This document shows, one piece after another, positions 1 through 64,000 of a DNA stretch of 64,000 nt (position 1 is its first letter; each line of letters opens with the position of its first letter). The notes under the pieces were generated by a model. That model was not told the DNA's origin. It did not search any database and worked only from the letters and a program-made list of their open reading frames with translations. The position numbers and the translations under genes were made by a program. The DNA is from Saccharibacillus endophyticus. GTDB taxonomy: Bacteria; Bacillota; Bacilli; Paenibacillales; Paenibacillaceae. Location of the stretch: contig NZ_JAAZWE010000002.1 in NCBI RefSeq assembly GCF_013185185.1, positions 434,001 to 498,000 on the forward strand, read 5' to 3'.

Positions 1-59
1 TTTTTGACGGTATCCGATAAAAGCGCGGTCGTTTGCCGCCTGCGTTGTTCCTGTTTCAA
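1..59 (-). CDS. Probable TetR-family regulator, N-terminal fragment cut by the window edge
   Basis: Reading leftwards, an AGGAGGGA ribosome binding site (about 63-71) precedes a TTG codon at 57-59, which opens a frame running off the window. The 19 visible residues begin MKQEQRRRQTTA, rich in Arg/Gln and then turning hydrophobic (LL, V). This looks like the start of the first helix of a TetR-type DNA-binding domain. A strong promoter with a small palindrome in its spacer lies just upstream, which suits an autoregulated repressor. Only the N-terminus is visible, so the family assignment is an inference; another small basic protein is possible. Confidence 0.5.
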   Translation of the reverse strand, partial: MKQEQRRRQTTALLSDTVK

Positions 60-108
60 AATGATCCCTCCTGCGCCGTCGGATAAGAAAACGGTGATGT
101 ATCTTTTC

Positions 109-137
109 ATTATAAAAACAGACCGTCGGTTTGTAAA
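109..137 (-). promoter_or_regulatory. SigA-type promoter with a palindromic operator-like core
   Basis: On the minus strand a TTTACA -35 box (132-137) and a consensus TATAAT -10 box (109-114) are separated by exactly 17 bases. The spacer holds the 9-base perfect palindrome ACCGACGGT (122-130). It points at the TTG start at 59. A palindrome between -35 and -10 is the usual place for a TetR-type autoregulatory operator; operator function is inferred. Confidence 0.6.
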
Positions 138-181
138 TGAAATTCACCGTTATCTTTTGACGCATCGGGGAGAATGTTTCT

Positions 182-1423
182 TTAAATGCCTTCGTACTTT
201 TTCAACACGATCGCCGAATTATGCCCGCCGAACCCGAACGAGTTCGAAATGCCGATGTTCAGCTCTGCCGTTCTCGCCTTTCCCGCCGTATAATCGAGAT
301 CGCATCCTTCTTCCCCATGCTCCAAGTTGATCGTAGGCGGCACGATGCCCGTTTGCAGCGACTTCAATAACGCTATCGCTTCTACCGCTCCCGATGCGCC
401 CAGCATATGCCCGGTCATCGATTTATTCGCCGTCACCGGAATTTCATACGCGGCTTCTCCGAACACCGCTTTGATCGCTGCCGTCTCCGAACGATCGCCG
501 AGTACCGTACTCGTCGCATGCGCGCTGATGACATCCACTTTTCCCGGATCTATCTTCGCTTCTTTCAACGCCAATCGCATCGCGCGCGCCGCCCCCTGTC
601 CGTCTTCCGGCGTCGCCACCATATGATAAGCATCCGAACTCGCCCCGTATCCGATCACTTCGCCCAGAATCGCCGCTCCGCGCTCCAGCGCATGACTAAG
701 CGATTCCAGCACCAAAATCCCTGCGCCTTCCGCCATCACGAAGCCGTCGCGCTCCCGATCGAATGGGCGGCTTGCCCGGGTAGGATCATCATTCCGTGTC
801 GACAGCGCCGTCGCATTGGAGAAGCTCGCCAGCGCAATCCCGTGCAGCGCCGCTTCCGTTCCACCCGCGATCATCACATCCGAACGCCCGGCTTGAATCT
901 GAAAAAAAGCTTCGCCTATCGCCGTGTTCCCGATCGAGCAGGCCGTTACCGGCGACATCGACGCTCCCAAGGCCCCATAGCGAATACTGATCAAAGCCGC
1001 CGCCATATTGGGAATCATCGCCGGAACGAGCATCGGACTGACGCGTCCCGGCCCGCGGTTTGCCAGCGTTCCCGCCTGATCCATCAGCGTCCCGATCCCT
1101 CCGATCCCGGAACCGACATAGACGCCCATACGCTCCCGGTCCGTTTTTTCCAGATCAAGTCCCGACTGCTCGATCGCCTGCTCGGCCGCAACCAGCGCGA
1201 ATTGGCAGAATCGATCCAGCTTCCGCGCCTCTTTCGCTCCGAGCAAGCCCAACGCATCGAAATCTTTTACCGCTCCCGCGATATTTACCTTATAACCGCC
1301 GGCTTCAAAAGCTTCGATAAACGAAACGCCGGACTCTCCACGAACCAAATGCGACCAAAAGTTTTCCGTTCCGATCCCCAGCGGCGATACGACGCCCGTT
1401 CCCGTGATGACCACTCTTTCCAT
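182..1423 (-). CDS. fabF: Beta-ketoacyl-ACP synthase II (KAS II, FabF type)
   Basis: This enzyme condenses malonyl-ACP with an acyl-ACP in cytoplasmic fatty-acid elongation. The 413-residue product has the full FabF length and the thiolase-fold Cys-His-His triad: Cys162 in SPVTACSIGN, His302 in HATST and His339 in TGHMLGASG. The start MERVVITGTG is the family N-terminus, and GGAGGAAC lies a few bases upstream. The gene stands alone, without acpP or fabD beside it, and faces an HTH regulator gene across about 150 bp. It may therefore be a second, specially regulated copy rather than the main elongation enzyme; the sequence alone cannot settle that. Followed downstream by the TetR-like gene in the same direction. 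Confidence 0.93.
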   Translation of the reverse strand: MERVVITGTGVVSPLGIGTENFWSHLVRGESGVSFIEAFEAGGYKVNIAGAVKDFDALGLLGAKEARKLDRFCQFALVAAEQAIEQSGLDLEKTDRERMGVYVGSGIGGIGTLMDQAGTLANRGPGRVSPMLVPAMIPNMAAALISIRYGALGASMSPVTACSIGNTAIGEAFFQIQAGRSDVMIAGGTEAALHGIALASFSNATALSTRNDDPTRASRPFDRERDGFVMAEGAGILVLESLSHALERGAAILGEVIGYGASSDAYHMVATPEDGQGAARAMRLALKEAKIDPGKVDVISAHATSTVLGDRSETAAIKAVFGEAAYEIPVTANKSMTGHMLGASGAVEAIALLKSLQTGIVPPTINLEHGEEGCDLDYTAGKARTAELNIGISNSFGFGGHNSAIVLKKYEGI

Positions 1424-1571
1424 TCTCTATGTTCCTCCTTGAATTTTAGCCTTTGACGTTAACGACAGGCTTTGCATACCGCTATCATGTCACGTAAAAT
1501 ATCCTAGTACAAGTTACCGTTTATAAGGGTATAAAAACTGCCTGATTCCTATTAAAGGAGGTTGATCGTCC

Positions 1572-2420
1572 ATGAATGCAACGGCCAGACTTCAAGCCTT
1601 ATCCGCCTTTCTCAAAAGCCAACGGGCCAAAATTTCTCCGGAATCCGTCGGCTTCCCCGCAGGAACCAGACGCCGCACGCCCGGGCTGCGCCGCGAAGAA
1701 GTGGCCCAATTGGCCGGCGTAAGCACCACCTGGTATACCTGGCTTGAGCAAGGACGCGATATCCAAGCTTCGCCTTCCGTGCTCGATTGCGTTGCCGGCG
1801 CGCTCAAGATGAATGCCGACGAACGCAAATACTTGTACTCGCTCGCGATCGAAGACGGTTCGACTGCTTACACACCCGAGAACGATGCTCTTCAAATCAG
1901 TCCTTCTTTGCAAAAAATCATCACCGGACTTCGGCACTGCCCCGTCATCGTCTCGGATCGGATGTGCAATATCGTCGGATGGAATCAGGCAGCCTGCCAT
2001 GTCTTCCTCGACTTCGATCGCATTCCGCCGGAAGAACGCAACATGATTCGTCTTCTGTTTTCGCGGCGGGAATTTCGTCGGTTGGCCGTCAATTGGCAAC
2101 AATTCGCCAGCGGCTTTCTGTCCATGTTCCGCTCTTACTACGGCCGCTACGTCAGCGACGAATGGTACGAACGGTTTTTGCGGGAAATGAGCGAAACCCA
2201 TCCCGAATTCCGATCGATGTGGGAGCACGGACAGGTCAGTTACGCGCCGGAAGTCCACCTTGAATTCCGCCACGCCAAAGCCGGGAAAATGGTTTACGAG
2301 CTGACGTCGCTGAGCGTGTCCGGACAGGATGATCTTCGCTTGAGCATTTACACGCCCGCGCCGGATACACCCACCGAAAGCAAATTACGGCGCCTGATGG
2401 ACGAAGAAAATTTTTCGTAA
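1572..2420 (+). CDS. XRE/MmyB-type HTH transcriptional regulator
   Basis: A DNA-binding protein of 282 residues. The N-terminal part (about residues 8-80) is an XRE helix-turn-helix containing RRTPGLRREEVAQLAGVS and WYTWLEQGRD, wording typical of the MmyB-like subgroup. The remainder (about 100-275) resembles the MmyB ligand-binding (PAS-like) domain, with the conserved VGWNQAA and a W/F-rich middle. The ATG is preceded by AAAGGAGG at a good distance. The gene is divergent from fabF, and MmyB-family regulators often control an adjacent divergent oxidoreductase or lipid gene, so fabF is the obvious candidate target (inference). In some MmyB proteins the C-terminal domain binds fatty acids, which would fit a fabF partner. 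Confidence 0.82.
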   Translation: MNATARLQALSAFLKSQRAKISPESVGFPAGTRRRTPGLRREEVAQLAGVSTTWYTWLEQGRDIQASPSVLDCVAGALKMNADERKYLYSLAIEDGSTAYTPENDALQISPSLQKIITGLRHCPVIVSDRMCNIVGWNQAACHVFLDFDRIPPEERNMIRLLFSRREFRRLAVNWQQFASGFLSMFRSYYGRYVSDEWYERFLREMSETHPEFRSMWEHGQVSYAPEVHLEFRHAKAGKMVYELTSLSVSGQDDLRLSIYTPAPDTPTESKLRRLMDEENFS

Positions 2421-2502
2421 AAACGCGACTTTTCTTCTATTAGCATGCAATTCGATCGAAAACGGTCTCGAAAAAAACATAAAGAAAGCGTATTCTTTTC
2501 TC

Positions 2503-2531
2503 TTGTCAAACCATCTAGTTCTTGCTATGAT
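2503..2531 (+). promoter_or_regulatory. SigA promoter of licT
   Basis: TTGTCA (2503-2508) and TATGAT (2526-2531) are separated by 17 bases. The expected transcription start falls just before the RAT sequence, so the antiterminator site would be at the extreme 5' end of the transcript, as in other LicT-controlled leaders. Confidence 0.7.
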
Positions 2532-2538
2532 TGCCTTG

Positions 2539-2612
2539 GGATTGTTACTGAAGAAGGCAAAACCCACCGCATATGCTAGCCGTATATGTGTTGGGTTTTG
2601 CCTTCTTTTCGT
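2539..2612 (+). promoter_or_regulatory. LicT-type RAT antiterminator overlapping an intrinsic terminator (licT leader)
   Basis: The block 2539-2566 begins GGATTGTTACTG and ends GGCAAAACCC, an almost exact match to the ribonucleic antiterminator (RAT) bound by LicT/SacY-type proteins. Its 3' half is the left arm of a terminator: AAGAAGGCAAAACCCA (2551-2566) pairs with TGGGTTTTGCCTTCTT (about 2592-2607), followed by a T-rich end. RAT folding and terminator folding are mutually exclusive. licT is therefore predicted to control its own read-through in response to beta-glucosides. Confidence 0.88.
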
Positions 2613-2637
2613 ACCAATCTCTTTTCTACAAGTTGGG

Positions 2638-2651
2638 TGTAAGCGCTTATA
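2638..2651 (+). promoter_or_regulatory. CcpA cre site before licT
   Basis: TGTAAGCGCTTATA matches the cre consensus TGWAANCGNTNWCA at 13 of 14 defined or degenerate positions. It lies downstream of the promoter and the RAT terminator, just before the licT ribosome binding site, so CcpA would act here as a roadblock. Confidence 0.65.
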
Positions 2652-2691
2652 TCGCCCGTTTCATGATTTCGCAGGATAAGGAGGGCGGCAG

Positions 2692-3528
2692 GTGATCATC
2701 GGGAAAATTTTCAACAACAACGCCATAATAGCCAGTGACGCGGGTAAAAGCGAATTCGTGGTTATGGGACGCGGCATCGCGTTCAAAAAAAAGGTCGGTG
2801 AGGCCGTGGATCAAGACCTGGTCGAAAAAATTTTCGTTTTGCAGCAAAAAGACGCTTCGGAGAAATTCAAGCTCCTGCTGGAAGATGTGCCGCCCGAGTA
2901 TATCTCCTTATGCTACGACATCATCGAATACGGCAAAAACATGCTGGACGTGCCGCTGAGCGATTACATCTACGTGACGCTGACGGACCACATGAACAAT
3001 GCGCTTAAGCTGCTGGAGGAAGGCATCACGACGACCAACCCGCTGATCTGGGAAATACGGCGCATTTATCCGAAGGAATTCGCGATCGGCAAGAAAGCGC
3101 TGGAGTTCATCGAAGACTCGGTCGGCAAAAAGCTGCCGGAGGATGAAGCGGCCAACGTCGCTCTCCACCTGATCAATGCGCAGATCGACCAATCTTCCCG
3201 TCGAACGGAAAACGTGACGGCGCAGACGGAAAAGATCAGCGATATTTTAAACATCATCAAGTACAGCTACGGCAAATCGCCGGACGAGAGTTCGATCAGT
3301 TACGAGCGCTTCGTGACGCATCTGCGTTTTTTCTTTCAGCGGATCGGCAAGCCCCCGCGCGGGGAACTCGAAGACGACTTTTTGCTCAAGCAGGTCAAGT
3401 CGAAGTACAAAAAAGCTTACGCCTGCATGCTCAAAGTCGAGACGTACCTTCAGATCGAACTGCCCGACGAAGAAAAATTGTACCTGACGCTGCACATTCA
3501 CCGCGTTACCCGGGAATCGGCCCCCTGA
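2692..3528 (+). CDS. licT: Transcriptional antiterminator LicT (BglG family)
   Basis: An RNA-binding antiterminator of 278 residues. The N-terminal CAT domain (about 1-55, MIIGKIFNNNAI and VVMGRGIAFKK) binds RAT hairpins. Two PTS regulation domains follow, with the phosphorylatable histidines at 100 and 159 (PRD1) and 210 and 268 (PRD2), nearly the same numbers as in Bacillus subtilis LicT. HPr phosphorylation of one domain activates it and EII phosphorylation of the other inactivates it (known for the family). GTG start, preceded by AAGGAGGG. It lies directly upstream of bglP, with a RAT in front of each gene, so it is autoregulated and controls the PTS gene. Confidence 0.95.
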   Translation: MIIGKIFNNNAIIASDAGKSEFVVMGRGIAFKKKVGEAVDQDLVEKIFVLQQKDASEKFKLLLEDVPPEYISLCYDIIEYGKNMLDVPLSDYIYVTLTDHMNNALKLLEEGITTTNPLIWEIRRIYPKEFAIGKKALEFIEDSVGKKLPEDEAANVALHLINAQIDQSSRRTENVTAQTEKISDILNIIKYSYGKSPDESSISYERFVTHLRFFFQRIGKPPRGELEDDFLLKQVKSKYKKAYACMLKVETYLQIELPDEEKLYLTLHIHRVTRESAP

Positions 3529-3563
3529 CGGGACGTCCCGACGCAATAAAAGAGAACGTATTC

Positions 3564-3577
3564 AGTAAGCGTTATCA
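3564..3577 (+). promoter_or_regulatory. CcpA cre site in the bglP promoter region
   Basis: AGTAAGCGTTATCA fits the cre consensus at 13 of 14 positions. It lies between the licT stop and the RAT of bglP, where the bglP promoter must be, so direct promoter occlusion by CcpA is likely. The -35/-10 boxes are weak and I do not assign them firmly. Confidence 0.65.
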
Positions 3578-3592
3578 ATTTCATAAAATTAC

Positions 3593-5633
<2,041 letters not shown>

Positions 5634-5656
5634 TGCTGTCCGTCAAGAAACTTTGA

Positions 5657-7199
<1,543 letters not shown>

Positions 7200-7201
<2 letters not shown>

Positions 7202-7235
7202 GCTTCCGGGAACGTCCTGTTCGGGGAGGAAGCTT
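7200..7235 (+). other. Hairpin at the bglH stop codon
   Basis: AAGCTTCC (7200-7207) pairs with GGAAGCTT (7228-7235), with an inner GAAC/GTTC pair. It overlaps the stop codon and runs into repeat R1a. No T tract follows, so it is not a classical terminator. Confidence 0.5.
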
Positions 7236-7333
7236 GGGCGCTGCGGGGGAATTCGTTCAAAACGCTGTTTCACGCAGAAAGCTTGCAGCTTTCCGCGTTC
7301 AAAGGCATTTTTCACTGAATTCCCCCTCCGCTT
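7223..7333 (+). repeat. Intergenic palindromic element R1a (type I)
   Basis: Member of a five-copy family in this window. Outer arms GGGGGAATTC and GAATTCCCCC enclose the conserved blocks TTCAAAACGCTGTTTCAC and GTTCAAAGGC. An inner stem (GCAGAAAGC / GCAGCTTTCCGC region) lies between them. Its left flank (AGCTTGGGCGCTGCGGG) is also found, inverted, at the far end of R1d. The gene-free stretch 7202-7595 holds this element, the stop-codon hairpin and a possible terminator. Confidence 0.75.
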
Positions 7334-7469
7334 TTAGCTTCGTCCGCGATCGGACAGGTTCCTCAAGCTTATTGTCAGCTCTTGAAAGGTTAGGTTAGGA
7401 AAGATTTTTGATTGTTGGATGGAATCAAATACTTGCATGTTAAAGCCGCTCCCTGCTTCCCTCAGGGTA

Positions 7470-7530
7470 TGGCGCGTCTGCGATCTTCCTTGAAGATGAT
7501 AGGCGCGCCGAGTGGCTTTTTGTTTTTTTA
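7470..7530 (+). terminator. Possible terminator after the bgl operon
   Basis: GGCGCG (7472-7477) pairs with CGCGCC (7505-7510) around an inner ATCTTC/GAAGAT hairpin. A T-rich run (about 7518-7530) follows after GAGTGGC. The spacing to the T run is longer than usual, so the call is tentative. Confidence 0.45.
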
Positions 7531-7595
7531 TGCTTTTTGATGATACGAATTTCTAACCGGTGGGATTGCGGGACAGCCTCAGATTTTGAATAGGC

Positions 7596-8057
7596 TCAGT
7601 CACGGGCGTATGGCTTCATGTTGAAAGTACCGTACCACTCGCCTTGTTGGGCGTTTTTCCAGGCTTGTTTGATGAAAGGAATCGTCGTGTCGGGAAGGCT
7701 GTTTAACGGAAACCAGCTTAGTTCTTGGCATTTATCCGGTTCGCGGTTGGTGATTGCTCCGGTCCAGCGGTTGGCTCGGAAGAAGAAATTGATGCGTTCG
7801 TCGGCTTCCGAATGAGGGGGGCCGATCTGCAAGACTCCGATGAGGTGCAGGTCTTTGGGATCGACGACGGCGCCGCATTCTTCGAAAGCTTCTCGGACAG
7901 CGGCTTGAGGAGCGGTTTCTCCGCGGTCGATTTTGCCTGCGGGAAGTCCGTATCGGTTGTCGTCATGGCCTGTGTTCTGCCTGTTCAGAAGAAGGACTTG
8001 GTCTTGTTGGATCAAAAAAATATGGGCAACGCTGACGCGTTTGAACGGTACGGGCAT
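7596..8057 (-). CDS. NUDIX hydrolase
   Basis: A small hydrolase (153 residues) of nucleoside-diphosphate-X compounds. The NUDIX box is clear: GKIDRGETAPQAAVREAFEE followed by CGA, fitting G-x5-E-x7-REUxEExGU. I use the ATG at 8057 (MPVPFKRVSVAH), which has AAGGAG about 12 bases upstream; the in-frame TTG at 8069 is almost on top of that site. The substrate cannot be read from the sequence; MutT-like 8-oxo-dGTP cleansing or an ADP-sugar are equally possible. It lies next to the hydrolase/MerR pair in the same direction but only loosely linked. Confidence 0.85.
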   Translation of the reverse strand: MPVPFKRVSVAHIFLIQQDQVLLLNRQNTGHDDNRYGLPAGKIDRGETAPQAAVREAFEECGAVVDPKDLHLIGVLQIGPPHSEADERINFFFRANRWTGAITNREPDKCQELSWFPLNSLPDTTIPFIKQAWKNAQQGEWYGTFNMKPYARD

Positions 8058-8093
8058 GTATGAACTCAACTCCTTGTTTCTATTGTATAGGAT

Positions 8094-9194
8094 CTACTGT
8101 ATAGGAATCGTGCGCAAAAAGGTACGCATTCCGCTTAAGTATCCTTGATCGAACAATTTTCCGGGCATGAAGATTGCGGTGGCCGTCGTCAGCAGCTCCG
8201 AATCGGCTATCTGCGGCTTCAGCATGGAATGGTTCGCTTCCGGCAGACGCCGTACACTCAGCAAGGACTCGGGAACCCGGGCACGGTATACCTTTTCGGT
8301 ATCGTCCGAATCGACATGGATGTCTTTGCCGCCCAGCACCAGATACACGGGACTTTTAAAATTCGCTAATTCATCGGTCGAATCCGATTCGAAGTTTTTC
8401 CCGATAAAAGTCCAGCGGTCTTGTGAAATGGCTTCTTCATCGGATAAGGCGACTTTCTCCCGATACTCTTCATAAGTTGCACGCTGCTTCAACAGTTCCA
8501 GCACAACGGCGTCTTCTTGTTCGACTTTTGCGATTTCCGCCTCGGATGCTCCGCTTTGCTCCAATTCTTTTCGCGTATTGTATTGTCCCTGCCGAATCCA
8601 GTTCACCGCGGGAGCTACGAGAATATGAAACGCCAGATCAGGCTCTTCGCGGGCGATTTTGGGAATGACCCATCCTGCCTGGCTTGCTCCCCATAGGCCG
8701 ATGCGCGAAGCGTCGATCTTCGGCTGAGCGCGCGCCCACTCTATCGCATGCCGCGTATCGTTCGCCCGATCCTCCATGCTCTGATTCAGCCATTTTCCCT
8801 CGGAGCCGCCGATCCCTCTTTTATCCAGCGACAATGACGCATAGCCTTCCTCGGCAAAAGCTTCCCAGATCGGCTTGTACGCATCGTCATAGGTGGCGTT
8901 CGTCGGACCGTCCCCGTGGACGAAGACAACCAATCCGAACGGTCCGGAACTGTTTTCCGGTAACGCTAACACGCCTGTCAATATCCCCTCCGGCGTCTCG
9001 ATCGACACCTGCCGCTCGTCAAAACGGAACGTATTTTGAACAAGGAACAAGGCGACGGCCGTCGCGACAATCGCAAGCATAACCGCCCCGGTGATCCAAA
9101 GCCGTTTTCTGCGGCGAGATGGTTGGATTTGCTTGTACGGTTTCTGCTGCTCCGCAATCTGATTCTGATCTTCAATCGCTTGTCTTCTCTCCAT
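8094..9194 (-). CDS. Membrane-anchored alpha/beta hydrolase
   Basis: A 366-residue protein with a short basic cytoplasmic N-terminus (SRRRKR), one membrane span (about residues 33-55) and an extracytoplasmic alpha/beta-hydrolase domain. The oxyanion strand LVVFVHGDGPTN and the nucleophile elbow GLWGASQAGW (G-x-S-x-G) are visible, and a late ANHSML supplies the catalytic His. It resembles the esterase/acyl-peptidase-like hydrolases of the dienelactone/prolyl-oligopeptidase group. It follows the merR-type gene by 90 bp on the same strand, so it is probably controlled by it. Substrate unknown; an esterase acting on an antibiotic or envelope compound would fit a MerR link. Confidence 0.8.
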   Translation of the reverse strand: MERRQAIEDQNQIAEQQKPYKQIQPSRRRKRLWITGAVMLAIVATAVALFLVQNTFRFDERQVSIETPEGILTGVLALPENSSGPFGLVVFVHGDGPTNATYDDAYKPIWEAFAEEGYASLSLDKRGIGGSEGKWLNQSMEDRANDTRHAIEWARAQPKIDASRIGLWGASQAGWVIPKIAREEPDLAFHILVAPAVNWIRQGQYNTRKELEQSGASEAEIAKVEQEDAVVLELLKQRATYEEYREKVALSDEEAISQDRWTFIGKNFESDSTDELANFKSPVYLVLGGKDIHVDSDDTEKVYRARVPESLLSVRRLPEANHSMLKPQIADSELLTTATAIFMPGKLFDQGYLSGMRTFLRTIPIQ

Positions 9195-9284
9195 CTTGCT
9201 TCGAATTCCCCTTCCTTCATGCCTTGAGTCAAATCGAGATGATGATCCGCAGTGCTCGGTTCAATCCGAAGAGAAGATAAGACT

Positions 9285-10082
9285 TCAAGATTCGTCATCT
9301 TCTCCCCACTCTCCCACGCGGACTTGCAGCTCGACCTTCATCGACGTTCCGCCGAACAGCGAGAGATACGATTTTTCGATCAAAACGAAGGTTTCCGCCT
9401 CAAAGCCGAAGGTTTCTTGAATATAGAGAAAAGCCTCTTCTATTCTTTGGCCAACCTCCGCGTTATCGACAGCATCGAAGTTCTCGCATAAATACAAACC
9501 GCGTTCAAGAATCCGATCGACCGAATACTCCTTCTGACCTTCTTCTGCATCAAAATATAAAATCATTCCTTGATCGCTCTGCATATAGTACAAGTCTGCC
9601 TCGAACAGATTCGTCGGACGTTCTTGCGCCTCGAACAGCATTCTTGCCGTCGGCTCGGTTCGATCTCCGAGTGCCGTCCACCGCGCAAGTTTGCGATCCG
9701 GCTTACGCCGCAATTCCCGCCGGATGTTCGTTTGCTTTTGCATGTTCGCCCGTTCCTCCAAAATGTGCCGGGTAAAATGCTCGATTCGCTGCAAGCGGGC
9801 GATCTCGCTTTGAAGCTGCTGCACGGAATCGCGCAGCAGCCGTTCATGGGCTTCGGACTCGTAGTCGTCAAGTACCCGGCCGACCTGCGCTACCGGGATG
9901 TTCAAATTACGCAGCAGCAGAACATGCGACAGTCGGTAAATTTCGTCAACGCCGTAGCGCCGATAACCGTTGGCTTCGATATGCGCGGGAAGCAGCAGCC
10001 CTTTTTCTTCAAAATAACGCACCTGATGCACGGACACTCCCATCAACTGCGCAAATTCGCGGATGCTCAAAAAATCATTCAT
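9285..10082 (-). CDS. MerR-family transcriptional regulator
   Basis: A 265-residue activator-type regulator. The N-terminal winged helix-turn-helix is typical (LSIREFAQLMGVSVHQVRYFEE, then GYRRYGVDEIYRL). A coiled-coil dimerisation helix follows (about 75-125), and the long C-terminal part (about 130-265) looks like an effector-binding domain of the multidrug-sensor kind. It stands at the head of a two-gene unit with the alpha/beta hydrolase. Its own promoter has the diagnostic 19-bp spacer with a perfect palindrome. Confidence 0.88.
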   Translation of the reverse strand: MNDFLSIREFAQLMGVSVHQVRYFEEKGLLLPAHIEANGYRRYGVDEIYRLSHVLLLRNLNIPVAQVGRVLDDYESEAHERLLRDSVQQLQSEIARLQRIEHFTRHILEERANMQKQTNIRRELRRKPDRKLARWTALGDRTEPTARMLFEAQERPTNLFEADLYYMQSDQGMILYFDAEEGQKEYSVDRILERGLYLCENFDAVDNAEVGQRIEEAFLYIQETFGFEAETFVLIEKSYLSLFGGTSMKVELQVRVGEWGEDDES

Positions 10083-10111
10083 GGCCTTTCCCCTTTCCGA
10101 TTCCTTTCTTC

Positions 10112-10142
10112 ACTATAAAGGTTAGGTCAGACCTAAGGTCAA
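10112..10142 (-). promoter_or_regulatory. MerR-type promoter: 19-bp spacer with a palindromic operator
   Basis: On the minus strand TTGACC (-35, 137-142 of the 10,100s) and TATAGT (-10, 10112-10117) are 19 bases apart. The spacer is occupied by the perfect 7-1-7 palindrome TTAGGTC-A-GACCTAA (10122-10136). Over-long spacers filled by the operator are the hallmark of MerR-activated promoters, in which DNA untwisting realigns the two boxes. Target: the merR-hydrolase unit. Confidence 0.82.
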
Positions 10143-10209
10143 TCTTCAAGTCGTATTTTCGTGTTTGCCACCTTTTTCAACAAACTTACTAAAAATAACC
10201 GAAAAAGTG

Positions 10210-10256
10210 TTGACATTGATTGTGCACGAGGTATAATAAGGTCAAAGAAAGTCAAA
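10210..10256 (+). promoter_or_regulatory. clpE promoter with CtsR operator
   Basis: TTGACA (10210-10215) and TATAAT (10232-10237) are 16 bases apart, a near-perfect SigA promoter. Immediately downstream lies GGTCAAA-GAA-AGTCAAA (10240-10256), an exact match to the CtsR heptad repeat RGTCAAANANRGTCAAA. Another half-site-like AGGTCGAAA follows. CtsR would sit on the transcription start and block initiation until heat or protein stress. Confidence 0.9.
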
Positions 10257-10452
10257 GTCAGGTCGAAAGATCAAACTTGTACTTTTGCGAACGACATTGA
10301 AGAATGTGACCTCCGATTCACGATCTTCGATTCTGTGCAGCCTTTGACTTTCGTTCCCCCTATTCCGGCAGGCCCCTTCTTCCTGAAGGGACCGCCGTTT
10401 CCTGAATCACATGAGAAATACTTAAATCCTACAATGAAAGGGGCATGCCTTC
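10257..10452 (+). other. Long clpE 5' leader
   Basis: About 195 bases separate the CtsR box from the clpE start. The leader contains a small hairpin (CCCTTC/GAAGGG, about 10375-10391) and an AAAGGGG ribosome binding site at about 10437. No clear short reading frame with its own ribosome binding site is visible. Confidence 0.4.
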
Positions 10453-12642
10453 ATGCGCTGTCAACACTGTAACCATAATCAAGCAACCGTCGGTTTGAGC
10501 CTCACCCTTAACAATAAATCCGAAAAAATGTTCCTTTGCGAAGACTGCTACGCCAAAGTGAGCGGCGGCGTGCCGTTCGCGGCAGGCATGGGACAGTCGG
10601 GCCAATCTCCATTCGAGGAGTTATTCAGAGGCTTCATGCAAGGTCAGTCTTCCAACGGACAGCCATCCCGCCAGCAAGGCGCTCAAGCTCAAAGCGGTCG
10701 CCGCGGCGGCGGTCTGCTCGACCAGCTCGGCCGCAACTTGAACGATGCGGCTCGCGGCGGCAAGATCGACAACGTCATCGGACGCGACGAAGAAATCGAT
10801 CGCGTCATCGAAATCCTGAACCGCCGCAACAAAAACAATCCGGTCTTGATCGGCGAGCCGGGCGTCGGCAAAACGGCAATCGCCGAAGGCCTTGCGCTCC
10901 GCATCACGGAAGGTCAGGTTCCCGCAAAGCTTTTGAATAAAGAAGTGTACTCGCTGGACGTCGCTTCCCTCGTGGCAGGCACAGGTGTCCGCGGTCAATT
11001 CGAGGAAAAGATCAAACAACTGATCGCCGAGCTGGAGCAGCGCCAAAACGTACTGCTGTTCATCGACGAAATTCATTTGCTGGTCGGCGCGGGTTCCGCG
11101 GAAGGCTCGATGGACGCGGGCAATATCCTGAAGCCGGTACTCGCTCGCGGCGAGCTGCAGGTGATCGGCGCGACGACGCTCAAAGAATACCGTCAGATCG
11201 AAAAAGACGCCGCGCTGGAACGTCGTTTCCAACCGGTAACCGTCGATGAGCCGACTGCCGAAGAAACGATCGAGATTCTGAAAGGACTGCGCGCGAAATA
11301 CGAGCAGTTCCACGGCGTTCGCTACCCGGACGAGACGCTCGAAGCATGCGTGCGTTTGTCGAGCCGCTACATTCAAGACCGTTTCCTGCCGGACAAAGCG
11401 ATCGACCTGCTGGACGAATCCGGCGCGAAATTGAATCTGCGTGCTTCGACAGGCGGAACCGATGAGATCAAAGCTCGTTTGGAACAAATCAAGATCGAAA
11501 AAGACGCCGCTGCCCGCGAAGAAGATTACGAACGTGCCGCCAAGCTGCGCGATGAAGAATCGGCTCTGACCGCTCGCTTGAACGGCGAAGTTCCGGCCGA
11601 AGAAATGCTGGAAGTCAGCGTCGAAGATATTCAAAACATCATTGAACGCAAAACGGGCATCCCGGTCGGCAAGCTGCAAGCGGACGAACGCGGCAAAATG
11701 AAAAATCTGGCCTCGCGCCTGGAAAGCCGCGTCATCGGTCAGGCCGAAGCGGTCGACAAAGTTGCCAAGGCCGTTCGCCGCGGACGTGCCGGACTGCGCA
11801 ACGATAGTAAGCCGATCGCGTCCTTCCTGTTCGTCGGCCCGACCGGCGTCGGCAAAACGGAATTGTCCAAAGCTCTTGCGGACGAGCTGTTCGGCAGCAA
11901 TGACGCGATGATCCGTCTCGATATGAGCGAATACATGGAACGCCACTCCGTCTCCAAACTGATCGGCTCGCCTCCAGGTTACGTCGGCCATGAAGAAGCG
12001 GGTCAATTGACGGAAAAAGTGCGCCGCAATCCGTACAGCATCATTTTGCTCGACGAGATCGAAAAAGCGCATCCCGACGTTCAGCATATGTTCCTGCAAG
12101 TGCTCGATGACGGACGCCTGACCGACAGCCAAGGCCGCACGGTCAGCTTCAAAGACACGGTCATCATCATGACGTCCAACGCGGGCACGGCGGCCGAAAA
12201 GAAAATCACGATGGGCTTCACGGCGAAAACCGAAGAAACGCGCTCGATCATGAATTCGCTGGGTCAGCATTTCCGTCCCGAATTCCTGAACCGCTTCGAC
12301 GGGATCGTGCCGTTCGCTTCGCTCAAGGAAGAAGACCTTGTGAGCATCGTCGACAACATGCTCGGCGAGATCAAGTCCAATCTGTCGGCGCGCGGCATCT
12401 CGCTGGACGTCGCGGACGAAGCGAAACGCAAACTGGCCGAGCTGGGCTACGATCCTTCCTTCGGTGCCCGTCCGCTGCGCCGCATGATTCAACAGCATGT
12501 GGAAGACGGCGTGACCGATCTGCTGCTGGATGACGAGGACGTCACCGCGATTACGGTCGAGTTGGTCGACGATCAGATCGTGGTCGTGCGAAACGAGGAT
12601 GTTCAAACGAGCGTAACTCCTCTGTTGCACAAAGAAGCCTAA
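10453..12642 (+). CDS. clpE: ATP-dependent Clp protease ATP-binding subunit ClpE
   Basis: An HSP100/Clp unfoldase of 729 residues that feeds misfolded proteins to ClpP. The N-terminal zinc finger (CQHC at 3-6 and CEDC around 29-32) distinguishes ClpE from ClpC. Two AAA+ modules follow, with Walker A motifs [10 protein letters not shown] and [14 protein letters not shown]-type motif lies between them (about 335-370, [13 protein letters not shown]). The arginine-rich C-terminus ([16 protein letters not shown]) is typical of class I Clp. CtsR control is supported by the operator upstream. Monocistronic, followed by a terminator. Confidence 0.95.
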
Positions 12643-12670
12643 TCCTTTTTCTTTTCAACCCTATAGATGC

Positions 12671-12720
12671 AAAAAAACTGCCCTGGACCGATTACCGGTT
12701 CAGGGCAGTTTTCTTTTTCT
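12671..12720. terminator. Bidirectional terminator between clpE and the rpiR-type gene
   Basis: AAAACTGCCCTG (12674-12685) pairs with CAGGGCAGTTTT (12701-12712), with a further CCG/CGG pair inside. T runs occur on both strands. It serves the convergent clpE and RpiR genes. Confidence 0.85.
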
Positions 12721-12732
12721 TCACCGTGTTGC

Positions 12733-13584
12733 TCACAGTCCATTCATTCGTTCGACATAAGTCTGACCGGACTGCTTCATCTCGAAATTGCTTTCGTAGC
12801 GCAAATTGAACATACACGAATACAAGACGTTCAACACATAATCAATCGCAATCTGGGAGGAAAAGGTCGCGATCTTGCTTATCGGATCTTCACTGAGCGG
12901 CAAAGGAAGCACCAGATCGCACAGATCAGCCAGCGTCCCCTCGCTGTTGGCGGTAATCGCGATCAGCTTGACTCCATTCTGCTTCATCGTAGCCGCGTAT
13001 TCTGCGTATCCCGATTGCTGACCGTGATACGTAATAAACACCGCGCAGTCTTCAATTCCGGCATTATAAGCATAATAGCCCTGCTCTTGCATCAGATGGG
13101 TCACATGCACAAGGCGATTGACCTTCAGCAGCTTCCCCTGAAAACTGAGCGCCCGCACCATCGAGTCGCCTGTTGCGAACAGATAGACCTGCTTGGCCGA
13201 ATCCAACAGAGCAGCCGCAGCATCCAGATCCGGTCCCTGCAATAGCTGCGAACCTTCCCGAACGGTCGCCTGCGTCAAATCAGCGATGCGTCCGGCAATG
13301 GTCTCCGCGCTTTCTTTCAAACCGAAAGGCACGTTGGCATCTACGTCTTCTATCCCGGCCGACCGTTCAAGCTCCGAAGCCAGCACGATCTTGAATTCGC
13401 GAAATCCGCTGACGCCGAGCTTGCGGCACAACCGTACGATCGTCGGATTGGACGCGTAAGCCGCCGACGCCAATTGTCCGATCGTCATGCCGAGCACCTG
13501 CTCCCGACGCTCCAGCACATAACCGGCAATCTCCCGTTCCGCCTCGGAGAACCCTTCGCCGCGGCGCAATTTTTCAAGCAGCAA
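12733..13584 (-). CDS. MurR/RpiR-family transcriptional regulator
   Basis: A 283-residue regulator with an N-terminal HTH_6 domain (about 1-77: AEREIAGYVLERR and SNPTIVRLCRKLGVSGFREFK) and a C-terminal SIS sugar-phosphate isomerase-like sensor (about 110-250: LFATGDSMVRALSFQGKLL, SEDPISKIATFSSQ). I prefer the TTG start at 13584 (MLLEKLRRGEGFS). It matches the family N-terminus and has AGAGGGAG 5 bases upstream, whereas the longer frame adds 33 residues unlike the family. RpiR regulators normally sit beside sugar-catabolic genes; none is adjacent here, so it looks like an orphan. Ligand unknown. Confidence 0.85.
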   Translation of the reverse strand: MLLEKLRRGEGFSEAEREIAGYVLERREQVLGMTIGQLASAAYASNPTIVRLCRKLGVSGFREFKIVLASELERSAGIEDVDANVPFGLKESAETIAGRIADLTQATVREGSQLLQGPDLDAAAALLDSAKQVYLFATGDSMVRALSFQGKLLKVNRLVHVTHLMQEQGYYAYNAGIEDCAVFITYHGQQSGYAEYAATMKQNGVKLIAITANSEGTLADLCDLVLPLPLSEDPISKIATFSSQIAIDYVLNVLYSCMFNLRYESNFEMKQSGQTYVERMNGL

Positions 13585-13631
13585 TGAACTCCCTCTTTTC
13601 CCGTGCCGACTCCGAACTTCAAAGACTCTGG

Positions 13632-13646
13632 CGTACTTAAAGTACG
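13632..13646 (-). promoter_or_regulatory. Palindrome in the rpiR-type leader, likely operator
   Basis: CGTACTT-A-AAGTACG is a perfect 7-1-7 inverted repeat about 48 bases before the chosen TTG start and about 30 bases downstream of the predicted transcription start. Placement suggests autoregulation; function is inferred. Confidence 0.5.
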
Positions 13647-13682
13647 TATCCGCGAACGTTCTGCCCGCTTTCTTGTACCTCA

Positions 13683-13711
13683 ATTATAATGTCCGCCGGA
13701 TCAGGCCGCAA
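13683..13711 (-). promoter_or_regulatory. Promoter of the rpiR-type gene
   Basis: On the minus strand TTGCGG (13706-13711) and TATAAT (13683-13688) are separated by 17 bases. The resulting start site supports the downstream TTG start codon rather than the longer frame. Confidence 0.6.
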
Positions 13712-13759
13712 CAGACGGGGAGAGCATATAATGAAGACGTCAGACCTTTGGCTTCGATC

Positions 13760-14404
13760 TTACTTGTCGGCCAAAATGCTGGTCAACGAATTCGAAATGA
13801 TCTCGATAAACGTTCCGGCGAATTCGCTTGTCGGCGCATTGATCCGGAACAGGTACGAATCGCCTTTTTTCGAGGTCCAGATGACGTAGTTATGCAGGTT
13901 GCCCTTCGTATCGCTCGCCTGCAACAGCAGTCGGGCGGAAGACATCGGACTTTCGAATAATTGATCGCCTTTATAGCTGCGGACTTGACCGTACTTTTTC
14001 AGCTCGGCTCTGCCCTGCTTGCTCACCTTTTGCAGATTGAAGTTAGCCGGAAGTTTCTCGATTTGCGCATTGTACGACGGGTATTGGGTCAGATGGATCT
14101 TGTTTTTCGCCTTGCTGAACGTATAGCCGTTTGCCACGTACAGCGAGTAACCGTTGCCTTGCTTGAGATAGGCCGTTCGGTTGACGTATTCGCCTTTGAC
14201 CATCAGCGCGAACGATTGGGTCGCCGGGCGCACGCTGCTCGTGGCGGATGCGGAGCTTGCAGCCGCAATTGATGAGGTCGTGCCTGCCGCATGCGCCTCA
14301 TTGGACAGCAGGGCATTATCGGAAGCGGCAAACGGGACGGCCAAAGAAAAAGCAAAGGTCAACGCGGCGATTTTACGGAATGGTTGGTTGGATGTACGTT
14401 TCAT
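13760..14404 (-). CDS. Secreted protein of unknown function
   Basis: I do not recognise a family. The ATG at 14404 (MKRTSNQPFRKIAALTFAFS) follows AGAGGAGTG and begins a clear Sec signal peptide: basic n-region, hydrophobic core, then an Ala-rich end near NEAHAAG (about residue 41). A low-complexity Ser/Ala/Thr stretch (about 42-64) leads into a mature domain of about 150 residues with alternating Tyr/Lys-rich segments. It has no cysteines and no C-terminal anchor, so it is likely released or loosely wall-associated. 214 residues in total. It stands alone between a convergently placed regulator and a divergent oxidoreductase gene. Confidence 0.72.
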   Translation of the reverse strand: MKRTSNQPFRKIAALTFAFSLAVPFAASDNALLSNEAHAAGTTSSIAAASSASATSSVRPATQSFALMVKGEYVNRTAYLKQGNGYSLYVANGYTFSKAKNKIHLTQYPSYNAQIEKLPANFNLQKVSKQGRAELKKYGQVRSYKGDQLFESPMSSARLLLQASDTKGNLHNYVIWTSKKGDSYLFRINAPTSEFAGTFIEIISNSLTSILADK

Positions 14405-14538
14405 GATTGAACACTCCTCTGAATGGGGTTTGGGAAACGGGGAAATCAAAGCGTCCCGTTCCTTGTGATGCATTAGACGGGGGTGTGCATGGACGTATTA
14501 CACTTTTCGCAAAATTAATTTGAAAAGAGGAATGACAG

Positions 14539-15540
14539 ATGAAGATCGGAATCGCGGGAAGCGGCATGATCGTGCGCGTGGCATTGGATGCGTTGGCAGC
14601 AATCGAAGGGACAAAAGTGACGGCGATCTGTGTACGGGAGCGCAGCGAGCAGACCGGGCATGAACTGGCCGAACGCTATCATATCGATACCGTGCACACC
14701 GACTACGATAGGATGCTCCAAGATCCGGACGTCGAATTTATTTATATCGGGATCGTCAACAGCCTGCATTATGATTACGCGAAACGCGCGCTGGAGGCGG
14801 GCAAGCATCTTTTGGTGGAAAAACCGTTCACGTCGACCGTCGAAGAAGCGCAGGAATTGCTGGAACTGGCGGAGTCGAAAAAGCTTTACCTGTTCGAAGC
14901 TGTCGTGACGCCGTATTCGCCGGATTACCTCAAAGTCCGCGAACTGCTGCCGGAGATCGGCCGTATTCGTTTGGTGCAAAGCAATTTCTCCAAACGCTCC
15001 AGCCGCTACGGCGACTACCTGGAAGGCAAAGTGCTGCCCGCGTTCGACCCGGCACTGGCCGGAGGCGCGCTGTATGATCTGAACATTTACAATCTGCATT
15101 TCACGCTCGGCTTGTTCGGTCGCCCGAACGATGCCCGCTATATCGGGAATCTCGGTCCGAACGGCATCGACACGTCCGGCGTGCTGACGCTGGCCTACGA
15201 CGGGTTTGCAGCCGCCTGCCTGGCAGGCAAAGACTCCGACGGCGACTGCTTCACGCTGCTTCAAGGCGAGAACGGCAGCATCCGCGTGGACGGCCCGCCG
15301 AATATGTGCAGCTCGATCACGTTGAAGACTCGCGAACGCGAAGAAACGTTTACGTTCGAAGTTCCGGACAATCATATGTCGAACGAGTTCCGCGCCTTCG
15401 CTCGGATGTACCGGAACCGGGAATGGGAAAAAAGCATGGACATGCTGCGGCATTCCGTGCTCGTGATGGACATCGCGACGAAAGCGCGCCGCGAAGCGGG
15501 CATCGCGTTTGCGGCGGATACGGTGTCTCGGAGCATGTAA
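14539..15540 (+). CDS. Gfo/Idh/MocA-family NAD(P)-dependent oxidoreductase
   Basis: A 333-residue dehydrogenase with the family layout. The N-terminal Rossmann fold (about 1-120) has GIAGSGMI as the dinucleotide loop and HLLVEKPFTST carrying the conserved EKP lysine. The C-terminal alpha/beta domain (about 125-333) contains GGALYDLNIYNLH, placing the catalytic-region Asp/His. Substrates of the family are sugars, inositols or dihydrodiols; the specific one cannot be read here. AAGAGGAATGACAG provides the ribosome binding site. No sugar operon surrounds it; the next locus is a decayed aldo/keto reductase. Confidence 0.88.
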   Translation: MKIGIAGSGMIVRVALDALAAIEGTKVTAICVRERSEQTGHELAERYHIDTVHTDYDRMLQDPDVEFIYIGIVNSLHYDYAKRALEAGKHLLVEKPFTSTVEEAQELLELAESKKLYLFEAVVTPYSPDYLKVRELLPEIGRIRLVQSNFSKRSSRYGDYLEGKVLPAFDPALAGGALYDLNIYNLHFTLGLFGRPNDARYIGNLGPNGIDTSGVLTLAYDGFAAACLAGKDSDGDCFTLLQGENGSIRVDGPPNMCSSITLKTREREETFTFEVPDNHMSNEFRAFARMYRNREWEKSMDMLRHSVLVMDIATKARREAGIAFAADTVSRSM

Positions 15541-15661
15541 CGCCAAGCAAAATGTTGAGGATCATATCCATTTTACGTTAGTCAAAAAAGGCGGCATCGC
15601 CGCTCCGGCTTTTCACGCCGACATTTTCGGTTTTCGCCCTGCCTTTCGTGACTTTTAACTA

Positions 15662-15943
15662 ATATCCCTGCTCGGCCTAGGGGTATTCAAAGCGGAAGAA
15701 GGACAAGAACTGGTCGAAACCGTCAAAAGCGTGAAGCGTTGTTCATCACCTCCAAAGTCTGGAATAACGATCTGGGTTACGACGAAACGACGGCCGGTGA
15801 CGGGCAAGTACAAACAGGCTCGGAACGCGTTGAAACATTTGCAGCGGTCGGGCCGCGTCAAAGCGATCGGCGTAAGCAATTTCCGGATTCTTCATCCGGA
15901 AGACCCGATAGCGGATGCCGAAACGGCACTTGCCCGCGCTTCG
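15662..15943 (+). pseudogene. Aldo/keto reductase remnant with internal deletions and frameshifts
   Basis: Three pieces of an aldo/keto reductase lie in order but in different frames. They are an N-terminal strand region ISLLGLGVFKAEEGQELVE, a middle LFITSKVWNNDLGYDET, and a late SGRVKAIGVSNFRILHPEDP. The catalytic Asp/Tyr/Lys segments between the first two pieces and the His region before the third are missing, as is the C-terminal third. There is no usable start. This is a dead gene, with losses of roughly 25 and 50 codons between the pieces and the rest gone. Confidence 0.85.
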
Positions 15944-16113
15944 CGGCCGGCATTCCCTTTTTCGTTCAAAGAGGAATCGCGATGAGCGAAGGCGTGGAGA
16001 AGATGCTGGAGACGCTGTACTCCCTCCAGAGGTTGAGTCGGAAAGAAGCGGAGAATAAATTCATGCTGGAAATCCGCCCGACTTCCGTCATTCACCTCTT
16101 AATCCTTCCCTGA

Positions 16114-16448
16114 GAAACCGTCCACTTCGTGACTTGCCTGACAAGTCCTTTTTCGTCGGCCGTCGACGGCTTGGCTATGCGGGCGGACGTCGGACTCGTC
16201 CGCAGCGTGTCTTAAGCCCGACTGTTGCCGATTTCTTTTCGAAAGGCGCATCCGGCGTCTTCTTTTGTTCGAAAGCGATTTAGTCGAAAAACGGTCGCTT
16301 TCCCGCGTCAAAGATAAGAAGTTTTTCCTACTTCGCTTCCTAACTTTTTGTCGAAAATCGCCGATAAAACTGACATAAGACGATAACTTACGCCTTAAAG
16401 CGACAGTTGACGAAAAATACTTATTTCATGCGATGGGGAGTGAACAAA
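16114..16448 (+). other. Gene-free region before the chemoreceptor
   Basis: No credible gene. It contains the SigD-like promoter described separately and, at its left edge, sequence downstream of the decayed aldo/keto reductase. No strong terminator is visible. Confidence 0.4.
16341..16367 (+). promoter_or_regulatory. SigD-type (flagellar/chemotaxis) promoter
   Basis: TAAC (16341-16344), a 15-base spacer, then GCCGATAA (16360-16367). This differs from the Bacillus SigD consensus TAAA-N15-GCCGATAT at only two positions. It lies about 80 bases upstream of a chemoreceptor gene, the expected kind of target. Confidence 0.72.
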
Positions 16449-18161
16449 ATGAAAGGATTTCAAAATCTCAAACTTCGTTCCAAATTATTGATCTTAAACG
16501 CGACGGCGATTGCTTTTATTTTGCTGATCGGAACGGTCAGCTTCGTTTACGTGAATCAAATGGCCGCGAATTCGCGTTCCATGTACGAGGACAGTCTGGT
16601 GAAAGTCAAATCGATCAATCAGGTCATGACCAATTTCAACCGGATCATGAACGATATTTTGCAGTTGATGATCACGAAAGACGCCGCGAAAAACGAAGCG
16701 CTTACCGCTCATTTCGAAGAAACTTTCGCCGCAAACTCGTCCATCCTGACCGCTTATGCGGATTTCAACCTAAGCGAGGAAGAAAAAGCCGTTTATGCAG
16801 AGATCATCAGCAACCGAAAAAATTTGCGCGCGACCGAAGACAAAGTCGTCGCCGCAGCCAAACAAAACGATAATGTCGAAGCTTATCGGCTTTACGTAGA
16901 GGAAATGGAACCCTTAAAAAACAAAACCGAAGAATTGTACGTTCAATTGGCCCAACTGGCCGAAGACGCGGCTAAAAAAAGCAGCGAACAAAACGAACAG
17001 GCCGGCCAGATCTCTAAAGTAGTCAGTTCGGCAAGCGTCATTGCCGCGGTCATTTTGCTGGCTTTGCTGTCGATGCTGATCATCCGTTCCATTACCCGTC
17101 CGATCCGCGATCTGCAAAACCTGATGCAATCGGCGGCCGAAGGCGATTTTACGTCGAGAGGCACGAACGCTGCCAAAGACGAAACCGGCGCGCTGACTTC
17201 TTCCTACAATACGATGGTCGATTCGCTGTCTGCACTGGTCAAGAAAATTTCCGAAAATGCCGTCACGCTGGCTGCGAGTTCGGAACAGCTGCTTGCCAGC
17301 TCCGAGCAAAGCGCGCAAGCGACGGAACATATTTCCACGCAGGTGCAGGAGATCAGCGAAGGCACGGAATCCCAGGCCCGCGGCACGACCGAGATGAACC
17401 GGACGATGGAAGAAATGAACGTCGGCATCCAGCGGATCGCCGAATCGGCGAGCGAACTCGCGGCGGATTCTCAAGATTCGGAAGCCAATGTAACGGAAGG
17501 CCATCGCAAACTGGAAGAAGCGATCCGGGAAATGGAACAGATTCACCGTTCGATCGGCAGCCTGTCCGAAGTCGTGACTTCGTTGAACGAAAAATCCGCC
17601 AGCATCGGCGACATTACCGATACGATCAAAGCGATCGCCGACCAGACCAGCCTGTTGTCGCTGAACGCCGCGATCGAAGCGGCGCGCGCAGGCGAAGAAG
17701 GACGCGGATTCGCCGTCGTGGCTGCCGAAGTGAAAAAATTGGCCGAGCAAACGCAGGAATCTTCGGCGAACGTATCGGGCCTGATCCATCAGATTCAAAG
17801 CGAGACGCAGAACGCGTTCCGCAGCATGGAACTCAGCCGCGCGCAAGCCGAAAACGGCCGCGTCGTCATGAACGACGTGTCCCGCGTTTTCGACGGCATC
17901 ATGCACAGCTCGCGCAATCTATCCGTGCAGCTGCACGAAGTATCCGCGGTGACGGAAGAAATGTCCGCCAGCTCCGAACAGGTATTGGCGACGGTCGAAT
18001 CGTCCGCGGCTATCGCGGGCAGCGCCAAAGACATGACGCAAAGCGTAGCCGCGGCAACGGAAGAACAACTCGCTTCCGTGCAGGAAGTGACAGGTTCCGC
18101 CGCTTATCTCAGCAAACTCGCGCAGGACCTGCAAACATCGATCGAACGCTTCAAAGTTTAA
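16449..18161 (+). CDS. Methyl-accepting chemotaxis protein (transmembrane)
   Basis: A chemoreceptor of 570 residues. A membrane span (about 13-33) is followed by an extracytoplasmic helical domain of the four-helix-bundle type (about 35-190). A second span (about 192-214, [18 protein letters not shown]), a HAMP linker and the cytoplasmic signalling helices come next. The signalling tip [20 protein letters not shown] is conserved and binds CheA/CheW. I use the ATG at 16449 ([12 protein letters not shown]), preceded by GGGGAGTG. The SigD-like promoter fits chemotaxis regulation. Its ligand is unknown; the sensor domain has no recognisable dCache or sCache motif. Confidence 0.93.
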
Positions 18162-18198
18162 TCGAAGACGCAAGCGGCAAAACAAACATCGATACGCA

Positions 18199-18237
18199 AA
18201 AAAGGAAGATATCCCTTCGGGGACGTCTTCCTTTTTC
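18199..18237 (+). terminator. Intrinsic terminator after the chemoreceptor
   Basis: AAAGGAAGA (18201-18209) pairs with TCTTCCTTT (18226-18234) around an inner CCC/GGG pair, followed by T residues. It can also act for the convergent helicase gene. Confidence 0.8.
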
Positions 18238-18265
18238 TCTTGAGGATGTCGATTTCGCACAATGC

Positions 18266-21200
18266 TTATTCCGGTCCCAACAACTCTAACAAATCGCGAT
18301 CCGTCAACGACGTTAGGCTGTCTTCGCCAGGGCGAATCACATCGTCGATCAGGGTCATTTTTTTCTGTTGGAGTTCATGCATTTTCTCTTCTACCGTTCC
18401 GCGTGCCACTAGCCGGATAACCTGAACCACTCGGGTCTGGCCCATTCGGTGCGCGCGGTCTTCGGCCTGGCGCTCGACGGCGGGATTCCACCACAGATCA
18501 TACAAGATGACGGTATCGGCTCCGGTCAGGTTCAGTCCGGTTCCGCCTGCCTTGAGCGAAATCAGGAAAATATCTTTTTGACCTCCATTAAATTGTTCGC
18601 ATAGGTCCAGTCGTTCTCTCGGCGGCGTATGACCGTCCAGATAAAAGAACGGCATCTCCCGAACCCCCAATTCGCGTCCGATCAGGCCGAGCATCTCCGT
18701 AAACTGCGAAAACACCAGCACGCGGCGCCCTGCGCGGCGGCATTCCTCCAACGTCTCCAGCAGCTGCTCGAACTTGGCCGAACGTCCTTCGTATCCTTCC
18801 ACGAATAGTGCAGGATGGCAGCAAATTTGGCGAAGCCGGGTCAAACCGGCCAAGAAACGGATACGACTGCGTCCCAGTTCTTCGCTGTTATCCAAATGCT
18901 TCAATGTTTCGTATCTGAGCTTGGCAAGCTGACCTGCGTAAAGCCGCTTCTGCTCCGGCAGCAGTTCCGTTACGCGCACGGATTCAATCTTCTCCGGCAG
19001 CTCGCCGAGCACATCGACCTTCAATCGACGCAGCAGAAACGGTCTGGCCCGTTTAGCCACGGTCTCGCGCGTCAACTCTGCGAATTTTCGGCGGTTGGGA
19101 TACAGACCTGGCAGCACGGCATCGAATATGGATCGAAGCTCGTCGAGCGAGTTCTCGATCGGCGTGCCGGTCAAAGCAAAGCGGAATCCGGCTCGCAACG
19201 ACTTAACGGCCCTTGCCGTCTGCGTATCCGCATTTTTGATTGCCTGAGCCTCATCAAGCACGAGCGTGTGAAACTCCATGCTTTCGTAATGCGGCAGATC
19301 CCGGCGCAATAGCGGATAAGAGACGATCAGCACATCTGCCTCTGCCGTATGCTCAGGAGACAGCAGCGATTCCCGTTCAGCTTTACTCCCATCCGCGATC
19401 AAGGCGCGAAGCTGCGGTGCAAAGCGCTCCAACTCGCTGCGCCAATTGTACAACAGCGATGCGGGAGCCACGATAAGCGCAGGCCGGCCGTTTTCTCGGA
19501 TCTCCGGCAGTACGGACAGCAGGTAGGCGATGCTTTGAACCGTTTTTCCCAATCCCATATCGTCGGCAAGCACGCCGCCCAGACGATAATGGGCCAGCGT
19601 CTTCAACCAGCGATAGCCTGTTTGTTGGTAATCGCGAAGCACTGGAGCCAGAGATTCCGGCACAGGGAAATTCAGCAGATCCGGACTTCGAAGACTATCC
19701 AACAATCGGCGTAAGGCTCGATCAGGCCGCATTAAGCCATCCGAACCTTCTGCATGCTCTTGCAGCAAATGCAGTCCTTCTGCCACGGGTAGACGGAACG
19801 ACGCCGCGTCTTCCTCCGACAAAAAAGGGCGATGCCCGTTCAGGAATTCAGTCAGCGTTCGAAAAGCCTGCGTCTCCAGCGGAAGCAGCGCACCGCTGCG
19901 CAAACGATAATACTTTCTTTTATCCAGCAATGCCTCGACGGCAGAACGAATTTCGGCTTCCGGGATTCCTTCGATGGCAAAATGAAACTCCAGCCAGTTG
20001 GATCGTCCGTCCAGCGCAGCCGAGATTTTCGGCGGCGGACTGGCCCGAATCACGCGTTCCTTGACTGAGGTCGTAGCGTACACCTTCGCTATTTTTTCCA
20101 AATGCGGAACGATCCCGTGCAGGAAAGCAAATTCCCGTTCTTCGTCCTGCATATAATAACCGGCCTCTGTACGAATAAAGCCAGCCTGCTCCATCAACTC
20201 CAAAATTTGCAGTTCCTTGCCGCCTTCCCGCACAAGAATCCGGCTTTCTCCCCGCCGTTCTCCTCCGCGCTCCAACGGATTGATGACGATATCTCCGTAT
20301 TGAAACTCCAATCCGGCCAACAATCGATCATGCACCCGGTCCAGGTAAACGCGTGCAGACAGCGGAATCTGCACCACCTGATCCGATACGCCGCCTGCAA
20401 AAAACACATCGCCCAGCTTCATCAGTCCCGGTACGACACGTTCCATAAACGCACGAATGTGCGGCTCGGGAATATCCACCGTATCCCCGTCAAGACCGTT
20501 ATCGCCCGACTCTGTACCCGCCGCCAGAATCTGCTTCAATTCAGCTAAACGACGCGCCTCCGCCGAACCGATACGGTAAAAGATTCCGGCGTTGAGCGTC
20601 AGTCCGTACGATTCAAGCACGGTCGTCTCATCCATGCCGCGCGCACGCATACGCAGCGAGCCCGCTTGTCCGCGATCAAACTCGAAACGAAGCGGCAACA
20701 ATTCCTTCGAGACGTTGATTCCCGAATGCGTACGCCCTTGAGCCCGAATCGCCGCTTTGGGTGCCGCTCCCAATAAGCTCACCAATCCTTCCCAAGCATG
20801 CGGCGGCAAAGGCAGCGAAGGGGGATCTCCGATTTCTCCCGTATACAATGCACCTGCCGAAGCCCGCTGCATTTTCTCGCTTCGACGAATCTCCGCCAAT
20901 CTCAGCAGCACGGCATCATCCCGAATCCCGAAGCAGTGATCCGCAGGATCGTAGGTAAAATGACGGGAGAAAGAATAACGTTCCCCGCGTTCGAATCGGG
21001 TTAAAAATTCGCGGATATCCGATACGGCGTATGTTCGGTCTAGCCCGACTCGCAATTCTACACCAAGTAATCCCCGCCGCGGTCCATGCGGATAAGGAGC
21101 AATCCAAAATTCCGCTTTTAACTCTTGTCGCGACTCGAAGATCGAACGCGATCCGGCCAATGCGCGCGGCTGCTGGCGGAACAAATCCATCACTCGACCT

Positions 21201-21742
21201 ACCAACCGGTTCTCTGCCCGTTCTTCTTTCTTCAAGACGGTCTCCCCGTCCGAACGTCCTCTTTCCCCTTCCGCTGCATCAGCTTCAAAGCGTCCTGGCT
21301 CGTCTTGCACGTCTTCCGCAAAGCTTTGCAGCTCATCGCCGTCCCCATCATATGCATGCAGAGTCTCTGCGCTCTGCGCATCTTCTGCTCTATTAAGCGT
21401 CAACTGATCTCCACCCTCATGACTCAACAATCCTTCTCTTCGCAAATGAAGAAGCTGCAACAAAGCCGCCGCCGTATGCTTGCAGCAGCGCTCGAAAGCA
21501 AACCCGGCCGAACATTCGCACTGCGCCGCTATCCCGTCATCGCTTCCGAAGCGCAGCGTCAGACGAAGCATATCGCCGTCGCGCACGAAAGCTTCATAGG
21601 CCCCCGAGCCTTCCTCCGTAAGCCGCCGCACTTCCGCTTTGCCTGCGCGAAACAACGTCTCCCCTTTCCGGTAGGCGCCTGCTCCGCACAACGACTTGAT
21701 CATCCGTTCATTCCATTCCCTCTCCGCCGTTCGTTCTCTCAA
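18266..21742 (-). CDS. SNF2-family helicase with N-terminal SWIM zinc finger
   Basis: An 1158-residue DNA translocase of the Swi2/Snf2 (RapA/HepA-like) class. A SWIM finger at the N-terminus has C75-x-C77 and C87-x-H89. A long Firmicutes-type middle region follows. The two ATPase lobes carry Walker A (DDMGLGKTVQSIA, about residue 727), DEAQ box (VLDEAQAIKN, about 830), ALTGTPIENSL, and motif VI (RQAEDRAHRMGQ, near 1080). The TTG start at 21742 has GGAGG at suitable spacing. It probably remodels nucleoprotein or stalled transcription complexes. No phage-defence partner genes lie next to it, so I do not call it a defence gene. Confidence 0.9.
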   Translation of the reverse strand: MRERTAEREWNERMIKSLCGAGAYRKGETLFRAGKAEVRRLTEEGSGAYEAFVRDGDMLRLTLRFGSDDGIAAQCECSAGFAFERCCKHTAAALLQLLHLRREGLLSHEGGDQLTLNRAEDAQSAETLHAYDGDGDELQSFAEDVQDEPGRFEADAAEGERGRSDGETVLKKEERAENRLVGRVMDLFRQQPRALAGSRSIFESRQELKAEFWIAPYPHGPRRGLLGVELRVGLDRTYAVSDIREFLTRFERGERYSFSRHFTYDPADHCFGIRDDAVLLRLAEIRRSEKMQRASAGALYTGEIGDPPSLPLPPHAWEGLVSLLGAAPKAAIRAQGRTHSGINVSKELLPLRFEFDRGQAGSLRMRARGMDETTVLESYGLTLNAGIFYRIGSAEARRLAELKQILAAGTESGDNGLDGDTVDIPEPHIRAFMERVVPGLMKLGDVFFAGGVSDQVVQIPLSARVYLDRVHDRLLAGLEFQYGDIVINPLERGGERRGESRILVREGGKELQILELMEQAGFIRTEAGYYMQDEEREFAFLHGIVPHLEKIAKVYATTSVKERVIRASPPPKISAALDGRSNWLEFHFAIEGIPEAEIRSAVEALLDKRKYYRLRSGALLPLETQAFRTLTEFLNGHRPFLSEEDAASFRLPVAEGLHLLQEHAEGSDGLMRPDRALRRLLDSLRSPDLLNFPVPESLAPVLRDYQQTGYRWLKTLAHYRLGGVLADDMGLGKTVQSIAYLLSVLPEIRENGRPALIVAPASLLYNWRSELERFAPQLRALIADGSKAERESLLSPEHTAEADVLIVSYPLLRRDLPHYESMEFHTLVLDEAQAIKNADTQTARAVKSLRAGFRFALTGTPIENSLDELRSIFDAVLPGLYPNRRKFAELTRETVAKRARPFLLRRLKVDVLGELPEKIESVRVTELLPEQKRLYAGQLAKLRYETLKHLDNSEELGRSRIRFLAGLTRLRQICCHPALFVEGYEGRSAKFEQLLETLEECRRAGRRVLVFSQFTEMLGLIGRELGVREMPFFYLDGHTPPRERLDLCEQFNGGQKDIFLISLKAGGTGLNLTGADTVILYDLWWNPAVERQAEDRAHRMGQTRVVQVIRLVARGTVEEKMHELQQKKMTLIDDVIRPGEDSLTSLTDRDLLELLGPE

Positions 21743-21840
21743 TGCACGTCCTCCATTGCGTGTAGTCTGAGTCCCAGTTTACCAGAAGCCCGAAGTGTTT
21801 GCATCGTGTTCGCATGTCGCGAAGCTTGCCGAACACGACA

Positions 21841-21886
21841 AAAAAACGGCTCAGAACGAGAAATTCCCGTACGCAAGCCGTTTTCG
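21841..21886 (-). terminator. Intrinsic terminator after the 191-residue membrane protein gene
   Basis: AAAACGGCT (21843-21851) pairs with AGCCGTTTT (21876-21884), and a run of A on the plus strand gives a U tract for minus-strand transcripts. It separates the membrane protein gene from the helicase gene. Confidence 0.75.
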
Positions 21887-21943
21887 CTTCAAAATCGATG
21901 CCCTTGAAAAGACGGGACTCAACCTTTTTACATTCTATGTAGT

Positions 21944-22519
21944 TTAAAAAAGAGCGTCCGGATTGGCTTCTTCATCCCGCACAGCCTGACGGCTCATCCA
22001 TTCGTTCAAAGCTTCGGATAAAGCATAAGGCGAATCCGAAGGCATATCCAATGCCGGATTGACAACCTCAAGCACGCGCTGCCACAATTCAACCAGACGT
22101 TCTTCGAGTTCTTTTCCAAGTGAACGACGAACCCCCATCAAACCAATCGTCAGCATAAGCAGCGCCGCTACCGCCAAAAGCACCGCTTCCAGATTGGACG
22201 CAACTCCTCCGAGGATCGACTCGCGCAACCCTAGCGAGGGCCAGACCAGATCAAGTCCTGCCGTTCCCAACATGCCGACCAAGATCAGCAGGGATAACCC
22301 GTTAAGCGCATAATCGGCAATCCGTAACCTTCCCGCCGCACGTTCGAACCCTACTTCACCGGCATAGCGCTCCAGATGAATCATCTGCTTGCTGAAGCTC
22401 CAAGACTCCTTTTCCACCGGCAGCAAATAATAATCGATCAATCGCTGCGCCGCCGACAAATGCGAACCGGTCACCCGGGATTCTCGCGGCCCCAGCACCG
22501 CCTGCCTCATCAGACTCAT
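21944..22519 (-). CDS. Two-span membrane protein of unknown function
   Basis: I do not recognise a family. The ATG at 22519 (MSLMRQAVLGPRESRV) follows AGGAGGAAA and gives 191 residues. A soluble N-terminal half with HLSAAQRLIDYYLLP is followed by two hydrophobic spans (about 80-100, LNGLSLLILVGMLG, and about 118-138, LEAVLLAVAALLMLTIG). The C-terminal tail is amphipathic and acidic, with NPDALF at the end. The longer reading frame upstream runs through a non-coding leader and is not used. Separated by terminators from both neighbours. Confidence 0.72.
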   Translation of the reverse strand: MSLMRQAVLGPRESRVTGSHLSAAQRLIDYYLLPVEKESWSFSKQMIHLERYAGEVGFERAAGRLRIADYALNGLSLLILVGMLGTAGLDLVWPSLGLRESILGGVASNLEAVLLAVAALLMLTIGLMGVRRSLGKELEERLVELWQRVLEVVNPALDMPSDSPYALSEALNEWMSRQAVRDEEANPDALF

Positions 22520-22807
22520 ACGGATTTCCTCCTGTTCTTCAAGTCTTTTCTCAGTTGCTTCCAGTATAGGAGGTTTCCGTACATAAAAAAAGCCACCAGC
22601 GTCCGATAGGCTTTTGTCCCAGTATGAGCTCATTTCTGCCGAATCCAAGGCCTTACGCCTGGGGCTTTTTATAAAAAATATCTTTCTCTTCCCGACTTGC
22701 TCTCTCACCCCGGGACTCCGCCGCCCCGAAACCCGGGACACTGAAGTTGTTTTCTGCTGCCCCCGTCCTTCTTCTCCCCTTCCCCACTGCAAAGGCAAGC
22801 CGCCCAA

Positions 22808-22846
22808 TAAAAAAGAAGCCCGGAACTCTGACAGTTCCAAGCTTCA
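22808..22846 (-). terminator. Terminator downstream of htpG, beyond repeat R1b
   Basis: Read on the minus strand, GAAGC with GGAACT pairs with AGTTCC and GCTTC (22815-22845), followed by a run of six T. R1b lies between the htpG stop and this terminator and would therefore be transcribed as part of the htpG 3' untranslated region. Confidence 0.75.
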
Positions 22847-22905
22847 TATATCATCGCTTTTATGTCTTATCTCTTTTCCTTTTCCCTACCTACCAAGAAA
22901 AGATA

Positions 22906-23071
22906 GAGCGGCAGAGGGGGAGTTCGTGCAGGAGCGAAGCGTTCGACTTTGTCTTCGGGAAGCTTCTACTTAAATCCAATTCCGGCTTCCCGAAGACAAC
23001 ACGCGACCTAAAGTCTTTCGAAGAAAGACACATCGAAAGCGTACGCTAAGAACCTCCCCCGGCAGCCGCTC
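22906..23071 (-). repeat. Intergenic palindromic element R1b (type II, with extra double-hairpin module)
   Basis: Ends GAGCGGCAGAGGGGGAGTTC and GAACCTCCCCCGGC with CCGCTC form the outer arms. The inner stem is GTCTTCGGGAAGC / GCTTCCCGAAGAC (22951-22996). The extra module consists of GTCTTTC-GAA-GAAAGAC (23013-23029) and the self-complementary AGCGTACGCT (23038-23047). On the minus strand the core reads GGTCGCGTGTTG, the same as R1c. Together with the terminator, it fills the gene-free stretch 22520-23086. Confidence 0.8.
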
Positions 23072-23086
23072 AATCTTTTCTAATCT

Positions 23087-24967
23087 TTACACCATTACCT
23101 TGCACATCATGTTCGTGAACTCCACCGGATCTTCGATCGGCAGTCCTTCGATCAACAGCGCTTGGTTGTACAGCAGGTCCGTGTACAAATCCAGCTTGGA
23201 CTTGTCGCTGTCCATCGAAGCTTTCAGCGAAGCGAAGACGTCATGGTTCACGTTCACTTCCAGCACTTTGTCGGCTTTGACGTTCGGATTGTCCGGCATC
23301 ATGCTCAGGATCTTCTCCATCTCGATCGATACCTCGCCGTCGCTGCTCAGGCACACCGGATGCGAACGCAGACGCTTGGACGCGCGCACGTTCGATACTT
23401 TTCCGGCCAGACGCTCGGTCATGTAATCGAACAGTTCTTTGTCGCCTGCGGCTTCCGCTTCATCCTGCTTCTCTTCTTCGCTTTCTTCGATCCCGAGATC
23501 GCCCGAAGAAACGGAACGGAATTCCTTTTCTTTGTAGCTCAGCAGCACCTTCACGGCGAATTCGTCGATATCGTCGGTGAAGTACAGAATCTCGTAGCCT
23601 TTGTCCGCGACCATCTCGGTCTGCGGCAGCTTCTCGATCCGCGAATGCGAAGCTCCGGCGGCGTAGTAAATGTATTTCTGTTCTTCCGGCATGCGGGAAA
23701 CGTACTCGTCCAGCGTAACCAGCTTTTTCTCCGTCGAAGAGTAGAACATGAGCAGGTCTTTCAGCGCGTCCTTATGCGTGCCGTAGTCGCTGTATACGCC
23801 GTATTTCAGTTGACGACCGAACGCTTCGAAGAACTTGTCGTACTTCTCGCGGTCGTCTTTTTGCAGCGATTTGAGTTGGCTTTTGATCTTGCTTTCGATG
23901 TTTTTGGCGATCAGCTTGAGCTGGCGGTCGTGCTGCAGCATCTCGCGGGAGATATTCAGCGACAAGCTTTCGGAATCGACCATGCCTTTGACGAAGCTGA
24001 AGTAGTCCGGCAGCAGATCCGCGCATTTGTTCATGATCAGCACGCCGTTGGCGTACAGCTCCAGCCCTTTTTCGTACTCGCGGGAGTAGAAATCGAACGG
24101 CGGCGTTTCCGGAATAAACAGGATCGAGCGGTACACGACGGCGCCGTCGGCGTTGATATGCACGTGCGAGAGAGGCTTGTCGAATCCGTAATGCTTTTCG
24201 GCATAGAAGTTCTCGTAATCCGCTTCGGTCAGCTCGCTTTTGTTTTTGCGCCAGATCGGCACCATGCTGTTGACTTGTTCTTCTTGCGTTTTCTCGTCGA
24301 ACTCGCCTTCCGCGTCTTCTTTCGGTACGCGAACGGTCGAATCCATTTTGATCGGATAACGGATAAAGTCGGAGTATTTCTTGACGATGGAGCGCAGGCG
24401 GTAGTCTTCCAGGAACTCGTCGTAGCTCTCGTCTTCCGTGTTGTCCTTGATCGTCAATACGATTTCCGTACCGACTTCGGCTTTCTCGGCAGGCTCGATC
24501 GTGTACCCGTCGGCGCCGTCCGATTCCCATTTGTACGCTTGGTCTTCGCCCAGCGCGCGGCTTGTCACCGATACATGATCCGCGACCATGAACGCCGAAT
24601 AGAAGCCTACGCCGAACTGCCCGATGATATCATGGCCGTCCTTCGCTTCGTTTTCCTTTTTAAAAGCAAGCGATCCGCTTTTGGCGATGACGCCGAGGTT
24701 GTTCTCCAAGTCTTCGCGCGTCATGCCGATGCCGGTGTCGGTCAGCGTGAGCTTGCGGTTTTCTTTGTCCACGGATAATTTAATGTAATAATTTTCAGGG
24801 TTGAAAGTGAGATTGTCGTCGGTCAGTGCCCGATAATAGATCTTGTCGATGGCATCGCTCGAGTTGGAGATCAGTTCGCGCAGAAAGATTTCTTTTTGCG
24901 TGTAGATCGAGTTGATCATCATTTCGAGCAGGCGTTTGGATTCGGCCTGGAACTGCTTCTTTTCCAT
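23087..24967 (-). CDS. htpG: Molecular chaperone HtpG (Hsp90)
   Basis: Cytosolic Hsp90 homologue of 626 residues. The GHKL ATPase domain is intact: [15 protein letters not shown] (Asn box), [13 protein letters not shown] (G1), [14 protein letters not shown] (G2). The middle domain and C-terminal dimerisation domain are present. The ATG at 24967 ([14 protein letters not shown]) has GGAGGGA upstream; the longer frame starts inside the operator region. A perfect CIRCE element lies about 40 bases upstream, so HrcA repression is expected. This differs from B. subtilis, where htpG is not HrcA-controlled (known). Confidence 0.96.
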
Positions 24968-25004
24968 GCGTAATTTTCCCTCCGATTGGTTGAGACTCAT
25001 ATTG

Positions 25005-25031
25005 TTAGCACTCTTTATCGCGGAGTGCTAA
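25005..25031 (-). promoter_or_regulatory. CIRCE element (HrcA operator)
   Basis: TTAGCACTC (25005-25013), a 9-base spacer, then GAGTGCTAA (25023-25031). It is an exact match to the CIRCE consensus and is placed directly before htpG. Confidence 0.96.
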
Positions 25032-25177
25032 TCCAATTTCTTTTATAGCATTCTTCCATTTTCATGTCAAGAAAAGGCCCTGTTCGAACAAATCCGCTTA
25101 TTGAAGCAGAGGAAGTTTGTACCAAAAAAATATGTTAAACTAAAGATACATTGCATGACAGAAAAAGGAGGAGAATC

Positions 25178-25498
25178 ATGGCCGATTTTTCGATCGTTAT
25201 CGTTTTTCTCTCCGTGTTAATTGGTGTAAGCATCGTTTTGCTGTTTTCCAATAAAGGAAAGCATAAAACCGATAAAGGCTTTCAATTCGTTTACTACAAG
25301 TTAAGCTACCGAAGAAGAATGCTAAGAGACCTGATAACCTTGCCTTTCGCATTGCTTTTCGTAGCTGGTTTCTTTTACACGGCCGATATTCGCGATTCGA
25401 GAACCTTTATCGCTTTTGCTGTGCTTTTCACGGTCATTTATGTTACTTTTTTTGCTTATAATTTTATGATGTGGAAAAAGCACGAACAGCATGGATAA
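25178..25498 (+). CDS. Small membrane protein of unknown function
   Basis: A 106-residue protein with three predicted spans: about 4-22 (FSIVIVFLSVLIGVSIVLL), about 47-66 (LITLPFALLFVAGFFY) and about 74-95 (FIAFAVLFTVIYVTFFAY). A basic loop (YRRRMLRD) lies between the first two. The ATG at 25178 follows AAAAGGAGGAG. Codon use is more AT-rich than the neighbouring genes. It lies 42 bases upstream of ybaK and may be co-transcribed. I do not recognise the family. Confidence 0.72.
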   Translation: MADFSIVIVFLSVLIGVSIVLLFSNKGKHKTDKGFQFVYYKLSYRRRMLRDLITLPFALLFVAGFFYTADIRDSRTFIAFAVLFTVIYVTFFAYNFMMWKKHEQHG

Positions 25499-25540
25499 TC
25501 TTGGTTTAATTTAAAAACGGCTTAATCAGGAGGTCTTTTT

Positions 25541-26023
25541 ATGTCAGCACCCAAAGCAAGCAAAACAAACGCCATGCGCAAACTCGACGATCTGGGAATT
25601 GCGTACGAGGTGTTCAGCTACGATAACGAAGACGGACAGATTCACGGCACGGCCGTCGCGGAAAAGGTCGGACTCTCGCCGGAAACGGTCTTCAAAACGC
25701 TGGTCGCGCATTCGGGCCCGAACGGCTTCGTTTTCGTGATTCCGGTCGGCGAAGAGTTGGATTTGAAAAAAGCGGCCCGTACCGCAGGCGAAAAAAAGAT
25801 CGAAATGCTTCCGCTCAAAGAACTGCAAAAATGGACAGGCTATGTGCGCGGAGGCTGTTCGCCGATCGGCATGAAAAAGCATTTCCCGACGTTCATACAT
25901 GCCGGCGGCGAGGCCTTGGAGCACATGGCAGTCAGCGCGGGCAAGATCGGGCTTCAAATGAAGCTTGCTCCTCGCGGTCTGGCCGAAGCGGCTCAGGCCT
26001 CGTTTGCGGATCTGATCAAGTAA
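25541..26023 (+). CDS. ybaK: Cys-tRNA(Pro)/tRNA deacylase, YbaK/EbsC family
   Basis: A free-standing trans-editing enzyme of 160 residues that hydrolyses Cys (or other small amino acids) from mischarged tRNA(Pro). The YbaK fold is visible: HGTAVAEKVGLSPETVFKTL, the catalytic-region Lys in VFKTLVA, VIPVGEELDLKKAA and the glycine-rich YVRGGCSPIGMKK. AGGAGG precedes the ATG. Ends before a strong terminator. Confidence 0.93.
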   Translation: MSAPKASKTNAMRKLDDLGIAYEVFSYDNEDGQIHGTAVAEKVGLSPETVFKTLVAHSGPNGFVFVIPVGEELDLKKAARTAGEKKIEMLPLKELQKWTGYVRGGCSPIGMKKHFPTFIHAGGEALEHMAVSAGKIGLQMKLAPRGLAEAAQASFADLIK

Positions 26024-26046
26024 GATTGCATCTTGCCATCCGAAGC

Positions 26047-26086
26047 AAAAAGAACCGATCCTTTAGAAAAGAAGGATCGGTTCTTT
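26047..26086. terminator. Bidirectional terminator between ybaK and the secreted galactanase
   Basis: AAAGAACCGATCC pairs with GGATCGGTTCTTT around a short loop, with A and T runs on the two sides. The flanking genes converge here. Confidence 0.85.
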
Positions 26087-26101
26087 GCCGTTCATCAAGA
26101 C

Positions 26102-27163
26102 TTAATTCAAGAAACCTTCCAGCGCCTGCGTCGGCTTGCCGTCGGTTCCCCAAGCGCCTTTGTTGTATCCGCCGTTGTAGCCCGGAGGCGCTTCCGGTTC
26201 CCAATAAAAGACGCCTTTGCCGCGGCCGTTCGGGATATTGCGAATTTTCTGCTTGATATCCGAAATAAAGCTTTTGGTCGCAGCGGCTTGATTATACTCC
26301 AGTCCGATCTCGGTAACGATGACGTCTTTGTTGTACTTGGCGATGATATTGTTGGCGTTCGCCGCCGCTTGATTGACTTTGGTCTGCCAATCGGACGCGC
26401 TCGGATACAACGACATCGCCACCATATCGAACGTTGCGCCGTTGTTGATCAATGCGCCGATGTTCCATTCGAACAGTGCCGAATCATGGCCGCTGGCCAG
26501 ATGCACGATCGTTTTGGTACTGCTGCTGACCGATTTGACCGCGTTGTTGCCCGTGTTTACGAGCCACGCGTAATTTTTCATCCCGCCTTGGGAAGCACGG
26601 CCGTCCGGCCACAGCATACCGTCGCTCGTCTCATTGCCGATTTGCACCCAATCCGGCGTCACGCCTTTGTTTTTCATCGTATTCATCACGTAGACCGTAT
26701 GGTTCCATACGGCGTCCATCAATTGGGTAAAGTTGAAATTTTGCCATGCGTAAGGCTTGGTCTGCTGACCGGGATCGGCCCAAGAATCGCTATAATGAAG
26801 CGTCAGCATGACGCTCATCCCGAGCTTTTTTGCGCGCGCCGCGAGATCTGCCGCTTTTTCCGCATTCAAGTATCCGTTTTTGTAGTCGCTCATGTTCGGA
26901 TTGACCCAAACGCGAATACGCACGGAATTGATTTGATAATCGTCTTTGAGAATTTGCAGAATGTCTTTTTGCTTGCCGGTTTTGTCTTTCCAGGTCTGAC
27001 CTTGGGCTTCGAGTCCGGCTACCCAACTGATGTCCGCGCCTTTGGCGAATGCGGGCGCGGCGGCCGAAGCGGTGTTCGGAGCGGCGACACTCCACGTCGA
27101 GATCAGCAAAACGGCGCACAACACCGTCAACATTAGGGTTCTGATCGGCTTTCTTGTCTCCAT
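26102..27163 (-). CDS. Secreted arabinogalactan endo-beta-1,4-galactanase (GH53)
   Basis: An extracellular enzyme that cuts beta-1,4-galactan side chains of type I arabinogalactan and pectin. 353 residues from the ATG at 27163 (METRKPIRTLMLTVL), which follows GGAGGG. A signal peptide ends near NTASAAAPAF. GH53 motifs follow: ADISWVAGLEAQG, SVRIRVWVNP, HYSDSWADPGQQ, the acid/base Glu in VQIGNETSDGMLWP and the nucleophile Glu in VIVTEIGLEY. No carbohydrate-binding or anchoring module. A terminator lies upstream of it, together with the R2a repeat, so it may be transcribed apart from the intracellular galactanase. Confidence 0.94.
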   Translation of the reverse strand: METRKPIRTLMLTVLCAVLLISTWSVAAPNTASAAAPAFAKGADISWVAGLEAQGQTWKDKTGKQKDILQILKDDYQINSVRIRVWVNPNMSDYKNGYLNAEKAADLAARAKKLGMSVMLTLHYSDSWADPGQQTKPYAWQNFNFTQLMDAVWNHTVYVMNTMKNKGVTPDWVQIGNETSDGMLWPDGRASQGGMKNYAWLVNTGNNAVKSVSSSTKTIVHLASGHDSALFEWNIGALINNGATFDMVAMSLYPSASDWQTKVNQAAANANNIIAKYNKDVIVTEIGLEYNQAAATKSFISDIKQKIRNIPNGRGKGVFYWEPEAPPGYNGGYNKGAWGTDGKPTQALEGFLN

Positions 27164-27172
27164 TCTATCCCT

Positions 27173-27285
27173 CCTGGTACCTTGAAAACTTATAATCAGA
27201 GGATTACGTTTGTATGAAACGCACACGCTTTGGGTGCTTTTCAGACGAGCGTAACCTTACTTTTAGCGTTGACAAGGTATGGGTT
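27173..27285 (-). repeat. Leader repeat R2a
   Basis: It shares long blocks with R2b at 36228-36308: CCTGGTACCTTG, TAATCAGAGGATTACGT, CGTAACCTTAC, TTTAGCGTTGACAAGG and GGGTT. The ends are inverted (ACCTTG and CAAGGT). It lies immediately upstream of the ribosome binding site of the minus-strand galactanase gene. R2a carries about 30 extra bases in its middle compared with R2b. Confidence 0.75.
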
Positions 27286-27296
27286 GAAAAACTCGA

Positions 27297-27323
27297 CCGG
27301 AAGTCGTTCGGACGCACTTCCGG
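27297..27323 (-). terminator. Terminator after the intracellular galactanase
   Basis: CCGGAAGT (27297-27304) pairs with ACTTCCGG (27316-27323), and the minus strand continues into GAGTTTTTC. It would end or attenuate transcription between the two GH53 genes. Confidence 0.65.
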
Positions 27324-27330
27324 CCGGCGA

Positions 27331-28401
27331 TCATTTCGCAGTCTGTCCGGCCAATGCCGCAAAAGACTTCAACGCTTTTCCTTCAAAATCGAACATCGTC
27401 AGATTGGCCCAGTTGTTCGGATGCCCCACGGACCATTCTTTTTGCGAAGGAATCCAAGCCGGCTCCCAGTAATAAAATCCTTCGCCCAGTCCATTCGGCA
27501 CAGCATGTACGATAGAGATCAGTTCCTCCAGATAACGCTGTTGCCCTTCGACTGTCGGCGGGTATTCCGGCAGCGGGAGCAACCCTTCTTTGCCGTTCAT
27601 CACCCATTTCGACCCTTCCGGTTCTTCCAGCGTCCACGGATAAGCCGTCTCGACCACGTTGATCGGTTTGCCGTAACGGGCGGCCAGATCATGCAGGTTA
27701 CCGCGCAAATCGTCCAGCGTTCCGTGCCACCATGGATAGAAAGATTGACCGATCACGTCAAACTTCACTTGAAGCTGCTCGAAGCGGTCGAAAAATTTGA
27801 TGCTGGACGCATTGTCGCCGCCCCGATCGATATGGATCATGACGCGAATATCCGGGCTTGCCGCATGCACGGCTTCGATGCCCCGTTTGACCAATCCGGC
27901 AAATTGTTCCCACTGTCGGTCGTTGTCGTAAGCTTCGCCGTCCACTTTGCCTTCGTTCCACAGCATGCCGGGCGTGATCTCGTTGCCGACCTGTACCATA
28001 TCCGGCAGCGCGTTTTCTTTTTTCAACGCCTCCAGCACTTCCGCCGTATAGTCGTAAACGGCTTGTTCCAGCTGCTCATACGAAAGATCTTCCCAAGCTG
28101 CCGGTTTCCATTGGTTCGCGGGATCGGCCCACTTGTCGGAGTAATGAAAATCGAGCAAAAAATGCAAGCCCAGTCGCTTGATCCGTTTAGATATTCCGAC
28201 CGTACGCTCCAAGTTGCAGAAGCCGCCGACCGGATCGTTCCAAATACGCAGCCGCACGGCATTGACGCCTTTTTCCTTGACCAGCCCGAGCAGTTCGCGT
28301 TCATTGCCCTCTTCGTCGTAATAGCGTCCTCCGCCGTGCTCGATTTCATCCATGAAAGACAAATCCATGCCGACCCAAAAATCCTTGTTTCGAATATTCA
28401 A
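27331..28401 (-). CDS. Cytoplasmic endo-beta-1,4-galactanase/galactan oligosaccharide hydrolase (GH53)
   Basis: A second GH53 enzyme, 356 residues, with no signal peptide, so it should act inside the cell on imported galacto-oligosaccharides. Motifs: FWVGMDLSFMDEIEHGGG, AVRLRIWNDPVGG, DFHYSDKWADPANQ, the acid/base Glu in VQVGNEITPGMLW and the nucleophile Glu in NVVETAYPW. TTG start at 28401 with TGGAGGAATAG upstream; no ATG fits better. It follows the solute-binding protein by 43 bases on the same strand. It is clearly diverged from the secreted copy (for example an extra EEPEGSKWVMNGKEG segment), so this is not a recent duplication. Confidence 0.92.
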   Translation of the reverse strand: MNIRNKDFWVGMDLSFMDEIEHGGGRYYDEEGNERELLGLVKEKGVNAVRLRIWNDPVGGFCNLERTVGISKRIKRLGLHFLLDFHYSDKWADPANQWKPAAWEDLSYEQLEQAVYDYTAEVLEALKKENALPDMVQVGNEITPGMLWNEGKVDGEAYDNDRQWEQFAGLVKRGIEAVHAASPDIRVMIHIDRGGDNASSIKFFDRFEQLQVKFDVIGQSFYPWWHGTLDDLRGNLHDLAARYGKPINVVETAYPWTLEEPEGSKWVMNGKEGLLPLPEYPPTVEGQQRYLEELISIVHAVPNGLGEGFYYWEPAWIPSQKEWSVGHPNNWANLTMFDFEGKALKSFAALAGQTAK

Positions 28402-28444
28402 GATTCTATTCCTCCATCTGTCCGTGTATACGCATGCGAAAGGC

Positions 28445-30124
28445 TTACTTTACGCTGTCGTACCATTCGTTGACTTCCTGCGTGATTTGTTCGCCGCCTC
28501 CTGATTGCCAGGATTGCGCGAACGCATCGAACGCATCGACCGGACTTTTCCCGTAAATGATTTCGTTGAATACTTGATTCTCCATTTTATTCAGATAATC
28601 GAGTTTGGATTTCATCGTCTCGGTAGTCGGTCCCGTAAACATGTTTTTCTTGGAGATCTCTTCCTGGCTCAGCAGAACTTTGGCCGCGGCAGGAGTCTCC
28701 GGCCCATAGTTGAGCGCGACGTCTTTTTCCATCTTGCTCACCGGTTCTTCGCCGTCCGCCAGCTTCAGCAGCGCCTTCATCTGGGCATCCGGAATGCGGG
28801 CCCCGTCATGAACGAGCAGGTACAGCGTAACGTTGACGTAGGCGCCGTCTTTGCTCTCTTCGCCCGGAATCGGCTGTCCTTGCGCATCCAACTCGTAGTC
28901 GTAGCCTTCGAACAGACCGTAATCGTACGGGCTTCCCGGCGCCGGGTCCGCGTAGTTGTCGAATAAATAGTTTTGATACGTGAAAAACGCTTCCGGATGC
29001 GCCATGTCTTTTTTGATCAAAATGACGCCGTTGGAAAATTTCGTCCCGTGGCGCATGGCGGTACCGTCCGGACCTGACGGAATCGCGATCGGTTTCCATA
29101 CGGCATCCGGCACGTTTTGCTCGGTGTCTTGAAGCGGCCATCCGCTCATCCAATACGGCCCCGGAATGATGCCGGCCGTTCCGGCCACCGCGGGCTCTGC
29201 CGTTTTGTTCGCATCCCATAAAGCCGCTTCCTGAGGAATATATCCTTTATCGAGCCAGTCTTTGATTTTGACGAGACCTTCTTTCATCGCCGGGTTGACC
29301 GATCCGTATTCCAGCTTGCCGTCCTCGCCCATGTTCCACTGCTGCGGCAGCGTGCCGTAAGCGCCGAAAATCCAGGAAGGGTCGCCCATCCAAGTGTTCA
29401 TCGTCGTTTTGAACCCGATGCTGAGCGGAATCACTTTATCCGGCGCCAAGCCGTCGGGATTGTCGGTTTTGAAAGCCTCCATGACCGTTTCCAGTTCATC
29501 GATCGTTTTCGGCGCTTGCAAGTTCAACTTGTCCAGCCAGTCTTGACGAATCCACAGCAGGTAGTCGTTATTGTAAGCGTAATCAAGAATCGGGATCCCC
29601 ATTCGTTTGCCGTCGCGCGTATACGGGTTCCAAATATTCGGGTCGAGCTCCATCGCTTTTTTCCATGTATCCGAAGCATATTCATCGAACAAAGGTCCCG
29701 CTTCCTGGTACATGCCGGAGTCGATCAAATCCTGCGCCAACAAATCGTCGCCCACGGTCACGATTTCCGGCATTTCCTGTCCCGAAGACATCGATAATCT
29801 CATCTTCGTCGTGAATGCGTTGTTCGCGTCCGTTACCGACCAGAGCGATTTGATGTCGATGCCGAACTTTTCCTTCGCCCACTTGGTCGCGACGTTGTTT
29901 TCGATCGTTTCTCCGTTTTTGAATTCGGCGATCGGATTGATGCCCCAGGCGGTGGTGATCGTCACCGGCGGATCATAGCTCTCTTTGTATACGTTTTCAA
30001 CTTTCGGCGAATCGCTGCTTTCCGCCGTTTCGCTGCTTGTTCCTCCGCCGCCGCATCCGCTTAATGCCAAGCCGGCGCATAGCGCCAGAAGGCCCCCTTT
30101 AATTCCCCATCGTTTTGTTCCCAA
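28445..30124 (-). CDS. Extracellular solute-binding lipoprotein (family 1, oligosaccharide ABC importer)
   Basis: A 559-residue lipoprotein: basic start, hydrophobic core and the lipobox LSGCGGGG with the lipidated Cys near residue 24. The long mature domain is of the LplA/YtcQ-type common in Paenibacillaceae (ITTAWGINPIAEF, YNNDYLLWIRQDWLDKL, WIFGAYG). TTG start at 30124 preceded by GGAGGGGAAG. Being upstream of a galactanase, it most likely binds galacto-oligosaccharides (inference). The two permease genes that normally accompany such proteins are absent nearby, so the permeases and the shared ATPase must lie elsewhere. Confidence 0.88.
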   Translation of the reverse strand: MGTKRWGIKGGLLALCAGLALSGCGGGGTSSETAESSDSPKVENVYKESYDPPVTITTAWGINPIAEFKNGETIENNVATKWAKEKFGIDIKSLWSVTDANNAFTTKMRLSMSSGQEMPEIVTVGDDLLAQDLIDSGMYQEAGPLFDEYASDTWKKAMELDPNIWNPYTRDGKRMGIPILDYAYNNDYLLWIRQDWLDKLNLQAPKTIDELETVMEAFKTDNPDGLAPDKVIPLSIGFKTTMNTWMGDPSWIFGAYGTLPQQWNMGEDGKLEYGSVNPAMKEGLVKIKDWLDKGYIPQEAALWDANKTAEPAVAGTAGIIPGPYWMSGWPLQDTEQNVPDAVWKPIAIPSGPDGTAMRHGTKFSNGVILIKKDMAHPEAFFTYQNYLFDNYADPAPGSPYDYGLFEGYDYELDAQGQPIPGEESKDGAYVNVTLYLLVHDGARIPDAQMKALLKLADGEEPVSKMEKDVALNYGPETPAAAKVLLSQEEISKKNMFTGPTTETMKSKLDYLNKMENQVFNEIIYGKSPVDAFDAFAQSWQSGGGEQITQEVNEWYDSVK

Positions 30125-30144
30125 TTCTTCCCCTCCCTAAGTTT

Positions 30145-30168
30145 TGAGATCGCTTCCTTTTTATTGTA
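30145..30168 (-). promoter_or_regulatory. cre-like site and -10 box of the galactan cluster
   Basis: On the minus strand AGGAAGCGATCTCA (30145-30158) fits the cre consensus at 12 of 14 positions. It lies just downstream of a TACAAT -10-like box (30163-30168). A cre at the transcription start would give catabolite repression of the solute-binding protein and galactanase. No convincing -35 is visible. Confidence 0.45.
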
Positions 30169-30232
30169 GAGGGGAAAAGGCTTGGCGGCCTATGTCGCAT
30201 CTCCAACATTTCTGCACCTTTCGCAACCTTTT

Positions 30233-30365
30233 AAAGGCGGCGGAGGAAAAGTTTCGTTTCGGTCGCGTGTTGAACTAGAGAAGCCTGATTGGAATTTTAT
30301 ATGGGGCTTCTCTAGTTCAAAGGCGAACGCTATCGCTCCTACACTGAAACTCTTCCTCCGCCTTT
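30233..30365 (+). repeat. Intergenic palindromic element R1c (type II)
   Basis: Outer arms GGCGGAGGAAAAGTTTC (30239-30255) and GAAACTCTTCCTCCGCC (30346-30362) pair with one mismatch. The inner stem TTGAACTAGAGAAGCC / GGCTTCTCTAGTTCAA (about 30270-30320) is long. The core blocks GGTCGCGTGTTG and CAAAGGCGAACGC are shared with R1b on the opposite strand. R1c and R1d together occupy much of the gene-free stretch 30125-30724. Confidence 0.8.
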
Positions 30366-30510
30366 CCTTAATCCTTTTTTATTTAAAAAGAAAAGATTAA
30401 TACGAAATACTTTTGAAAAAATGTACAGCGCACTTTTTCAGTAGAAAGAGACCGGGACGTTCCGTCCTGGCCGATAGACCGACAAAGATCTTACTCCTTA
30501 CAAAAAAGCG

Positions 30511-30671
30511 AAAAGCGGAGGGAGAAATTCAGGTTAAAACGCCTTTGAACTCGGATCTTCTTGAATCTGCCTACAGTATCCGAGTGAGACAGCGTTTTAA
30601 AGCATTTCGAAGAAATGCACTTCGGAAGCATATGCTGGAATTTATCCCGCAGCGCCCAAGCTTTCCCCCAC
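30511..30671 (-). repeat. Intergenic palindromic element R1d (type I, with extra double-hairpin module)
   Basis: Inverted relative to R1a and R1e. On the minus strand it reads AGCTTGGGCGCTGCGGG as in R1a, then the extra module, then AAAACGCTGTCTCAC, a short inner stem ACTCGGAT / ATCCGAGT, GTTCAAAGGCG and GAATTTCTCCCTCCGC. The module has AGCATATGCT (30627-30636) and GCATTTC-GAA-GAAATGC (30602-30618). It differs in sequence from the R1b module but pairs in the same way. Confidence 0.8.
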
Positions 30672-30680
30672 CTGCATAGA

Positions 30681-30712
30681 AAAAAGACCGGAACGAATGG
30701 TTCCGGTCTCAA
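30681..30712 (-). terminator. Terminator of the sigma factor gene
   Basis: AGACCGGAA (30685-30693) pairs with TTCCGGTCT (30701-30709), with a U run on the minus-strand transcript. It lies 15 bases after the stop codon. Confidence 0.85.
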
Positions 30713-30724
30713 AGGATCGAAAGT

Positions 30725-31615
30725 CTACTCCAGGTAGCCTTTCAGGATTTTGCTGCGGCTCGGGTGGCGGAGTTTGCGCAGTGCTTTAGCTTCGATTTGG
30801 CGGATCCGTTCGCGGGTAACGCCGAACTCTTTTCCGACTTCTTCGAGCGTACGGGCGCGGCCGTCTTCCAGACCGAAGCGCAGACGAAGCACGTTTTCTT
30901 CGCGCTCGGTAAGCGTATCGAGTACCTCTTCAAGCTGTTCGCGCAGCAGGCCGGCTTCCGCGAACTTGGATGGTGCAATCGCTTCTTTGTCTTCGATAAA
31001 GTCGCCGAGCTTGGAATCTTGTTCATCGCCGATCGGCGTCTCGATCGAGACGGGATCTTGCGCGATTTTCATGATGTCGCGGATTTTCTCTTCGGTCATT
31101 TCCATCGCTTTTGCCAATTCTTCGACGGAAGGTTCGCGGCCGAGTTCCTGAAGCATTTGACGCGAGACGCGCATGAACTTGTTCATCGTCTCGACCATGT
31201 GCACCGGAATACGGATCGTTCTGGCTTGGTCGGCCAGAGCGCGGGTAATCGCCTGACGGATCCACCAAGTCGCATAGGTACTGAATTTGAAGCCTTTGGT
31301 ATGGTCAAACTTTTCTACGGCTTTGATCAGGCCCATGTTGCCTTCCTGAATCAGGTCGAGCAGCATCATGCCGCGTCCTACATAACGGCGGGCAATGCTT
31401 ACGACGAGACGCAAGTTCGCTTCGGCCAATCTTCTTTTTGCTTCTTCGTCTCCTTGAACAATGCGTTCCGCCAGGGAAATTTCTTCATTTGCGGACAAAA
31501 GGGGCGTGCGTCCGATTTCTTTCAGGTACATGCGTACCGAATCGTCGCTTCCCGCGCCGGTTAGAACAGCTTCTTCCGGAATCTGAGCGGACTCGGTTTC
31601 CATATTTCGATCCAT
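30725..31615 (-). CDS. RpoD/SigA-like sigma-70 factor, short paralogue lacking region 1.1
   Basis: A 296-residue sigma factor that directs RNA polymerase to promoters. It begins almost at region 1.2 ([17 protein letters not shown]). Regions 2 ([32 protein letters not shown]), 3 and 4 ([40 protein letters not shown]) are nearly the primary-sigma sequence. The long acidic region 1.1 of Bacillus SigA (about 370 residues) is missing. The gene stands alone, not in the usual dnaG-rpoD arrangement. I infer a second, group 2-like factor recognising SigA-type promoters. AAGGAAGGGG precedes the ATG. Confidence 0.88.
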
Positions 31616-31755
31616 CTATAGTTCCCCTTCCTTCCAGAAATTGAGGGTTGACTCCCTAATAAATCGTTCTAAAAATTATTTGACAATAAAATCAATCCGT
31701 GCTATGATTTTAATATATTTGTTTATAACAACTAAATTACGGACAGCTATTAGTA

Positions 31756-31798
31756 TAACATCTTTCTCGATGGAAAGCAACCGGGAAAGATGTTTTTA
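31756..31798 (-). other. Hairpin in the upstream region of the sigma factor gene
   Basis: AACATCTTTC and GAAAGATGTT are inverted around about 20 bases. The region 31616-31888 is AT-rich. A TTGTCA at about 31670 on the minus strand could be the -35 box of the sigma gene. The role of the hairpin is unclear. Confidence 0.4.
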
Positions 31799-31830
31799 TT
31801 ATGTTTAATGGCATTCTTTACGATTAACAC

Positions 31831-31875
31831 AAAAAACGCTTTTCGAATCCTCAAGGAGACGAAAAGCGTTTTTTT
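31831..31875 (-). terminator. Terminator of the GntR-ABC operon
   Basis: AAAAAACGCTTTTCG (31831-31845) pairs with CGAAAAGCGTTTTTTT (31860-31875), which can terminate in either direction. It lies just after the stop codon of the permease gene. Confidence 0.9.
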
Positions 31876-31888
31876 ATTTTTACGAAGT

Positions 31889-32641
31889 TCAAGTGATCGT
31901 AACTTTGCGATCGATCAGCCTGGTCGTGATCCAAATGCAAAAAGCGGCAATGAATAGTTCGAAACCGAACGACCATGCATGGATGCCGACACTTTCGTTA
32001 CGGAAAGACAAATTGGATTGGTCTTCGATATAAAATGACCGAAACATCGAATGGTTTTGTCCGCCGAGCAGGCTATTTTCCACGCCGGCGATCACGCTGA
32101 GCACGACCACGATCAAAATCAGGGCGATTAGGCTTTTCCCTTTGATATTCAAACTTTCCGTGAACGCCGTAACCCCTAACAGGAGCGTCGTCAAAAACAA
32201 CGTGCTCCACAACATATTGAACGGAATCGCGAGCGGCACGAAAGCCGCCCCGGAAACCGTTATGCTGCCGGACTGCTCGAGACTTCGCAAAATCCCGCTC
32301 GCGTCATAATAAACGAAATGCAGCCCTGCGATCGCCATCAGCGACAAGACAAGCAAAGTCGCGTACAGCAGCTCCGACAAAACGTGATGAACGCTGCCCA
32401 GAGGAACCAATCGGCGGCCGGCCGAACGAATATTGCCTCGGAAGCTGTTGCACACCGCAATCAGAATCAACAGACCCATAAAGGCATAGACCATAAAGCT
32501 CAATACGGCTCTGGCATCGATCGCGATGCCTGCGCGCCGTCCTGCGAATTCGATCGCCAGCAGCGCCAGAATCAGAGCGAACGCGCCTCCCAGCAGCATG
32601 AACTGATCCCTTTTCAAATCGTATTTCAACAATTTCAGCAT
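31889..32641 (-). CDS. ABC transporter permease (ABC-2 type)
   Basis: A 250-residue integral membrane protein with about six spans, beginning MLKLLKYDLKRDQF, a start often seen in ABC-2 permeases. It overlaps the preceding ATPase gene by 7 bases, so the two are translationally coupled. It forms the membrane half of the exporter controlled by the GntR gene at the head of the operon. Substrate unknown; related YtrA-type systems respond to cell-wall antibiotics. Confidence 0.82.
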   Translation of the reverse strand: MLKLLKYDLKRDQFMLLGGAFALILALLAIEFAGRRAGIAIDARAVLSFMVYAFMGLLILIAVCNSFRGNIRSAGRRLVPLGSVHHVLSELLYATLLVLSLMAIAGLHFVYYDASGILRSLEQSGSITVSGAAFVPLAIPFNMLWSTLFLTTLLLGVTAFTESLNIKGKSLIALILIVVVLSVIAGVENSLLGGQNHSMFRSFYIEDQSNLSFRNESVGIHAWSFGFELFIAAFCIWITTRLIDRKVTIT

Positions 32642-33336
32642 TCGGCATACACCTCTTTGAACAGCTGATCCACGCTTTGTCCCGTCTCCGACCGAATCTG
32701 CTCCACTTCCCGGTACAGCACCAGGCTTCCGCCCCTAAGCATTATCACTTCGTCGAAGATCCGCTCGATATCGGCAATCAAATGCGTCGCCACGATCACG
32801 GTGCTGTCTTCTTCGTAGAATTCGACCAACGCGTCAAGAATATGGTCGCGGGCTACCGGATCGACGCCGCCCAGCGGCTCGTCGAGCAGGTACAGCGAAG
32901 AGCGCCTCGACAGCGCGAGCGTCAACTGAAGCCGCTCGCCCATGCCTTTGGACAGCGAAGACGCTTTGTCCCGCTTCGACAGCTTCATGAACTCGAGCAT
33001 GCGCCGCGTTTTATCGGGATCGAAATCGGCGAAAAAGTCCTTTTGAAAATCGAGCGCGTCGCCCACGGTCATCCACGGCTCGTACTGCGGGCGATCCGGC
33101 ATGAACGAAACGGTACTTTTGGAGCGCGCGCCAAGCGGCTCGCCCAAGACGCGCACGCTTCCCGAATCCGGACGCTCAAGCCCCGCCGCGATTCGGAGCA
33201 GCGTCGACTTTCCGCTCCCGTTGCTGCCGAGCAGACCGACGATCCGACCCGGACCGATATTCAGCGATACGTCGGAAAGCGCCGTTTTTTGACCATGCGC
33301 CTTGCTTACGGATTGCAGTTCAAGCAGTTGTTCCAC
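32635..33336 (-). CDS. ABC transporter ATP-binding protein (YtrB-like)
   Basis: A 233-residue ATPase: Walker A GLLGSNGSGKSTLLR, signature LSKGMGERLQLTLAL, Walker B LYLLDEPLGGVDP and H-loop VATHL. It overlaps the GntR gene upstream by 17 bases and the permease gene downstream by 7 bases, so all three are one tightly packed operon. It powers an ABC-2 export system. Confidence 0.9.
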   Translation of the reverse strand: MEQLLELQSVSKAHGQKTALSDVSLNIGPGRIVGLLGSNGSGKSTLLRIAAGLERPDSGSVRVLGEPLGARSKSTVSFMPDRPQYEPWMTVGDALDFQKDFFADFDPDKTRRMLEFMKLSKRDKASSLSKGMGERLQLTLALSRRSSLYLLDEPLGGVDPVARDHILDALVEFYEEDSTVIVATHLIADIERIFDEVIMLRGGSLVLYREVEQIRSETGQSVDQLFKEVYAEC

Positions 33337-33724
33337 GCCCGCTTCCCTCCTTTTCGCCCTGTTCGTCTTTTACGGACTCCGCCACGATTTTCACGATATT
33401 GTCGTTGTCGAATCCCAATTCCTTCATCCCGCCTATAAACCGTTGCAGCAGGTCGGAAGCCATTTCCTTTTTAATGCTCATGATCTTCTCATCCTCGCTT
33501 GTCACGAACCGGCCCAAGCCCCGCTTGCTCTCGGCTACGCCTTCCCGTTCGAGTTCCTGAAACGTCCGCTGGATCGTGTTCGGATTAATCTTCAGTTCGG
33601 AAGCCAGCTCGCGCACCGAAGGAATCTTCTCGCCGGGACCCAGTTTGCCCGTCACGATTTGCAGCTTGATGTAATTCATGATCTGCAGATAGATGGGCAG
33701 ATTGTTGTCGAATTCGATAGTCAC
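33320..33724 (-). CDS. GntR-family repressor (YtrA subfamily)
   Basis: A 134-residue regulator with the N-terminal winged HTH (about 8-75: LPIYLQIMNYIKLQIVTGKL, SVRELASELKINPNTIQRTF). The short C-terminal dimerisation part is characteristic of the YtrA subfamily, which typically governs an adjacent ABC exporter. First gene of the operon; the promoter and operator should lie in 33725-33834, but I see no clear palindrome there. By analogy it may be derepressed by envelope-active antibiotics (inference). Confidence 0.88.
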   Translation of the reverse strand: MTIEFDNNLPIYLQIMNYIKLQIVTGKLGPGEKIPSVRELASELKINPNTIQRTFQELEREGVAESKRGLGRFVTSEDEKIMSIKKEMASDLLQRFIGGMKELGFDNDNIVKIVAESVKDEQGEKEGSGRGTTA

Positions 33725-33834
33725 GTCTGACGTTCACACCTTTCCGCATGCCGGGACATACGCTGAAGCAGCCTGCATCGGTTTTGTTTTCCCGTACGCC
33801 GAGGGATTGTTCTTCCGATGCCTTTGCGGCTTGA

Positions 33835-34578
33835 TCAGGCTATGTCCCGGCGTCTGAACACAGTATACCCCGCAAGCAGAAACAGCGCCACGTACACCGC
33901 CGACACCGTCAGCGAAAATCCGACCGTCATTCCCGGCAGCGGAGGTCCGCTTGTCCCGTAGACCGACAGATCGGCATTCGGAAGCAATACGTATTTATAA
34001 AAGTCTTTCTGGATCACGATCGCGCCGAACATCGTGCCGATCAATCCTGCTCCGATCGATACGCCTGACGAACGCGTCAGCACGCCGACCATAAAAGCGA
34101 GCGAAGCGTACACAAGGGAATAGATGAATCCGTATGCCCCCTGCTTCAATGCTTCTATCCACTGCTCGCCCGTACCGCCGAATCCGAAAGTAACCCCCCC
34201 TGCGATAAAAAGAACCGCGAACGAGATGACGGTCATCATCAAAATATACAAAACGACGGCCAAATATTTCGAAACGAGAATCTCTCCGCGGCTGCGGGAG
34301 CGGATAAGCAGGAATTTAATCGTGCCCTGCGCATACTCCTGAGCGACGATTCCCGCCGTAGCGACCACCGATAAAACGGTGACGAACTGTCCGGTTCCCG
34401 AAGCGCCCAGCATCCCTGCCGCATAAGCGATTCCCGATTCGATCCCCGCCACGTTTGCCGAAAACCGGTAAAGCATCACGGTCACCAACACCGTAAGCGC
34501 AGCCAGCAGACCCGGCGATACCCAAAAGCTTTTCTTTTTCGTCAGCTTCAACCATTCGTTGTGCACCAATCCCGTCAT
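33835..34578 (-). CDS. ABC-2 type permease (bacitracin-exporter-like)
   Basis: A 247-residue, six-span membrane protein starting MTGLVHNEWLKLTKKKSFW, typical of BcrB/YxlG-like permeases. I use the ATG at 34578. The upstream ATPase stop (34580-34582) is separated from it by a single base, so translation is coupled. Longer in-frame starts would lie inside the ATPase gene. Forms an exporter with the ATPase. No regulator gene is linked to this second module. Confidence 0.85.
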   Translation of the reverse strand: MTGLVHNEWLKLTKKKSFWVSPGLLAALTVLVTVMLYRFSANVAGIESGIAYAAGMLGASGTGQFVTVLSVVATAGIVAQEYAQGTIKFLLIRSRSRGEILVSKYLAVVLYILMMTVISFAVLFIAGGVTFGFGGTGEQWIEALKQGAYGFIYSLVYASLAFMVGVLTRSSGVSIGAGLIGTMFGAIVIQKDFYKYVLLPNADLSVYGTSGPPLPGMTVGFSLTVSAVYVALFLLAGYTVFRRRDIA

Positions 34579-34579
34579 A

Positions 34580-35557
34580 TTACGCAATTTGGTTGCCCCC
34601 CGTCCATTGCAGGAATTCGTCTTCAAGCGATTTTTTCGTTTCGGTAATCCGGTATACGGCTATCTTCTCTTCCCGAAGCGCATCGATCAGCATCGGCATA
34701 TCCGCGTCCGCGACTCGGCATGCCAGCTCGGATGTTTCTTCCTTGACCTCGGTCACCTGCACATGCTCCAACTTTTTTAAAACGCGCGCCGCTACAGAAG
34801 GACGATCGACGCGAAGCCGAAGCTCGGGCATCGATGTCGCATTCTTTCGATCCCCGATACGGTGCTCCGTTACCCATTTGCCGTTTTGAATGACGACGAC
34901 GCGCGTGCACATCTGCTCGACCTCCGACAGCAGGTGGCTGGACACCAGGACGGCAATCCCCTCGGATTGCGAAATCCTCTTCAGATAATCGCGCATTTCG
35001 CGTATGCCGGCGGGGTCAAGCCCGTTTGTCGGTTCGTCCAGAATCAGCAGCTTGGGCCGATCAAGCAGTGCCTGAGCGATCCCGAGACGCTGCCGCATGC
35101 CGAGCGAATACGATTTGACCTTTTTATGAAGCGCTTCTTGCAAACCGAGCAGAGCGATTACTTCCATGATGCGGGCATCCGTCACCGTATCCGTCATGCG
35201 CGCCGCCTGCTTCAAATTATCGAACCCGCTCATATACGGATAAAATTCCGGATTTTCGATAATGCCTCCCACATGAACGATGGCTTGCTTGAACGCATTC
35301 CGGATACTGTGCCCCGCAATGCGGACATCGCCTTCATTGATCGTAATCAATCCCGTTATCATGCGAATCGCCGTCGTCTTGCCCGCACCGTTCGGCCCAA
35401 GCAGCCCCACGATTTCGCCGCGACGCACTTCAAACGACAATCCATCCACGATCGTCTTCTTCCCGATCCGTTTGGTCACTTGATCCAACGTAAGCACCGG
35501 TTCTTCAAGTCTTTCTTGCTGCGAGGAATCCGGATGATTCGGTTGCGCCAAATTCAT
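34580..35557 (-). CDS. ABC transporter ATP-binding protein (BcrA-like)
   Basis: A 325-residue ATPase with an unusual 20-residue lead, then Walker A GLLGPNGAGKTTAIR, signature YSLGMRQRLGIAQAL, Walker B LLILDEPTNGLDP and switch His in VSSHLLSEVE. The C-terminal extension (about 235-325) is typical of the BcrA/drug-resistance class. I take the ATG at 35557 (MNLAQPNHPD), since GGAGGTAGGG lies 7 bases before it, over the more upstream ATG, which is part of that site. First gene of a two-gene export operon. Confidence 0.9.
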   Translation of the reverse strand: MNLAQPNHPDSSQQERLEEPVLTLDQVTKRIGKKTIVDGLSFEVRRGEIVGLLGPNGAGKTTAIRMITGLITINEGDVRIAGHSIRNAFKQAIVHVGGIIENPEFYPYMSGFDNLKQAARMTDTVTDARIMEVIALLGLQEALHKKVKSYSLGMRQRLGIAQALLDRPKLLILDEPTNGLDPAGIREMRDYLKRISQSEGIAVLVSSHLLSEVEQMCTRVVVIQNGKWVTEHRIGDRKNATSMPELRLRVDRPSVAARVLKKLEHVQVTEVKEETSELACRVADADMPMLIDALREEKIAVYRITETKKSLEDEFLQWTGGNQIA

Positions 35558-35638
35558 AATCCCTACCTCCATGTACTAGTGTTATATTTATATAGTACAC
35601 CGATACACAGAGACTGTAAACCATTTTTCGAAAAAATA

Positions 35639-35673
35639 AAAAAGCGTTCATATGCCTAAGGCAAATGAACGCT
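35639..35673 (-). terminator. Terminator of nrdR
   Basis: AGCGTTCA (35643-35650) pairs with TGAACGCT (35666-35673), with an inner GCC/GGC pair and a U run on the minus-strand transcript. Confidence 0.8.
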
Positions 35674-35746
35674 AAACTTATTCTTGTATCAAAATCCGAT
35701 TCCCGCAGCGCCCCAGCGCCTCCTTACGAATCGGATTTCCTCCTTT

Positions 35747-36208
35747 TCACTGCTCATCCTTCGACAGCAGCGTCTTCAGTTCCTTCATGAACATGTTAAT
35801 GTCCTTGAACTGCCGATAAACCGAAGCGAAGCGCACATAGGCCACTTCGTCCACCGGGTATAACTCTTGCATGACCTGCTCGCCGATCTGACCGCTTTCG
35901 ATCTCGGCGACTGCCGTATTGCGCAAGGAACGTTCAACGCGCGAGACCACCGTCTCCAACTGCTCCACCGACACCGGACGCTTTTCGCAAGCCCGGATCA
36001 GGCCGCGCAAAATTTTATCCCTGCTGAACTCTTCGCGGCTTCCGTCCTTTTTGATCACAATCAGCGGCGTTTCCTCGACCATCTCGAATGTGGTAAACCT
36101 TCGGGCACAGCTTTCGCATTCGCGCCTTCTTCGGATCGATTTGTTTTCGTTGGCCGGTCTTGAATCCAACACGCGGGTACCGCTGTAATCGCAATAAGGG
36201 CATTTCAA
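35747..36208 (-). CDS. nrdR: Transcriptional repressor NrdR
   Basis: Represses ribonucleotide reductase genes through NrdR boxes when dATP/ATP binds its ATP-cone. The zinc ribbon CPYC ... CESC (from residues 3 to about 34) and the ATP-cone ([17 protein letters not shown] onward) are complete. I choose the TTG at 36208, giving the canonical MKCPYC start and 153 residues. AAAGGAA sits 9 bases before it, while the GTG at 36217 touches that ribosome binding site. R2b lies directly upstream. Last gene of the conserved polA-mutM-coaE neighbourhood. Confidence 0.95.
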
Positions 36209-36227
36209 AGCTTTCACTTCCTTTCTA

Positions 36228-36308
36228 CCTGGTACCTTGTCAACTCTTAATCACAGGATTACGTCCGGTGGGCGTGACCTTACCTTTAGTGTTGACAAGG
36301 CACGGGTT
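36228..36308 (-). repeat. Leader repeat R2b
   Basis: The compact member of the R2 pair. ACCTTGTCAAC (36233-36243) and GTTGACAAGG (36291-36300) form an outer stem; TAATC and GATTA form a small inner stem. The conserved block GCGTGACCTTACCTTTAGTG lies between. It fills the gap between the stop of the lytic transglycosylase gene (36320) and the ribosome binding site of nrdR. Confidence 0.78.
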
Positions 36309-36319
36309 CTCCGTCCGCT

Positions 36320-36880
36320 TCAGAACGTCTCGTAAACCTTCGTATACTGATTATAATAGTAAACGACCCGCTGTACATAGTGCCGGGTTTCTCCGATCGG
36401 AATATCCCGCACGCTTTCCAGCTTCCCGTCCCAAGTCCCTTCCTCCAGCCACTTCTTCACATTGCCCGGTCCCGCGTTGTACGCAGCCACTACCGCCAAC
36501 GTATTATCGCCGAATTGGTCGGACAGATTGCGCAGGTACCAAGTTCCGATTCGAATATTCGTATCCGGCTCGTGCTTGATCCGTTCGGTCGTCGCTTCCG
36601 GCAGCTTGCCCTGTTCAATCGCCCAGGTTGCCGTATCCGGCATCAGCTGCATAATGCCGAGCGCACCGACCCGCGATTCCTTGCTGGGCCGGAAATTTGT
36701 CTCGACCCGAATGATCGACGCGATCAGAAACGGATCGATTTCATAAGAGTCGGACTGCTCACGGATTTCTTCCTTATAGCCGATCGGATACACCCAGGAC
36801 ATCCATCCGCTATTGAAAAAGAGCGCTCCCAGCACCAAGACGAACAGCGGCAGCACGAATCTCTTCTTCAGCATCCTCAT
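36320..36880 (-). CDS. Lytic transglycosylase (SLT domain, YjbJ/Slt70-like)
   Basis: A 186-residue peptidoglycan lytic enzyme. An N-terminal membrane anchor or uncleaved signal (about 8-28, LPLFVLVLGALFFNSGW) is followed by the SLT domain, with catalytic Glu in IIRVETNFRPS, GALGIMQLMPDTA and VVAAYNAGPGNVKKWL. The ATG at 36880 overlaps the coaE stop (ATGA), indicating coupling. It acts outside the membrane on glycan strands during wall turnover. Part of the polA-mutM-coaE operon. Confidence 0.92.
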   Translation of the reverse strand: MRMLKKRFVLPLFVLVLGALFFNSGWMSWVYPIGYKEEIREQSDSYEIDPFLIASIIRVETNFRPSKESRVGALGIMQLMPDTATWAIEQGKLPEATTERIKHEPDTNIRIGTWYLRNLSDQFGDNTLAVVAAYNAGPGNVKKWLEEGTWDGKLESVRDIPIGETRHYVQRVVYYYNQYTKVYETF

Positions 36881-37473
36881 CGCGCCACCCATTGCTCCAA
36901 CAGCACCCCGACCTGACGCTGCGTCTCTTCAAGCGTACCGCTGTTGTCGATCACGAAGTCTGCCCTGCGCTTTTTTTCCTCGATATCAAGCTGGGCGTTC
37001 AGGCGTCCTTCCGCTTGTTCAGGCGCCAGCCCGTCGCGCATCGTCAAGCGCTCCAGCTGCACGGCACGCGGGACGTAGACAACGACGATCTTCTCGTACA
37101 ACCCTTCCAGACCGGACTCGTATAAAAGCGGAATATCCGCAGCCACGATTCCTGTCGGGTCAGCCGCTTCCGCGGCGTCGACCTGTCTGCGAATCTCTGC
37201 ACGGATGGCCGGATGGACGATCGCATTGAGCGCTTCGCGTTCTTCGGGCCGGTTGAAAATATGCTCCGCCATCCTCCGCCGATCCAAGCCGCCTTCCGGC
37301 AGCAGGAACTCCGGACCGAATCGATCGGCTACGGCAGCCAAAAGCGGTTGCCCCGGGTTCATCACCTCGCGCGCAATGATGTCGGCATCGACGATATGAA
37401 CGCCTTGTGCCGCCAACATGTTAGAGACGGTGCTTTTCCCCGTCGCAATGCCGCCGGTCAATCCGATTCTCAT
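36877..37473 (-). CDS. coaE: Dephospho-CoA kinase
   Basis: Last step of coenzyme A synthesis: phosphorylates the 3'-OH of dephospho-CoA. 198 residues with the P-loop GLTGGIATGKSTV, the conserved DADIIAREV and the lid-region Arg/Gln segment LTMRDGLAPEQAEGRL. The ATG overlaps the mutM stop (ATGA). Placement after polA-mutM is the usual Firmicutes order. Confidence 0.95.
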   Translation of the reverse strand: MRIGLTGGIATGKSTVSNMLAAQGVHIVDADIIAREVMNPGQPLLAAVADRFGPEFLLPEGGLDRRRMAEHIFNRPEEREALNAIVHPAIRAEIRRQVDAAEAADPTGIVAADIPLLYESGLEGLYEKIVVVYVPRAVQLERLTMRDGLAPEQAEGRLNAQLDIEEKKRRADFVIDNSGTLEETQRQVGVLLEQWVAR

Positions 37474-38318
37474 GCTTGATGTCCTCCTTCATGCGGCTTC
37501 TGGCAAGTCGGACAGTAGTGGGTACCTCGCCCGCCTACCACAATACGCTCGATCGGAGTGCCGCAGGTATGACAAGGCTGTCCTTTGCGACCATAGATTC
37601 GGTGCTGATCCTGAAACGAACCGGATTCGCCTTGACCGTTCACGTAGGACTTCACCGAAGAGCCGCCGGCAGCGACCGCTTCATTTAAAATATCCACGAT
37701 GCAGCGATGCAAACGTTCCAGTTCCGGACGACTCAGGCTGCCTGCCGCTCTTTCCGGATGCAGACCTGCACGGAACAACGTCTCGTCCACATAGATGTTC
37801 CCGATACCCGCCACAATCTCTTGATTGAGCAGCACCGTCTTCAGACGAGTCTTCTTCCCTTCCAGCTTCGCACCCAGGGCATCTGCCGTAAACTCCGGCA
37901 CCAAAGGCTCGAGACCGAGCTTGAGTAGCGGCGCGCCTGCAAATTCCTCGCCGGCAGGCAGCAGGTCCATCGTCCCGAACTGCCGAACATCGCGATAGCG
38001 AAGCTCCGTACCGTCCGTAAAGTGGAAAATGACATGGGTATGCTTTTCGACCGGATCACTCGACGCGTACAGCCCGTAGCGGCCTTCCATGCGTAAATGG
38101 GACACGATGACCCAACCGTCCAGATTGAAACGCAAAAACTTTCCGCTGCGCTCGATATTGCGTACTTTTTGTCCTTCGAGCAGCGCGGCGAACAGCAGCG
38201 GGTCTTCCGGGCGACGAATGATGCGCGGCAAAGACACGGTAACGCGCTCGATCGTTTTGCCCGTAATGAGCGTATTCAAAGTTCGTCTGACTGTTTCGAC
38301 TTCTGGTAATTCCGGCAT
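37470..38318 (-). CDS. mutM: Formamidopyrimidine-DNA glycosylase
   Basis: Base-excision repair enzyme that removes 8-oxoguanine and formamidopyrimidines and nicks by beta/delta elimination. The ATG at 38318 gives the mandatory MPELPEVETV N-terminus (catalytic Pro2 and Glu3 after Met removal). The H2TH domain (about 130-215, GIGNIYVDETLFRAGLHP) and the zinc finger (CHTC ... CPTC, about 250-272) are present. 282 residues. Lies 47 bases after polA, to which it is functionally related. Confidence 0.96.
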   Translation of the reverse strand: MPELPEVETVRRTLNTLITGKTIERVTVSLPRIIRRPEDPLLFAALLEGQKVRNIERSGKFLRFNLDGWVIVSHLRMEGRYGLYASSDPVEKHTHVIFHFTDGTELRYRDVRQFGTMDLLPAGEEFAGAPLLKLGLEPLVPEFTADALGAKLEGKKTRLKTVLLNQEIVAGIGNIYVDETLFRAGLHPERAAGSLSRPELERLHRCIVDILNEAVAAGGSSVKSYVNGQGESGSFQDQHRIYGRKGQPCHTCGTPIERIVVGGRGTHYCPTCQKPHEGGHQA

Positions 38319-38365
38319 GCTTTTATCACCTTTCCGTATGGCAACCGGGTTATCCGGCAATGCGA

Positions 38366-41044
38366 TTATTTCGCTTCGTACCAGTTGTCGCCGAAGCTGA
38401 CGTCCGCCTTCAACGGCACGGACAGCTTGAGCGCGCCTTCCATCGTTTCCGGTAGAAGTTTCTTCATCAGTTCCAATTCGTCGGCCGGCACTTCGAATAC
38501 CAATTCGTCATGCACTTGAAGCAGCATGCGGCTTTTCAATCCGCGCTCGGCAAGCACCGCGTCGACCTGAACCATCGCAAGCTTGATAATATCCGCGGCA
38601 GTGCCTTGAATCGGGGTGTTCATCGCGGTACGCTCGGCGAACGAACGCTGCGCGAAATTCCGATTATGGATATCCGGCAGATAACGACGGCGTTCAAGCA
38701 TCGTTTTGACGTAGCCGTCTTTTTTCGCTTCTTCGACGATATCGTGCATATATTGTTGAACGCCTTTGAAAGCGGCGAAATACTGCTCGATAAACTCGGC
38801 GGCTTGTTTCCGCGTGATGCCGAGATTCTGCGACAGTCCGTAATCGCTGATTCCGTAAACGATGCCGAAGTTAACGGCTTTCGCCGAACGGCGCATGTTG
38901 GAATCGACTTCTTCTTTTTTCACGCCGAATACGTCCATCGCCGTTTTCGTATGAATATCCATATCGTGCAGGAACGCTTCCTTCAATCCTTCGTCGTCCG
39001 AAATATGCGCCAATACGCGAAGTTCGATCTGCGAATAGTCGGCGGCAAGAATCGTCCAGCCCGGCTCCGACGGAACGAAGGCTTTACGGATTTTGCGACC
39101 TTCCTCCAGACGAATCGGGATGTTCTGAAGGTTCGGATATTGGCTGCTCAGACGTCCTGTGGCGGTCAAAGCCTGACGGTAATACGTATGCACCTTGCCG
39201 GTCTCCGGACGAATTTCTTTCAGCAGGCCGTCGATATACGTCGATTGCAGCTTTGCCAATTGGCGATACTGCAAAATGGTCCGCACGATCGCATGGTAAG
39301 GCGCCAATTCCTCCAATACTTTCGCATCGGTCGAATAGCCGGTTTTGGTCTTCTTTTTCACGGGCAGACCCAATTTATCAAACAGGATTTCACCCAGTTG
39401 GCGCGTCGAGTTGATGTTGAATTCAGTTCCGGCATGCTCGTAAATCTCGCCTTGCAGACGTTTGATTTCAACTTCGAATTCGCTGCCCAATGCTTCCAGG
39501 TCGTCCGGATTGACGGCGATTCCCTGCTTTTCCATATCGGCCAGAATGCGCGAGAGCGGCATCTCCAGCTTGTAGAACAGATCGTTCATTTCGAAGCTTT
39601 CCAGCAGCTCGCGCTGCTTCGGAATGATCGCTTCGAGCGCTTCGACTTTGCGTGCCGAATGAGCTGCGAGCGTCTCGACGTCCGGCCACGCGAACTTGGT
39701 CAGACGGCCGTAGACCGCTTCGTCCTCGGCCAACGTCGGCAGTTCGTATTTGACCGCAAGGCCGCTTACCGTCGTCGCCGTTTCCGTCGGATCGATCAGA
39801 TAAGCCGCAAGCTGCGAATCGAATGCCGCGCCCGCGAAATGAACGCCGTTCCAATGCAGCGCCAGATCGGTGCGGTGCAGGTCGTAGCCGCTTTTCGGCG
39901 CGTCGGCGTTTTCCAGCCAATCCAGCACCGGCGAAGCTTTCGGCGAACGCAGCAGCTCGAACGGCACGTAATAATACCGATCTTGCCCGTGAAGCGTCAG
40001 TCCGGCGACCTCGGCGTGATGCGGGTTATCGCCGTGCGTTTCCGCATGCAGGACGCTAACGTCCGGCAGGAATTCGATCAGTTCGCCCAGCGTGTCTTCG
40101 TCCACGATCCGTACGTCGAGCGGCGCACGGTCTTCCGCTTTCGGAGCCGGTTCCGCGAACGGATCTTCGTCTTCTTCGCCCGCGTAAGGGATTTTTTCGA
40201 TCAATGAATTAAACTGAAGCTTGCGCAGGACGGGTTCCGCCGTTTCGCGGTTCGCCCCGGCGTAAGCAAGCTCGTTCCATTCCAGCGGCAGCGGGACTTC
40301 GCGGAAAATGGTCGCCAGCTTTTTGCTGAGCAGCGCGCTGTCTTTGTTTTCTTCGACTTTTTCTTTTTGTTTGCCTTTCAGCTTGTCGGTATTGTCCAAC
40401 AGATTCTCGACCGAACCGAATTCGTGCAGCAGCTTCAACGCCGTCTTCTCGCCGACTCCCGGCACGCCGGGAATATTATCGGACGAATCGCCCATCAAGC
40501 CTTTGAGATCCACGATCTGTGCCGGCGTCAAGCCGAAACGCTCCATGATTTGCTCGGGCCCGTGCGGCAGCACGTCGCCTACTCCCTTGCCCTTGAGCAA
40601 GTTGATGCGCACATGTTCCGATGCCAGCTGAAGTACGTCCTGGTCGCCGCTGACGATGACCGTTTCGCATTTCTCCGCATCGGCCCGATCCGCGAGCGTT
40701 CCCATGATATCGTCGGCTTCATAGTTTTCCAATTCGTATTGCTTGATGCCCAGCGCCTCGATCAGTTCCTTCAGCAAAGGAAACTGCGCGGAAAGCTCGG
40801 GCGGCGTCTTTTGACGTCCTGCTTTGTATTCGCTGTAGGTATCGTGCCTGAATGTCTTCTTGCCCGCGTCGAACGTAACCAGGATGTGTGTCGGCTTCTC
40901 GTCTTGCAGCAGCCGAAGCAGCATCAGCATAAAACCGTACACCGCGTTGGTCGGCCGTCCGTCGGCCGTCTGCAGCGGGGCGGTAATGCCGTAGAATGCC
41001 CGGTAGATCAGATTGTTGCCGTCGATCATCATTAATTTGTTCAT
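38366..41044 (-). CDS. polA: DNA polymerase I
   Basis: Repair and Okazaki-fragment polymerase, 892 residues. The 5'-nuclease (about 1-290, MMIDGNNLIYRAFYG, LKGLMGDSSDNIPG) and polymerase domain (about 480-892) are intact: motif A LAADYSQIELRVLAHIS, motif B RRSAKAVNFGIVYG, motif C LQVHDELVFE. In the 3'-5' exonuclease region the first metal-binding motif reads VLHAETHGD instead of a D-x-E pattern, so proofreading is probably lost, as in Bacillus Pol I. GGAGG precedes the ATG at 41044. Heads the polA-mutM-coaE operon. Confidence 0.97.
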   Translation of the reverse strand: MNKLMMIDGNNLIYRAFYGITAPLQTADGRPTNAVYGFMLMLLRLLQDEKPTHILVTFDAGKKTFRHDTYSEYKAGRQKTPPELSAQFPLLKELIEALGIKQYELENYEADDIMGTLADRADAEKCETVIVSGDQDVLQLASEHVRINLLKGKGVGDVLPHGPEQIMERFGLTPAQIVDLKGLMGDSSDNIPGVPGVGEKTALKLLHEFGSVENLLDNTDKLKGKQKEKVEENKDSALLSKKLATIFREVPLPLEWNELAYAGANRETAEPVLRKLQFNSLIEKIPYAGEEDEDPFAEPAPKAEDRAPLDVRIVDEDTLGELIEFLPDVSVLHAETHGDNPHHAEVAGLTLHGQDRYYYVPFELLRSPKASPVLDWLENADAPKSGYDLHRTDLALHWNGVHFAGAAFDSQLAAYLIDPTETATTVSGLAVKYELPTLAEDEAVYGRLTKFAWPDVETLAAHSARKVEALEAIIPKQRELLESFEMNDLFYKLEMPLSRILADMEKQGIAVNPDDLEALGSEFEVEIKRLQGEIYEHAGTEFNINSTRQLGEILFDKLGLPVKKKTKTGYSTDAKVLEELAPYHAIVRTILQYRQLAKLQSTYIDGLLKEIRPETGKVHTYYRQALTATGRLSSQYPNLQNIPIRLEEGRKIRKAFVPSEPGWTILAADYSQIELRVLAHISDDEGLKEAFLHDMDIHTKTAMDVFGVKKEEVDSNMRRSAKAVNFGIVYGISDYGLSQNLGITRKQAAEFIEQYFAAFKGVQQYMHDIVEEAKKDGYVKTMLERRRYLPDIHNRNFAQRSFAERTAMNTPIQGTAADIIKLAMVQVDAVLAERGLKSRMLLQVHDELVFEVPADELELMKKLLPETMEGALKLSVPLKADVSFGDNWYEAK

Positions 41045-41190
41045 GCCCAACCTCCGCTTTGGCGTAATCTTCGTTCCTCTATGATACCATCAAACGTCTA
41101 AAAAGCCGAATCCCGCTTATGCGAAATCCGGCAAAAAATAAGGGGGATTTTTTTCGAATGCTGCATCTTTTGCATGATGCCGGGCTGCGT

Positions 41191-42216
41191 TCAACGTTCA
41201 TTATTTTTATCTTTTTTCTTGCGAGTACGCGCACGGCCGGCACCCATGTTCATATCGAGAATGTCCGCGGTAAGCCCTCGCTGCTTCAACCACCAATAAG
41301 TCGCTCCGGTCGAAGCCAAAATAATGCTTAACGCAAAAACATAACCGAGCGGCCAGGACAACTCCGGCATATGTTCGAAATTCATGCCCCAGATCGCTCC
41401 GAGCGCCGTCGTCGGCGTAAGGAGCACCGTATATAACGTCAAAGCTTTCATGATATCGTTGGAGCGATAATTCGTAATGTTCTCGTCTACCCGAAGCAGC
41501 GAATCGATCTCTTCGTCGTATTCGCGCTGGAGCATGCTGATTCGCTTAAGGCGCATGTCGATGATATGTTTGCAGTCGGAATCTTGCATATCTCTGCGAA
41601 ACGTCTCGTCGGACGCGTAGCGCATTTCCTTGATCGGAATGATTTGCGCGTTCCAATACGTCAGATCGTTGCGCAAATCGATGGTGCGTTTGAGGATGCG
41701 TCGGTCATTTCGCCCCCGCATCTCTTCTTCCAGCGCATGCAGGCTTTGTTCGAAACGATCGGATTGCACGAAAAAAAATTCCAGAATTTCGCTTAACAGC
41801 ACCAGAAGCGCATCGATCGGCGAAACGCAGGCCAGCATTGCTTTTTGTAATCCGTCCTCATCGGTGCGCGTCAGCGTCAAGTTCGTACCGCCGATTAAAA
41901 TCAACACGTCTTTTTTTACGAAATAGTGCAGGAGCAGATTATTATCGCGTTTGTCAGGCGCCATGTCGAGCGACAACGTTCCGTTAAGCACGCTGTCATC
42001 CCCGGCATGCCGCGCGATCGCCAGCGTGCGGTTGCGCGTTCTCGACGTGCTTTCCTCCAGCCAATCGACGATATCTTGGTCGGCTGCATATCCGAGCCGT
42101 TCCTTGGCATCCGCGTGGTCGACGAAACGGTACCACCGCCAGTCCCGGTCTAAGCTATCTTCGTCTTCCGATCGTTTATTATGTATGCGAAGCCGATCAT
42201 CCTTATCCATATCCAT
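41191..42216 (-). CDS. corA: CorA-type divalent cation (Mg/Co) transporter
   Basis: A pentameric channel protein of 341 residues. A large acidic N-terminal cytosolic domain with a coiled helix (about 150-260) is followed by two C-terminal spans. The hallmark selectivity motif GMNFEHMPEL lies between the spans (TTALGAIWGMN). The last residues are strongly basic (RARTRKKKDK). GGAAGGA is the ribosome binding site. It lies between phoU and polA but is separated from phoU by a terminator, so it is a single-gene unit; import of Mg ions is the likely role. Confidence 0.92.
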   Translation of the reverse strand: MDMDKDDRLRIHNKRSEDEDSLDRDWRWYRFVDHADAKERLGYAADQDIVDWLEESTSRTRNRTLAIARHAGDDSVLNGTLSLDMAPDKRDNNLLLHYFVKKDVLILIGGTNLTLTRTDEDGLQKAMLACVSPIDALLVLLSEILEFFFVQSDRFEQSLHALEEEMRGRNDRRILKRTIDLRNDLTYWNAQIIPIKEMRYASDETFRRDMQDSDCKHIIDMRLKRISMLQREYDEEIDSLLRVDENITNYRSNDIMKALTLYTVLLTPTTALGAIWGMNFEHMPELSWPLGYVFALSIILASTGATYWWLKQRGLTADILDMNMGAGRARTRKKKDKNNER

Positions 42217-42285
42217 TCTTCCTTCCCTGCATACTCATGTCCGCCTTATCCATTACCCTGCCGGATTCACTCTGCAAACCAAATT

Positions 42286-42330
42286 AAAAAGCCCGCACTC
42301 TCCGGCAGGGAATACCGGAGAACGCGGGCA
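42286..42330 (-). terminator. Terminator of pstB-phoU
   Basis: GCCCGC with CTCTCCGG (42291-42304) pairs with CCGGAGA and GCGGGC (up to 42329). A run of A on the plus strand supplies the U tract. It lies 12 bases after the phoU stop. Confidence 0.88.
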
Positions 42331-42341
42331 GCGGGGAACGA

Positions 42342-43001
42342 TTAAGAATTCAAATCAGGGCGGCGTCCGGTTACGAGGAATACGACGTTTTCGCCGATAT
42401 TCGTCGCATGGTCGGCTATACGCTCGATGTAACGGCCCACCATCTGAAGCAGCATCATTTGCGGCGCCGCTTCCGGCTTGTCGATCAGCAGCGCGTACAA
42501 TTCGCGCAGCATGGAGCCGTACAGCTCGTCGACTTCGTCGTCGTCTTTCGCCATTTTGTACGCGAGATCGGTATTTTCGTCCATATAGGAACGAATCGAC
42601 TCCGAAATCATGGTCGAAGCGATGCCGGCCATGTGCGGAATATCCACCAATGGTTTAACAACGGCTTCGCCATCCAGGCGTACGGTCACTTTCGCGATAT
42701 CGCGGGCCAGATCGCCCATTCGTTCCAGATCGCTCGAAATTTTGAAAGCGACGATAATGCGGCGCAAGTCTTTGGCAACCGGCTGCTGCGTAATGATCAA
42801 CTGCGAGCCGAGTTCCAAAATTTCTTCTTCCAGCACGTTAAGCTCGCCGTCGCGGCGGATCACCTCTTCGGCTTTTGCCAAGTCGGCTGTTTTCAGCGAT
42901 TCCACGGCTTCCTGCAACGCTTCGTCCATTCGGGTGCCCATCTTGATGAGCAGTTCGCGAAGCTGGTTCAATCCCGAGTCAAAGTCTGTTCTGCGGACCA
43001 T
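42342..43001 (-). CDS. phoU: Phosphate-specific transport accessory protein PhoU
   Basis: A 219-residue all-helical protein of two PhoU repeats (SDLERMGDLARDIAKVTVR and GRYIERIADHATNIGENVVF) that binds metal clusters. It couples PstSCAB activity to the PhoR kinase and keeps the Pho regulon off at high phosphate (known). It follows pstB by 40 bases on the same strand, with GGAGG before its ATG. The operon lacks pstSCA here. Confidence 0.95.
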   Translation of the reverse strand: MVRRTDFDSGLNQLRELLIKMGTRMDEALQEAVESLKTADLAKAEEVIRRDGELNVLEEEILELGSQLIITQQPVAKDLRRIIVAFKISSDLERMGDLARDIAKVTVRLDGEAVVKPLVDIPHMAGIASTMISESIRSYMDENTDLAYKMAKDDDEVDELYGSMLRELYALLIDKPEAAPQMMLLQMVGRYIERIADHATNIGENVVFLVTGRRPDLNS

Positions 43002-43041
43002 ATCGAAACGACCTCCTTATTCCTTATACTTTATAATGTGA

Positions 43042-43797
43042 TTAACCAAACCGGCCGGAAATGTAATCTTCCGTGCGCGAATCTTCCGGCGTGGAGAATA
43101 AGGTCTTGGTTTCCGCCGCTTCAACGACTACGCCGTTCAGGAAAAAGACAGTTTTATCCGAAACCCGTGCTGCTTGATGCATGTTGTGCGTCACCATGAC
43201 GATGGTATATTTATGCTTGATCTCGCGAATCAGTTCTTCGATCTTCGCCGTCGAAATCGGGTCGAGGGCCGAAGTGGATTCGTCCATCAGCAATACGTCG
43301 GGTTTTACCGCAAGCGCGCGCGCGATGCACAGACGCTGCTGCTGGCCGCCGGACAATCCGAACGCCGAACGCTTCAAGAAATCTTTAACCTCGTCCCAGA
43401 GGGCCGATTGCTTCAAGCTCTCTTCGACGATCTCGTCCAATTCGGCTTTCTTGCTGATGCCTTTCAGGCGCGGGCCGTAGGCTACGTTCTCATAGATCGA
43501 TTTCGGGAAAGGATTCGGCTGCTGGAAGACCATTCCGACCCGCTTGCGCAAATCTTCGACTTCCATGTTTTTATCATAAATATCAGCGCCGCCAAGCGAC
43601 ACGAGTCCTTCGATTCGCGTCCCGGCGATTTGGTCGTTCATTCGGTTAAGCGTTCGGAGCAGCGTCGACTTGCCGCAGCCCGAAGGACCGATAAAAGCGG
43701 TCGCCGCTTTTTCGGGAATATCAAGATTGACGCTCTTCAGCGCATGAAACTGGTCGTAATACAGATCCAGGTTTTCGGTACGAATAATCGGTTCCAT
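43042..43797 (-). CDS. pstB: Phosphate ABC transporter ATP-binding protein PstB
   Basis: A 251-residue ATPase of the high-affinity phosphate importer: Walker [37 protein letters not shown], Walker [23 protein letters not shown]- and [14 protein letters not shown]-like segments are PstB-specific. GAAGGAGA precedes the ATG. PHO-box repeats with a correctly spaced -10 box lie just upstream. Unusually, no pstS, pstC or pstA precedes it; they must be elsewhere or lost. Confidence 0.95.
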
Positions 43798-43831
43798 TCT
43801 TCTGAGTCTCCTTCGCGATTCTCCTCAAGCC

Positions 43832-43885
43832 AGTGTATCGTCGGTTTGTTAAGGACGTTAAGAAGAATTGTAAACGCAGGGTAAA
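43832..43885 (-). promoter_or_regulatory. PHO-box array and -10 box of pstB-phoU
   Basis: On the minus strand TTTACC, TTTACA, a weaker TCTTAA and TTAACA begin at 11-base intervals (plus-strand starts 43847, 43858, 43869, 43880). TTAACA is followed after 9 bases by TACACT (43832-43837). TT(A/T)ACA-like hexamers every 11 bp are the PhoP binding pattern of Bacillus. Confidence 0.82.
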
Positions 43886-43893
43886 ATCTGGTC

Positions 43894-45312
43894 TTATCGC
43901 TCGTTTAACGATTGTTCCAATGCGGAGCGAACCGCCTCGACTTCGCGAAGCGCCCCTTCCGTCAATCCGAAGGTGACACGCCCGCCTTTTTCAGAGCCGC
44001 GAGCCGACGCGGACACTTCTTGAAACTCTCCGTCCGCGGCGCCCATTCGGTCCGATGCGCTGCGGATTCGAGTCTCGGCTGCTTCCATGCCGGCTGCTGC
44101 GCCTTGACTCAATGTGTTCATCCGTTCCAACAGGCTGCCGATTTCATCGGAAAGCAAACGCGTGGATTCGGCCAAAGCCCTCACTTCGCCTGCAACAACC
44201 GCAAAGCCCCGTCCCGCTTCGCCCGCCCGCGCAGCCTCGATCGAAGCGTTCAGGGCGAGCAGCGAGCTTGTGCCCGCAATCCCGCGAATCGAGCCGGTTG
44301 CTTGGGCGATTTCCTTGGCGCAGCTCAGCATGTCGCCGATCGACTCGCGTTGATCCGCGATAGCCGAAGCCGCATCGGAAAAAGCCGAACCTGCATCGGC
44401 AAGCGCCTTACGACCGTCTTCCGTCCGGCGGTTCATCCGCTCTGCCTCGCGCATCACATTGCCGGCAGCATCATGAATCTCTGTTAACGAACCCGATACC
44501 TGTCCCAGCATGCGCCGGCTTCCCGCGATCTGATTCTGACGTTCCTTCGCGGAACGCTCTTGCAGGTCGCGCGACAAACGAATAAGGTCCCGAACGGTCA
44601 ATACGCCTTCATAACGCCCTTCGCGCGTGAGGATGACGCAATCCGCGAACGATTCGTCGCCTCTTGCCAGTGCCGTATCGATCAGGTCCGCCGGACAGGT
44701 ATCCGCTTCCGAGGTCAACGGAGGCAAGCCGGCCGCTTCCGCTACCGGGCGATCATAGAATAACTCCGGCGCAAAACGCCCGGTCAACTTGCGGTAAAAA
44801 GCGTCCCTCATCAACAGCATCATCGGTTGGCCGCTTGACGAGCAGACCACCACGCAAGGTGCTTCGGCCTCGCTTTTAAACACCTGCAAAGCTTCAAAAC
44901 AAGTAAGTTCCGGCCCAATGACCGGAGCTATGCGCGCATAATCGGATAACGATAGCGGTTCTTCATTCGCTCCCGGCTCATCCCCTAAAGCAAGCTCATT
45001 TTTAAACGATATATCCTCTTCTGCAGATACCGTTGGCTTGCTTAAAGCCTCTTTTGTGAATTCCTTCACGGAAGCCTCCGACTCAAGCTCCCGTTCGGCA
45101 TGCCTTGCAAGTCTTGCACGATGCTCCATCGGCCCTTTGCCGCGGAGAAGCGAAGCGAGAGCGGGAGTTTGTGCCGTTTCCGCTCGAAGTTCATCCGTTG
45201 CGGCAGACGCCCCTGTCCGCTCGCGTTGTTCGGCTTGCCCATTGGGCAGAAGTTTTTCTAACCCAGACTTTTGAACCACTTCTTCTCTTTCAAGCGTTCC
45301 CGCTCCAGGCAT
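43894..45312 (-). CDS. Soluble chemoreceptor-like protein with CBS-like sensor region and MCP signalling domain
   Basis: A 472-residue protein with no membrane span. Residues about 1-115 are a charged, low-complexity lead. About 125-245 is a tandem CBS-like region ([43 protein letters not shown]). Residues 260-460 form a methyl-accepting signalling helix bundle with the tip [20 protein letters not shown]. Such proteins couple a cytosolic ligand (often an adenine nucleotide for CBS) to CheA. It lies between phoP and pstB and has its own PHO-box-like array, suggesting phosphate-starvation control. Target pathway and ligand are unknown; a role outside chemotaxis is possible. Confidence 0.85.
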
Positions 45313-45342
45313 AAATGCTTCGCCCCCGTTGTGTTTTTTTCA

Positions 45343-45396
45343 ATTATAGCGCGGACTCGTTACTTTGGTGTCAACGCTCGGTTAACACTAGGTAAA
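45343..45396 (-). promoter_or_regulatory. PHO-box array and -10 box of the CBS-MCP gene
   Basis: On the minus strand TTTACC, TTAACC and TTGACA start at strict 11-base intervals (plus-strand starts 45369, 45380, 45391). A perfect TATAAT (45343-45348) lies downstream; its distance from TTGACA (20 bases) is longer than in a standard promoter, as expected if PhoP activation is needed. Confidence 0.75.
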
Positions 45397-45403
45397 AAGA
45401 CGC

Positions 45404-45447
45404 AAAAAAAAGACTCCGACCTTCCCTTAAAGGGAGGGTCTGGAGTC
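45404..45447 (-). terminator. Terminator of phoP
   Basis: AGACTCC and CCTTCCCT pair with AGGGAGGG and GGAGT on the opposite side, with an A7 run at 45404-45410 giving the U tract. It overlaps the phoP stop codon and separates phoP from the CBS-MCP gene. Confidence 0.82.
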
Positions 45448-46161
45448 CGCTTTGGCTTGAGCCACCACCAACTTATAACCTACGCCTCGAATCGAGTCGA
45501 TATGCACGGAACCCGGATCAAGCTCCAGCTTTTTACGCAAGGAGCTGACGTGAACGTCCACGGTGCGTTGGCCGCCGATGTAATCGAAGCCCCAAACCGC
45601 GTTCATCAAATCATCGCGTGTCATGACGACGCCAGGCTTACGCGCCAGATACAACAAGACTTCGAATTCTTTCGGTCTCAAATTAATCGCCTGCTGACCG
45701 AGCATGACTTCGTATTTATCCGGGTAAATCGTCAGTGCACCCAAGCTGATTTTGGATTCGGAACTTGCCGGAGCCGTATATTCCGATTCCTCGCCCGACG
45801 TACGCCGGATCACCGCACCCACGCGCGCCAGCATTTCCGATACGCCAAACGGCTTGGTAATATAATCGTCCGCGCCCAGCTTCAATCCGAGCACGATGTC
45901 TTCTTCAGCGTTTTTGGCGGTTAGAATAACAATCGGCGTCTTGACGCCGGAAACGCGCAGCTTCTCCAAAATTTCAATGCCGTTCATGCCCGGCAGCATC
46001 AGGTCCAGCAGGATCAAATCGAAAGATTCCCTGCGAGCCCGCTCATATCCGCCTGTCCCATGCTCCTCGAGTACAACCTCGTAGCCGTCCTGAGACAGAT
46101 TGTAAGAAATCAACCGGGACAGCGTCGGCTCGTCTTCGATCACGAGCAGTTTCCTAGCCAT
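45427..46161 (-). CDS. phoP: Phosphate-response regulator PhoP (OmpR family)
   Basis: A 244-residue response regulator. The receiver has Asp10, phospho-acceptor Asp53 (LILLDLMLPG), Thr in VILTAKN and Lys in TKPFG. The OmpR winged helix (about 150-235: LRPKEFEVLLYLARKPG, GGQRTVDVHVSSLRKKL) follows. It is identified as PhoP by sequence style and by its neighbours phoR, pstB, phoU and polA. In B. subtilis phoP precedes phoR; here phoR lies upstream and the gap of about 170 bp contains a PHO-box promoter. Confidence 0.9.
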   Translation of the reverse strand: MARKLLVIEDEPTLSRLISYNLSQDGYEVVLEEHGTGGYERARRESFDLILLDLMLPGMNGIEILEKLRVSGVKTPIVILTAKNAEEDIVLGLKLGADDYITKPFGVSEMLARVGAVIRRTSGEESEYTAPASSESKISLGALTIYPDKYEVMLGQQAINLRPKEFEVLLYLARKPGVVMTRDDLMNAVWGFDYIGGQRTVDVHVSSLRKKLELDPGSVHIDSIRGVGYKLVVAQAKADSRPSL

Positions 46162-46294
46162 TGGCTCGATCCCCCATTTCGTTTGCCTTCAACATTCAAG
46201 CAAGAAGCCGCAAGTCACGTTTACCCTTATCTGTTTAACGCTCTTCGGGCGAAAAATGACAGGCTTTTGCCTATGTCTATTTTTGACCTTCATC

Positions 46295-46326
46295 AGCATA
46301 TCACGGCATTGTTAACTCTGTGTAAA
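46295..46326 (-). promoter_or_regulatory. PHO box and -10 of phoP
   Basis: On the minus strand TTTACA and TTAACA start 11 bases apart (plus-strand starts 46310 and 46321), and 9 bases later comes TATGCT (46295-46300). The geometry is identical to the pstB promoter. It lies just after the phoR stop, so phoP can be made independently of phoR. Confidence 0.75.
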
Positions 46327-46329
46327 AAA

Positions 46330-48135
46330 TTACGGATTTTCCTGAAGCACGGGAAGTTCGACAATAAACGTGCTTCCGATCCCGAATTCGCTTTCGACCG
46401 AAATGGTTCCGCGGTGCAGTTCCACCAAGTGTTTCACGATCGATAGACCCAGACCGGTTCCGCCCGAAATACGCGAGCGAGCTTTATCCACCCGATAGAA
46501 GCGCTCGAAGATTCGCGGCAGGTCTTTTTTCGGAATCCCGATGCCGTTATCCGAAATGCTAAAGCGCACACGGTCTTCTTCATACTCTTCATGCAGGAAC
46601 TCCTCGACTTTAATCGTAACGCGGCCGCCTTCCGGCGTATAGCTGATTCCGTTTCCGACAAGGTTAATGAAGATTTGCCGCATCCGATCCTCGTCCGCCT
46701 CGACAAACAACTCCTCGGGAACTTGGAGACGAATCTCGATCCGTTTGTGCTCCGCCGATCCTTCCAATACCTTGCTTACCGATTGGAACAACGTCAACAC
46801 GTGCACGGGCGCGTAATCAAGCTGTATGCGTCTCGACTCGATCTTCGACAGGTCCAAAATATCGCCGATCAGCCGATTCAACCGATCTCCTTCGTCATAA
46901 ATGATTTTAAGGAACGAACGCGCGGTATCTTCGTCTTTTACCCCGCCGGAAAGCAGCGTCTCCGCGAACCCCTGCACGGCCGCCACGGGCGTCTTAAGTT
47001 CGTGCGACACATTGGCGACGAATTCGCTGCGCATCCGCTCCAGACGGCGAATATCCGACACGTCCTGGAAAAGGAACAGCATGCCGTGATACGAATCGTC
47101 GTGCAGCACCGTCATCGGTACCCCGTCGAGCGAAATCAACCGTTCCTCAGGCACGAACAGCGTCAGCTCGTCGTGCATGCGGTTTTTGTGGTGCAGCCCG
47201 TCTTCAATAAAGCGCGTCAGCTCGTAGAACCTTTTTAACTCCGTATACGGCCTCCCTACTACGCGATCCGCCCGAATGCCGAGCATCCGCTCGGCCTGAC
47301 GGTTGACCAGACCGATTCGCTTCTCTTCGTCGATCATCAGAATCCCGCCGGTCATATTGTCCAGCACGTTCTGAAGCAGACTCTCGTTATCGCGAATGGT
47401 GTGCATCTGCGCTTGAAGGCTGTCAGCCATGTTGTCGATCGAAGCGCCGAGCTGTCCGATCTCGTCGCGGCGCATCGGACCGACCCTCGCATCGTAGTCC
47501 AGCTTGGAAATCCGGTTCGCCGTATCCATGATATGTTCGATCGGCTTGGTCAGCCCTCCGGCCAAACGATAACTGAGCGCCGCCGAGAGCAGGAACAACG
47601 CGGCCAAGGCACTGCCCATGATGAGCCAACCCCGCTGCAATCCTTCTTCGACGATCTTCAAACTCATGGACAACCGGATATACCCGTCGAAGCCTCCCGA
47701 CGAGACGATCGGCGCGGCGACGTAAAGCATATCCCGCCCAAGCGTATCGCTATACCGCACGGCATGTCCGGGCGCGTCGGCGCGCGAGGTTCGAATCTCT
47801 TCGCGATCCAGGTGATTGTCCATCGAAGCCGGATCGCTTTGCGAGTCGCCGATTACGCGGCCGTCTTTGGCGATGAACGTCACCCGGGAATCGGTCAAGG
47901 AAGCAAGACGACGCGCGTTCTCGGCGAAGGTCTGCGGGATCGACTCGCCCTCGTTGGGGGAAGACGGGAGAACCAATAAATCTTCGAGCAAAGCAATCTC
48001 GCGCCCCATATACTCTTCCAGCGAACGAATATGCGAGTCCCGGAATACTTTGGCCATCGTAAGTCCCGCAGCCAGCACGGAGATGCCGACGAGAAGCAGT
48101 AAAATCAAGGTAAGACGGGAACGAAAGGGTTTCAT
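46330..48135 (-). CDS. phoR: Phosphate sensor histidine kinase PhoR
   Basis: A 601-residue membrane kinase. Span 1 (about 8-28), extracytoplasmic sensor of about 135 residues, span 2 (about 167-187), HAMP (about 188-242), PAS (about 250-345), HisKA with phospho-acceptor His378 (VSHELKTPVAAV), and HATPase_c with N box (INLVGNGISYTPEGG) and G boxes (DNGIGIPKKDLP, GGTGLGLSIVKHLVE). Phosphorylates PhoP in phosphate starvation. The ATG at 48135 overlaps the stop of the upstream transporter gene (ATGA), so the two are co-translated. Confidence 0.92.
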   Translation of the reverse strand: MKPFRSRLTLILLLLVGISVLAAGLTMAKVFRDSHIRSLEEYMGREIALLEDLLVLPSSPNEGESIPQTFAENARRLASLTDSRVTFIAKDGRVIGDSQSDPASMDNHLDREEIRTSRADAPGHAVRYSDTLGRDMLYVAAPIVSSGGFDGYIRLSMSLKIVEEGLQRGWLIMGSALAALFLLSAALSYRLAGGLTKPIEHIMDTANRISKLDYDARVGPMRRDEIGQLGASIDNMADSLQAQMHTIRDNESLLQNVLDNMTGGILMIDEEKRIGLVNRQAERMLGIRADRVVGRPYTELKRFYELTRFIEDGLHHKNRMHDELTLFVPEERLISLDGVPMTVLHDDSYHGMLFLFQDVSDIRRLERMRSEFVANVSHELKTPVAAVQGFAETLLSGGVKDEDTARSFLKIIYDEGDRLNRLIGDILDLSKIESRRIQLDYAPVHVLTLFQSVSKVLEGSAEHKRIEIRLQVPEELFVEADEDRMRQIFINLVGNGISYTPEGGRVTIKVEEFLHEEYEEDRVRFSISDNGIGIPKKDLPRIFERFYRVDKARSRISGGTGLGLSIVKHLVELHRGTISVESEFGIGSTFIVELPVLQENP

Positions 48136-49106
48136 GAACGGAGGCTCTCCTTCAACGGATACGGTTTGAATTTACGTAAAACGAATTGGTGCAATGTGGC
48201 GAGCGGCTGTTGAACCAAAATGGCGAGCACAACCGGAACGGCTGCCTGCGGCGAAAAATAACCCAGCGCGAGCACCAGACCGAGCGAATTGTTGCGCATC
48301 CCTGTCGCGAACGAGACGGTCACGAGCAACTCCGGCGTCCGCTGCTTGAAGAGCAGCGGCGTATAGTAGCCCAACATGTACCCGATGCCTACCAGCAGAA
48401 GCACCGCAGGAATGACCGAAACCAAATCGCCGCGCAGCTCGTACGCATACGGCGCGATGCCTGCCGCATTCAGCAAGATCACCAGCATGAAGAATACTTT
48501 TGAAATCGGAAGCAGGATCGGTCCTGCCTGCTGCTTGAACTTGCCGCCCGAGCGCTCATAGATGACGACGCCCAAAGCGGTCGGCGCAACAACCATCAGC
48601 AGAAGGTCTCGCATCAGATGCAGCGTATCGAACGTCAGATCCGCTCCGAAGAATAATTGGATCAAGCCCGGTACGACGATCGGACTGAGCGCCGAATCGA
48701 GCAACACCATCGCCAAGCCCAGAGCCAAGCTTCCCCCGGACAGTTCGATCCACAGCACCGAGGATACGCCGAGCGGAATGACCGTGAACAGAACCAATCC
48801 GATCGTATAAGGCGAGGAAGACCCGAACAGGGCGCTTCCCAGAGCAAAAGCGGCAAGCGGCGCCACCAAATGGCTGATCACAAGCGTCAACACGATCGGC
48901 ATCGGCCGGGAGAAGACTTGTTTCAGATGCTCGCGCCCGCAGCCGACGCCCATCACGAATGTGATATAGGCGAACAAGTACGGTATGGCGGGTACAAGCG
49001 GAAGAAACGGCTTGGAAAAGACCAGGCCCAATACCAGCAGCGACGGAGTGATCCAAAACATTCCCCGATCGACCCAACTGCTGAACGCCAGGGCTTTTTC
49101 CTTCAT
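48132..49106 (-). CDS. Bile acid:sodium symporter (BASS) / ACR3-like membrane transporter
   Basis: A 324-residue protein with about ten membrane spans. The BASS features are FVMGVGCGREHLKQVF, ISHLVAPLAAFALG, the paired half-helices around LFTVIPLGVSSVLW and SFATGMRNNSLGLVLALG. The ATG at 49106 (MKEKALAFSSWVDRG) avoids a 48-residue hydrophilic lead without family likeness. The stop overlaps the phoR ATG. BASS-family substrates include bile acids, pantoate, organic anions and (ACR3 branch) arsenite. Here the coupling to phoR hints at an anion linked to phosphate stress, but this is inference only. Confidence 0.82.
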   Translation of the reverse strand: MKEKALAFSSWVDRGMFWITPSLLVLGLVFSKPFLPLVPAIPYLFAYITFVMGVGCGREHLKQVFSRPMPIVLTLVISHLVAPLAAFALGSALFGSSSPYTIGLVLFTVIPLGVSSVLWIELSGGSLALGLAMVLLDSALSPIVVPGLIQLFFGADLTFDTLHLMRDLLLMVVAPTALGVVIYERSGGKFKQQAGPILLPISKVFFMLVILLNAAGIAPYAYELRGDLVSVIPAVLLLVGIGYMLGYYTPLLFKQRTPELLVTVSFATGMRNNSLGLVLALGYFSPQAAVPVVLAILVQQPLATLHQFVLRKFKPYPLKESLRS

Positions 49107-49267
49107 CGGCCCTTGTCCTTCCGCTTCATTCCTGCAATTTTCACTTGCGTCCCTTCCTTTCGATCCTGCTATAATGGGTAACGTACTTGTCTGACATTCC
49201 TTATTCATCTTACCACAAAGTCCGGCGACCGAAAGTCGCGAACGCAGCAAAGAAAGGGTGCCTTCTT

Positions 49268-49900
49268 TTGACTACTTATCCGTTTTCCGCTTATTTATAC
49301 CGTCTTAAGCATATTAAGCGCTGGAGTCTGATGCGCAGTACCATGACTGAAAATGTTGCCGAGCACTCTTACCATGTGGCGCTGCTCTCGCATCTATTAT
49401 GTACGATCGGCAACGAAATGCACGGCAAATCGCTCAACGCGGATCGTGCCGCCACGCTTGCGCTGTTCCACGATGCCCCCGAAGTCTTCACCGGCGATAT
49501 CCCGACTCCGGTCAAGCATCACAACGAAGCGCTGCTGTCCAATTTCCGCCTGATCGAGCAAATGGGCGCGCAGCGGCTGACCGACATGGCTCCCGAAGCG
49601 CTCCAACCCATCTATGCGCCGCTGATCGGCACAAGCGAGCCGAGCGCCGAAGACCGGGAGCTGCATGCCTACGTCAAAGCCGCGGACCGCATAGACGCCT
49701 ATCTCAAATGTGCATGGGAAGTCGCGGCGGGCAACCGGGAATTTGCGGTAGCCAAACAGCAAACGGAAGAGAAGTTAGCGGAATCCGCTATGCCGGAGGT
49801 CGAATATTTCCTGAAGCATATGGCTCCCGCCTTCGAGATGACGCTGGATGAATTGTCGGCGCAGATCGGCGAAGAAGCGCAGCGTCCGGAAGTTCGATAA
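49268..49900 (+). CDS. yfbR: HD-domain 5'-deoxynucleotidase, YfbR-like
   Basis: A 210-residue nucleotidase of the HD superfamily that dephosphorylates deoxynucleoside monophosphates. Metal ligands are visible: His in TENVAEHSYHVALLSH, the HD pair in LALFHDAPEVFTGDIPTPVK, and the late Asp in KAADRIDAYLK. I use the TTG at 49268 (MTTYPFSAYLYRLKHI), which has AAAGGG about 10 bases upstream; the longer frame has no site. A TATAAT box is at 49170-49175. Divergent from the BASS-phoR unit. Confidence 0.88.
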   Translation: MTTYPFSAYLYRLKHIKRWSLMRSTMTENVAEHSYHVALLSHLLCTIGNEMHGKSLNADRAATLALFHDAPEVFTGDIPTPVKHHNEALLSNFRLIEQMGAQRLTDMAPEALQPIYAPLIGTSEPSAEDRELHAYVKAADRIDAYLKCAWEVAAGNREFAVAKQQTEEKLAESAMPEVEYFLKHMAPAFEMTLDELSAQIGEEAQRPEVR

Positions 49901-49935
49901 GTCCGATATCCAAACCATTGAACGTTTTAAAAAAG

Positions 49936-49983
49936 AAAAAGCCGTTCCTTCGGCGCGCTGATGCGCTCGGGAAACGGCTTTTT
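49936..49983. terminator. Terminator after yfbR
   Basis: AAAAGCCGTT (49937-49946) pairs with AACGGCTTTTT (49973-49983) around an inner GCGC-containing stem. It can also serve the convergent SDR gene. Confidence 0.85.
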
Positions 49984-50084
49984 GGCTTGATCTGCCTGAT
50001 AGCTCGACCAATCTTAGATTTAGCTGCTAACACCTTGACCGATCCCTCTTGCGAACGGCTGTCCAGCTTATCGGGTATTTCTTT

Positions 50085-50966
50085 TTATCCGTTAATAATC
50101 TCTCCGCCATTGATATGAATGATCTGTCCGCTGACGTAAGACGCGTCAGGCGAAGCCAGATAGACGTAAGCGGGTCCGAGTTCGGAAGGCTGTCCCATCC
50201 GGCCCATCGGTTGGCTTTCGCCGAACGATTCGACTTTTTCCTCGGGGAACGTGGCAGGAATAAGCGGCGTCCAGATCGGTCCCGGCGCCACGCCGTTCAC
50301 CCGGATCTTTTTCTCCGCCAGGCTCATCGACAGCGAACGTGTGAAGCTTGTGATCGCGCCTTTGGTCGACGAATAGTCCAACAGCTCGGGACTGCCGCGA
50401 TACGCCGTGATCGAAGTGGTGTTGATGATCGATGCACCTTCCTTGAGATGCGGCAGCGCCGCTTTGCTCATGAAGAACATGCCGAAAATATTAGTGCGGA
50501 ACGTGCGCTCCAACTGCTCCGCCGTAATATCCGTCAGCGATTCCTGCGGATGCTGCTCGGCGGCGTTGTTCACGAGAATATCGAGTTTGCCGAACTTTTC
50601 GAGTACGCGTTTGACGGATTCCTGCGCGAACGCTTCATCGCCCACGTCGCCGACCAGCAGCAGACACTGCTTGCCTTCGGCTTCGACCAGACGCTTCGTT
50701 TCCTCGGCATCTCCGTGTTCGCTGAAGTAAAGAATCGCCACGTCCGCACCTTCCTTGGCGTAATGCACGGCAACGGCGCGGCCGATTCCGCTGTCTCCTC
50801 CGGTAATCAATGCAGTCATGCCTTCAAGCTTGCCCGCGGCTTTATAACTCGGCGAAATATATTCGGGTCTCGGCGTCATATCCGATTCCGAACCGTGTCC
50901 TTCAAGCTGTTGAGCGGGCGGGCTTTTGGGTCTCAATTCGTTGGCTTGCTGTTCGTTGGCTGGCAT
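50085..50966 (-). CDS. Short-chain dehydrogenase/reductase (YhdF/YhxD-like)
   Basis: A 293-residue NAD(P)-dependent oxidoreductase with a hydrophilic N-terminal lead (about 1-45, rich in Gln/Pro/Glu), seen in stress-associated SDRs. The Rossmann motif TGGDSGIGRAVA, NNAAEQHPQE, catalytic Ser in NTTSITAYRG and the YxxxK in DYSSTKGAITS are intact, and APGPIWTPL closes the site. AAGGGAG precedes the ATG. Substrate is unknown; related Bacillus proteins are general-stress proteins. I see no SigB promoter. Confidence 0.92.
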   Translation of the reverse strand: MPANEQQANELRPKSPPAQQLEGHGSESDMTPRPEYISPSYKAAGKLEGMTALITGGDSGIGRAVAVHYAKEGADVAILYFSEHGDAEETKRLVEAEGKQCLLLVGDVGDEAFAQESVKRVLEKFGKLDILVNNAAEQHPQESLTDITAEQLERTFRTNIFGMFFMSKAALPHLKEGASIINTTSITAYRGSPELLDYSSTKGAITSFTRSLSMSLAEKKIRVNGVAPGPIWTPLIPATFPEEKVESFGESQPMGRMGQPSELGPAYVYLASPDASYVSGQIIHINGGEIING

Positions 50967-51047
50967 ACTGAAAACTCCCTTCGCGTTTATCCGTAGTTGT
51001 CTTCGAGCTTCCGTCTCTTACTTACCACGCCTAGCCCCAACGAAAAC

Positions 51048-51106
51048 ATCCCTTTTACAAAAAGAGAAAGTTCTTCCGAACTCCATGCTCTTTTCATAAA
51101 AGGGAT
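51048..51106 (-). terminator. Long hairpin/terminator after the 142-residue membrane protein gene
   Basis: ATCCCTTTTA (51048-51057) pairs with TAAAAGGGAT (51097-51106), and AAAAGAG with CTCTTTT inside it. It sits 20 bases past the stop of the membrane protein gene. Confidence 0.65.
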
Positions 51107-51125
51107 TGAATGCAATAATTTGAAT

Positions 51126-51554
51126 TTAAGCGAACAAGCGGTGGAACATCATAACGAATAAAATAGCCGCGAACGACGCGCACACCATTGTGCCGAAGAC
51201 GCGCAGCTTGCGAAGCTCCGCGGCGATGTCGCGCTTCTCTGTAAGTCCGTCGAGCGCGCGTCGCAGCGGGCCGCCCATCATGCCGCCGAATGCGCCGATC
51301 AGAACAAATAATAAGGACGTCAGCACGATCCAGAGTACCGAGTAGTCATCTTGGGCGAACAGGTAGATTCCCGTTAACAACTCCAATACCAAACCGTATT
51401 GCGCGTATGTATTGAGTGAACGCATGACAGACAGCATACCTTTTTTCGCTTCGCCCTCCAGCTTGTTCAATTGCGAGACGATAAGCGGTGCCAGTAGATA
51501 GAATCCCATGGCTACAGCACCTAATACGTGCAGAAACAAAATGAACCTTTCCAT
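51126..51554 (-). CDS. Four-span membrane protein of unknown function (DUF2269-like)
   Basis: A 142-residue protein with four hydrophobic spans (about 5-25, 50-70, 75-97 and 118-140) and a start MERFILFLHVLGAVAMGFYL. The early His in a first span and the GGMMGGPL turn recall DUF2269/CopD-like integral membrane proteins, but I am not certain of the family. Isolated by hairpins on both sides, so probably a single-gene unit. Confidence 0.68.
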   Translation of the reverse strand: MERFILFLHVLGAVAMGFYLLAPLIVSQLNKLEGEAKKGMLSVMRSLNTYAQYGLVLELLTGIYLFAQDDYSVLWIVLTSLLFVLIGAFGGMMGGPLRRALDGLTEKRDIAAELRKLRVFGTMVCASFAAILFVMMFHRLFA

Positions 51555-51681
51555 TCTTCTCCCCCTTTTCGATTCAATGTCGCCGCCTTTTACCCGTTCA
51601 AGCGTTTGTTTGCCGGTAAACAGGCTTCAGCATTTTATTTTACCCCATGAGAAGAAGAATGTCAGTGATTGCAGCCTGATA

Positions 51682-51724
51682 AAAAGCGTCCGACTACCGA
51701 TGTTTGGGACCGGAGCGGACGCTT
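51682..51724 (-). terminator. Terminator of mdh
   Basis: AAGCGTCCG (51684-51692) pairs with CGGACGCTT (51716-51724), with A5 on the plus strand. It lies about 30 bases beyond the mdh stop. Confidence 0.8.
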
Positions 51725-51753
51725 GAGTTAAAGATTTGATATTTTCAAAAAAT

Positions 51754-52707
51754 TCAGGCAGGCAGGCCCGCAGCCACAATCGAAATCACGCTGCGGACGG
51801 AATCGGCCGACACGTCGAGCGCCGACTTTTCTTCATCCGTCAAGTCCAATTCAAAGATCCGCTCAATACCGCTTCCGCCCAATACTGCCGGTACGCCAAG
51901 GAACAGGTCTTGATATCCATACTCTCCGTCCAGCAGCGCAATGACAGGCAGTACCCGCTTTTTGTCTTTTAAAATCGCTTCCGCCATCTGTGCCAGCGAA
52001 GCTGCCGGAGCGTAATAAGCGCTGCCGTTTCCGAGCAGGTTGACGATTTCCCCGCCGCCTGTACGGGTACGTTGGACGATCTCCGCGATGCGTTCCTTCA
52101 CAATCAAAGTCTCGATCGGAATTCCTCCGACGCTGGAATACCGTACGAGCGGGACCATATCGTCGCCGTGTCCGCCCAATACGAAGCCGCGTACATCTTC
52201 CACCGATACGTTCAGCTCTTCGGCAATAAATGCGCAATAGCGGGCCGTATCCAGCACCCCCGACTGCCCGATGACCCGATTTTTCGGAAAACCCAGCGTC
52301 CGATAAGCGGCATACGTCATCGCGTCGACCGGATTGCTGAGCACCAGCACGGTCGATTCCGGCGCTACCTGCTTGATCTGCTCGCAGACCGAACGAACGA
52401 TGCCGGCATTGGTATTGACGAGGTCGTCGCGGCTCATTCCCGGTTTGCGCGCAATGCCTGCCGTCAGGATCACCAAGTCGGAGTCCCGGGCATCTTCATA
52501 GTTCGACGTGCCTTTGATTCTGGCGTCGAAACCAAGAACAGGCAGTGCTTCCTGCATATCCAACGCTTTGCCGCGGGTAGGATTCTCGAGCTGCGGAATA
52601 TCCAATAAAACGACGTCGCCCAGTTCTTGTTGGACGATCATCAATGCCGCCGTGGCTCCGGTAAAGCCTGCGCCGATAATCGTGATTTTTTTGCGCGTAA
52701 TCGTCAT
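51754..52707 (-). CDS. mdh: Malate dehydrogenase
   Basis: TCA-cycle enzyme that oxidises malate to oxaloacetate with NAD. 317 residues of the LDH-like group: dinucleotide loop [11 protein letters not shown], Asp in [11 protein letters not shown] (NAD preference), [17 protein letters not shown], catalytic Asp/His pair with [10 protein letters not shown] and [11 protein letters not shown]. The ATG at 52707 ([11 protein letters not shown]) follows AGGGGAGG. Downstream of icd on the same strand, with a terminator-like hairpin in between. Confidence 0.95.
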
Positions 52708-52749
52708 AATCCTGCTGCCTCCCCTGGTGAATGAATAATCGGATTTCAT

Positions 52750-52802
52750 AAAAAAAGAACGGACGAAAAACGAGCTGTTACCGCCCTTTCTTCATCCGTT
52801 CT
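52750..52802 (-). terminator. Terminator or attenuator between icd and mdh
   Basis: AGAACGGA (52756-52763) pairs with TCCGTTCT (52795-52802), with a U run on the minus-strand transcript. Read-through would join icd and mdh. Confidence 0.65.
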
Positions 52803-52817
52803 CGGTCTTGGTCTTTC

Positions 52818-54116
52818 TTATTTCATGTTGCTGATGACTTCGTCGGCGAACTCCGAGCACTTCACTTCTTTCGCGCCTTCCATCAGGCGAGCAAAGTCGT
52901 AAGTGACCGTTTTGTTGTTGATCGACGTTTCCAGACCTTTGTAGATCAGGTCAGCCGCTTCTTGCCAGCCCAGATGCTCCAGCATCATAACGCCGGACAG
53001 AATGACGGAACCCGGGTTCACGACGTCTTTGTCCGCGTATTTCGGTGCCGTGCCGTGCGTCGCTTCGAAAATCGCGTGGCCCGTCACGTAGTTGATATTG
53101 GCGCCCGGTGCGATACCGATACCGCCGACTTGCGCAGCCAGAGCGTCGGACAGATAGTCGCCGTTCAGGTTCAGCGTCGCGATGACGTCGAAGTCTGTCG
53201 GACGCGTCAGAACTTGCTGCAGCGCGATGTCCGCAATAGCGTCTTTCACGACGATCTTGCCGGCGTCTTCTGCGGCTTTTTGCGCGGCATTCGCGGCATC
53301 CGTACCGTCTTTTTCTTTGATTTCGTCGTATTGTGCCCATGTGAACACTTTATCGCCGAATTCGGCTTCAGCCACTTCGTAGCCCCAGTTTTTGAAGGCG
53401 CCTTCGGTGAACTTCATGATGTTGCCTTTATGCACGAGCGTCACGCTCTTGCGTCCGTTGTCGATTGCGTATTGAACCGCTGCGCGAACCAGACGCTTGG
53501 AGCCTTCTTCCGAAACAGGCTTGATGCCGATACCCGATGTTTCCGGGAAGCGGATTTTGTTCACGCCCATTTCGTTTTTCAGGAACTCCAGCACTTTTTT
53601 CACTTCTTCGCTGCCTTCTTGGTACTCGATGCCCGCATAGATATCTTCCGTGTTCTCGCGGAAAATAACCATGTCGACCAATTCCGGACGCTTAACAGGA
53701 GAAGGGACGCCATCGAAGTAACGAACCGGACGCAGGCAGACGTACAGGTCAAGTTCTTGACGCAGCGCTACGTTCAGGGAACGAATGCCGCCGCCGATCG
53801 GCGTAGTCAGCGGTCCCTTGATCGCTACGATATATTCACGGATCGCCGTCAGCGTGTCTGCCGGCAGCCACTCTCCGTATGTATTGAATGCTTTCTCGCC
53901 TGCGAATACTTCGTACCAGGCGATTTTCTTTTCGCCGTTGTAAGCTTTCTCCACCGCCGCGTCAAGAACGCGTTTGGAAGCCTTCCAGATGTCGCGACCC
54001 GTGCCGTCGCCTTCGATAAACGGAATAACCGGATTGTTCGGAACAACGAGCGTACCGTTATCGATCTGGATTTGTTCTCCCTCAGTCGGTGCGGCGAATT
54101 TTTCAAATGTAGACAT
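52818..54116 (-). CDS. icd: NADP-dependent isocitrate dehydrogenase
   Basis: TCA-cycle enzyme converting isocitrate to 2-oxoglutarate. 432 residues from the ATG at 54116 ([15 protein letters not shown]), preceded by AAGGAGGAATTC. It has the substrate-binding serine/arginine loop ([20 protein letters not shown]), [16 protein letters not shown], the metal-binding Asp segment ([19 protein letters not shown]) and the NADP-region [16 protein letters not shown]. Bacterial homodimeric type. Between citZ and mdh, in the usual Bacillus order citZ-icd-mdh. Confidence 0.97.
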
Positions 54117-54246
54117 GAATGGAATTCCTCCTTCAAAGTGTTGGTAAAGCTTGGGGCAAGCCGCTAAAAAACAGCTCCGCGCCCGCAATCTCTTACATTG
54201 TAGCTTATAACGAGCCTATTTTGAACAAAACTTGAAGTTTTAGGCC

Positions 54247-54290
54247 GAAAAAAACCGTCCGTCGCTCTATTAGCCGTCGGACGGCCCTCT
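54247..54290 (-). terminator. Terminator of citZ
   Basis: CCGTCCG (54255-54261) pairs with CGGACGG (54278-54284), with an A-rich run on the plus strand to the left. It separates citZ from icd. Confidence 0.75.
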
Positions 54291-54295
54291 TTGGC

Positions 54296-55408
54296 TTAAC
54301 GCTGTTGAATCGGCACGTAAGTCAGATCCAGCTCGCCTACATACTCGGCGCGCGGACGGATCAGACGATTATCTTCATACTGCTCAAGGATATGCGCGGT
54401 CCACCCCGAAACCCGGCTGATCGCGAAGATCGGCGTGAACAGCTTGCGCGGAATGCCGAGCATCGTATAGACGGAAGCGGAATAGAAATCGACATTAGGC
54501 TTCAAGCCTTTTTTCGAAGTGACCAGTTCTTCCACTTTGACCGACATTTCATACAGCGACGTATCGCCTTTTGTTTCGCCCAGGCGGCGCGACATCTCCA
54601 TCAGATGCTTCGCGCGCGGATCGCCGTTCTTGTAGACCCGGTGGCCGAAGCCCATAATTTTGACTTTATTGGCGAGCTTGTCGTTGATGTAGCTCTCTAC
54701 GTTGTCGACAGTGCCGATTTCTTCAAGCGTGCGCATAACGGCTTCGTTCGCGCCGCCGTGCAGCGGTCCTTTGAGCGCGCCGATCGCCGAGGTTACGCCG
54801 GAATAAATATCCGATAACGTTGCAACGGTTACGCGGGACGCGAATGTTGAAGCATTCAGCTCGTGGTCGGCATGCAGAACAAGGGCTTTGTCCAAAGCTT
54901 CGATAGCGGTCTGCTCAGGTACTTCCCCGCTCATCATGTACAGGAAGTTCTCGGTCAGACCCAGTCCCTCCTTCGGCGCGATCGGCTCCTGACCTTCGGA
55001 AATGCGAGCCAATGCCGCCACCAAAGTCGGCAGCTGCGCTTGCAGACGCTCTGCCTTCGTCAGATTCGCTTCGCGGCTCATGTCGTCGGCTTCCTTATCG
55101 TACAAAGCAAGTCCCGACACCGCGGTACGCAGTGCAGCCATCATGTTCATGTCCTTCGGATACAACTTCATCTGCTCGATCAATTCCGTCGGAACTGCCG
55201 CGTACTTTTCCAGGTTGCTTCTTAATGCAGCCAGTTGCTCTTCGTTCGGCAGCGCGCCGTGCCAGAGCAAGTACGCCACTTCGTCGAACGAGGCGTTAAC
55301 GGCCAGATCGTCGATGTTATACCCCCGGTATGTAAGCACACCGTCCACGATCGAACTGATCGAAGAAGTTGCGGCTACAATGCCTTCCAGACCTTTAGTC
55401 GCTGTCAT
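54296..55408 (-). CDS. citZ: Citrate synthase
   Basis: First TCA-cycle enzyme: oxaloacetate and acetyl-CoA to citrate. 370 residues. Catalytic residues lie in LHADHELNASTF (His), MGFGHRVYKNGDPR (His) and NVDFYSASVYTMLGIP (Asp), and GALKGPLHGGANEAVM is conserved. The length matches the short, dimeric Gram-positive type. Preceded by a 410-bp region with a cre-like site, so carbon catabolite control is likely. Confidence 0.96.
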   Translation of the reverse strand: MTATKGLEGIVAATSSISSIVDGVLTYRGYNIDDLAVNASFDEVAYLLWHGALPNEEQLAALRSNLEKYAAVPTELIEQMKLYPKDMNMMAALRTAVSGLALYDKEADDMSREANLTKAERLQAQLPTLVAALARISEGQEPIAPKEGLGLTENFLYMMSGEVPEQTAIEALDKALVLHADHELNASTFASRVTVATLSDIYSGVTSAIGALKGPLHGGANEAVMRTLEEIGTVDNVESYINDKLANKVKIMGFGHRVYKNGDPRAKHLMEMSRRLGETKGDTSLYEMSVKVEELVTSKKGLKPNVDFYSASVYTMLGIPRKLFTPIFAISRVSGWTAHILEQYEDNRLIRPRAEYVGELDLTYVPIQQR

Positions 55409-55821
55409 CGTACATCTCTCCTTTACGAATGGAACGGATACATGCAGGCGTTAATTTTCGGAGGCATGCAATGTGTTTGCAACCCGCAGAACTTCCACGG
55501 GTCTTCGGGTTTGAAACACACCCCAAATAGTTGTAACCGTTTTTACCGATCAACAAACGTTTGGACCTCCAGTATCAAAACCTTGCGAGGAAAACAACAA
55601 GGCGTGTAACCTTAGTTCTTCGTTATCATACCGGATTTTGTCAATTTTTTGAACGTTTCTGCGCGTTAACGAGGAATCAAATTGTTTTATTGGGGTGATA
55701 AACATAATTTGAAACCCCTTACAATGATCTATGTTACAGGAGAGAGCAAGCGTTTGCAAGTTTGCCAAACAGTCAAAAACCGTCCGCTGGATGCGGACGG
55801 CAGATTGGACAAGTCAGCGAA
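55409..55821 (-). other. Long citZ upstream region with cre-like site
   Basis: No gene. On the minus strand there is a TATGAT -10-like box near 55630. A cre-like TGTAACCGTTTTTA (55532-55545, 13 of 14 consensus positions) lies about 90 bases downstream of the expected start, a roadblock position. A second GCAAGCGTTTGC palindrome at about 55747-55758 is weaker as a cre. The fxsA terminator occupies 55775-55800. Confidence 0.55.
55775..55800 (-). terminator. Terminator of the thioesterase-fxsA unit
   Basis: CCGTCCGC (55780-55787) pairs with GCGGACGG (55793-55800), followed on the minus strand by TTTTTGAC. Confidence 0.85.
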
Positions 55822-56214
55822 TCAGCGACGGTAAAAAGTAATATTGCCGTTTTTCATCCGTTTCTCGATCCAACGCATGGCGGCGCGATGGTACAGCGGA
55901 CGCGTCAACGGAAACACCATCGTGATGCCGATCAGGTCGGTAATAAAGCCGGGGGCGATCAGGAATGCTCCGCCGGCCATGATGCAGACGCCGTCGACCA
56001 GTTTTCGGCCGGGCGGCTGTCCGCTCTCCGCGAGCAGTTTAAGATCGTTCATGGCTTTGCGTCCTTCAAACTGTACCATGGCAATACCGATTACGGTTGT
56101 CGCAAGCGCCAGTACGAGCGTTTTGAAAAACCCGAAGTATTCGATTAACCAAGCAAACACCGCCGCTTCGATCACGACGCCGAGAATAAATAAAATGGCC
56201 ATTCTATTTTTCAT
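55822..56214 (-). CDS. fxsA: FxsA-family membrane protein
   Basis: A 130-residue protein with hydrophobic spans (about 5-25, 27-48 and 78-98) and a basic cytoplasmic tail. AWLIEYFGFFKTLVLALATT and PGFITDLIGITMVFPLTRPL are typical of FxsA, known in E. coli as a protein whose overproduction eases phage T7 exclusion by F plasmids. The normal function is unclear. It begins 13 bases after the thioesterase gene, so both are one operon. Confidence 0.88.
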   Translation of the reverse strand: MKNRMAILFILGVVIEAAVFAWLIEYFGFFKTLVLALATTVIGIAMVQFEGRKAMNDLKLLAESGQPPGRKLVDGVCIMAGGAFLIAPGFITDLIGITMVFPLTRPLYHRAAMRWIEKRMKNGNITFYRR

Positions 56215-56227
56215 TCGTGCACCCTCC

Positions 56228-56749
56228 TTATGTCGTTGATCCGGCAGAAACCCAATTTCCGATACGCTTGTACAGTTCCGGCGCGGTCTTATGCAGACGG
56301 ATCGGCTTCCAATCGGCGCTAAGCCAAATGTGTTCCGTGCTTCCGGTATTTAACAGCGTTCCCGCCCGTTCTTCGCCTTGAGCAAGTTCGACGGAATCCG
56401 TACTCCAATCGGACTCGTTCTCGCAGCGACGAATCTCGTATTCGTATTCCAGACGCAGCGGAGAAAATCCGCTGATCCGCGCATAAATCCAGATGCGGTC
56501 ATCATAACGCGCCGGGCTTACGAAGCGTGCATGGGCTTCCAGCACGGGCAAATACACACCCTGTTCTTCAATTTCCCGATACGATAAACCGATCGCCCGG
56601 ATCATTTCCGTTCGCGCAATCTCGAACCAGTTCAAATAATTGGCATGATAGACCACAGCCATTTTATCGGTTTCCTGGTAGCGCACTTTAAGGCCTGTAC
56701 GGAACCAGCCTCCCTGCCCTCCGGCAGGCTTTCCTTCGAAACTCCCCAT
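56228..56749 (-). CDS. Acyl-CoA thioesterase, YbgC/FadM type (hot-dog fold)
   Basis: A 173-residue 4-hydroxybenzoyl-CoA-thioesterase-like protein. The motif VRYQETDKMAVVYHANYLNWFE contains the catalytic-type Asp and the His/Asn region of this family. Likely hydrolyses acyl-CoA or acyl-ACP esters in the cytoplasm. Located upstream of fxsA and near accDA/pyk. The C-terminus is about 30 residues longer than minimal YbgC. Confidence 0.9.
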   Translation of the reverse strand: MGSFEGKPAGGQGGWFRTGLKVRYQETDKMAVVYHANYLNWFEIARTEMIRAIGLSYREIEEQGVYLPVLEAHARFVSPARYDDRIWIYARISGFSPLRLEYEYEIRRCENESDWSTDSVELAQGEERAGTLLNTGSTEHIWLSADWKPIRLHKTAPELYKRIGNWVSAGSTT

Positions 56750-56866
56750 GACTCCCCACTCCTCGTTTGGTCAAACCGGACGCTTCGTTCGTTTATCATG
56801 CGCCCTTAAGCCTATCTATATTGTATACGAAATATAGGGGGGATTTCCAACGTGGGGGTGAGTGGG

Positions 56867-56983
56867 GGCGGAGGGAGAAATTCGTTCAAGCCGCTGTCTC
56901 ACCCGGGCTTTGAAATTTGAATGGGTATTCAAATTTCAAAGCCCGGGTTCAAAGGCGTCTCGAACTGAATTTCTCCCTCCGCC
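56867..56983 (+). repeat. Intergenic palindromic element R1e (type I, most perfect copy)
   Basis: Outer arms GGCGGAGGGAGAAATTC (56867-56883) and GAATTTCTCCCTCCGCC (56967-56983) are perfectly complementary. The inner stem CCCGGGCTTTGAAATTTGAA and its 20-base complement (56902-56947) enclose only a TGGGTA loop. Core blocks CGCTGTCTCAC and GTTCAAAGGCG are those of R1a and R1d. The gene-free stretch 56750-57115 holds this element and the pyk terminator. Confidence 0.82.
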
Positions 56984-57049
56984 AGGTACTCCGACGTTGG
57001 AGTTAAGGGGAGGGAAGAAAAAGCAACAAGACAAAACCAAAAAATATAA

Positions 57050-57080
57050 AAAAAGCCGCCGTTTGGCACGGCGGCTTCTT
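57050..57080 (-). terminator. Terminator of pyk
   Basis: AAGCCGCCG (57053-57061) pairs with CGGCGGCTT (57069-57077), with A runs on both sides. It lies 36 bases past the pyk stop. Confidence 0.85.
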
Positions 57081-57115
57081 AAAAAACAATGAATCTATGA
57101 TCGGCGAATCAAATC

Positions 57116-58534
57116 TTAGTGGATTTGATCGACTTTGATCAGGTTGGTCGAACCGGAGCGGCCGAGTGGCACGCCGGCAGTGATGACGACCAGGTCGCCG
57201 TCTTGAACGATGCCGGAGTTTTTCGCGCCTTGCAGTGCGCTTTCGAACAGTTCGTCAGTCGTTTCGGCAACTTCGCCTTTGACCGGGATAACGCCCCATG
57301 CGAGAGCCAGGCGACGAAGGGTTTGTTCTTGAGTCGTTACTGCGATAACCGGAGCTACCGGGCGGTATTTGGAGATCATGCGCGCTGTTGTACCGGATTG
57401 CGTCGAAGTAACGATCGCTTTAACGTCCAGGTTCCATGCCGCGTGAGCAACGGATTGGCTGATTGACTCGGTAACGGATTTCTGTTGAGCTTCGCTTTGT
57501 TTTTTCAGGATCTCACGGTTGTTGATCGTGGATTCTGCTTTTTCGGCGATGCGGGACATCGTTTGTACCGATTCGACCGGATATTTACCCGCAGCGGTTT
57601 CGCCGGACAGCATGATCGCGTCCGTACCGTCGAGGATCGCGTTCGCTACGTCACTCGCTTCGGCGCGAGTCGGACGAGGGTTGCGCTGCATCGAATCCAG
57701 CATTTGCGTAGCCGTGATAACCGGTTTGCCCGCACGGTTGCATTTCTCGATCATTTGTTTTTGCACGATCGGCACGTCTTCGGCAGGAATTTCTACGCCG
57801 AGGTCGCCGCGGGCAACCATCAGACCGTCGGATACTTCCAGGATTTCATCCAGGTTGTCGACGCCTTCTTGGTTTTCGATCTTGGAGATGATTTGGATAT
57901 GTTCCGCGTTATGCTTTTTCAGCAGTTCGCGAATTTCCAGCACATCGCTAGCTTTACGTACGAACGAAGCCGCAATGAAGTCCACGCCTTGTTCGATACC
58001 GAAAACGATATCGTTCGTATCCTTCTCGGTGATGCCCGGAAGCGAGATGCTAACACCCGGCACGTTTACGCCTTTACGGCTTTTGATTTGTCCGCCGTTG
58101 ACGATGCTGCATTCGATTTCGGTGCCTTCAACCTTGGTAACGGTCAGCCCGATCAGGCCGTCGTCGATCAGGATCGTGGAGCCGACCGATACGTCTTTCG
58201 GCAGGTCAGCGTAGGAAACGGACAAACGGTTTTTATCGCCGGCGATTTCTTCCGTCGTCAGCGTAATGTTTTCGCCTTCTACCAGATCCAGAGGCTCAAC
58301 CGCGATTTTGCCTGTGCGGATTTCCGGGCCTTTGGTATCCAGCAGCAATGCCACGCTCTTACCGAGCTCTTGGCTTGCTTGGCGGATATTTTTAATACGG
58401 TTGCCGTGCTCTTCGAAGTCGCCGTGGGAAAAGTTCATACGAGCCACGTTCATGCCCGCCATGATCAACTTTTTCGTGTTTTCGAGCGATTCGCTCGCCG
58501 GTCCGATCGTACATACGATTTTTGTTTTACGCAT
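57116..58534 (-). CDS. pyk: Pyruvate kinase, short form without the C-terminal PEP-utiliser-like domain
   Basis: Last glycolytic step: PEP and ADP to pyruvate and ATP. 472 residues from the ATG at 58534 ([15 protein letters not shown]), preceded by CGGAGGAA. Barrel motifs: [23 protein letters not shown], catalytic Lys in [21 protein letters not shown] and [16 protein letters not shown]. subtilis and Geobacillus enzymes have about 585 residues, with an extra PEP-synthase-like C-terminal domain; here the protein ends right after the allosteric domain ([12 protein letters not shown]). The usual neighbour pfkA is missing between accA and pyk. Confidence 0.96.
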
Positions 58535-58798
58535 TTGGGTTCCTCCGTTTTTTGATCTCTGTCGATCTCTGTTTGTTCCCCTCTCGGGGACTCTCTCTGT
58601 TTTCTTGCTTTTTTCTGAAAAAGGGAATCTATGTCCATCCTTCCACTTTCCGCGCAAAAAGAGGCCGGTTCCGTGGTACGCCGACCTCTTGATCCTACGC
58701 ATGCAGAAGTCGGTTTTCGGAAGGTTATAAAATCCTCACCAACAATTAAATCTACACTAAAATCGCGAATTTGTATAGGTTTTTAAAGTAAAAACTGC

Positions 58799-59773
58799 TT
58801 AGGAATTCGGTAAAGCCTGCTCGGAAGCATATTGCCCGATCTTACGGAATTTCTCGTAGCGATCCGTAATCAGCCCTTGCGCATCCAAAGCGGACAACTC
58901 GCCCAAGTGACGCGTCAAAGCGTCCTTGATCGCAAGACCCGTTGCTTCGTAATCGCGATGCGCTCCGCCTTTCGGCTCCGGTACGATATCTTCGATGACG
59001 TTCATCTCAAGCAGATCGGACGCCGTGATTTTCATCGCTTCCGCAGCCTGATCGGCTTTCGAAGCGTCTTTCCACAGAATCGACGCGGCACCGTTCGGAG
59101 AAATCGCGGCATAGATGGCGTTTTCCAACATCAATACGCGGTTTCCCACGCCAAGCGCCAGCGCGCCGCCGCTGCCGCCTTCGCCGATTACGACGCAAAT
59201 GACCGGAACTTTGAGCATCGCCATATCGCGCAAGTTGCGGGCGATCGCTTCGGATTGTCCGCGCTCCTCGGCCGTATTGCCGGGATAGGCTCCCTTCGTA
59301 TCGATAAAGGTAACAATCGGACGGCCGAATTTCTCGGCCTGCTGCATTAAGCGAAGCGCCTTGCGGAAGCCTTCCGGGTGCGGGCTTCCGAAGAAACGCG
59401 CAATATTATCTTTCGTGTCTTTGCCGCGCTGATGGCCGATCACCGTAACAGGCGTCCCGTTCAACCGGGCCAAGCCGCCTACGATCGCCAAATCGTCGCC
59501 GAACATCCGATCTCCATGCAGTTCCACGAAATCCGTGAACACGAACGGAATCAGATCAAGCGTCGTCGGACGCTGATGATGACGTGCCAGATGCATTTTC
59601 TGCGCCGGCGTTACATTTGTATAAATTTCATGCTGAAGCTGCGCGTGACGCTCCTCCAGCCGAGAGATTTCGTCGCTGAAATCGATGCCTTTTTCCTGTC
59701 CGAACTGCTTGAGCTCGTCGATCTTCTTGCGCAGCTCTACGAGAGGCTGCTCAAATGCCAATTCTCCTGCCAT
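58799..59773 (-). CDS. accA: Acetyl-CoA carboxylase carboxyltransferase, alpha subunit
   Basis: With AccD forms the carboxyltransferase that makes malonyl-CoA, the first committed step of fatty-acid synthesis. 324 residues: N-terminal helical lead ([18 protein letters not shown]), then the crotonase-type core with [40 protein letters not shown] and [13 protein letters not shown]. It starts 4 bases after the accD stop, with AGGAGGAGC inside accD, so the subunits are translated in step. Confidence 0.97.
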
Positions 59774-59777
59774 CCGC

Positions 59778-60671
59778 CTAGAGCTCCTCCTTTGTACTGT
59801 GCATGCCGATCAGTTTGCCCAGCGTCGTCTTCATTTCCTTGCGGTGTATGACCATATCAAGCTGTCCGTGCGCCATATTAAATTCCGCCGTCTGGAAATC
59901 TTCCGGCAGTTTCTGGCGAATGGTTTGCTCGATTACAATCCGGCCCGCAAATCCGAACATGGCGCCCGGCTCCGCGATGATGATATCTCCGAGCATGGCG
60001 AAACTGGCCGACACCCCGCCCATCGTCGGATCGGTAATGACCGACAAGAAGAGGCCGCCTTTTTCCGAAAATTGCCCCAGTGCAGCGCTTGTTTTGGCCA
60101 TCTGCATCAGGCTGAGAATACTTTCTTGCATCCGGGCGCCGCCGGAAGTCGAGAAAATGATCAGCGGCAAATCGTATGCGCCTGCATGCTCGATAATCCG
60201 GGTGATCTTCTCGCCGACGGCAGAACCCATGCTTCCGCTAAAGAAATCAAAGCTCATGACCGCGACGGCAACAGGCTGGCCGTTAATGGCGCCTTCTCCC
60301 GTGACGACGGCTTCTTTCAATCCGGATCTTAGCTTCTGCTCTTCCAACTTTCCGGCGTAACCCGGAAATTGCAGCGGATCGATCGAAACGACATCGTCGT
60401 CACGCTCTACGAAGCTTCCTTCATCCAGCGTCATCGCAATGCGTTCCATGGCGTTCAATCGCATATGATGTCCGCAAGACGGGCAGACTTTCAAATTTTT
60501 CTCCAGCTCTTTGCTGTACTGGATCGCGCCGCACTTGCCGCATTTATTCATGAGCCCTTCGGGAATCTCCCGTTTTGGGCGCTGCTGCGCTTCCGAGCTG
60601 CCGTTTGCGGCGCTGCGGTCGGGAGGAAGGGTCGCGTACTTTCTCTTTTTCTGAAACAAATCCTTGAACAC
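59778..60671 (-). CDS. accD: Acetyl-CoA carboxylase carboxyltransferase, beta subunit
   Basis: Partner of AccA. 297 residues with an N-terminal zinc ribbon (CGKCG ... CPSCG, about residues 40-65) and the carboxyltransferase core ([40 protein letters not shown]). I prefer the second of two adjacent GTG codons (60671), giving [13 protein letters not shown] as in relatives and a 7-base gap to GAGG. Upstream is a conserved small ORF. Confidence 0.95.
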
Positions 60672-60796
60672 CACTACACCTCTTCAGCCGTTATTTGGCG
60701 GGCCTCGCCTTGAAGGTCGTTCTTAAACCGTGCACTCTCGCATTTGATCCCCGGCCGGACGAGGCCATATCTCGTCAATATTAGTCGACAAGGTAT

Positions 60797-60985
60797 TCAA
60801 GGATGCAAAATCGAATTCAGCACCTCCTGAATTTCTTCAAGCTCGCCGGAAGGAACCAAAATCTCGAACTGCTGTTTGGACATGTTGACGGGACGGATCT
60901 TGACGAGAAAACCTTCTTCGGTCAGCCTGCTCTGGAGCTTCTCCGCCAATTTGGCGGTAGAGGCGATATAGATCACCGTCCACAT
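60797..60985 (-). CDS. Small conserved protein upstream of accD (DUF2007-like)
   Basis: A 62-residue protein starting MWTVIYIASTAKLAEKLQ, with an alternating beta-alpha-beta pattern (VIYIA; AEKLQSRLTEEG; FLVKIRPVN; FEILVPSGELEEIQEVL). This resembles the small DUF2007/ferredoxin-like signal-transducing fold, where the helix-strand order often appears. AAGGGGGA lies 11 bases before this ATG; an in-frame TTG at 60991 is closer but not seen in the related proteins I know. Function unknown; a promoter (TTGCTA, 18 bases, TATCAT) lies about 60 bases upstream. Confidence 0.72.
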   Translation of the reverse strand: MWTVIYIASTAKLAEKLQSRLTEEGFLVKIRPVNMSKQQFEILVPSGELEEIQEVLNSILHP

Positions 60986-60999
60986 GAACAAATATGTCC

Positions 61000-61345
61000 C
61001 CCTTGTCGACTGCCCGGATGAACCCGTATCCCCGCATAATGGCTTAATGATACCATAAGGCTGTTTTTTTTAGCAACAGAATCGGCGCGGGGACAAGCGG
61101 CGATAAACTTGCGAACCTTGAACCCAGTACTTTGAACGCATTCAATTTAAGCTTTGCGTCCATCGGAAACACGTACGGTTCAAGCGGGTTTTCGATGGGC
61201 GGAACCTAACATCTTAAGCGGTCATGGTACCAGACGCAAAAATCAAGCAAAAAATTAAAAATCATAAAGTTGGAGCGGATCCGATCAGCGAGAAAAGATC
61301 AATAGCCGACAGCCCTATTGAGGCATGTCGGCCGATCCGTCGGTT
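61000..61345 (-). other. Gene-free region between dnaE and the accDA leader ORF, with a possible pseudoknot
   Basis: No protein-coding gene. A promoter for the downstream ORF is near 61035-61065. Between 61117 and 61198 a stem CCATCGGAAAC / GTTTTCGATGG encloses a loop whose GGTTCAAG (61177-61184) is complementary to CTTGAACC (61117-61124) outside the stem. A weak hairpin CCGACA/TGTCGG (61308-61333) follows the dnaE stop. Confidence 0.45.
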
Positions 61346-64000
61346 TTATTTGACTCGAACGGTTCCTCCGCCGAGCAGAGCTTCCATTTGCTCAAACAAC
61401 TCGGGCGAAGGTTGAATCCGGTAGGCGTCGCTAAGCGCGATCAACTTTTGCGTATCTTCGTAAAAAAGCAGCGTCGGCATCGGACCCGGATGGCTTTGCA
61501 GCATGGTTTTCAGCGTCTCCAGCAGTTCGGGATTCCGGCGATCCGCCGCAATTTTCACAAAGGCCCGTTGCTGCGGCGATTCCTGCTCCACGGCGTTGGC
61601 TTGACGGCCTGAAGCAGGCGGCGCAGACGAAACTTCAGCAGGCGATGCGTTTGAAGGCTGCCGGCTGCCGGTCTCAGCTGCCGAACTGCGCGGATTGCCG
61701 GACTTGGCAGCGGTTGAACCCGCGCTGCGCGCTCTCGACGATCCTTCTTCGGAGGATTTGCCCGCGCTTGCGGAACGCGACGGCCGACCGGACGATCCGG
61801 CTGCGCGTGCTTCCCCGCGCGCGATCAATCCATGAACGGCGTCTTCCGCAAGCGGCAGCACCGTATCGGCCAGAAGCTTGAAGCCCTCGTCCTGCTGCTG
61901 CACTTTCGCGCGAAGCGCAATCAACGCTCCGGGCTGCATCGCATCCTGACTTCTTTTCCATACTTCCGGGAACAAGACCAACTCGCACCGCTCAATCTGA
62001 TCCTCGATTTCGGCAAATGCCATTGCCTTGCCCTGCTTGGTCGTAATCGTTTTGAGACTGACTACCATTCCCGCAGTCACGGCATGGCTTTCATCGGGAG
62101 CCTCGCCCAGCTCCACCAGTTTTTGCGCGCCCGTCTCGCTCAACAAACGTTCGTAATCGTCGAGCGGATGCCCGGACAAATACAAACCCAGCAGTTCGCG
62201 TTCCAAATCCAGCTGCTCCGTTACGGTGTATTCGCGCACGTTCGGATATTCGATCTCCCAGTTCGGCGTCTCCACGAAGTCGAACATCTGGATTTGAAAG
62301 TCCTCGCGCTCCTTGCGCCACTTGGTTGCCGCATCCAGAGCTTCGTCCAGCATGGCAAGAAGCTGTGCCCGATGGCCCGGCAGCGAATCGAAAGCCCCTG
62401 CTTGGATCAGTGCTTCGATCACGCGCCGGTTGCAGGTTTTCGTATCGACGCGGCGGCAGAAATCAAGCAGGCTTTCGAACGGCTGCTTGGCGCGTTCTTC
62501 CATGATGTTGCGGATCGCGTTCGTGCCGACGTTTTTGATGGCTGCCAAGCCGAAACGAAGACTGCGTATGCCTTCCTCTTCCGACGGCGTAAAGAGCATG
62601 CCGCTTTTATTCACGTCGGGCGGAAGCACCGGAATGTTCATGCGTCGGGTCTCGACGACATATTCGGCGACCTTGCGGTGATTCCCGGTCACGGCCGCAA
62701 GCATCGAAGCCATGAATTCGACCGGATAATGCGCTTTGAGATAAGCGGTCTGGAACGCCAACACGCCGTATGCCGCCGCGTGCGCGCGCGGGAAGCCGTA
62801 ATCGGCGAAACGCACGATCATGTCGTATACCTTGTTGGCATCTTCTTCGCTGTAGTTCTGGCCCAAGCTGCCGCGCACGAAGTGTTCGCGCTCCTCGTCC
62901 AGCGTTTCGCGCTTTTTCTTCGATACGGCCCGGCGCAGCAAATCCGCTTCGCCCAGCGAGAATCCGGCCATCGTCGAAGCGATCTGCATAATCTGCTCTT
63001 GATAGACGATAATCCCGTGCGTGTCTTCCAAAATCGGCTTTAAATCTTCATGCGGATAATGCGCGGTGACCGCTCCGTGCTTAACCTGGATATAATTCGG
63101 GATGAACTCCATCGGACCCGGACGGTACAACGCCACGACCGAGATGATGTCTTCGATTACCGAAGGCTTCATTTCTTTCATTACGCGGCGAATGCCCGGC
63201 GATTCCATCTGGAACACGCCCAGCGTGTCTCCCCGCCCGAGCAGCTCGTACGTGCCCGGATCGTGATCCGGTACCGTTTTGAAATCGACCGGCGCGCCGG
63301 CCTGCTCGGCGATCCAGTTCTGGCAGCGTTCGATGATCGACAAGGTTCGCAGCCCCAGGAAGTCCATTTTGAGCAGACCGACCGCTTCCAGGCTTTCCAT
63401 CGGATACTGCGTCAGCGCCGTCTTCTCGCCGCCTTCCTGTAAAGGAACATAGTCCGTCAACGGCCCGCGCGCGATGACGACGCCCGCTGCATGCGTGGAA
63501 GCATGGCGCGGCATCCCTTCGACGCGTCTGGCCGTGTCGATCAGCTTTTTCATATCCGGCGACTGATCGGCCCGTTCGCGCAGCGCCGTATTCTGCATCA
63601 GCGCTTTGTCGATAGTCATCCCTACCTGCACCGGAATAAGTTTGGCCGTTTTGTCGACCTCGCCGTAAGGCAGCGCCAGCACGCGACCGACGTCGCGCAC
63701 GGCCGCCCGTGCCGCCAACGTTCCGAACGTGATGATTTGCGCCACCCGGTCGGACCCGTATTTGTCCGTCACGTAAGCGATCACCTCGTCGCGCCGCTCG
63801 TCGCTGAAGTCGATATCGATATCGGGCATCGTGATCCGCGCCGGATTCAAGAAACGTTCGAACAACAGATTGTATTTGATCGGATCGACATCCGTAATAT
63901 TCAACGTGTAGGCGACCAAACTGCCCGCTGACGATCCCCGGCCGGGACCCGTCACGATTCCCTGCTCATGCGCGTAACGGATAAAGTCCCAGACGATCAG
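61346..64000 (-). CDS. dnaE: DNA polymerase III alpha subunit DnaE, C-terminal 884 residues (N-terminus beyond window)
   Basis: Replicative polymerase acting with PolC in Firmicutes. The frame is open to the window edge, and residues LIVWDFIRYAHEQGIVTGPG at the edge match the family. The PHP domain lies outside. The palm has the catalytic DIDIDF in ITMPDIDIDFSDERRD; then comes the thumb/fingers region, the helix-hairpin-helix part (GLAAIKNVGTNAIRNI) and the OB fold (AVTAGMVVSLKTITTKQGKAM). After the OB fold there is a Ser/Ala/Gly-rich linker of about 75 residues before a short, partly conserved C-terminal segment ending GGGTVRVK. Confidence 0.95.
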   Translation of the reverse strand: MIVWDFIRYAHEQGIVTGPGRGSSAGSLVAYTLNITDVDPIKYNLLFERFLNPARITMPDIDIDFSDERRDEVIAYVTDKYGSDRVAQIITFGTLAARAAVRDVGRVLALPYGEVDKTAKLIPVQVGMTIDKALMQNTALRERADQSPDMKKLIDTARRVEGMPRHASTHAAGVVIARGPLTDYVPLQEGGEKTALTQYPMESLEAVGLLKMDFLGLRTLSIIERCQNWIAEQAGAPVDFKTVPDHDPGTYELLGRGDTLGVFQMESPGIRRVMKEMKPSVIEDIISVVALYRPGPMEFIPNYIQVKHGAVTAHYPHEDLKPILEDTHGIIVYQEQIMQIASTMAGFSLGEADLLRRAVSKKKRETLDEEREHFVRGSLGQNYSEEDANKVYDMIVRFADYGFPRAHAAAYGVLAFQTAYLKAHYPVEFMASMLAAVTGNHRKVAEYVVETRRMNIPVLPPDVNKSGMLFTPSEEEGIRSLRFGLAAIKNVGTNAIRNIMEERAKQPFESLLDFCRRVDTKTCNRRVIEALIQAGAFDSLPGHRAQLLAMLDEALDAATKWRKEREDFQIQMFDFVETPNWEIEYPNVREYTVTEQLDLERELLGLYLSGHPLDDYERLLSETGAQKLVELGEAPDESHAVTAGMVVSLKTITTKQGKAMAFAEIEDQIERCELVLFPEVWKRSQDAMQPGALIALRAKVQQQDEGFKLLADTVLPLAEDAVHGLIARGEARAAGSSGRPSRSASAGKSSEEGSSRARSAGSTAAKSGNPRSSAAETGSRQPSNASPAEVSSAPPASGRQANAVEQESPQQRAFVKIAADRRNPELLETLKTMLQSHPGPMPTLLFYEDTQKLIALSDAYRIQPSPELFEQMEALLGGGTVRVK

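Follow-up and report, generated by a model that had tools for sequence, protein, structure and literature searches.

Candidate PhoP-induced cytosolic CBS sensors that may couple phosphate starvation to chemotaxis and c-di-GMP in Saccharibacillus endophyticus and its relatives

Introduction

What a gene for a soluble, chemoreceptor-like protein does between phoP and pstB is the question raised by the phosphate locus of Saccharibacillus endophyticus, which lies on the minus strand of the 64-kb stretch of DNA analysed here in full (the window; contig NZ_JAAZWE010000002.1, positions 434,001 to 498,000). Pseudomonas is already known both for chemotaxis towards phosphate and for c-di-GMP levels that depend on phosphate. 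CtpL and CtpH are described as phosphate chemoreceptors raised by low phosphate; CtpL takes its signal from PstS, a phosphate-binding protein of the periplasm, and Pi itself is the ligand of CtpH (PMC4926252; PMC9864684). RapA of Pseudomonas fluorescens is reported to be a phosphate-controlled c-di-GMP phosphodiesterase that is on in low phosphate, whereupon c-di-GMP goes down and adhesion is lost (PMC3032545). As for the family of the organism studied here, pstS, pstB3 and phoU were induced by qRT-PCR upon transfer of Paenibacillus sonchi to low phosphate, hence a Pho response exists in the family (PMC7793946). The accessible text of that study contains nothing on the gene discussed below, and its Table 1, although it lists MCP genes, is not counted as support, as the comparison there is between hydroxyapatite and soluble phosphate, and pstS fell (PMC7793946). 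Among the matches listed in the open-licence PMC literature, no description of such a receptor in a Pho locus, or of its link to the CBS-GGDEF protein treated below, was found.

In the following, the gene (termed CBS-MCP), its domains, its promoter, its conservation and its linkage to phosphate genes are described as computed. Our reading, which we consider fairly probable, is that cytosolic CBS sensors induced by PhoP link a shortage of phosphate both to chemotaxis and to c-di-GMP.

Organization of the Phosphate Locus and Its PHO Promoters

The minus-strand order in the window is a gene for an SBF transporter, pnpS, phoP, the CBS-MCP gene, pstB, phoU, a CorA-like gene, polA and mutM, the last two of which were named by eye. 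This agrees with the earlier note on this DNA, made from the sequence alone, which had placed the gene between phoP and pstB; the core of the locus reads pnpS(phoR)-phoP-MCP-pstB-phoU. The genes and the hairpin between phoP and CBS-MCP are as follows:

46330..48135, minus strand: pnpS/phoR, histidine kinase (NF046044 PnpS, 514 bits, cut-off 400)
45427..46161, minus strand: phoP, response regulator (Response_reg and Trans_reg_C; named from its place beside pnpS)
45404..45447, minus strand: hairpin with a U8 tract at the 3' end of phoP, likely an intrinsic terminator (fold -28 kcal/mol, z=-4.25)
43894..45312, minus strand: CBS-MCP gene, soluble chemoreceptor-like protein of 472 aa (PF00015, E=5e-25; homologues with conserved synteny)
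43042..43797, minus strand: pstB (TIGR00972, 403 bits, cut-off 343)
42342..43001, minus strand: phoU (TIGR02135, 198 bits, cut-off 130)

For phoP, none of the 25 NCBIfam models shown reached its own cut-off. The hairpin was absent from a simple terminator scan and was detected by folding; since it ends phoP just ahead of the box array described next, the CBS-MCP gene is probably a transcription unit of its own.

Hexamers were scored against the B. subtilis PHO-box consensus. Three promoters were found in this way:

46295..46326, minus strand: phoP upstream promoter (two PHO boxes, 9-bp gap, TATGCT)
45343..45396, minus strand: PHO promoter of the CBS-MCP gene (TTTACC, TTAACC, TTGACA and GTAACG at 11 bp, 9-bp gap, TATAAT; top-scoring site of the 64-kb window)
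43832..43885, minus strand: PHO promoter of pstB (four boxes, one of them weak, 9-bp gap, TACACT; second-highest site of the window)

The arrays before phoP (two boxes) and pstB (four, one weak), as well as their 9-base gap to a -10 box, are thus where the earlier note had seen them. The three boxes that it had reported before the CBS-MCP gene are likewise present, yet a fourth box (GTAACG, 45363-45358) had been missed there, together with a perfect TATAAT (45348-45343) exactly 9 bp past it, so that the 9-bp gap is common to all three promoters.

In a scan of both strands of the window for three boxes spaced 11 bp apart, the three top-scoring separate sites all lie on the minus strand and belong to CBS-MCP (45396, score 17.83), phoP (46326, 16.92) and pstB (43874, 12.83), compared with a maximum of 15.87 and a mean of 12.08 in 20 resampled 64-kb windows. 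The three-box score of pstB taken alone is therefore within chance, whereas its four-box score of 18.93 is above the resampled maximum of 15.8. When the 64 kb were scanned for four boxes followed after 9 bp by a -10 box, the CBS-MCP promoter (26.74) and the pstB promoter (24.3) ranked first and second. Third, at 10.37, came the two-box site of phoP itself, read in a different register, and the top score outside the Pho locus was 9.89. Among the other MCP genes of the genome, for which 28 loci were drawn from 51 PF00015 matches, none of the 24 with a usable upstream region has a PHO array. Genome-wide, three perfect boxes occur at three places, namely the promoters of CBS-MCP, of an EAL gene that is followed by a CBS-GGDEF gene, and of hpf. 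When one mismatch was allowed, the genome gave 22 sites compared with 10 for the reversed control, hence single weak pattern matches were left unused.

Conservation of the promoters was assessed in 61 orthologous loci, namely 60 picked across genera among 120 CBS-MCP-bearing genomes, plus that of S. sacchari; as the species are related, the counts that follow are not from independent samples. The array lies above the 99% shuffle level in 52/61 loci for CBS-MCP, 43/54 for pstB and 25/45 for phoP, compared with 0/45, 2/36 and 1/39 for the control promoters of phoU, polA and pnpS, leaving nine of the 61 CBS-MCP promoters below the threshold. At the 99.9% level the numbers are 34 (CBS-MCP), 43 (pstB), 18 (phoP), 0 (phoU), 0 (polA) and 1 (pnpS). 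Across the relatives, the 9-bp gap gives the highest mean score for the CBS-MCP, pstB and phoP promoters, as does the 11-bp period for the CBS-MCP and pstB promoters, the two for which it was tried. PhoP control of the soluble CBS-MCP, proposed in the earlier note, is thereby well supported at the level of sequence, and promoter grammar, conservation in relatives and position together strongly suggest it.

Distribution and Linkage of CBS-MCP

A family profile (E<=1e-59, clearly separated from the next gene, which scored 4e-41) identified CBS-MCP in 118 of the 170 genomes sampled from the family and in 2 of 126 genomes of other families in the order (counted from listed rows); four of the 118 copies have a stop or a split frame (G004, G300, G025 and G344). 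In the class sample, a related protein is found in 2 of 272 other genomes, and in two other Bacilli genomes with CBS-MCP relatives (L192 and L193) no match to the phoP, pnpS or pst queries was obtained. The nearest named genome found is that of Saccharibacillus sacchari DSM 19268, a member of the Paenibacillaceae, with 86% identity over the CBS-MCP protein and an identical gene order.

The order phoP-MCP-pstB is found in 16/16 genomes of the genus and in 37 of the 61 loci. The remaining loci comprise MCP-pstB (6), phoP-MCP-pstS (2), MCP-pstS (11, three of them with 1.0-1.3 kb between the genes), pstA-MCP-pstB (1), phoU-MCP-phoP-like (1), one with pstS 1.7 kb downstream, and two that are unlinked, one of which lies beside an OmpR-type regulator. 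Among the genes searched for, the nearest neighbour is a phosphate gene, mostly pstB or pstS, in 58/61 loci, and phosphate genes are present within 2 kb in 59/61. Gene order in relatives, one of the checks that the earlier note had called for, is thus in line with its proposal. Its remark that it knew of no standard Pho operon containing such a gene is not borne out in the family.

Twenty genomes were chosen for the absence of CBS-MCP, seven of them from one genus (g13). In all seven, phoP adjoins pstB, and phoP, pstB and phoU are all kept. The 13 others show pstC-pstA-pstB (seven) or pstA-pstB-pstB (three), and in the remaining three no such gene was found in the 1.5 kb upstream. Given that CBS-MCP is missing from 52 of the 170 family genomes and that phoP adjoins pstB in 7/7 examined g13 genomes without it, the gene is dispensable.

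A Divergent CBS Pair on a Soluble MCP Hairpin

Two parts of the protein are distinguished:

44572..44940, minus strand: CBS pair, residues about 125-247, with GxxTxxD (G236, T239, D242) (Pfam CBS in the family; Foldseek matches)
43897..44595, minus strand: MCP signalling hairpin, residues 240-472, tip near residue 366 (AF2 helices 240-362 and 364-471)

The CBS-like region seen in the earlier note is a real but divergent CBS pair. Tested as a single sequence, the window protein was unsuccessful against Pfam CBS (E=0.016, under the Pfam gathering cut-off), and a family test was used in its place, in which 27/27 members matched at E<=1, the best at 6.9e-10. In addition, an AlphaFold2 model built from 27 alignment rows (mean pLDDT 78.7) resembles the solved CBS pairs of AcuB, CcpN, DarB and CBSX in Foldseek. 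The first 120 residues are low-confidence in this model, except for one helix, and variable in relatives. The absence of a membrane span, also claimed before, is borne out by hydropathy: the maximum over 19 residues is 1.04, compared with 2.33-3.25 for those 20 other MCPs of the genome that score best. G236 and T239, in the second CBS unit, do not vary in 27 rows, and the residue at 242 is D in 24/27; GxxTxxD fits the nucleotide-site motif of a CBS unit. From the modelled fold and this conserved motif we infer that the pair may sense an adenine nucleotide. AcuB, CcpN and DarB share the sensor fold, and CBS-MCP differs from them in its MCP-hairpin output; PDB titles name AMP/ADP/ATP in AcuB and c-di-AMP in DarB.

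With the hairpin, Foldseek retrieved the soluble Thermotoga receptors 3g67/3g6b, a YfmS-CheW model and Tsr. HemAT is likewise soluble. The T. maritima proteins 3g67/3g6b, YfmS of B. subtilis and HemAT resemble CBS-MCP in having cytosolic MCP hairpins but, as far as the PDB titles and the abstract go, are not described with a CBS pair or a Pho locus. A resemblance to CtpL and CtpH lies in the tie of a chemoreceptor to phosphate uptake and limitation, which is a prediction for CBS-MCP, and the difference is that CBS-MCP is cytosolic, carries a CBS pair and has no extracytoplasmic domain. CtpL-type receptors are membrane-bound with a periplasmic ligand-binding domain, whereas CBS-MCP has no membrane span and its N-terminus consists of the low-confidence segment and the CBS pair.

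The conserved signalling tip of the earlier note stands for most residues, N355, E359, G367, G369 and F370 being invariant in 27 rows; the tip glutamate is lost in 4 rows, all of one clade, and the usual T is replaced by S in 27/27. The window protein has S-S where T-N is usual; in the family, the residue after S is G, S or T (N in 2 rows), and position 362 is R or H. The other MCPs of the genome retain T in 19/20 and N in 15/20; loss of N was considered as a special trait of the CBS-MCP family and rejected, since N is also missing in 5/20 other MCPs, and only the T-to-S change is special. The C-terminal arm comprises 107 aa, compared with 151-159 in 17 of 20 other MCPs (133, 186 and 217 in the remaining three) and 83-91 in seven other soluble MCPs of the genome. 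A strict methylation site in the signalling domain was found in 0/27 family rows (one row has a match in the N-terminal linker) but at least one is present in 20/20 best-scoring other MCPs of the genome; of the seven other soluble MCPs, four have such a site and three do not. When family genomes without CheA were sought, none was found, a CheA-family match being present in 197/197. The conserved tip and the CheA matches make signalling to the chemotaxis machinery plausible, although membership of the receptor array is uncertain because of the T-to-S change, the clade without the tip glutamate, the short C-terminal arm and the lack of a strict methylation site.

The same features admit a different function, in which CBS-MCP is a scaffold of the Pho regulon, its hairpin binding PstB, PhoU, PnpS or CBS-GGDEF so as to tune phosphate uptake or PhoP signalling, with no input to chemotaxis. 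The tight linkage to pst and phoP, the missing strict methylation site, an arm length unseen in the other MCPs examined and the tip glutamate lost in one clade are all compatible with a scaffold, but most rows show strong conservation of the MCP tip, the seven g13 genomes retain phoP, pstB and phoU without CBS-MCP, and three other soluble MCPs of the genome lack strict methylation sites as well, so that we regard this function as unlikely.

A Homologous CBS Module on c-di-GMP Enzymes

The CBS regions of CBS-GGDEF and CBS-MCP are homologous (hhalign probability 97.9, E=3.5e-13), a relationship for which Pfam alone did not name CBS in CBS-GGDEF. The protein carries GGDD, not GGDEF, in 11/11 aligned rows, hence its role may be regulation, not synthesis. 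The Pfam EAL model covers the whole length of the EAL protein. The EAL promoter has the array in 8/10 close orthologues (scores >=15.9), the other two scoring 14.8 and 10.3; where an eleventh EAL gene has no CBS-GGDEF gene adjoining it, the promoter score is 8.4.

In a profile search (E<=1e-45), CBS-GGDEF was found in 100/197 family genomes. A weaker-scoring group comprises 52 genomes, 50 of which also have CBS-MCP; in these 50, the two genes lie on one contig in 45, within 20 kb in 40 and within 45 kb in 43, whereas two further pairs are separated by 363 and 492 kb and in five genomes the genes are on different contigs. In the other group, which includes the genome studied here, the distance is 0.5-4.1 Mb in 12 single-contig genomes.

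Twenty clusters were fetched that had been chosen for CBS-GGDEF near pst. In 20/20 of them CBS-GGDEF and then EAL follow the phosphate genes, with CBS-MCP in 18, and polA is next in 19 (the exception is L324, where the following 2.7 kb showed no polA). Four (L332-L335) have an additional EAL domain directly ahead of CBS-GGDEF. In the window, the position of CBS-GGDEF/EAL is taken by the CorA-like gene. PHO arrays precede CBS-GGDEF in 15/20 of these chosen clusters, MCP in 15/19 entries (one cluster has a second MCP) and pstS in 19/28, with lower counts for EAL (6/24) and pstB (10/34), compared with 1/28, 0/19, 0/28 and 0/28 for phoU, polA, pstC and pstA. Outside Saccharibacillus, the CBS-GGDEF loci of group (i), sampled as 18 loci of 38 such genomes, have an array above threshold for EAL in 5/10 and for CBS-GGDEF in 3/18; CBS-GGDEF is apparently the first gene in 8 of the 18, with an array in 3/8. 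The wider reading that joins CBS-MCP and c-di-GMP is weakened by these often weak group (i) arrays and by L192 and L193, with their lack of Pho matches.

The association recurs at a distance. In the phylum sample of 398 genomes, CBS-MCP was found at E<=1e-45 in 3/391 genomes outside the family, all of them from a single family of another class (f110). In 3/3, phoP-phoR-CBS-MCP is followed by pst genes. In two (L266 and L267), CBS-MCP and a fused EAL-CBS-GGDEF protein precede pstS-pstC-pstA, and in the third (L268), CBS-MCP is directly followed by pstS-pstS-pstC-pstA-pstB. The fusion, which the EAL-before-CBS-GGDEF arrangement of L332-L335 resembles, has 37% and 36% identity to the two separate proteins (EAL and CBS-GGDEF), its EAL domain being matched by the separate EAL protein, and 2/3 of the f110 CBS-MCPs have the usual T-N tip.

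From the homologous CBS pairs, the shared locus, the parallel PHO promoters and the genes lying side by side in two of the three f110 clusters, it could be argued that CBS-MCP acts mainly on the c-di-GMP enzymes (CBS-GGDEF and EAL) through mixed CBS oligomers, any control of motility by its MCP part being only indirect. However, at E<=1e-45 no match to CBS-GGDEF was obtained in six Saccharibacillus genomes that do have CBS-MCP, and CBS-GGDEF occurs without CBS-MCP in two clusters (L335 and L336), which makes such a role improbable. That the PHO boxes serve phoP and pstB only and CBS-MCP is a passenger with no phosphate role, as its absence from 52/170 family genomes and the 2/61 unlinked loci might suggest, is very improbable in view of its own array after a terminator-like hairpin, the retention of this array in 52/61 loci and the recurrence of the phosphate link in f110.

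A Model for Starvation-Gated Behaviour

In our preferred reading, the coupling of phosphate starvation to chemotaxis and c-di-GMP, PhoP~P would bind the four-box array when phosphate is short and switch on the cytosolic CBS-MCP from its own promoter. The N-terminal CBS pair would sense an intracellular ligand, in all likelihood an adenine nucleotide, that reflects how the cell stands for phosphate or energy, and its state would be passed via the coiled coil and the conserved hairpin tip to CheW/CheA to bias swimming. Since no methylation sites are recognisable, CBS-MCP would be a non-adapting, starvation-gated input. From the features described above we infer PhoP binding, the CBS ligand, the coupling to CheA and the direction of the response.

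The homologous CBS pair on GGDEF together with EAL, PHO-boxed or beside pst in many genomes, may convey a similar signal to c-di-GMP. By analogy with RapA of P. fluorescens, a fall of c-di-GMP under starvation would favour leaving surfaces; the available part of the RapA report mentions no CBS link, whereas here the CBS module paired with GGDEF and EAL is a homologue of the one in the MCP. That one PhoP-switched family of cytosolic CBS sensors, encoded around pst, supplies input to chemotaxis through CBS-MCP as well as to c-di-GMP through CBS-GGDEF plus EAL, such that starving cells choose between swimming and settling according to their internal nucleotide or phosphate state, has in our estimate an even chance of being correct.

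A Gram-positive family seems to use a single internal sensor fold, encoded in or near its phosphate locus, for both chemotaxis and c-di-GMP, and starving cells may alter their movement according to their inner phosphate or energy state. The locus provides a concrete, deletable set of genes with which to ask what makes soil and root bacteria move when they starve, and whether nucleotide sensing by CBS domains serves behaviour.

The CBS-MCP Gene and Its Neighborhood

In the CBS-MCP encoded at 43894-45312 of the window and in its orthologues, the segment that precedes the CBS pair varies in length from about 15 to 160 residues across the aligned proteins, with start codons that are uncertain, and in Saccharibacillus it appears to be rich in alanine and glutamate. 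Two CBS-MCP genes were found in a different family of the same order (loci L157, from sampled genome G313, and L156, from G246), of which one is flanked by phoU and a phoP-like gene, while the second has a kinase-like ORF and a regulator gene of the OmpR type next to it; both are possibly transfers. Beyond the phoU and phoP-like genes of the former locus, ORFs resembling arsenic-resistance genes were noted by eye.

Within the window, the phoU-polA interval holds the following gene:

41191-42216: CorA-like gene, between phoU and polA

In other genera, this interval is occupied by CBS-GGDEF and EAL. The CorA-like gene has the lowest conservation of the stretch relative to S. sacchari (74%), compared with 86% for the MCP and 97-100% for the others.

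PHO-Like Arrays Elsewhere in the Genome

Further loci of the same genome (contigs C10 and C18) were scored for PHO-box-like hexamers:

L186:3460-5528 (C10, about 342-344 kb): EAL/CBS-GGDEF gene pair, preceded by a strong predicted PHO promoter, score 23.5
L188:5162-4528 (C18, about 94 kb), minus strand: array 5' of hpf, score 21.4
L190:3128-4216 (C10, about 381.6 kb): pstS, the sole PF12849 match in the genome
L191:3473-4072 (C10, about 113.6 kb): stand-alone 148-aa CBS-like protein
L187:4351-4290 (C10, about 4.3 kb), minus strand: run of about five boxes

The pstS gene, which opens a pstSCAB cluster located apart from the window, has an array scoring 14.7, below that of the CBS-MCP gene. The hpf gene encodes a ribosome hibernation factor, and a long secA-like ORF, judged by eye, comes next after it. 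No clear gene was seen downstream of the five-box run. The 148-aa protein resembles the CBS region of the window MCP (30% identity), and its gene has a weaker array (score 13.5).

At the EAL/CBS-GGDEF locus, the promoter scores at least 15.9 in 8 of 10 orthologues of the genus. This pair, with its predicted PHO promoter, is incorporated into our main reading, in which PhoP-induced cytosolic CBS sensors would couple phosphate starvation to chemotaxis and c-di-GMP.
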